Shown here piece after piece: positions 1 to 32,162 of a stretch of 32,162 nt of DNA (position 1 is the stretch's first letter; each line of letters opens with the position of its first letter). The translations under genes and the position numbers were made by a program. The DNA is taken from the NCBI GenBank assembly GCA_007125545.1, contig SLDA01000050.1, forward strand, positions 1 through 32,162, in the 5' to 3' direction. The notes under the pieces were generated by a model that was not told where the DNA came from, did no database searches, and saw only the letters and a program-made list of their open reading frames with translations. This stretch comes from Thermoflexales bacterium. Lineage in GTDB: Bacteria > Chloroflexota > Anaerolineae > B4-G1 > SLSP01.

Positions 1-39
1 CCGAGCCCCCAAATTAGCTAAAACGTTCTATTTCTGGCG

Positions 40-68
40 TTGACAAGCAGCGCTTTTGGTGCTATAGT
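40..68 (+). promoter_or_regulatory. sigma70-type promoter TTGACA-N17-TATAGT
   Basis: TTGACA at 40-45, 17-nt spacer, TATAGT at 63-68; lies upstream of the nrdD leader. Confidence 0.75.
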
Positions 69-319
69 AACAGCGGGTCTGCGATAAAAATCTGCATTAC
101 ACTTCAAGCAACCCCTACTGCTAGTGGTGAAGTTCATTGCTGCCACAACATAGACGCGCATCAATGTATCATGCATTTCTGCATCAATTTTCATTGATGT
201 ATTTGTAGTTTCGGATTGTTGGTTAGCATTCCACAGTGAAGGTATTGTAGACAGATATCGGAGTTGCACGCCGGTTATTGTGTGCAGGCGGACGGCGGCA
301 CTCCAGGGTTGGGCCTGGC

Positions 320-349
320 CCCCAGGGGACGGTCTCTGGGGCTTTTTTT
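320..349 (+). terminator. intrinsic terminator upstream of nrdD (possible attenuator)
   Basis: 9-bp stem CCCCAGGGG/TCTCTGGGG (with G-U pairs), ACGG loop, followed by C and seven T; located between the promoter at 40-68 and the nrdD start. Confidence 0.75.
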
Positions 350-429
350 GTGGGTGATTTCTACGGGTTCGACGCTGGATTATGTGCACATCTCCGAACT
401 ACGTGTGTCTGAAAGGAGCGGGTTCAGGT

Positions 430-2496
430 ATGCCGGTGGATAAGGTTGTCAAGCGTGATGGGTCGGAGGAGGCCTTTGATCGGGTCCGGATAGAGCGAGC
501 GATCTATGCCGCAGCCCGCGCAGTCGGGAACGGTCTTGGTCGCACGTGGGCGGAAACACTGTCGTGGGCGGTGGTGGCGCTGCTAGATGAACGTATCAAC
601 GGCAGCGGAAAAGCGCCTCATGTGGAGGATATCCAGGACCTTGTCGAGGAGGTTCTGGTCAAGTCGGAGCATCTTCGGGTAGCCAAGGCATACATTTTAT
701 ACCGGCAGCAGCGTGCGGAGGCGCGCGACACGACACGAATGCTGCTGGATTCTGAGAAGCTGGTAGACGATTACCTCGGACGGGCCGACTGGCGGGTGAC
801 TGAGAACAGCAATATGAACTATTCGCTACAGGGCCTCAACTTCTACGTGGCCTCGTCGATAGCGGCCCGCTACTGGTTGCACCGCATTTATCCCCCCGAG
901 GTCCAGGAGGCCCATGCCGGTGCCGACATTCACGTGCATGATCTCGGGATGCTGTCAGTCTACTGCTGTGGCTGGGATCTGCAGGATTTGCTGGATCAAG
1001 GGTTCGGCGGCGTCGCGGCGAAGGTCGAGAGCAAACCACCCCGACATCTGCGTACCGCCTTGGGCCAGCTCGTCAACTTCTTCTACACGCTGCAGGGCGA
1101 GTCCGCAGGTGCCGTCGCTGTCTCGAACTTCGACACGCTGCTGGCACCCTTTGTGCGCTACGATGGGTTGGATTATGCTCAGGTCAAGCAAGCTATGCAG
1201 GAGTTTGTCTATAATATCAACGTTCCAACGCGTGTAGGCTTTCAAACTCCGTTTACCAACCTGACAATGGATCTGGTCCCACCCTCAACACTCGCCAACG
1301 AAGCCGTGGTGCTGGGGGGAGAGACATTGGACGCCGTCTACGGCGAATTCCAGGCGGAGATGAACCTGATCAATCGCGCCTTTGCCGAAGTTATGGTAGA
1401 AGGTGATGCGCGGGGGCGTGTCTTTACTTTTCCCATCCCCACGTACAATATCACCCCCGACTTTAACTGGGAGAACCCCGAACTGGAGCCGGTCTGGGCG
1501 ATGACCGCTCGCTACGGTACGCCCTACTTCGCCAATTTCGTCAACAGCGAGATGAGCCCGGATGACGCGCGGAGCATGTGCTGCCGTCTGCGCCTGGACA
1601 ACCGCGAGCTGCGTAATCGCATGGGCGGTCTCTTCGCAGCGGCGCCCCTTACGGGATCCGTGGGTGTCGTGACCATCAATATGGCACGTCTGGGCTACAC
1701 CGCTCGCCACGAGCCCGACTTCCGAGAGCGGCTGGAGCGATTGATGGAAGTTGCGCGGACGAGCCTCGAGATCAAACGCAAGATGCTGGAGTCTCTAACG
1801 GAACGTGGCCTCTACCCTTACAGCTACCACTATCTCCGCGACGTCAAGGCTGCCACGGGAGGATACTGGAGCAACCACTTCTCGACCATTGGCCTCAACG
1901 GGATGAACGAAGCGTGTTTGAATCTGCTGGGCGTGGACATTGCACATCCCGAAGGGCGTGCCTTCGCGTTGCGCACTCTCGAGTTTATGCGCGACATTCT
2001 GACGCGATTCCAGGAGGAGACCGGCAATCTCTACAATCTCGAAGCTACGCCGGCAGAAGGGGCCACGTACCGGCTGGCCCGCACAGACCTGGAACGCTAT
2101 CCCGATATCATCACCGCGGGCACCTCGGTGTCGCCTTACTATACCAACTCCACTCATCTGCCGGTTAACTACAGTGATGACCTCTTCGAGGTGCTGGACC
2201 ACCAGGATGAGCTTCAGAAGCTCTACTCTGGCGGGACCGTGTTGCATATCTTCCTTGGTGAGCAGCTTGAGGATTGGCGGCAAGCTCGCGATCTGGTGCG
2301 GACCGTCGCCGAGAATTACAGCTTGCCCTACTATACATTGACGCCGACATTCAGTGTCTGTCCGGTTCACGGTTATATAAGCGGGGAGCACCGGTATTGT
2401 CCGTATGCGCATACGCCCGAGGAACTGGCGCGTTTCGGGGTGTCGGTCGCCGGAGTTCCTGTTCCAGCGGCCTCTTTAGTGTCGGTTAGTGATTAG
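430..2496 (+). CDS. nrdD: anaerobic ribonucleoside-triphosphate reductase, large polypeptide (ATP-cone + catalytic barrel, lacks glycyl radical domain)
   Basis: ORF 382..2496; ATG at 430 preceded by AAGGAG. N-terminal ATP-cone (VVKRDGSEEAFDRVRIERAI), NMNYSLQGLNFYVAS...HVHDLGMLSVYCCGWDLQDLL, C-terminal TPTFSVCPVHGYISGEH. Confidence 0.93.
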   Translation: MPVDKVVKRDGSEEAFDRVRIERAIYAAARAVGNGLGRTWAETLSWAVVALLDERINGSGKAPHVEDIQDLVEEVLVKSEHLRVAKAYILYRQQRAEARDTTRMLLDSEKLVDDYLGRADWRVTENSNMNYSLQGLNFYVASSIAARYWLHRIYPPEVQEAHAGADIHVHDLGMLSVYCCGWDLQDLLDQGFGGVAAKVESKPPRHLRTALGQLVNFFYTLQGESAGAVAVSNFDTLLAPFVRYDGLDYAQVKQAMQEFVYNINVPTRVGFQTPFTNLTMDLVPPSTLANEAVVLGGETLDAVYGEFQAEMNLINRAFAEVMVEGDARGRVFTFPIPTYNITPDFNWENPELEPVWAMTARYGTPYFANFVNSEMSPDDARSMCCRLRLDNRELRNRMGGLFAAAPLTGSVGVVTINMARLGYTARHEPDFRERLERLMEVARTSLEIKRKMLESLTERGLYPYSYHYLRDVKAATGGYWSNHFSTIGLNGMNEACLNLLGVDIAHPEGRAFALRTLEFMRDILTRFQEETGNLYNLEATPAEGATYRLARTDLERYPDIITAGTSVSPYYTNSTHLPVNYSDDLFEVLDHQDELQKLYSGGTVLHIFLGEQLEDWRQARDLVRTVAENYSLPYYTLTPTFSVCPVHGYISGEHRYCPYAHTPEELARFGVSVAGVPVPAASLVSVSD

Positions 2497-2511
2497 CGGA
2501 GGTAAGGTAGA

Positions 2512-2700
2512 ATGATGTCTTTGGACGAGCAGAAGCAAGTGGTAGATGGTGAAGATGTCGAGGTTAAAGTGCCGTGCGAGATCTACTCGCGGATTGTTGG
2601 GTATCTCCGGCCCGTGCAGGCGTGGAATCAGGGAAAGCAGCAGGAATACCGGGAGCGTCAGGTGTTCGATGTGACGGCTTCCGAGCGATCAGAGTCCTAG
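2512..2700 (+). CDS. anaerobic RNR glycyl-radical domain as a separate small protein
   Basis: 62 aa containing CEIYSRIVGYLRPVQAWNQGKQQEYRERQVFDV, the NrdD glycyl-radical signature (RIVGYLRPV..WNQGKQ.E...R); GGAGGT SD upstream of ATG. Confidence 0.88.
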   Translation: MMSLDEQKQVVDGEDVEVKVPCEIYSRIVGYLRPVQAWNQGKQQEYRERQVFDVTASERSES

Positions 2701-2723
2701 ATGCAGTTGACCATATAGGAGCA

Positions 2724-2760
2724 TCCTCCGCGCCGCGCATAGCCTGCGCGGCGCGGAGGA
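2724..2760. repeat. 16-bp perfect inverted repeat (stem-loop) between the glycyl-radical ORF and nrdG
   Basis: TCCTCCGCGCCGCGCA-TAGCC-TGCGCGGCGCGGAGGA; no long U tract follows. Confidence 0.9.
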
Positions 2761-2820
2761 GTTTATACTACGGCAAATGGATAACATTCCCCACGGACGC
2801 TATGGAGAGGCGCTGTTCGG

Positions 2821-3537
2821 ATGATCGAGTTCAAGGGCTGGGTGCGCACATCGCTGATTGACTACCCCGGCAAGATCGCATCGGTATTGTTTGCGGGCGG
2901 CTGTAATTTCCGCTGCCCAATGTGTCACAATGGCGAACTTGTAGAGCGCTCTGCGAGTTTGCCTTCGTTGGATGTCGCTAAGGTGTTGGCTCATTTGGAG
3001 CGGCGGGCCGGCAAGCTCACCGGAGTCGTGGTCAGTGGTGGCGAGCCTACGCTGCAACCGGAGCTACCCTCTTTTTTGGCGCGCGTCCGCGAAATGGGAT
3101 ATGCCGTTAAACTTGATACGAACGGATATCGTCCTGATGTATTACGTGGGCTGTTGACCGTTCGCCTGCTCGACGCCGTTGCCCTCGATGTAAAGGCCCC
3201 ACCCACGAAGTACCCGCTGCTCGCGGGCGTGCCTGACCTCGATCCCGGGGCGATTGGCCAGTCGTTGGCTTTGATCGGCGCGGCGCAGCTTCCCTGTGAG
3301 TTTCGGACGACGGTAGTGCCGGGTCTGCTCGACGCAGATGACATCGAGGCTATAGCCCGTTGGATCGTAGACGCGGGCCGGGGAGCTGCTTCATCTTATG
3401 TCCTGCAGCAGTTTCGTGGGACGACTACGCTGAGCCCCGCCTTGAACGGCGCGATTCCCTACCCGGTTGCGGAGTTGGAAGGTATGGCTGCGCGCGCGCG
3501 GCGCTGGGTGGACGATGTTAGACTTCGAGGCGTTTGA
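2821..3537 (+). CDS. nrdG: anaerobic RNR activating protein (radical SAM)
   Basis: GWVRTSLIDYPGKIASVLFAGGCNFRCPMCHNGELV: radical SAM CxxxCxxC motif of the NrdG-like family, downstream of nrdD; VVVSGGEPTLQPEL. Confidence 0.9.
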   Translation: MIEFKGWVRTSLIDYPGKIASVLFAGGCNFRCPMCHNGELVERSASLPSLDVAKVLAHLERRAGKLTGVVVSGGEPTLQPELPSFLARVREMGYAVKLDTNGYRPDVLRGLLTVRLLDAVALDVKAPPTKYPLLAGVPDLDPGAIGQSLALIGAAQLPCEFRTTVVPGLLDADDIEAIARWIVDAGRGAASSYVLQQFRGTTTLSPALNGAIPYPVAELEGMAARARRWVDDVRLRGV

Positions 3538-3673
3538 TCCGTAAGGTAAGGCGAGCTTTGACGACTCGTCGCCGGATGACCGGTGCGCATGGCCGTTAAC
3601 GGAAGGCCTGAGTAGGCTGCCCAGGTATCACCCGGGACTGATGCTGGCTCCACTCCGTGACGTATCCGGATGC

Positions 3674-3720
3674 CAGGCGCCAACAAGCCCCAGCGGTATG
3701 TGGGGGCTTGTTGGTGCCTG
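3674..3720. terminator. likely bidirectional terminator stem-loop between convergent genes
   Basis: 18-bp stem CAGGCGCCAACAAGCCCC / GGGGCTTGTTGGTGCCTG with 11-nt loop (one G-U pair), between nrdG (+) and the aldo/keto reductase (-). Confidence 0.7.
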
Positions 3721-3750
3721 ACCCGAAGTAAGGTCCGGGGTCCGGGAGAG

Positions 3751-4755
3751 CTATTTCTTACTCAACTGCGCGCTATACATATCGCCGGCTCGCTCTTCTG
3801 AGCGGTCGGTAGCGGGAGGGGGCTGGGGCGAGAACTCGGATATCCTGGATCTTAGGTCACGCGTCATCTCAATGTCTGCGGCGCCCAACGAGTCCTCGAG
3901 CTGGTCGACGTTGCGTGCACCGATAATCGGCGCCGTTACCGCCGGGTGGCTGCCGACCCACGCGACGGCCAGACTCACCGGATTGTAGCCGTTTTCCCGC
4001 GCGAAGGCGGCGAAGTCGTCGGCGGCCTGATAGGCCCAATCTTCGCTGTAACGTCTCTGATACATCTCATTGGAGACCAGCCGTCCTTCTTCGGGGCGCC
4101 GGTCGACCCCGTATTTCCCGGTCAGCAGGCCGCCGCCGAGCGGGCTGTAAGGCATAACGCCCAGCTTTTCCGATTGAGCCATCGGTAGAATCTCGACTTC
4201 GGCCTGACGCTTGACCAGATTGTACATCGGTTGCAGCACTTCGAACCGGGCGAAGTCGTGCAGGGCCGAGATACCCAAGGCTTTTGCGACTTGCCATGCC
4301 GCGAAGTTGCTGGCAGCAGGGTAGAGAATTCTTCCCTGTCGCACAAGGGCGTCCAGCGCGCGGAGGGTCTCCTCTATCGGCGTATTCTCATCGAAGTGAT
4401 GGATGAAATATATATCAATGTAGTCGGTGCCAAGGCGCCGCAGGCTGCCCTCGATCGCCCGCATCAGGTGGCGCCGGCTCGCGCCGCGAGCATTTACGTC
4501 CTGGCCCATTGGGAAGGAGGCTTTGGTCGTGATCACGACCTCGTCCCGGCACTCTTTGATGAGTTGTCCGAGTATCTCCTCAGACCGACCGGCTTGGTAT
4601 ACGTTAGCGCAATCGTAGAAATTGATGCCTGCATCCCGGCAGCGATCGAACATAGCTTGCGACATCTCTTCATCAGCGTCTCCGCCGAACGACATCGTAC
4701 CGAAACAAAGTGTTGAGACCTTTACACCGGTGTTGCCCAACGATTTGTACTGCAT
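3751..4755 (-). CDS. aldo/keto reductase
   Basis: MQYKSLGNTGVKVSTLCFGTMSFGG...FYDCANVYQAGRSEEILG...DYIDIYFIHHFD; AAGGAG SD upstream. Confidence 0.93.
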   Translation of the reverse strand: MQYKSLGNTGVKVSTLCFGTMSFGGDADEEMSQAMFDRCRDAGINFYDCANVYQAGRSEEILGQLIKECRDEVVITTKASFPMGQDVNARGASRRHLMRAIEGSLRRLGTDYIDIYFIHHFDENTPIEETLRALDALVRQGRILYPAASNFAAWQVAKALGISALHDFARFEVLQPMYNLVKRQAEVEILPMAQSEKLGVMPYSPLGGGLLTGKYGVDRRPEEGRLVSNEMYQRRYSEDWAYQAADDFAAFARENGYNPVSLAVAWVGSHPAVTAPIIGARNVDQLEDSLGAADIEMTRDLRSRISEFSPQPPPATDRSEERAGDMYSAQLSKK

Positions 4756-4837
4756 CTTGACTCCTTTCGCAGTCTGAGGGAAAGTGGCCTTCTATGCACG
4801 CTTCAGCAGAAGCTGCTACGGTTGTGCGGGGTCTAGG

Positions 4838-5572
4838 TTATGCGGATTGTTCAACCTGACGCGCTGAGCGGAGGTTGCTATGACCAGGTGACTCAAAAGT
4901 CAGGTAGTCGTCGGTCGCGTCTTCCAGATCGCTGTAGGCGCCCCGATATTCTGGAGGGAGGAGGGTTGCGATCTGATACATCATCTCGTCGACGATCTGT
5001 TGGCGGATAGCGCTCGTTATCTTCACACCCTCCGTGTCAAGCGAAAACGGATTTCCGACCACGACGTGATAGTCTGTCCGCTTAAGTCGTTTGATGTTCT
5101 CCATTACATTCTCGCCTCCATAGCAGGCCACGGGCCAGACCGGCGCGCCGCTGTGTTCCGCCACAAGCACGACGCCGGGCTTGCCCCGCTGCAAACGCCC
5201 GTCGTGGCTGCGCGTACCCTCGGGAGTGATGAATAGGATGCGACCTTCCGCGAGGGCCTCGAGTCCTCGACGCATCGCGGTCACGTCGACGGCTTCCCTC
5301 TCGATGGGGATGACATCCCAATTTCTGAAGAGTAGTCTGTAGATTGGATTGCTCCAGTTCTCGGCTTTGGAGTAGCCGATACCCAAGTCACTAGGCGTTC
5401 GAGGATAGATTACGGGCAATTCCAGGAAGTTCACGTGATTGACAATAATAATCAGGGGGCCCTCAGGGGGGATGCGAGCAAGTTGATCGGCATCCACCTT
5501 GCATATGAGACCCGTGACGAGCCGGGCCAGAGCATTAAGGATACGGCGGAAGATGAGTTTGGTGGGCTTCAT
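4838..5572 (-). CDS. 1-acyl-sn-glycerol-3-phosphate acyltransferase-like protein (PlsC family)
   Basis: NHVNFLELPVIY (NHxxxxD-like motif with E), FITPEGTRSHDGRLQRGKPGVVLVA; start taken at internal MKPTKLIFRR with AGGAC upstream. Confidence 0.85.
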   Translation of the reverse strand: MKPTKLIFRRILNALARLVTGLICKVDADQLARIPPEGPLIIIVNHVNFLELPVIYPRTPSDLGIGYSKAENWSNPIYRLLFRNWDVIPIEREAVDVTAMRRGLEALAEGRILFITPEGTRSHDGRLQRGKPGVVLVAEHSGAPVWPVACYGGENVMENIKRLKRTDYHVVVGNPFSLDTEGVKITSAIRQQIVDEMMYQIATLLPPEYRGAYSDLEDATDDYLTFESPGHSNLRSARQVEQSA

Positions 5573-5653
5573 ATTTGTCCTGGAAGATGGTTGTGGTTCG
5601 GATCCCGGATGGAGGGCACCGTGGCCCTCCATCCGGACGTCGTTAGTCCGATG

Positions 5654-6349
5654 CTACCGGCGGTACCCTTCGACGGCAGCTTCATCTTGCATCAGGAGCA
5701 CGCGCTCGACACAGATCTCACTGGGCCAGCTTTCCCTGATGCGCGTATTGATGGGTCCCTGTGCCAAGAGACGGAGTCCAAAGCTCCAACCGTTAATCTG
5801 AAGCCTCTGGACCGAGATACGCGGTACACATTGCGATGCGGTCATTCCGAACGCTCCGGTCAGATCGAGATCGTCCCGAATCTGCCGTGGTAGATTATCC
5901 GCCGCCTCCTCGAGCAACGATTGCTCAGCATAGATCCTGACGCTTAACACATTGGGCTCTATGCCGAAAACCATCTCAGCCTCTCCATCGATGCTCTCCT
6001 CAATCCGATCGCGAATCATCGCGTTGAGGTCGTTTTCTGAGACGATGATGCGGACCCGCTCACCCGATTCGATTTCCTTCAGCTCGCCCAAGTCCTCGTA
6101 GGAACTCATGCGATACTCCGTCAGGCCAGGTGTTGGCACAGGCGTTGCTGCCGGCGAGCTGCTCACGCCAAACCACTGCAACACCGGGCCGATAATGGGC
6201 CACTCAGGTACCGGAGGCAGCGCTTGCGCGCTATTGCCTGCTTCAGCACGACTCGCCGCGACGGGTACAGGGATGGCCGTCATTACGAGGGCCACCAGAA
6301 CAGCGATCAGCAACACGTAGTTTAACTTGCCGTTCAACTTGGTATTCAT
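5654..6349 (-). CDS. secreted/membrane-anchored protein of unknown function
   Basis: N-terminal hydrophobic signal YVLLIAVLVALVMTAIPVPVAAS, then Pro/Thr linker and an alpha/beta-looking domain; no family recognised. Confidence 0.6.
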   Translation of the reverse strand: MNTKLNGKLNYVLLIAVLVALVMTAIPVPVAASRAEAGNSAQALPPVPEWPIIGPVLQWFGVSSSPAATPVPTPGLTEYRMSSYEDLGELKEIESGERVRIIVSENDLNAMIRDRIEESIDGEAEMVFGIEPNVLSVRIYAEQSLLEEAADNLPRQIRDDLDLTGAFGMTASQCVPRISVQRLQINGWSFGLRLLAQGPINTRIRESWPSEICVERVLLMQDEAAVEGYRR

Positions 6350-6388
6350 AGGTTGTTAGACCTCCACTGACAGTATTGTTTCTACGGC

Positions 6389-7387
6389 CTACTCTTCATC
6401 AATGCCCCACCAGTAGAGCTCCGCGAGCTTGGTATGCTCCTCGTGGAGCCGTACGTAGCTTTCGTAGCGATGTTGGCCGATATCGCCGCGCGCCAGCGCT
6501 TCGCGCACAGCACAGTCGGGTTCAACGGTGTGGGTGCAGTCGGAGAAGTTGCAGTGGGGAACGTAGGGTGCGATATCCGGGAAGTAGGCATCGATCTCCT
6601 CCGGGTCGAGATCGAAGAGGGCCAGGGCGCGGATGCCGGGTGTATCAGCAACCCAACCACCCACCTCCAGCGGCACGAGTTCGGTGACGGTCGTGGTATG
6701 GCGTCCCTTGCCTGTGGCGGTGCTGACGTTCATAACACGCTGGCCGAGCCCCGGCTCCAACCTGTTTAGCAGGCTCGACTTGCCCACACCGGATGGCCCA
6801 ATCAGGGCCGAGATGCGGCCTTGGAGCCGGTCCCTAAGTTCATCGATGCCCTCGCCTGTGAGCGCGCTGGTGTAGAGCACGGGATATCCAATGGATTCAT
6901 AGATGCTGAACATCCGCTCAGCCTCGCCAGGCGGTACAAGATCGATCTTGTTGGCGCAGATAACCGGCGGAATCTCCTGCCGCTCTGCGCCCACCAGGAG
7001 CCGATCCAGCATGCGCAGCCGGGGCTCCGGATTCGCCGAAGCGATCACGAATACTACCTGATCCGGATTGGCGATGATAACTTGCTCCTGCTCACGCAGG
7101 TAGCCCTTTCTATCCCAGCGGCGTGTACCTCGTCCCGAGGAGAGCGGCTTGAGCCGTGAGAGCGCGCGTACCCGCTCATCGACATCTACGATGGTATAAC
7201 CGCCGTCCTGCGAGACCCGCCATTGGACGCGATCTCCAACCGCCACAAGGGTTGTCTCGCTGCGCTCCTTCTTCAGCCGCCCGCGAACACGTGCTGTGAT
7301 TTGTTCCCCTTCTTCGGTCAAAACGGTGTAGAAGCCGCTCAGAGATTTGATCACCAGCCCCGTTTCTAGATCCTGGCTCGAACTCAT
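6389..7387 (-). CDS. rsgA: ribosome small subunit-dependent GTPase A
   Basis: OB fold, VCANKIDL, circularly permuted GTPase GPSGVGKSSLLNRL, DTPGIR, and Cys/His zinc motif HCNFSDCTHTVEPDCAV. Confidence 0.95.
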   Translation of the reverse strand: MSSSQDLETGLVIKSLSGFYTVLTEEGEQITARVRGRLKKERSETTLVAVGDRVQWRVSQDGGYTIVDVDERVRALSRLKPLSSGRGTRRWDRKGYLREQEQVIIANPDQVVFVIASANPEPRLRMLDRLLVGAERQEIPPVICANKIDLVPPGEAERMFSIYESIGYPVLYTSALTGEGIDELRDRLQGRISALIGPSGVGKSSLLNRLEPGLGQRVMNVSTATGKGRHTTTVTELVPLEVGGWVADTPGIRALALFDLDPEEIDAYFPDIAPYVPHCNFSDCTHTVEPDCAVREALARGDIGQHRYESYVRLHEEHTKLAELYWWGIDEE

Positions 7388-7539
7388 ATGGTTCCGGTCA
7401 ATAGGTCACCTCAAGTATATTTTTCATTATTCCGATTGTACCTGGACTTTCCTTCAAAAGCAACAGCCATCCTTGCCCCTTCAAATGCCGGTCGCGCCGC
7501 GCAGATAAGCGGACTTTAGAGACTTGGAGACATTCTGTG

Positions 7540-7568
7540 TTGACGGCATACTGAACTGCATCTATACT
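7540..7568 (+). promoter_or_regulatory. sigma70-type promoter TTGACG-N17-TATACT
   Basis: TTGACG 7540-7545, 17-nt spacer, TATACT 7563-7568, upstream of the M23/GH gene. Confidence 0.65.
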
Positions 7569-7583
7569 GGGAATGGGGTCGGC

Positions 7584-7611
7584 GTTAACCGAAGTGTAAC
7601 TGCCCTGTAAC
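7584..7611 (+). promoter_or_regulatory. three (G/T)(T/G)TAAC half-sites with exact 11-nt period
   Basis: GTTAAC 7584-7589, TGTAAC 7595-7600, TGTAAC 7606-7611. Confidence 0.45.
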
Positions 7612-7667
7612 GCTTGCCCTCTCTGGCCGGCATGGCATCGCCGCTTTCGTGTACGCAAGGAGATTGT

Positions 7668-10319
7668 ATGACTTTCCGCATGCGCTGGCCCACCCAGCAG
7701 GGCACCATCACGCAACGCTTCGGACAGAATCCTCACGTATATGCCAAGTTTGGTTTGCCCGGCCATGAAGGGCTGGACTTCGTGGCGCCCTATGGGACCG
7801 GCATCTACGCAGTGGCCGATGGTTTCGTCAGTGACGTGCGCCTGGACGGGTTCTCCGATCCGATGGTCAAGCCCTACGGCAATCAGGTTCGCGTTCAGCA
7901 CTCCGATGGATATGAAAGCATCTATGCTCATCTCTCGTCCGCGCCTGTGGTTCGCGGTCAGATCATCAAGGCGAAACAGCTCGTCGGGCTAGCCGGTAAC
8001 ACAGGACACACTAACGGAGCGCATCTCCATTTGTCTCTCAAGAAGCGCGGTGCCACCGCCCGGGGTGAGACAACGTACCCCCACGACTTTATCGACCCCG
8101 AAGCCTTCTTGGATCCGTTCATCGCTGAAGAGAGCGTGCTGCCTCATCCCCCGGAGCGGTCGATGCAGGTTCGGGTTAGCGGCGCTGAGAACGGACTTCT
8201 CAACCTGCGGGTGTTACCATCCACTTCCAGCCCCATCGTGAAGCAGCTCGAGCCCGGGGTATTGCTGGATGCTCTTGAGGAGGCCGAGGTCGTTCTTCAG
8301 AAGGTGGGCGTCCACGACCAATGGCTCTGGGTTCGGGGCCCGGCTGGCGAGGTGGGCTGGGTGGCGGCTTGGCACACCGAACTGCTTGAAGGTAAGCCGG
8401 GGAAGAGCGTGCCCCGTGTCCACTTCGTAATCGTCGATACGCCGGGGGAGAATCTCCTGATGCGGGCCGGTCCCGGCTTGGAGTTTGCGGAGCTGGCGCG
8501 ATTCCCGCATGGGACCGAGCTCAAGGCCCTGGAAGAAGCAGCGGAGGTCGAGCGCAAGACCGGACGGCGGAATGAATGGTTGCATGTACAGGCGCCATCA
8601 GGATTGGTTGGCTACAGTGCAGCATGGTATCTCAAGCTGAAGCCATTCAGCGGGAAACCGGTAATTCCGGAACCGCCGGTGACCGAACCCGCACGTTGGG
8701 CCATCGTGGAGAGTCCGGAGCTGGGTCTGAGGCTCAGAGTCGCACCCGGCACCTCATCGGAGAGGATCTGGTGGCTGCCGCACAAGACGGTGCTGGAGTC
8801 CCTTGAGGATCCTGAGGTGACAGGGCAGAAGATTGGCGCCTATGAGACGTGGCTTCACGTTCGCACCCCGGCGCTCGTCGAAGGCTATGCTGCAGCATGG
8901 TACTTGCGACGTCCGGAGCAGGAGGACGAACGCCAGCCTGTGGAGAGCTCGGATGTGCGTACGGGTGTCGCTGCCCCTATCTTCGGCATTCATGCCGTGT
9001 CGGTGGCCGATGATCCGATCTGGCGGGATCGCGTCCGTGGTCTGTACCACGGGACAGGCAAGACGGGCTGGATTTTGTTTACCGAGATCTGTGGACGGCA
9101 TGCGCACACAATTACCGGATCGCCCGTGCTGCGCCGCAGACTCTGGGACTGGGCTGACCAGGGATATGGCGTGGTCATCCGGCTTAACCACGGTTACGAG
9201 CCCGGCGGCACGCTTCCGGAGTCGCGATTTTACGCTGACTATGCTGCCGCCGCCGCGCAGTGGGTTGCAGTATATCTTAGGGATGCGGAGCGCGCCTCAA
9301 GCGACTATACGTGGACCATCCAGATCGGCAATGAGCAGAACAATCCGCGCGAGCACCCCGGCGGCTATGAGCACCCCAGAGAACACATCACCCCCGAACT
9401 CTATGCTGATGCCTTTAACCGCACCTATGCAGAGATCAAAGCCGTGCTCCCCAATGCGATTGTCTGTCCTGGTGCCATCGATCCGTACAACTATATGCCG
9501 ATGCGCGCCTTGGGAGACGTCCGGTGGCGGCCCCTCGACTATTACGCCACGATGATGGAGCGCATCGATGCGCTGGATGGTGTGATCCTTCACGCATACA
9601 CGCATGGCCCGGACGTCAGTCTTGTGACGCACCTAAAGCGATTTGGCGATGGGACGGGACCGCTATGGGACCACTACTATGATTTCCAGACCTACCGGCT
9701 CTTTATGGAGCGCGTGCCGGCGAAGTGGCGGGATGTGCCGGCGTACATCACGGAGATGAACCATATCCATAGACCCTCGGGTGAGCACGATCAAGGTTGG
9801 ATGAACAACAACGTGGGGTGGATCCAGGCTGTGTATGCGGAGATCAACCGCTGGAATCAGCAGGCGTATGCACAACAGATTCACTGTGGCCTTATCTATC
9901 GGTGGATCGGGGATGCTTGGGCGATCGAGGATAAGCCTGAGGTCTTGGCCGATTTCCGAAGCGCATTGGAACAAGATTACCGGTGGCGCAACTCGTCCTC
10001 ACCGGGCGGGTTCGCAATTGCCGCCGGGGGCCCTGCTAACCGCGCGATGCCTGAGGAGTTGGAAGAGCGTTTTCTGGTGCAACCCGATGATCTGACCCGT
10101 CTCTGGGGAATCGGTGATAGGGCTCAGTCGGCCCTGCGGGCCGCGGGAATCGTGATCTACGAGCAATTGGCAAACCTCTCCGTGGTGGAGCTTGAGACGC
10201 TCCTCGGTGAAACGGGATTGCGGTCGCGACAGCTGGCGACTTGGCCCGAGCAGGCCCGACTAGCCGCACAGGGAAACTGGAGTGGTGTTAGCGCATACAG
10301 GCAGGGTCTGAGATTGTGA
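7668..10319 (+). CDS. multidomain protein: M23 (LytM-type) peptidase, three SH3b-like repeats, clan-A-like glycosidase domain, C-terminal helix-hairpin-helix domain
   Basis: ATG at 7668 with AAGGAG upstream. M23 motifs GHEGLD and GAHLHLS; three repeats (LNLRVLPSTSS.., LLMRAGPGLEF.., LRLRVAPGTSS..) ending AAWxxxL; TIM-barrel-like part with TWTIQIGNEQN and AYITEMNH; C-terminal DDLTRLWGIGDRAQSALRAAGI...TWPEQARLAAQGNW. Confidence 0.82.
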   Translation: MTFRMRWPTQQGTITQRFGQNPHVYAKFGLPGHEGLDFVAPYGTGIYAVADGFVSDVRLDGFSDPMVKPYGNQVRVQHSDGYESIYAHLSSAPVVRGQIIKAKQLVGLAGNTGHTNGAHLHLSLKKRGATARGETTYPHDFIDPEAFLDPFIAEESVLPHPPERSMQVRVSGAENGLLNLRVLPSTSSPIVKQLEPGVLLDALEEAEVVLQKVGVHDQWLWVRGPAGEVGWVAAWHTELLEGKPGKSVPRVHFVIVDTPGENLLMRAGPGLEFAELARFPHGTELKALEEAAEVERKTGRRNEWLHVQAPSGLVGYSAAWYLKLKPFSGKPVIPEPPVTEPARWAIVESPELGLRLRVAPGTSSERIWWLPHKTVLESLEDPEVTGQKIGAYETWLHVRTPALVEGYAAAWYLRRPEQEDERQPVESSDVRTGVAAPIFGIHAVSVADDPIWRDRVRGLYHGTGKTGWILFTEICGRHAHTITGSPVLRRRLWDWADQGYGVVIRLNHGYEPGGTLPESRFYADYAAAAAQWVAVYLRDAERASSDYTWTIQIGNEQNNPREHPGGYEHPREHITPELYADAFNRTYAEIKAVLPNAIVCPGAIDPYNYMPMRALGDVRWRPLDYYATMMERIDALDGVILHAYTHGPDVSLVTHLKRFGDGTGPLWDHYYDFQTYRLFMERVPAKWRDVPAYITEMNHIHRPSGEHDQGWMNNNVGWIQAVYAEINRWNQQAYAQQIHCGLIYRWIGDAWAIEDKPEVLADFRSALEQDYRWRNSSSPGGFAIAAGGPANRAMPEELEERFLVQPDDLTRLWGIGDRAQSALRAAGIVIYEQLANLSVVELETLLGETGLRSRQLATWPEQARLAAQGNWSGVSAYRQGLRL

Positions 10320-10329
10320 GGAGGACGCA

Positions 10330-12933
10330 TTGGCTGATCATCAACTGTTGCAGATGCTCAAGGAAGCCTTCAGATCGAAAGCGTCGCAACTTGATCTGAG
10401 CTATCATGAGCTTCGGGAGCTCCCACCCGAGATCGGGCGGTTGGAGCACCTGGTTTCGCTGGATCTGTGTGGTAACGACCTGGAGGCATTGCCGCCCCAG
10501 CTGGGCCGACTGAAGCGACTTGCACAGCTCGACGTGCGTCACAACCGCCTGGTCGCTTTGCCGCCCGAGATCGGGGGCTTGGAGGCTCTCAACTCGCTGG
10601 ATCTGCGCGGGAATCGGTTGACATCTCTGCCGGTGCAGATGGCACGGATGCAGGGTTTGAGGGCGCTAGACTTACGGCAAAACCGGTTCCAGGTCTTTCC
10701 TCAAGTGCTGCTGGCTTTGACAGGATTGGAGGAGCTGCAGCTTTGGTCGAACCCATTGGAGACGGTGCCGCTGGAGATCGCGCGCCTTCAGCGACTGACC
10801 CTGCTTAATCTCGGGGGGAGTGAGATGACCGAGATACCGGCAGGGCTGTGGCGGCTGAGCGGCTTGGAGCGTTTGCTGATCGACTTTACACGGATATCCA
10901 CGCTCCCCCCAGAGATCCGCCAGCTTCGCAATCTCGTCTACCTGGAGCTGCACAACAACCGGCTCGACGCTTTGCCCCCAGAGATCGGTGAGCTGCAATA
11001 CTTGCTCGCACTGATTCTGCATCACAACGCGATCACGCATCTACCTCCCGCGATCGGGCGCCTCAAGCGGCTGCAGCATCTCGATCTCCATGCTAACCAA
11101 TTGGTCTCGCTGCCCCCGGAAATGGACCAACTGACGCGTCTCCAGACGCTCGGTCTCGCCGACAATCCACTGGCGGTCCCACCGGAGATCCTGGCAAAAT
11201 CGGAGAACCCTACTGCTGTGCTAACGTACTACCTTAAGCATCTGGATGGGCACAAACGCCCATTGAACGAGGCGAAGATGGTGTTGGTGGGGCAGGGCGG
11301 TGTGGGCAAGACATCGGTGGTCAAGCGTTTGGTCACCGGCGACTTTGACCGTCAGGAACCGGCAACACACGGTATTGCGATCCAGCCCTGGGATATCCGA
11401 GTCAACGATACCGAGATTCGTCTCAACGTTTGGGACTTTGGTGGGCAGGAGATCATGCATGCCACCCACCAGTTCTTCCTGACGAAACGTACGCTCTATC
11501 TTCTCGTCGTGGATAGCCGTCTCAACGAGGAGGAGAACCGGTTGGAGTACTGGTTAAAAGTCATCCAGAGCTTCGGAGGCGATTCCCCGATCATCGTGGT
11601 GGGTAACAAGACGGATCTTTATGCCCTGGATCTCGATCACCGGGGCTTGCAACTGAAATATCCACAAGTTCGCGGCATCGTGTCAATCTCCTGCCTGACG
11701 GGAGAGGGACTGGACAAGCTCAAGGCGCGCATTGCGCGCGAAGTCACCCGTATGCCGCACGTGCGCGATGCTCTGCTCGACACCTGGTTTCGGGTGCGTC
11801 GCGAGATCGAGACGCTCAAGAAGGACTATGTGCCCTATGAGACTTACCTAGAGATCTGCCAGGCACACGGCGTTACCGACGAGCGCAGTCAGCGGACACT
11901 CATTGGGTTCCTTCATGACCTGGGGGTCGTGCTGAACTTCCAGGGTGATCCGCGCTTGGAGGACACTAACATTCTGAACCCACAGTGGGTTACAGACGGA
12001 GTCTACCGAATTCTCAACAGTGAGAGCTTGCGGCGCAAGCACGGCTGGTTGGAGCGAAACGATCTCGACCAGATCCTGGATCCAGTTACCTATCCCAGAC
12101 ATAGATATCCCTTCCTCCTTAATATGATGCGCAAGTTCGAACTGTGCTTTGAACTCGAAGGTTATGAGGATGAGCGGTTCCTCGTTCCCGACCTGTTGAG
12201 CCGAGAAGCTCCTGACACAGGTGATTGGGTGGGGGCGCTGGCCTTTCGGTATGAGTATAATGTGCTTCCGAGCAGCGTGATCTCTCGGTTTATCGTGCGT
12301 ATGCACCCCTATCTCTATGAAAGCTTCTACTGGCGCAATGGCGCGTTGGTTTCTGACCAGGGTAACGTGGCCCTGATCGAGGCAGACAGAGAGGAGCGGC
12401 GGGTGGACGTGCGGGTGTTGGGACCGGAGCACACCCGGCGAGCGCTGCTCAGTATCATACGGTTTCATTTCGACGCCATCCACAGCTCGCTATCGGGCAT
12501 TCAAGTGGAGCGGCGGGTCCCGATGCCCGGTTATCCGGACATCGTAGTGGACTACCAGTATCTGTTGGATCTGGAAGCGATGGGTGAGCGTAGCCTGGTA
12601 CCACCGGGCCTGCGCCGGCGGGTTGAGGTTCGCGCGCTTCTGGACGGAGTCGATCTGGATAGCGTGCAGCGTGAAGCTGTTCAGTTGCGGCAAATCCTGG
12701 TCGAGCGCTTTACAGACGATGAGCTACGGACACTCGCCTATGACTTGGGGTTGGATTACGATAGCTTGAATGGGACAACCAAGGCAGGCCGAGCCCGCGA
12801 GCTGGTGGCTTATATGGAGCGTCGTCAGCAGTTGGAGGAGTTAGTGCGTGCTGGTCGTCTGCAACGCCCGGATATCGGTTGGGGCTCGCCAGCCTGGTGC
12901 GGCCCTGACGGACCGGTAGGTGTGATCCCTTAA
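10330..12933 (+). CDS. LRR-Roc-COR (Roco) GTPase with C-terminal effector-associated/death-like domain
   Basis: TTG start preceded by GAGGAGG. About a dozen LRRs (LPPEIGRLEHLVSLDLCGNDLEALPPQ...), Roc GTPase (VLVGQGGVGKTSVVKRL, WDFGGQEIMHATHQFFL, VVGNKTDL), COR region, C-terminal LRQILVERFTDDELRTLAYDLGLDYDSLNGTTKAGRARELVAYMERR. Confidence 0.92.
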   Translation: MADHQLLQMLKEAFRSKASQLDLSYHELRELPPEIGRLEHLVSLDLCGNDLEALPPQLGRLKRLAQLDVRHNRLVALPPEIGGLEALNSLDLRGNRLTSLPVQMARMQGLRALDLRQNRFQVFPQVLLALTGLEELQLWSNPLETVPLEIARLQRLTLLNLGGSEMTEIPAGLWRLSGLERLLIDFTRISTLPPEIRQLRNLVYLELHNNRLDALPPEIGELQYLLALILHHNAITHLPPAIGRLKRLQHLDLHANQLVSLPPEMDQLTRLQTLGLADNPLAVPPEILAKSENPTAVLTYYLKHLDGHKRPLNEAKMVLVGQGGVGKTSVVKRLVTGDFDRQEPATHGIAIQPWDIRVNDTEIRLNVWDFGGQEIMHATHQFFLTKRTLYLLVVDSRLNEEENRLEYWLKVIQSFGGDSPIIVVGNKTDLYALDLDHRGLQLKYPQVRGIVSISCLTGEGLDKLKARIAREVTRMPHVRDALLDTWFRVRREIETLKKDYVPYETYLEICQAHGVTDERSQRTLIGFLHDLGVVLNFQGDPRLEDTNILNPQWVTDGVYRILNSESLRRKHGWLERNDLDQILDPVTYPRHRYPFLLNMMRKFELCFELEGYEDERFLVPDLLSREAPDTGDWVGALAFRYEYNVLPSSVISRFIVRMHPYLYESFYWRNGALVSDQGNVALIEADREERRVDVRVLGPEHTRRALLSIIRFHFDAIHSSLSGIQVERRVPMPGYPDIVVDYQYLLDLEAMGERSLVPPGLRRRVEVRALLDGVDLDSVQREAVQLRQILVERFTDDELRTLAYDLGLDYDSLNGTTKAGRARELVAYMERRQQLEELVRAGRLQRPDIGWGSPAWCGPDGPVGVIP

Positions 12934-12974
12934 CGGGAGCGCGTGCGCGTACATAGATCCTCCTCGCGTTTGCA

Positions 12975-13002
12975 TTGACTTAGGCAACGCTTACGGTATA
13001 AT
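12975..13002 (+). promoter_or_regulatory. sigma70-type promoter TTGACT-N16-TATAAT for the rpmH operon
   Basis: TTGACT 12975-12980, TATAAT 12997-13002, followed by a ~165-nt leader to rpmH. Confidence 0.7.
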
Positions 13003-13176
13003 ATTCCTGCGTTCTTGGCGCGAGCGCTTCAGCGGCGCGCGTTGCGGGAATGACCGACGATCACGATGTAAACCGCCGCGGGCAACCGCGCGATTTTCTT
13101 GTTAGGGACTCGCACCGTCTTGACGGTAATTTCCAAGACGCGGGCTAAATGAGAACTGAGAAAAGGGAGAACGATA

Positions 13177-13380
13177 ATGCCAAAGCGAACTTTTCAGCCA
13201 AAGAAGCGCAAACGAATGCGGACGCATGGTTTCCGCGCACGTATGGAGACGCGAGGTGGACGCAGTATTCTTAAGCGCCGCCGCCAGAAGGGACGCCATA
13301 AGCTGGTCGTTGTAGAGATCGGCGGCAACAAGCGTGTCAACTGGAAGGAAGCTTCATATCAACCGCGAAACAAGAAATAG
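13177..13380 (+). CDS. rpmH: 50S ribosomal protein L34 (C-terminally extended)
   Basis: [50 protein letters not shown] upstream. Confidence 0.96.
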
Positions 13381-13486
13381 CGCGTTTGAGTAACTGAGAC
13401 AAAAGTCGCAACCCGAGCCGAAGATTGAGATCTGCATACGTTGTTAGGGGTACGTTATCTTGGAGCGAGGTTGTTGGAGTAAGGAG

Positions 13487-13846
13487 ATGCGCCTACGTCG
13501 CCCGGAGGATTTCCGGAGAGTTAGAACTGGGGGACGATCATGGGCGCATCCTCTATTTATCCTGTGGCGGCTTCCGAACGGAGGGGCGGTCACACGCATA
13601 GGTATAGCCGCCAGCCGTAGGGTCGGCAACGCTGTGGAGCGGAATCGTGCGCGCCGTCTTTTACGTGAGGCTATGCGCCATCTGTACCATCAGGTGACGG
13701 TTGGGTGGGACATTGTCTTGGTCGCTCGATCGACTCTGCTTAAGACGGACGAACGGGAAGTTGAGGTCGCCCTGAGCACGGTATTGGAACGTGCCGGTTT
13801 ATTGACAGTGAATGATGCCAGTTCTTGTCAGGCGTCAGGAGTGTAG
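13487..13846 (+). CDS. rnpA: ribonuclease P protein component
   Basis: [18 protein letters not shown]...[27 protein letters not shown]; downstream of rpmH. The ORF could alternatively start at TTG 13460. Confidence 0.93.
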
Positions 13847-13848
13847 TT

Positions 13849-14139
13849 GTGAAACAGGTTCTATTGGTGTTGTTGAGCTTCTATCGTCGACACATCTCGC
13901 CGCGCTTACCTCCCTCCTGCCGTTTCACGCCGACTTGCTCAGCGTATACGTATGAAGCCATCGAACGTTACGGGGCTGCTAAAGGTTCCTGGATGGGCCT
14001 CAAGCGCCTTTCACGATGTCATCCTTTTCATCCCGGTGGGTATGACCCGGTTCCTAATCACGATAGTCGATTGATAAGTAGCACCGGGTGTCATCATGCA
14101 GAGCCCTGTGCCCCAGATGAGGGTGGTGTCGGAAGATGA
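13849..14139 (+). CDS. yidD: membrane protein insertion efficiency factor YidD
   Basis: GTG start; [61 protein letters not shown]. Confidence 0.95.
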
Positions 14140-14162
14140 AGTCTCGGTTTGTAGGAGGAGTT

Positions 14163-15329
14163 ATGAGAATATGGCGGCAGCTAGCCAACCGCCTTGTGGT
14201 GTCGATGGACGGCCCGAAGCCGCTGCGGGCCTTAGCTGTGGTATTCGTCCTGATCTTGCTGGTCGGGTGTCAAGGTGGGGGGCGCCATGAGAGTTGGCCT
14301 GGCCTTCTGGCTACAGACGGGACTCTATATGCTGCCAATTTTGAACGCGTTCAGGCGCTCAATGCAGAAACCGGCAGAGCTTACTGGTCATTCCCTGCCG
14401 AAGAGACGCGGGGTGTTGGGCCTTTCTATGCAACGCCGGTGCTCGCGGCCGACCAGGGAGACAATGGCATTCTGTTGATAGCCGGTTTCGACAGCACGGT
14501 GTACGCGTTGGCGCTGGGCGAAACTCCTGCCGAGCGTCCCGATGAGCTTTGGCGCTTTACCGGTGCGGGAGGTCAGTACGTTGGGGCCGGGGTCGTGGTC
14601 GATGATTTGTACGTCATCGGGAATGGCGATGGTCGGGTGTATGCTCTGAGCATCGAGGATGGCTCAAGGGTTTGGGACTTCACGACACGAGATCGTGTCT
14701 GGACAGTCCCCGTGGCTGTAGACGACACTCTATACGTTACATCGCTCGACCACCGTCTCTACGCACTGGATATCGAAACTGGAGATCTGCAGTGGCAGTT
14801 GCGGACCCAGGGAGCCGTGGCGACAAATCCCGTCTATGCAGATGGTTATCTCTGGATCGGCGACTTTTCTTCAACCCTCTATCAGATCGATCTCGAGTCG
14901 CGCGAAGTGGCGTGGTCGTTTCAAGCAGAGGACTGGCTATGGTCAACGCCGCTTATGAATGGCAACGTACTGTATTTCGCTGATGTGGGCGGCAACGTCT
15001 ATGCGCTGGATATCGAGAATCGCAGTATGATCTGGGATGCGCCGGTCAATATCGGTGATGTCGTTCGCGGACAACCCGCCCTAAGCACCGATGGCGGTCT
15101 GCTCTACGTGCCAGGGTACGAGACGGGTGTCATTCGGGCTATCGATACCACAACCGGTCAGCTGCGGCAGACTTGGGGTGCGGTACCCGAGAATCCCGGT
15201 CGTCTACCTGGCGATCTGGTGATGAATGGCGAGCGTCTCTACGCAATGCCGATTATGATACCGGTACGAGTTCGGGCGTATGTACCAGTAACCGGGGATC
15301 TGCTCTGGGCGATACCCGAGGCTGAGTAG
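14163..15329 (+). CDS. PQQ-like beta-propeller repeat lipoprotein (BamB-like)
   Basis: ATG 14163 with AGGAGG SD; signal peptide with lipobox-like LLVGC; repeated YALDIETGDLQWQLRTQG / YQIDLESREVAWSFQAED / YALDIENRSMIWDAPV blades. Confidence 0.87.
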   Translation: MRIWRQLANRLVVSMDGPKPLRALAVVFVLILLVGCQGGGRHESWPGLLATDGTLYAANFERVQALNAETGRAYWSFPAEETRGVGPFYATPVLAADQGDNGILLIAGFDSTVYALALGETPAERPDELWRFTGAGGQYVGAGVVVDDLYVIGNGDGRVYALSIEDGSRVWDFTTRDRVWTVPVAVDDTLYVTSLDHRLYALDIETGDLQWQLRTQGAVATNPVYADGYLWIGDFSSTLYQIDLESREVAWSFQAEDWLWSTPLMNGNVLYFADVGGNVYALDIENRSMIWDAPVNIGDVVRGQPALSTDGGLLYVPGYETGVIRAIDTTTGQLRQTWGAVPENPGRLPGDLVMNGERLYAMPIMIPVRVRAYVPVTGDLLWAIPEAE

Positions 15330-15428
15330 CAGGCAGGTGGGTCGTGGATGATTTAGTGAGATCTTCGCTTATACCTGAATGCCGGTCATGCATGTCGTGT
15401 CAGTCCGATTTGGTGAGGAGAGTGCGTA

Positions 15429-16229
15429 GTGTTTGATGTCGTAGTGGTTCGACCCATCCTAAATGTCCTGTTGCTGTTCTATCGGCTCCTAGGTCGTGAG
15501 ACGGTCCTGGCTATCGCAATGGTCACCCTCGTGTTGCGCTTGGCGCTGACTCCGCTGCAACTCAAGCAACAGACGAGTATGAAGCGACAGCAGGAGATGG
15601 CTCCGAAGATGGAGGAGCTGAAGAAGAAGTACAAAGATGATAAAGAGAAGCTGGCTCAAGAGCAGATGCGGATCTACAAAGAAGCCGGCATCAATCCTCT
15701 TGGTGGCTGCCTGTCTATGGTGATTCAGTTGCCCTTGATGATTGGCCTTTATCAGGCGATCATTCGTGTCCTCGCTACCACTCCTCTTCAATTGCTAGCT
15801 CTTCCGAGCGACCTGTATCGCTGGATTCCAACCTTTAGCGCGCTCATCCCTCTGAGAAGCCATTTCCTCTGGCTGGATCTGGGAGTGCCCGATCCTTTCT
15901 ACATTTTGCCTGTGCTGGTCGTGATCACGGCCTGGTACTATCAGAAGCTGCTGACGCCTCAAACATCCGACTCGCAGTCTTCAGCGATGAACAAGCAGAT
16001 GACCATTATGATGCCGCTCATGACCGGTTTCTTTGCTGCCACTTTTGCATCTGGTTTGGCCATCTACTTTCTCATCTCAAATCTCGTGGGCATTCTGCAG
16101 TATTTCCTTTTCCGCCGACACTATACGGTGACGCCGGCGCCGAGCGCTGTTCCGAGCGCGCTACCCACCAAGCGGAAGGCTGACAGAATCACGAAGCAGA
16201 GGCCGAAGCAGGCGAAGTCGAAGAGCTGA
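15429..16229 (+). CDS. yidC: membrane protein insertase YidC/Oxa1
   Basis: GTG start; VTLVLRLALTPLQLKQQTSMKRQQEMAPKMEELKKKYKDDKEKLAQEQMRIYKEAGINPLGGCLSMVIQLPLMIGLYQAI. Confidence 0.96.
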   Translation: MFDVVVVRPILNVLLLFYRLLGRETVLAIAMVTLVLRLALTPLQLKQQTSMKRQQEMAPKMEELKKKYKDDKEKLAQEQMRIYKEAGINPLGGCLSMVIQLPLMIGLYQAIIRVLATTPLQLLALPSDLYRWIPTFSALIPLRSHFLWLDLGVPDPFYILPVLVVITAWYYQKLLTPQTSDSQSSAMNKQMTIMMPLMTGFFAATFASGLAIYFLISNLVGILQYFLFRRHYTVTPAPSAVPSALPTKRKADRITKQRPKQAKSKS

Positions 16230-16305
16230 GGACAGACTATTATCGGCCTGAGGCTAGCTGCTGCTTAGCACGCCAGTCTCAGGTCTCGATTAGGAGGCTT
16301 AATTC

Positions 16306-17280
16306 ATGGAATCCGAGAACTCTGTCGTGGTAGCTGCCCCCTCTGTAGAGGAGGCGATTATCATTGGTCTCACGCGCCTGACCGCAACGCGTGACGAAGT
16401 GGAAATCGAAGTGGTTGATGAGGGTAGTCGCGGATTCCTGGGCATTGGCTCCCGAGAGGCGCGGGTCCGAGTGACACGCAAGCTGGAAAGCGCTGCTCGG
16501 ACAGAAGCTGCGGATGAGCCCGCCGCCACCGCCGTGCCTGTGTATGAACAACCCGAACGGCAACGCGAAGCCGAGATTGCGACGCCACCCGAACCGGTCG
16601 AGGATGCCGAAGAGACGGTGGTGGCGGAGGAAGCGCCTGAACCGGTGGTGATCGAGGTCTCCGAGACCGAGGAAGCTGCTCCTGAGCCAGTGCCTGCACC
16701 GGAACCGGAAAGAGCGCAACCCGAGAGGCGCGAGCGTCCGGCGAGAAAGCCGGGTAGAGAAAAGCGACCGCCTCGTGGTCAGCGGCAACCCGGTCAGGAG
16801 GTAGATCGTGAGCGCTTGGAGCCGATCGCGAAGGAGATCACATCCAGTTTGCTGCCCGGTCTGGAGATTGAGACCGCGCTGGAGTGGGTAGAGGAAGACC
16901 GCCCGACCTTATGGATTAGTCTGGGAGGACGCGATGCGGATGCGCTGGTCGGTCCGCGCGCGCGTAACTTGCACGCTGCCCAATACTTGATCCGGGCCTT
17001 GATCTATCGCCGGCTCGACGGCGATTATAACGTCGTGGTGGATGCAGATGGGTATCGGAAGCGTCGTCGCCGCAGTCTCGAGTCCCTGGCGGAGAGCAAA
17101 GCCGATCGTGCTGTGGAGTTAGGACATGCGATTCGACTTCGTCCTATGCCGGCTCATGAGCGGCGCATCGTCCACATCACGCTGCGTCAGGACGACCGAG
17201 TGATCACGGAGAGCGTCGGCAAAGGGCGCGACCGGGCCGTGACGATCGTTCCCCAGACGCCGTCCGATCCGGCTGCTTGA
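16306..17280 (+). CDS. jag: Jag/KhpB-like RNA-binding protein (Jag-N, E/P-rich linker, KH, R3H)
   Basis: N-terminal SVEEAIIIGLTRLTATRDEVEIEVVDEGSRGFLGIGSREARV; R3H-like SKADRAVELGHAIRLRPMPAHERRIVHITL; follows yidC. Confidence 0.92.
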   Translation: MESENSVVVAAPSVEEAIIIGLTRLTATRDEVEIEVVDEGSRGFLGIGSREARVRVTRKLESAARTEAADEPAATAVPVYEQPERQREAEIATPPEPVEDAEETVVAEEAPEPVVIEVSETEEAAPEPVPAPEPERAQPERRERPARKPGREKRPPRGQRQPGQEVDRERLEPIAKEITSSLLPGLEIETALEWVEEDRPTLWISLGGRDADALVGPRARNLHAAQYLIRALIYRRLDGDYNVVVDADGYRKRRRRSLESLAESKADRAVELGHAIRLRPMPAHERRIVHITLRQDDRVITESVGKGRDRAVTIVPQTPSDPAA

Positions 17281-17331
17281 GCGTCATGCCCGGTGCAGTC
17301 ACTCTGCTCACGACGACCGGCCTTGGCTGAG

Positions 17332-18183
17332 ATGTCGGACGGCGCTTCGGTTGGATATCTTGCCATTGGCCATGTGACCCGCGACTTACGGGCTGATGCC
17401 TCTTTTGCTGTGGGAGGCACCGTTTCTTATGCTGCGCTCACGGCTGCTGCGCTGGGACGGCGCGCTGCTGTCCTAACCAGTGCGGCATCCGACTTCGACT
17501 TCTCGGTGTTCAACCATTCGGTCGCGGTGAGGTATAGTCGTGCCTCCCACACGACGACCTTTCATAATCTTTACACGAATGGAACCCGCCAGCAGATGGT
17601 ATACAGCGTAGCTGCGCCTCTCTTACCCGAACTGGTGCCGCTGGACTGGCGGTCGGCAGATATCGTCCACGTGGGTCCGGTGATGGGCGAATGTGATCCT
17701 GACCTGGTACACACCTTTTCATCAGAAACCTTCGTTGGCGTCACTGCGCAAGGGTGGATGCGTGCACAGAATGGGACGGGTCGTGTCGCTCCGCATCCGT
17801 GGCAACCTTCAGATGGCCTCTTGGCACGAGCCTCAGCTGTCGTCTTCAGTTTGGACGACATACAGGGTGAATGGCTTCGGGCAGAGGAGCTTGCGGCACG
17901 AACGCGGATCTTGGTGGTCACGATGGGTGCGCGGGGTGGCGTGCTCTTCTTCGAGGGCGTCACACACCCTTTCCCGGCTCTGAAGGTTCCGGAGACGGAT
18001 CCCACCGGGGCTGGAGATATCTTTGCGGCGGTGTTCTTCTGCAAAGTCGCGTCTGGATTGACGGCGACCATCGCGGCGCGCTATTCTGCCTGTGTAGCAT
18101 CGCGTTCGGTGGGACGCAGGGGCATCAACGGCGTGCCTTGTGCCGAAGATCTTGCCTACTGCGACGGGCTTTTCTCAGTATAG
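17332..18183 (+). CDS. PfkB-family carbohydrate kinase-like protein
   Basis: YLAIGHVTRDLR..AVGGTVSYAALTAAALGRRAAVLTSAASDF; VTMGARGGVLFFEG; VPETDPTGAGDIFAAVF (DTGAGD-type motif). Start uncertain (GTG 17293 or ATG 17332). Confidence 0.85.
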   Translation: MSDGASVGYLAIGHVTRDLRADASFAVGGTVSYAALTAAALGRRAAVLTSAASDFDFSVFNHSVAVRYSRASHTTTFHNLYTNGTRQQMVYSVAAPLLPELVPLDWRSADIVHVGPVMGECDPDLVHTFSSETFVGVTAQGWMRAQNGTGRVAPHPWQPSDGLLARASAVVFSLDDIQGEWLRAEELAARTRILVVTMGARGGVLFFEGVTHPFPALKVPETDPTGAGDIFAAVFFCKVASGLTATIAARYSACVASRSVGRRGINGVPCAEDLAYCDGLFSV

Positions 18184-18192
18184 GATGATTCG

Positions 18193-19014
18193 ATGACCAG
18201 GCGCTACGCGTTTGCCAATCAGAAGGGGGGCGTGGGAAAGACCACCACGGTCGTCAACATCGCTGCGGCGATCGCCTCTTGGGGGCACCGCGTTCTGGTA
18301 ATCGATATGGATCCCCAGTGCAATGCGACTACGAGCCTCGGCGTAAACTCTCGTGAACTCACAAACTCTATTTACGATGTACTGCTAAATGAACGAGCTC
18401 TTGTGGAAGTGGTGCATCCGACACAGTGGAATGGGTTGGATCTGGCACCCAGTACGCCCAATCTCGCGGCTGCCACGGTCGAGCTCAACGGTCAGCCGCC
18501 CCGCGACCGTGTTGAGCGACTTGCGACGGCCCTCTTCGCCGTTGAGGACTATGCCTATATTTTGATTGATTCCCCGCCGAGCTTGGGAGTCTTGACTGTC
18601 AACGCTTTGGTAGCCGTTCAGGGCGCTATTGTCCCAGTGCAGTGTGAATACCTTGCGCTGGAAGGGCTAACCCAACTTGCGCATACGATTTCCCTCGTCC
18701 AGCGAGGGCTTAATCGTGATCTGTCCATCCGTGGGGTGGTGATGACCATGTTCGATCGCCGCACCACGCTGTCACATCAGGTGGTCGAAGAGGTGCGGCG
18801 GTATTTCCCGGATCAGGTATTTGAGACCGTTATCCCGCGCAGTGTGCGGCTTAGCGAGGCGCCGAGTTATGGGGAGCCAGGCGTGCTATATGCACCGCGG
18901 TCAACGGGCGCGCAGGCCTATCTCGCGTTGGCCCGCGAGGTCCTGCTTGCCGATGGTGAGGCGGTAACGTGGCAACCTGACGTTGCCGGGTTGGTACGGA
19001 GCGATAGCTCCTGA
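18193..19014 (+). CDS. parA: ParA/Soj-family ATPase
   Basis: YAFANQKGGVGKTTTVVNIAAAIA (deviant Walker A), VLVIDMDPQCNATTSLG, YILIDSPPSLGVLTVNAL. Confidence 0.95.
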   Translation: MTRRYAFANQKGGVGKTTTVVNIAAAIASWGHRVLVIDMDPQCNATTSLGVNSRELTNSIYDVLLNERALVEVVHPTQWNGLDLAPSTPNLAAATVELNGQPPRDRVERLATALFAVEDYAYILIDSPPSLGVLTVNALVAVQGAIVPVQCEYLALEGLTQLAHTISLVQRGLNRDLSIRGVVMTMFDRRTTLSHQVVEEVRRYFPDQVFETVIPRSVRLSEAPSYGEPGVLYAPRSTGAQAYLALAREVLLADGEAVTWQPDVAGLVRSDSS

Positions 19015-19047
19015 GACGGTCGAAGGAACCGCTACAGCAGATTGCTC

Positions 19048-21480
19048 TCAAGTCCCCGGGTAGATCTGATAGCGCTTCCGTATGCAGAGGATGGCCGAAT
19101 TCGCCGCTTGCTGAACGCCAGCATCGGACTCTCCGAGGAGCGGATCCAGGATTCGTAGGTCGGCTTTACGACCTATCTGCGCTAACGTGAGGGCGCTCAG
19201 GATCTTCGCGTCGACGTTGCCCTCGTGTGCTGCGCGTCCGAGCATCTCCAGCGCGGCATCTCCCACGCCTAGTCCGAGACCCTGACGTGCAGCCCATGCA
19301 ATGAGCCATTCCATTTGATCGACTTGGGGCGGTTTGGGTATGCGTGTTTGGCGCCCGATACGTTCCTCTTGCCGCTGCAGGGCGCTATCAGCAGCGGACC
19401 GAACGAGCCATTCCGAATCCTCGCGTGCCATCTCCAGCAACCGCTCTCGGGCCCAGTCTTCCATCACATATCCCAGTCCGTGCGCAACAGCACGGCGGAC
19501 CAGTAAGTCTGGGTGTGCTGTAGCTTCTTCCAGCGCTTGCCATCCCTCGGACGATGCGCTTAATGCTTCGGCTATGACCAGCATCAGCGTGTCAGGGGCG
19601 TCCGGAAGACTCTCTGCCAGGTAAGCTGTGGCGCCTGCTGTGTGGGTGTCGCGGAGAGCGAGGACGGCACTCTCACGGAGGCCATCGTTGGATTCACGCA
19701 GTGCGGCGGCCAAGACCGCCATATCCCGTGATGCCCCTGCCCAGCCCAGTCCCCGCAAGGCAGCTTTTCGTACGTCGAGCGACGTATGCCGAAGCATGCG
19801 CAGGAAGAAGGCGCGAGCCCCTTCGCCGGCGACAAGATTCAGGGCTTGGCCCAGCCGGAGCCGTGTCTCATAGTCGAGTGCGTCTCTCATAAAGGTTTGG
19901 GCGATTGAGCGTGTGAGTTGCTTGCGCCACGGACGGTCTGATTCGGCAACTATACCCCAGCGTGCTGCACGGAGTAGAGCGTCTTGATCATCGTAGACGT
20001 CAGCATGGTTGATGATCACACCGACTGTGGTCTCGACATCTGCCAACCCTGCATAGAACTCGGAAAGTGTGAACCACAGGGGATCGTGGAGGTGGTCACG
20101 GACAATCTCTTCTCCCCTCTCATCCAGTGCGAGGTGCAGCGCGGTAAGATAGTCCTCCCATATCGGATGGATCGGCACCCACGTTTTGCCCTTCTGAACC
20201 AAGATCCCCGACTCCTCGACAAGCTGTCGCACGGCCCTATCAAGTCGACGTGGACGATCCTCTTTCGGGGGTAGGAGCTCCTCGATCAGCTCGAGGATCT
20301 GCTGTCCCGTCATAGACACGGATTCCAGGCGATGGGCGGCAGCGACGGACACGATAGCACGAAGGGCCAAGTCTCTAGCCATTTCCGCAACTGCCTCTTG
20401 CCCCTTTCCCAGGTCCACAGCCTCAAGGTTCGTCTCCAGTAGACGCCCCAAGATCTCAGCAGGACGTTCCGGCAACTCCTGTGTGCGTAAGTAGAGGATG
20501 GCTCGAAGATGCAGTTCCCAGAGTGGACTCTGGGCAGCGACAGAACACAATAGCGTCTCCAGCGCCGTGTCCGAAAGCGGAGTCGTGGCTCCACCCAGCT
20601 CTTGAGACCAATGCTGGAGGAGATTCGGTATATTTATCTCGGTTGTCGGGGGCAGCAACCGGGCAGGGACAAACCCCACCTCTACCAGGTCACCGTAGCC
20701 TTCATCGCTCGACGCAATGAGCCACAAGGCATCGTGACATTGTGCGTCGGCTTCAGCGATCCAGTGAGCCATCTGTGTGCGAGTGTCGGGCGCGAGCAGA
20801 TCCCAATCATCGACCACAATAAGGCAGCTTTCCTTGCGAAGCTGTTGAAGGATCCACTTCGAGGCCAACCCAGGCACCACTGAGGCTGCGAGGTTGGCGA
20901 TCCGTTCCTCGGACGAGACAAGCTCGCCGTCTCTCGTTGTGCCGGCTTCAGCGCTGTCGATCCAGAAGGGAAGGCGCTTAGCAGACGACTTGTCATTTTG
21001 GGCCGGCGAATCGGTAGCATGCCACACTGAGAGGATAAGGGTGGTCGTGCGCCCGGAACCAGGAGGGCCGGTGATAATGACCTTGTTGTGCCCTTCCAGC
21101 AGCCCTGCGTACGGCACCGTGATCGAACGGGCTGACCGAGCGGCTTCACCCAGGGTGGTAGGGAGCGGGGCGAACGCCAGAAAACTGGGTTCTTGCATGA
21201 TCGATTCAGGAGCTTTGGGCCTAAGGAGCAAGCGCTGCCGGAGAACGGCCTTGAGGGCCCGTACGAATTTTTCCTCCCGGCTGGCCTGGACGCGAGATCT
21301 CCATGCGACAAAAGGCTCCCAGATGCTCTTTAGGGTACTCTGAATCGCTGTCCGTTGGCTGTAGAGCAGTCCGATAAGGATCCACGCCAATAGCGCTCCG
21401 ATGAGCGCGGAACGGAAATCGAACGCCCATCCTTCCTGACGCTGAGAGATCGTGGATGATAGCCAGATCGCAGCTTGCAA
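19048..21480 (-). CDS. membrane-anchored P-loop (NACHT/STAND-like) NTPase with C-terminal HEAT-like repeats
   Basis: N-terminal TM ALIGALLAWILIGLLY; Walker A VIITGPPGSGRTTTLIL; Walker B-like CLIVVDDWD; C-terminal repeats LDVRKAALRGLGWAG..., DGLRESAVLALRDTH..., LVRRAVAHGLGYV.... Start appears to be TTG, 3 nt after the upstream stop; an internal start is possible. Confidence 0.78.
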   Translation of the reverse strand: MQAAIWLSSTISQRQEGWAFDFRSALIGALLAWILIGLLYSQRTAIQSTLKSIWEPFVAWRSRVQASREEKFVRALKAVLRQRLLLRPKAPESIMQEPSFLAFAPLPTTLGEAARSARSITVPYAGLLEGHNKVIITGPPGSGRTTTLILSVWHATDSPAQNDKSSAKRLPFWIDSAEAGTTRDGELVSSEERIANLAASVVPGLASKWILQQLRKESCLIVVDDWDLLAPDTRTQMAHWIAEADAQCHDALWLIASSDEGYGDLVEVGFVPARLLPPTTEINIPNLLQHWSQELGGATTPLSDTALETLLCSVAAQSPLWELHLRAILYLRTQELPERPAEILGRLLETNLEAVDLGKGQEAVAEMARDLALRAIVSVAAAHRLESVSMTGQQILELIEELLPPKEDRPRRLDRAVRQLVEESGILVQKGKTWVPIHPIWEDYLTALHLALDERGEEIVRDHLHDPLWFTLSEFYAGLADVETTVGVIINHADVYDDQDALLRAARWGIVAESDRPWRKQLTRSIAQTFMRDALDYETRLRLGQALNLVAGEGARAFFLRMLRHTSLDVRKAALRGLGWAGASRDMAVLAAALRESNDGLRESAVLALRDTHTAGATAYLAESLPDAPDTLMLVIAEALSASSEGWQALEEATAHPDLLVRRAVAHGLGYVMEDWARERLLEMAREDSEWLVRSAADSALQRQEERIGRQTRIPKPPQVDQMEWLIAWAARQGLGLGVGDAALEMLGRAAHEGNVDAKILSALTLAQIGRKADLRILDPLLGESDAGVQQAANSAILCIRKRYQIYPGT

Positions 21481-21483
21481 AGC

Positions 21484-22185
21484 CTAAGCCTCATTCTCCT
21501 GTGTTTCAACGACGAGCCGGTATCCTTGTCCCCGTTCGCTGACGATGCGCTGGGGCTCGCGGGGATCCTCTTCGACCTTCTGGCGTAGATACCAGATGTA
21601 GAGTTTAAGATAGTCCCGCCGATTCGAATACTCGGGCCCCCACACGCGCCGCAAGAGCGTGTCGTGGCTGACGGTTCGTCCCGCGTCCTGAACGAGAGCA
21701 GAGAGCAACTGGAATTCGGTGGGTGTGAGACTCACCTCGCGACTATCAATCTTGACCTCGTGGGTGTCGAGGTTCACCTGAAGGCCCCCTGCCTCGAAAA
21801 CGGTCTGTTCACCTCGGGCGCGCCGAGCTCGTGAGAGCGCGGCTTTGACACGCGTGACCAACTCTTTATACCCAAAGGGTTTCACGATGTAGTCATCGGC
21901 ACCCAAGCCGAGGCCATAGGTAATATTGTGTTCGTCGCCCAGCGCGGTGAGGAATAGAACGGGTGCATCTGTAATGCGCCGCAGTCCCTCGTAGACGTGC
22001 CACCCATCCATGTCCGGCATCAAGATATCCAGCAGGACCAGGCTAGGGGCCACCTGTCGTGCCAACTTGAGACCGGCTTCTCCGTGGTTGGCTACCTTGA
22101 CCTCATAACCGGCGCGCTCCAGCAGGAGTTGTACCAACTGGGCCAGGGCTTCATCATCCTCAATCAATAGAATCGTCTCGGTCAT
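21484..22185 (-). CDS. OmpR/PhoB-family response regulator
   Basis: Receiver ILLIEDDEALAQLV..LVLLDILMPDMDGW..LFLTAL..GADDYIVKPF; C-terminal winged helix LTPTEFQLLSALVQDAGRTVSHDTLLRRVWGPEYSNRRDYLKLYIWYLRQKVEEDP. Confidence 0.96.
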   Translation of the reverse strand: MTETILLIEDDEALAQLVQLLLERAGYEVKVANHGEAGLKLARQVAPSLVLLDILMPDMDGWHVYEGLRRITDAPVLFLTALGDEHNITYGLGLGADDYIVKPFGYKELVTRVKAALSRARRARGEQTVFEAGGLQVNLDTHEVKIDSREVSLTPTEFQLLSALVQDAGRTVSHDTLLRRVWGPEYSNRRDYLKLYIWYLRQKVEEDPREPQRIVSERGQGYRLVVETQENEA

Positions 22186-22200
22186 TGTCTACTCCTGGAG

Positions 22201-22224
22201 GGCTGCTGTCACTTGGCAGCAGCC
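22201..22224 (-). promoter_or_regulatory. 8-bp stem-loop just upstream of the response regulator start
   Basis: GGCTGCTG-TCACTTGG-CAGCAGCC; on the minus strand it lies 16-39 nt upstream of the ATG. Confidence 0.5.
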
Positions 22225-22318
22225 GCTACTTCATCTTCATAAGGGTGAACGATGTTTGGGAAGATGAATCAGACCAAGCTCTGCATGATGTGGGCCAACC
22301 TGTACCTTCCCTATACCT

Positions 22319-22349
22319 ATAATAGGAAATAACTCAGGTTTGTCAAACC
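22319..22349 (-). promoter_or_regulatory. minus-strand promoter TTGACA-N16-TATTAT with a palindrome over the -35
   Basis: -35 complement TGTCAA 22341-22346, -10 complement ATAATA 22319-22324; perfect palindrome GGTTTGTCAAACC 22337-22349. Confidence 0.6.
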
Positions 22350-22414
22350 AAAAAGTGGTCGAGAGTTAGAAACTAACCATGATGGCAGGAGAGCCCTAAC
22401 ACCGCCATTCGCTC

Positions 22415-25114
22415 TTACCTAGCGAGTTCCCGTTCCAGCACGTGCTGCAGAAGGCTGCTTCCGATGTCCGCTGCGGCGCGGCTGCCTCGTGCAGAACTCT
22501 CAATCTCGTCGAGGAGTACCGCGACAGCATAGCGTGGGAGCGTAGCGGAGTTTAGGCCGATAAACCACGCTTGTTGTCGTTGTGGTCCCGCTAGCGAGAG
22601 GCCGGAATGGCCGACCGCCCCGCCATACGAGGACAACATCCGAAGCATCTGGTCCGCTACCTCAGCCTCGACCACGCGAGACGGGGCCGTCTCCGGGTTC
22701 TCATTGAACAGGCATCCCCTTTGAGGCTGACTGAGGATTTGCAGCGTTGGGAGGATGCCGTCATTGCCCAAAGTTGCCATAGCCAGGGCCATCTGCAGGG
22801 GTGTTACAAGGAGCTTGCCTTGCCCGAGAGCTTCGACCTGGGCCTCCAAGGGTGCCTCGGGCAGATCGGAGGCAACTGTAGGCAGAGCAAAGGAAGGGGC
22901 ATCGAGCAGCCCCCACGTGGCAAGCCAACTCGTGAAACGTTGATCACCCGCTTGCTGCGCGGTAACGACAAAGGGGTAAGGACAAGCTGACTGAAGTGCG
23001 GCGCTCCACAGATCAGCAGTCTGTGTAATTCCCGGCGGTTGGCGACATGCCAGGCTAATACCATTGAACGTGACGGACCGGGTAATCGGTGTGGCGGGCA
23101 CCAGCGTTGCATCGTCTTGGAGGGCGGACGCTAGAATGAAGGGCTGGAGACTGCTTCCCGGTTGTGCGAGTCCTTGTGTGGCCCGGTTGAGCAGGGGCGA
23201 GTTTGGTGCATCGCGCAGCGTTGCCCACTCCTGGGACACCGTCCCGGCGTTGTAGACCGGCGAGGAAGCCAACGCCAGAATTTCGCCGGTGCGCGCGTCG
23301 AGGAGCACGGCTGCTCCGACAGAGTCGCCGAGGAGGCTCTGTGCCGCTTCCTGGAGTCGAGCATCAATGGTAAGTTGGACATCTCGGCCCACAGGATCAA
23401 TATGGAGAAGTTGGTGCTCGAGCGCCTTCTGCGGCGTGATGCCAACTTCCCCTCGTAGGCGAGCATCGCAGGTCGCCTCTATACCGGCTGTCCCGTAAGC
23501 CAAGCTGGCGTAGCCGACCACCGGTGCGGCTTCGGGTACTGGATAGGTACGCGTGACGTATCCCTGCGGACTGAGCGTGATATCCGCGAGCGGAACGCCG
23601 TTGCGGTCGAGAATACGCCCGCGGCGAATACGGCCTTCCGCCAGGACGTATCTGGGGTTGGATAAGGACTGCTGCAGGCTTGCCGCGCGTGAAATGGCCC
23701 AGTAGCCGGTAATGAGCGCCGTGCTGAGAAGCAGCAGCATAAGTCCCTGGCCGAGATGAGCGGCCATGCGTTTGGGTGGCTGGTTGATCCCCGGCAGAAG
23801 TGAGAGATTAAGCGGCATCGGATGGGGAGCCGATAGATTCAGAAGCAGACCGGTGGCGATCAGGACGGTAGTCAACGATGACCCACCGTAGCTCAAGAAG
23901 GGCAGCGTTACCCCTGTCAAAGGAATGAGCTTGGCGTTGCCCCCTACGATCACCCATGTCTGCACGCCGATCAGCGCCGCGATGCCTCCGGCAAGTAAGG
24001 CCTCGAAACCGGACTCGGAGTCCTGAGCCAGACGAACACCCCGGTAGATGAATGCCGCAAGGAGCAGTAGCAAGCCCAGGCCGCCTGCAAGGCCAAATTC
24101 CTCGACCAAGGCAGCATAGACGAAGTCGGTATGCACAGCCGGAATAAGCCCAGGCAGCCCTTGGCCCAGACCTTGCCCGAACAAGCCTCCAGAGGCAAAG
24201 GCAAAAAGCGATTGTAGGATCTGGAATGCGCGGTCGGCTTGCGCCGGGGACCAGGGATCAAGCCATATATCGACGCGGAGCGCTACTCTACTTGAGAGCA
24301 GATAACCCGCCACCCCAACGGGTAGGAAGAGCGCGAAGCTGAGCAGCGTATACCAGGGATTGCCCCAGGCGAGGTAAATCATCAGCGCGAACGTCATGTA
24401 GAACAAGAGCGCCGCCCCCAAGTCCTGTTGCCATCCAAGCAAGAGCAGGGCTAGCCCTACCATTGCTGCCATCGGCCCGAGCACGACTAACCACAGTGGC
24501 TTACCGGCTGCCCGCATGCTGGGTAGGTCCCGCTTGTCGGCCAGGTAGGCGGCAAGATAGATCACCAGCAGCAATTTGAGTGGTTCTGAAGGTTGGAGAT
24601 AGATTCCCAGGGCCCCTAGCCAGAGCCGTTGACCATACCCGGATGGGTTTGTGCCGAAGATCAGCGTCATCCCGAGTAGGAGCAGGCCCGCTGTCAGAAG
24701 CGTATAGCGATAGCGACGCAGGATCCGGGTCAGGTTCGGTGTGACCGCCACTGCACACATCGCCGCACAGCCCATAAGCAACCAGAGCACTTGCTTGAGT
24801 AGCGGCGCCGGTGCGAGACGTGCTTGCAAGAGCAAGCCCCAACCCGTAAGTAGCGCCACAATGGGAAGCAGAACGAGATCGAAGCGTGTCAGCCGCCTGC
24901 GCAAGAAGAGTGCGCTCCCGCCCCACGCCAGGCTCCAACCCCCGACCACAATAACAATCTGCCAGAGGGTAAGGGTGACAGGATAGGGCGTTAGATGCAG
25001 GGTGATAGCTCCTGCGAGCATAAATAGCATCGCCAGGGCTGCTAAGAGCAGCGTGATCGTCTTCTCCGAGATAGACAACCGGTGCCGAAGCGGGCGAAAG
25101 GCTTGGGTTCCCAT
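22415..25114 (-). CDS. FtsW/RodA/SpoVE-family SEDS protein fused to a degenerate penicillin-binding (transpeptidase-like) domain
   Basis: SEDS part: YGQRLWLGALGIYLQPSEPLKLLLVIYLA, QSLFAFASGGLFGQGLGQGLPGLIPAVHTDFVYAALVEEFGLAGG, LPFLSYGGSSL. PBP part: EGRIRRGRILDRNGVPLADI, QPGSSLQPFILASAL, GQGKLLVTPLQMALAMATLGNDG. Start ATG 25114 (ORF opens at TTG 25135). Confidence 0.88.
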   Translation of the reverse strand: MGTQAFRPLRHRLSISEKTITLLLAALAMLFMLAGAITLHLTPYPVTLTLWQIVIVVGGWSLAWGGSALFLRRRLTRFDLVLLPIVALLTGWGLLLQARLAPAPLLKQVLWLLMGCAAMCAVAVTPNLTRILRRYRYTLLTAGLLLLGMTLIFGTNPSGYGQRLWLGALGIYLQPSEPLKLLLVIYLAAYLADKRDLPSMRAAGKPLWLVVLGPMAAMVGLALLLLGWQQDLGAALLFYMTFALMIYLAWGNPWYTLLSFALFLPVGVAGYLLSSRVALRVDIWLDPWSPAQADRAFQILQSLFAFASGGLFGQGLGQGLPGLIPAVHTDFVYAALVEEFGLAGGLGLLLLLAAFIYRGVRLAQDSESGFEALLAGGIAALIGVQTWVIVGGNAKLIPLTGVTLPFLSYGGSSLTTVLIATGLLLNLSAPHPMPLNLSLLPGINQPPKRMAAHLGQGLMLLLLSTALITGYWAISRAASLQQSLSNPRYVLAEGRIRRGRILDRNGVPLADITLSPQGYVTRTYPVPEAAPVVGYASLAYGTAGIEATCDARLRGEVGITPQKALEHQLLHIDPVGRDVQLTIDARLQEAAQSLLGDSVGAAVLLDARTGEILALASSPVYNAGTVSQEWATLRDAPNSPLLNRATQGLAQPGSSLQPFILASALQDDATLVPATPITRSVTFNGISLACRQPPGITQTADLWSAALQSACPYPFVVTAQQAGDQRFTSWLATWGLLDAPSFALPTVASDLPEAPLEAQVEALGQGKLLVTPLQMALAMATLGNDGILPTLQILSQPQRGCLFNENPETAPSRVVEAEVADQMLRMLSSYGGAVGHSGLSLAGPQRQQAWFIGLNSATLPRYAVAVLLDEIESSARGSRAAADIGSSLLQHVLERELAR

Positions 25115-25131
25115 AGTATAGGGTGAAGACC

Positions 25132-26001
25132 TCAAGCCGAGCCCGAATCGATGAGAAGGGCGAGTTTCTGCTTCGTCTCCTCTGAAACGCGCGCCGGATC
25201 GGTGATCAATGCAGTCTCCAGGGCATAGCGGCAGTCGCAGGCCCGCTCTGCTGCTATGAGCTCGGGTACGAGCTTGCGGATAGTATCTTGGGCTAACTCG
25301 GTGTTAGCGTTGAGCTGCCGGATGACCATGTCTACGGTCACCGTTTCCTCTGACTCATGCCAAACATCGTAGTCGGTCACGTGGGCCATCGTAGTGTAGC
25401 AGATACCTGCCTCGCGCGCCAGGAACACCTCGGGGCTGGCGGTCATACCAATGATGTCCATACCCCATGAACGGAAGACACGACTCTCCGCCTTGGTGCT
25501 GAATCGCGGTCCCTCGATTGTGATGAAGGTGCCGCCCTCGTGGAGGGACGTCCCGAGCTCACGCATAGTTTCAATCAACATCGCGGAGAGATCCGTACAG
25601 AAAGGCTCTGCCGAAGATATGTGGGCCACGAGCCCGCTTTCGAAGAAGCTCTGAGTGCGCTGCTTCGTGAAGTCGAAGAGCTGGTCAGGCACGACGATAT
25701 CACCTGGTTTCATATGCTCGCGCAGGGATCCGCAGGCAGAAACGCTGATGATTCTCTCGACGCCGAGTTGTTTCAGCGCATAGATATTGGCGCGGTATGG
25801 GACCTCCGTGGGCCTATGCACGTGTCCTCGACCGTGACGGGGCAGGAAGGCGACCGCTGTGCCGGCAATTTCGCCGATGATAATCGCATCGCTGGGCTTG
25901 CCGAATGGCGTGTTGAGCTCGACTTCGCGGACAGCCTCAAGTCCCTGCATCTGGTAGAGGCCCGATCCTCCAATGATGGCAATCTTTGCATTATTCGTCA
26001 T
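25132..26001 (-). CDS. mtnP: S-methyl-5'-thioadenosine phosphorylase (MTAP/PNP family)
   Basis: KIAIIGGSGLYQM, VAFLPRHGRGHVHRPTEVPYRANIYALKQLGVERIISVSACGSLRE, TFITIEGPRFSTKAESRVFRSWGMDIIGMTASPEVFLAREAGICYTTMAHVTDYD. Confidence 0.93.
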   Translation of the reverse strand: MTNNAKIAIIGGSGLYQMQGLEAVREVELNTPFGKPSDAIIIGEIAGTAVAFLPRHGRGHVHRPTEVPYRANIYALKQLGVERIISVSACGSLREHMKPGDIVVPDQLFDFTKQRTQSFFESGLVAHISSAEPFCTDLSAMLIETMRELGTSLHEGGTFITIEGPRFSTKAESRVFRSWGMDIIGMTASPEVFLAREAGICYTTMAHVTDYDVWHESEETVTVDMVIRQLNANTELAQDTIRKLVPELIAAERACDCRYALETALITDPARVSEETKQKLALLIDSGSA

Positions 26002-26359
26002 CTGATTCCTCCTCGGCTACAACGAAGGTCAGCGATCCGTGGCAACGGCCACAGCCAACCATAGGATTCTCGACACGACTGCGGCTCTTCGTACAGGTCG
26101 CATCGATCAACATTCGCGATTTCTGCCAAAAGCGCCAACCCTTCCCGCCAATCCGGCCTTGCAGAATCATATCCGGGCAGTGGTTAGCACGCTTGATATC
26201 CGGCACAGGGCAGGTGAAACAGATCTCGGACGTCCAGACGGCGGCGTCCGGTTTCGTCGCCACGAGGTGGCAGTACTCCCGCATGCCGGCACGCCGGTGA
26301 GCATCGGCATAGTAGAAGGGGCACTCCCGCCCGTCGGGTGTTCGCATTCGTGAATTCAC
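25991..26359 (-). CDS. small cysteine-rich protein of unknown function
   Basis: GTG start overlapping the stop of the upstream ORF; eight Cys (CPF..YCH..ICFTCP..HCP..TCT..GCGRCH); overlaps mtnP start. Confidence 0.7.
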   Translation of the reverse strand: MNSRMRTPDGRECPFYYADAHRRAGMREYCHLVATKPDAAVWTSEICFTCPVPDIKRANHCPDMILQGRIGGKGWRFWQKSRMLIDATCTKSRSRVENPMVGCGRCHGSLTFVVAEEESDDE

Positions 26360-26877
26360 GCCTGGAGATAGCTCTGCACGGAGTGGCGGTTGACATAGAG
26401 CAAGGGTACCTGAGCCGGAAGTTGGGCGCTGCTGGTAGCCAGATAGTGAATCTGAGCATTCGTCACCGGGAAGAACAGCCCTTTCCAGAAGTCCAGAAAG
26501 TTGTTCAAGCGCGCCTCGCTAAGGAAAGGCGCATTCCCCCGGATCACAGCAAGAGGTAGGTTTAGGATTAGCGTCGAAGTTCGCGGTGCTTCGCGAAACT
26601 GGCTCTGGGCTTCCTCGCCCTTGAAAAGCAGGAACTGGACACTCTCTCGCTGCAACACGATCTTGGAGGGACGGCTCTGCGGAAGGCTCGTGAATGCCCA
26701 AGGTGTCACATGGGTATCATTGAGCATCAAGAAGTCCATCCCATCCTGGTTAAGGTAGTTATGAGGGTCTCCAAGCGTGTCCATAGTGCCCTCAATCAGG
26801 TGTAGATCATTGACTGCTAATGTCCGGTGCCGTTGCACCGGTGAACCGATTTCTGATCTATCTATCCGCAAACTCAT
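26356..26877 (-). CDS. uncharacterised protein, co-transcribed with the Cys-rich ORF
   Basis: Strong SD AAGGAGG upstream of ATG; 4-nt overlap with the next ORF; family not recognised. Confidence 0.75.
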   Translation of the reverse strand: MSLRIDRSEIGSPVQRHRTLAVNDLHLIEGTMDTLGDPHNYLNQDGMDFLMLNDTHVTPWAFTSLPQSRPSKIVLQRESVQFLLFKGEEAQSQFREAPRTSTLILNLPLAVIRGNAPFLSEARLNNFLDFWKGLFFPVTNAQIHYLATSSAQLPAQVPLLYVNRHSVQSYLQA

Positions 26878-26920
26878 CTGACCTCCTTGGATACTCTGCT
26901 GCCGTGGCTGTTCGCGATAG

Positions 26921-29442
<2,522 letters not shown>

Positions 29443-29448
29443 ACTTGT

Positions 29449-29493
29449 ATTATACGCGTGCTACGTTGCTGATCAAGTGAGGTGCGGTATACT
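29449..29493. promoter_or_regulatory. divergent promoter pair with overlapping -35 elements
   Basis: Minus: TTGATC (complement 29471-29476), N16, TATAAT (complement 29449-29454). Plus: TTGCTG 29466-29471, N16, TATACT 29488-29493. Confidence 0.6.
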
Positions 29494-29610
29494 TAGATGC
29501 TGAGTTTGTTAGAGGAAGCCGGGTATACGCGGAGCTAGGGTTGCTAGAAGGTTTGCCGATGCCAGAATCGCTATCCCAGTTCTGATTTGCAGTCAGCGAG
29601 GAAGCCGTAT

Positions 29611-30147
29611 ATGCGTATCGTCATTGTCGAAGAAAGCCATAATCGGGTAACTTGGCAGTCCCGCTCGCCCATGCTCTGGATCGAGGTGGGCTTGCTGCTA
29701 GGCATCCTGTCGGTGGTCGCCTTGCTGCTTGCCAGCCCAAGTCCGGTGCGTTGGCACGTGATGGCAGCCGTTATCTCCCTGCTCCTGATTCTTGCAGTTG
29801 TAATTGCATTAACCACGGCGCCTGCAGACCGTGGCATCCTGGAGCGGCTGCCGGAAGGTGGAACCCTATTTCGCGCCAGAGTTTGGCCCTTTGTTGGCGA
29901 CCGTCCGGTTGTGGAGGCGGATCTGGAAAGCATCACGGCATTCGAGATCGAAACGGAGGTCTTTGAGGAGAGCGCTGCCGAGCTCTATCGACTATCTCGG
30001 CTGTGGGCTGTGGCTGGCGGAGAGAACCGTCACTGCTTGACGAATTGGGCCGACACAGAATCCGTTAACGTGCTGGGTGTTGCATTGGCCAAAGCGAGCC
30101 GGTTATCTTTCGAGAGTGAGGCTCGCCAGACGTTGTTCTCGCTCTGA
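29611..30147 (+). CDS. membrane protein of unknown function (two TM helices)
   Basis: MRIVIVEESHNRVTWQSRSPMLWIEVGLLLGILSVVALLLASP...VISLLLILAVVIALTTAP; start with GAGGAAG upstream. Confidence 0.65.
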   Translation: MRIVIVEESHNRVTWQSRSPMLWIEVGLLLGILSVVALLLASPSPVRWHVMAAVISLLLILAVVIALTTAPADRGILERLPEGGTLFRARVWPFVGDRPVVEADLESITAFEIETEVFEESAAELYRLSRLWAVAGGENRHCLTNWADTESVNVLGVALAKASRLSFESEARQTLFSL

Positions 30148-30196
30148 GGTTCTTGGCCGAGGACGCCGTTCCGAGGACATCGCCCGGACAGAAGCT

Positions 30197-30991
30197 ATGC
30201 CGACACGACCGAAGCTCTACCAAATTGAGGGAATTGTGCTCGGACGGCGCGACTACGGTGAGGCGGACCAGATCATCATTTGTCTGACGGAACAGGGACG
30301 GATGGATTTCCTCGCAAAAGGGGTCCGCAAGCCACGTTCTAGGAAAGCGGGTCATCTCGAGCTATTTGCACGTACGAACATTGTCGCGTCGCGCGTTCAA
30401 GGGTCTTGGGACATTCTGAGTCAGGCTGATGCTGTTGTCCTACGCCCGGCTCTGCAGGATGATTTCGATCGCGCGACTTACGCGCGCTATGTAGCAGAGC
30501 TGGTGCTGCGCTTCTTCGAGCGTGAGGCGAACCCCAATCTCTACGAGCTTCTGGATTGGACGCTTTCGACACTGGTGGAGGATAAGGCACCGCAGCTGCT
30601 CGTACGTTGGTATGAGCAACGGCTGCTGGAGCTGGCGGGATTTCGCCCTACGTGGCATGCCTGTGTGGGTGAGCGCGAGCGAGAGCAATGTGAAGCGCCC
30701 TTGGCGCCCCGACCGAGCGACACGCAAGGATACGGGCTCGATCCTGAGCGCGGCGGGGCGTTATGCCCGGAGTGTATGCGTGCCAGCCTTGCGCAGCCCG
30801 GTGTGCGGTTGCTGTCGCCGAGTGCGCTTTCCTGGTTGCAGGCGCTGCAACGTCGCGAGTATGAGGAATTGCAGCCGTTGTCGATGCCGGAGAAAACTGC
30901 GCGAGAACTAACTCACGCGATGGATCATTATATCGCACATCATCTTGAGTATCGCCCAACAAGTCTGAGAATGATAGACAAGGGGAAGTAA
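30197..30991 (+). CDS. recO: DNA repair protein RecO
   Basis: [55 protein letters not shown]; degenerate Cys motif C-(V)..C...CPEC. Confidence 0.92.
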
Positions 30992-30999
30992 GGACGCTT

Positions 31000-32162
31000 A
31001 TGTTGACATTTCAGGAAGCCATTATGCGCTTGCAGGCCTATTGGGCCGATCAAGGAGCGGTGATCTGGCAGCCGTATAGCGAGAAGGTCGGCGCCGGGAC
31101 GATGAATCCCGCTACAATCCTTCGAGTTTTGGGACCGGAACCGTGGAACGTTGCCTATGTTGAGCCCTCGTACCGGCCCGATGATGGGCGCTATGCTGAT
31201 AATCCCAACCGTATGCAGATGCATACTCAGATGCAGGTCATATTGAAACCCGATCCCGGCGATCCACAGGAGCGCTACCTGGGGAGTCTTGAGGCTCTGG
31301 GAATCCGGCGAGAACTGCATGACGTGCGCTTCGTCGAGGACAACTGGGAGAGCCCCGCGCTCGGCGCGTGGGGGTTGGGATGGGAAGTTTGGCTCGACGG
31401 GCAGGAGATTACGCAGTACACGTACTTCCAGCAGGCGGGCGGTATCAATCTCGATGTGCCGTCGGTCGAGATCACGTATGGGCTGGAAAGAATCGTCATG
31501 TATCTTCAGGGTAAGCGGTCGGTGTGGGACATGCTATGGGACGATCAGCACACCTATGGCGAGATCTTACGTGACCAGGAGATCGACCACTGTCGCTATG
31601 CCTTCGAATTGGCGGATGTCGACCGGCTGCAGCACATGTACGAGCTCTTCGAGGCCGAGGCCAAGTTGGCTCTCGACGCTGAGCTCGTGGTCCCGGCGTT
31701 GGATTATGTCCTGCGCTGCTCGCACACCTTTAACATCTTGGATTCCCGCGGTACGGTGGGCGTGACCGAGCGGGCGGCATTCTTCAAGCGAATGCGCGAC
31801 CTGGCACGCCGGGTCGCTGAGGGGTATCTGGTCCAGCGCGACCGCGCCGGTTTCCCGTGGAAGGGTCGCCGCGGATTGACGACGTCGCCTCCTGCGGCGG
31901 GCACACTCCTTCACCTGCCTATGGCTCCAGAGCAGACTGACGCTCCCCCCCTGATGGGTCGCGTTCCCTTTCTTTTCGAGATTGGCGTGGAGGAGCTGCC
32001 TTCCACGCATCTCAGCAGTGCGCTCGCCCAACTAGAGAGCTGGGTACCCCAGACCTTCGCCGACCTACGGCTGGAGCATGGTGATGTTCACATCTGGGGC
32101 ACACCGCGGCGGCTGGTCGTCTTTGTAGAGCAGATGGCGACGCACCAGCCCGACGAAGAGCA
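31000..32162 (+). CDS. glyQS: glycyl-tRNA synthetase, fused alpha-beta subunits (truncated by window end)
   Basis: ATG 31000, open to 32162. Alpha subunit: [70 protein letters not shown]; then [24 protein letters not shown], the beta-subunit N terminus, in the same frame. Confidence 0.95.

What the first reader, a model, noticed from the sequence alone, without database searches (positions are those of the whole stretch)
22415..25114. SEDS-PBP single-chain fusion whose transpeptidase domain has lost all three catalytic motifs
The C-terminal half is a recognisable class B PBP-like fold (RGRILDRNG, GQGKLLVTPLQMALA, AWFIGLNSATLPRYAVAVLLDE). The SxxK motif is SSLQ (23144-23155; codons AGC AGT CTC CAG, so the catalytic Lys is Gln). 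The SxN position reads QSACPYPF (about 22973-23009), and the KTG position reads GLSLAG (about 22583-22605). The SEDS signature HTDFVYAALVEEFG is intact. This suggests a SEDS glycan polymerase permanently tethered to a pseudo-transpeptidase acting as a structural or regulatory module, not as a crosslinker. Fused SEDS-PBP chains are plausible known variants; the loss of all three motifs is the unusual part.
Basis: partly seen in the sequence, partly recalled or inferred. Interest (0 to 1): 0.72.

Follow-up and report, generated by a model that had tools for sequence, protein, structure and literature searches.

The report
SEDS polymerase fused to dead transpeptidase
In a large group of Chloroflexota bacteria, a cell-wall chain-building enzyme is joined to, or encoded next to, a partner that still has the shape of a penicillin target but has lost every residue needed to cross-link the wall, so the partner probably only switches the chain-builder on, something previously known only from laboratory-made mutants.

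Summary
Confirmed and extended. The 899-aa chain at 22415-25114 (-) is an intact SEDS polymerase joined to a PbpA-type class B PBP whose active site is gone. S654-x-x-Q657 replaces SxxK, A710-C-P712 replaces SxN, H836-S-G replaces KTG, and none of the three motifs occurs anywhere else in the chain. This is not decay in one genome. In class Anaerolineae I found 111 orthologous dead copies in 108 genomes of 21 families. None keeps the SxxK Lys, and the SxN Asn became Pro in 88 of 95. Nineteen catalytic comparison copies keep the motifs, as do 24 of 24 PbpA copies checked in other Chloroflexota classes. The SEDS catalytic Asp is intact in 99 of 99 readable partners. Dead domains are under purifying selection (dN/dS 0.11-0.23). 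On the SEDS tree, catalysis changed about twice but fusion about seven times; dead copies occur both fused and split. Most likely the dead PBP is a tethered pseudoenzyme that holds and activates the polymerase, while four other PBPs with intact SxxK and KTG and seven L,D-transpeptidases in the genome cross-link. Natural SEDS-PBP fusions are known. A natural catalytically dead bPBP partner was not found in the papers searched. The activator role is inferred by analogy.

The parts
22415..25114 (-). SEDS-pseudoPbpA fusion gene, 899 aa plus stop (alternative TTG start at 25135)
   Evidence: orthologues aligned end to end
23828..24799 (-). SEDS glycosyltransferase domain (residues 106-429)
   Evidence: PF01098, 238 bits
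24122..24133 (-). HTDF, with the catalytic-type Asp D330 (E. coli RodA D262 equivalent)
   Evidence: Asp in 99/99 readable dead-clade SEDS and 14/14 catalytic-clade SEDS
23690..23776 (-). transmembrane helix of the PBP half (residues 447-475), after a short lower-confidence linker
   Evidence: AF2 model secondary structure and pLDDT
23411..23623 (-). PbpA-type dimerisation (pedestal) domain, residues 498-568
   Evidence: PF21922 over cut-off
22448..23317 (-). pseudo-transpeptidase domain, residues 600-889
   Evidence: PF00905, 94.5 bits; fold match to M. tuberculosis PbpA 3un7
23144..23155 (-). S654-S-L-Q657 in place of SxxK
   Evidence: 0 of 107 aligned dead copies have Lys here
22979..22987 (-). 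A710-C711-P712 in place of SxN
   Evidence: Asn replaced by Pro in 88 of 95 aligned copies
22601..22609 (-). H836-S837-G838 in place of KTG; the segment before it is shortened in most dead copies (modally 19-20 residues against 32)
23045..23047 (-). C690, near-invariant in the dead clade, probable disulfide partner of C711 (22982-22984)
   Evidence: both present in 92 of 93 dead copies with the SxN Cys column filled; both align with Cys of M. tuberculosis PbpA
25135..26001 (-). S-methyl-5'-thioadenosine phosphorylase (MTAP), syntenic neighbour that marks the locus as the PbpA-type pair
   Evidence: TIGR01694 over cut-off; same position in many Chloroflexota families

Best explanation
The protein is a peptidoglycan glycan-strand polymerase (SEDS) carrying its cognate PbpA-type bPBP as a permanently attached pseudoenzyme. 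Shown here by sequence: the SEDS active site is kept, the transpeptidase active site is lost in all three motifs, the fold and pedestal are kept under purifying selection, and the state is shared by a large part of class Anaerolineae. Inferred: the pedestal and the dead TPase domain hold the SEDS in its active conformation and give regulators a handle on it, as catalytically dead bPBPs do in B. subtilis, S. aureus and C. difficile; the new strands are cross-linked by other enzymes (FtsI-type, PBP2-type and class A PBPs, L,D-transpeptidases).
For: Motif loss and absence of any alternative triad. Clade-wide loss against intact relatives. SEDS HTD Asp 99/99. Positions fixed in catalytic relatives and freed in dead ones are mostly active-site ones (S654, A710, S837, G838 and neighbours), while pedestal and core positions stay fixed. 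TPase dN/dS 0.11-0.23 in dead pairs, against 0.12 and 0.25 in two catalytic pairs. AF2 model mean pLDDT 86.1, pTM 0.79, nearest fold M. tuberculosis PbpA. Conserved MTAP-SEDS-PbpA synteny. Recurrent fusion, about 7 changes. Further-truncated copies lose the SxN-bearing part but keep the pedestal. Four other PBPs with intact SxxK and KTG and seven YkuD L,D-transpeptidase domains in the same genome. Literature: dead PBP2B and PBP1 still support division (PMC8078798); SpoVD S311A needs its SEDS partner to act (PMC12713402); a RodA-PBP2 fusion polymerises with its TPase blocked and loses activity with RodA D262A (PMC6207328).
Against: No experiment was done on this family. Only two of the dN/dS pairs are catalytic. 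The TPase half evolves faster than the SEDS half in most dead pairs compared, as expected for a relaxed scaffold but also for slow decay.
Confidence: 0.74

Rival explanations
1. Decay: the transpeptidase half is a decaying remnant with no function, on its way to being lost.
For: Dead TPase domains evolve faster than their SEDS in most pairs; some families have lost the SxN-bearing half.
Against: Full-length, stop-free domains in most of 21 families; dN/dS far below 1; fold positions, the Cys pair and the pedestal stay fixed; dead PBPs were repeatedly fused in frame to the SEDS, and truncated copies keep the pedestal.
Confidence: 0.08
2. Sensor: the old active-site groove now binds a ligand (muropeptide, lipid II stem, antibiotic) and tunes polymerase activity.
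For: The PG motif beside the old Ser, a new C-P-x-P motif at SxN and a Gln/Glu in place of Lys are conserved, as if part of the pocket were retained.
Against: The Ser site and KTG strand vary freely (A/G/T/L/S and H/F/Q/L), which does not look like a conserved binding site; no ligand evidence exists.
Confidence: 0.12
3. Re-tooled catalysis: the domain uses other residues (C711, H836) for a new reaction.
For: C711 is invariant in the dead clade; the KTG Lys site is His in 57 of 105 aligned copies.
Against: C711 pairs with C690 and both align with Cys of catalytic PbpA of M. tuberculosis and of about half the catalytic Chloroflexota copies, so they look like an inherited disulfide; the His is absent from most of the f37 group and others.
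Confidence: 0.03
4. Non-peptidoglycan role: this third SEDS and its dead partner make another polymer, which needs no D,D-cross-linking.
For: It is a third SEDS besides the RodA and FtsW candidates; the TIGR FtsW and RodA equivalog cut-offs are not reached.
Against: The nearest catalytic relatives, in the same syntenic place, pair the same SEDS type with a fully equipped transpeptidase; the SEDS signature residues are unchanged.
Confidence: 0.05

Closest known systems
PbpA of M. tuberculosis (3un7, 3lo7) and the actinobacterial/Firmicutes rodA-pbpA pair in fha-PP2C-kinase operons
   Same: Best fold match (TM-score 0.75-0.80 on the target) and PF21922 pedestal; the Cys pair aligns; the Firmicutes relative L050 lies in FhaA-FHA-PP2C-SEDS-PbpA-PASTA kinase order, and several Chloroflexota keep fhaA-fhaB upstream
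   Different: M. tuberculosis PbpA has STFK, SCN and KTG and is acylated by penicillin in crystals (3upo); here all three motifs are lost, the partner is fused, and no FHA gene is in the window's operon
Natural and engineered SEDS-bPBP fusions (natural case cited by Nygaard et al. 2023, PMC10449877, to the Rhodococcus RHA1 genome; engineered RodA-PBP2, PMC6207328)
   Same: SEDS then bPBP in one chain; engineered fusions are functional
   Different: Engineered ones carry an active transpeptidase; here it is dead. L202 in another Chloroflexota class is a natural fusion with intact motifs
Laboratory catalytic mutants of bPBPs: B. subtilis PBP2B, S. aureus PBP1, C. difficile SpoVD S311A (PMC8078798, PMC12713402)
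   Same: Protein still needed although its transpeptidase is dead; other PBPs cross-link
   Different: Those are engineered point mutants; this is a natural state found across 21 families
E. coli RodA-PBP2 (8tj3) and T. thermophilus RodA-PBP2 (6pl5)
   Same: SEDS with its bPBP; SEDS catalytic Asp conserved
   Different: PBP2-type pedestal and active transpeptidase; the window genome has a separate PBP2-type protein and RodA candidate

Membership tests
SEDS glycosyltransferases (PF01098) | PF01098 profile match over cut-off | tested here: met
   238 bits, cut-off 26.4
SEDS glycosyltransferases (PF01098) | catalytic Asp in the HTD(F) motif | tested here: met
   D330; Asp in 99/99 readable dead-clade SEDS
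SEDS glycosyltransferases (PF01098) | polymerises lipid II | not testable with these tools
   needs biochemistry
class B penicillin-binding proteins (catalytic) | transpeptidase fold (PF00905) | tested here: met
   94.5 bits, cut-off 22.1; fold match
class B penicillin-binding proteins (catalytic) | SxxK motif | tested here: not met
   S654-S-L-Q657; no SxxK in the chain
class B penicillin-binding proteins (catalytic) | SxN motif | tested here: not met
   A710-C-P712; no SxN in the chain
class B penicillin-binding proteins (catalytic) | KTG motif | tested here: not met
   H836-S-G838; no K[TS]G in the chain
class B penicillin-binding proteins (catalytic) | acylation by beta-lactams | not testable with these tools
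   needs Bocillin assay
PbpA-type bPBP, by descent | PBP_dimer_2 (PF21922) pedestal and PbpA as nearest solved fold | tested here: met
   33.4 bits, cut-off 27; 3un7 first in fold search
PbpA-type bPBP, by descent | synteny with a PbpA-type SEDS gene | tested here: met
   MTAP-SEDS-PbpA order shared by catalytic and dead loci, fhaA-fhaB upstream in several
pseudoenzyme partner that activates SEDS | catalytic residues lost, fold kept under purifying selection | tested here: met
pseudoenzyme partner that activates SEDS | stimulates the SEDS polymerase | not testable with these tools
   inferred from PMC8078798, PMC12713402, PMC6207328

The most novel reading that the evidence does not exclude
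A large part of class Anaerolineae runs one of its three SEDS synthases with a bPBP that has been a non-catalytic activator since an ancient loss. Lineages then repeatedly fused it to the polymerase, and some pared it down by losing half of the transpeptidase domain, with cross-linking handed to other PBPs and to L,D-transpeptidases. This would be natural proof that activation of SEDS is separable from, and more conserved than, transpeptidation by the partner.
Probability: 0.6. Interest if true: 0.82.

Novelty: new variant of a known kind. Interest (0 to 1): 0.73.

Why it matters
Whether a bPBP is kept mainly to cross-link or mainly to switch on its SEDS partner has been argued from point mutants. 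Here many lineages have done the separation themselves, giving comparative data on which bPBP surfaces are needed for activation alone. The pair should also be blind to beta-lactams, and it supplies a natural single-chain SEDS-bPBP that cannot cross-link, useful for structural and in vitro work.

Tried and rejected
Intact triad elsewhere in the chain: none. Single-genome decay or sequencing error: rejected, 111 copies in 108 genomes. New catalytic Cys/His: Cys pair inherited, His not conserved. L068 (G053) as a recent loss next to intact same-genus G120: a low-complexity E/L/G stretch replaces the SxxK-to-SxN part, so an assembly fault is possible; left open. L,D-transpeptidase expansion as compensation: YkuD median 5 in 24 dead-copy genomes against 2 in 13 catalytic ones (p = 3e-5), but genomes without a detected PbpA also have about 3 and there are only 1-2 independent losses, so only suggestive. 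AF2 model of a truncated member (L172): mean pLDDT 59.6 from 8 sequences, not used. Paper searches for a natural dead bPBP partner, a Chloroflexota SEDS-PBP study or a pseudoenzyme bPBP found nothing; the library lacks most subscription journals.

Full report
The - strand ORF 22415-25114 encodes 899 aa with an FTSW_RODA_SPOVE domain, a PBP_dimer_2 pedestal and a Transpeptidase domain, all over their Pfam cut-offs. The catalytic SxxK reads S654-S-L-Q657 (23144-23155), SxN reads A710-C-P712 and KTG reads H836-S-G838. A plain scan finds no SxxK, SxN or K[TS]G anywhere in the chain.

The window lies in a 5.24-Mb, 642-contig assembly (91.7% complete). Named near relatives are Anaerolineae and Thermoflexia MAGs of Chloroflexota. 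The genome has three SEDS genes and five transpeptidase domains. Besides the fusion these are a PBP2-type protein over the mrdA equivalog cut-off, an FtsI/SpoVD-like bPBP on the same contig as an FtsW-like SEDS, and two class A PBPs. All four others keep SxxK and KTG (their SxN motifs were not checked one by one). Seven YkuD L,D-transpeptidase domains are present.

Orthologues. A search of 99 relatives found the fusion throughout the order. A profile search of 396 genomes of the class and an alignment of the best copies gave 111 rows without a working active site, from 108 genomes in 21 family codes, and 19 rows with the motifs intact (one of them cut off before KTG, one from a Firmicutes record). 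Of the dead rows with the column aligned, 0 of 107 keep the SxxK Lys (Gln 57, Glu 26), 0 of 95 keep the SxN Asn (Pro 88) and 2 of 105 keep the KTG Lys. Some rows are fragments at contig ends. Outside the class, 24 of 24 PbpA-type copies examined are intact, and one of these (L202) is itself a natural SEDS fusion with all motifs. So loss of catalysis and fusion are separate events.

Order of events. On a tree of the SEDS partners (which leaves the lost columns out), the catalytic/dead state changes twice and starred branches force only one change; fused/split changes about seven times. Dead copies occur as separate neighbouring genes in families f21, f23, f48, f50, f55-f58 and most of f37, and fused in f1, f2, f3, f7, f47, f54 and part of f37. 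The simplest reading is loss first, fusion later and repeatedly. This is a parsimony count on a quick tree, not a dated history.

The domain is maintained. Pairwise dN/dS of the TPase part in dead pairs is 0.11-0.23, against 0.12 and 0.25 in the two catalytic pairs tested. It exceeds the SEDS value in most dead pairs, which is what a relaxed scaffold would show. Positions fixed in the catalytic copies but freed in the dead ones are mostly active-site positions, while pedestal and core positions remain fixed. The segment before KTG is about 12 residues shorter in most dead copies. The AF2 model is confident (mean pLDDT 86.1, pTM 0.79) and its nearest solved fold is M. tuberculosis PbpA. The model coordinates could not be opened, so the groove and the SEDS interface were not inspected.

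No new active site is visible. C690 and C711 are near-invariant, but the same two Cys occur in about half the catalytic copies and align with Cys in M. tuberculosis PbpA, which points to an inherited disulfide. The His at the KTG site is absent from whole families.

Synteny confirms descent. An MTAP gene (TIGR01694) lies directly upstream of the SEDS gene in many families, catalytic and dead, often with fhaA-fhaB further upstream; a Firmicutes relative shows FhaA-FHA-PP2C-SEDS-PbpA-PASTA kinase. No FHA gene is present in the window's operon.

Mechanism. SEDS polymerases depend on their bPBP. Catalytically dead B. subtilis PBP2B and S. aureus PBP1 still support division with cross-linking supplied by another PBP (PMC8078798). 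C. difficile SpoVD S311A still works through its SEDS partner SpoVE (PMC12713402). A RodA-PBP2 fusion polymerises with PBP2 blocked by mecillinam and loses activity with RodA D262A (PMC6207328). In the RodA-PBP2 complex, pedestal binding by MreC and movements of the TPase domain are proposed to gate synthesis (PMC10257715). The window protein fits a natural, permanent version of this arrangement. The activator step is inferred.

Further paring down. In families f17, f29, f43, f47 and f6 the profile match to the SxN-bearing middle of the TPase domain is mostly gone, while the pedestal is fully matched. These copies support the view that the pedestal is the part that must stay. A model of one of them was too poor to use.

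Compensation. Genomes with dead copies carry more YkuD domains (median 5, n = 24) than those with catalytic PbpA (median 2, n = 13), but genomes with no detected PbpA have about 3 and the losses number only one or two, so this is weak evidence.

Novelty. Natural SEDS-PBP single-chain fusions are already noted (PMC10449877 cites the Rhodococcus RHA1 genome). I found no paper describing a natural bPBP partner without catalytic residues, in a library that omits most subscription journals. Hence 'new variant of a known kind'.

Noticed in passing
window 25135-26001 (-) and syntenic loci L214, L215, L217, L218, L220-L224, L230, L043, L045: An MTAP gene sits directly upstream of the SEDS/PbpA pair across many Chloroflexota families, whether the PbpA is catalytic or dead. 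The link between methylthioadenosine salvage and wall synthesis is unexplained.
   Followed up: partly
window 26359-26877 (-) and 25994-26359 (-): Two conserved, essentially unannotated proteins (173 and 122 aa) lie between ligA and MTAP/SEDS in the window's family; the longer has only a weak DUF6812 match.
   Followed up: partly
L202 (G521), L166 (G311): SEDS-PBP fusions with intact catalytic motifs exist in other lineages; L166 joins a distant SEDS and a different PBP type.
   Followed up: no
L068 (G053), 527-1666 (-): The SxxK-to-SxN part is replaced by a low-complexity E/L/G stretch while same-genus G120 (L097) is intact: recent loss or assembly fault.
   Followed up: partly
L170, L172, L174, L175, L065, L066, L067, L176, L177, L178: Copies that have lost the SxN-bearing half of the TPase domain but keep the pedestal.
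   Followed up: partly
L081 (G045:C460): A second SEDS-PBP fusion, with intact motifs, in a genome that also has a dead fusion; a paralogue or contamination.
   Followed up: no
window 21487-22185 (-) and 19051-21480 (-): An OmpR-type response regulator and a HEAT-repeat protein follow the fusion in the window's family (conserved in L039-L047), a possible regulatory unit.
   Followed up: no
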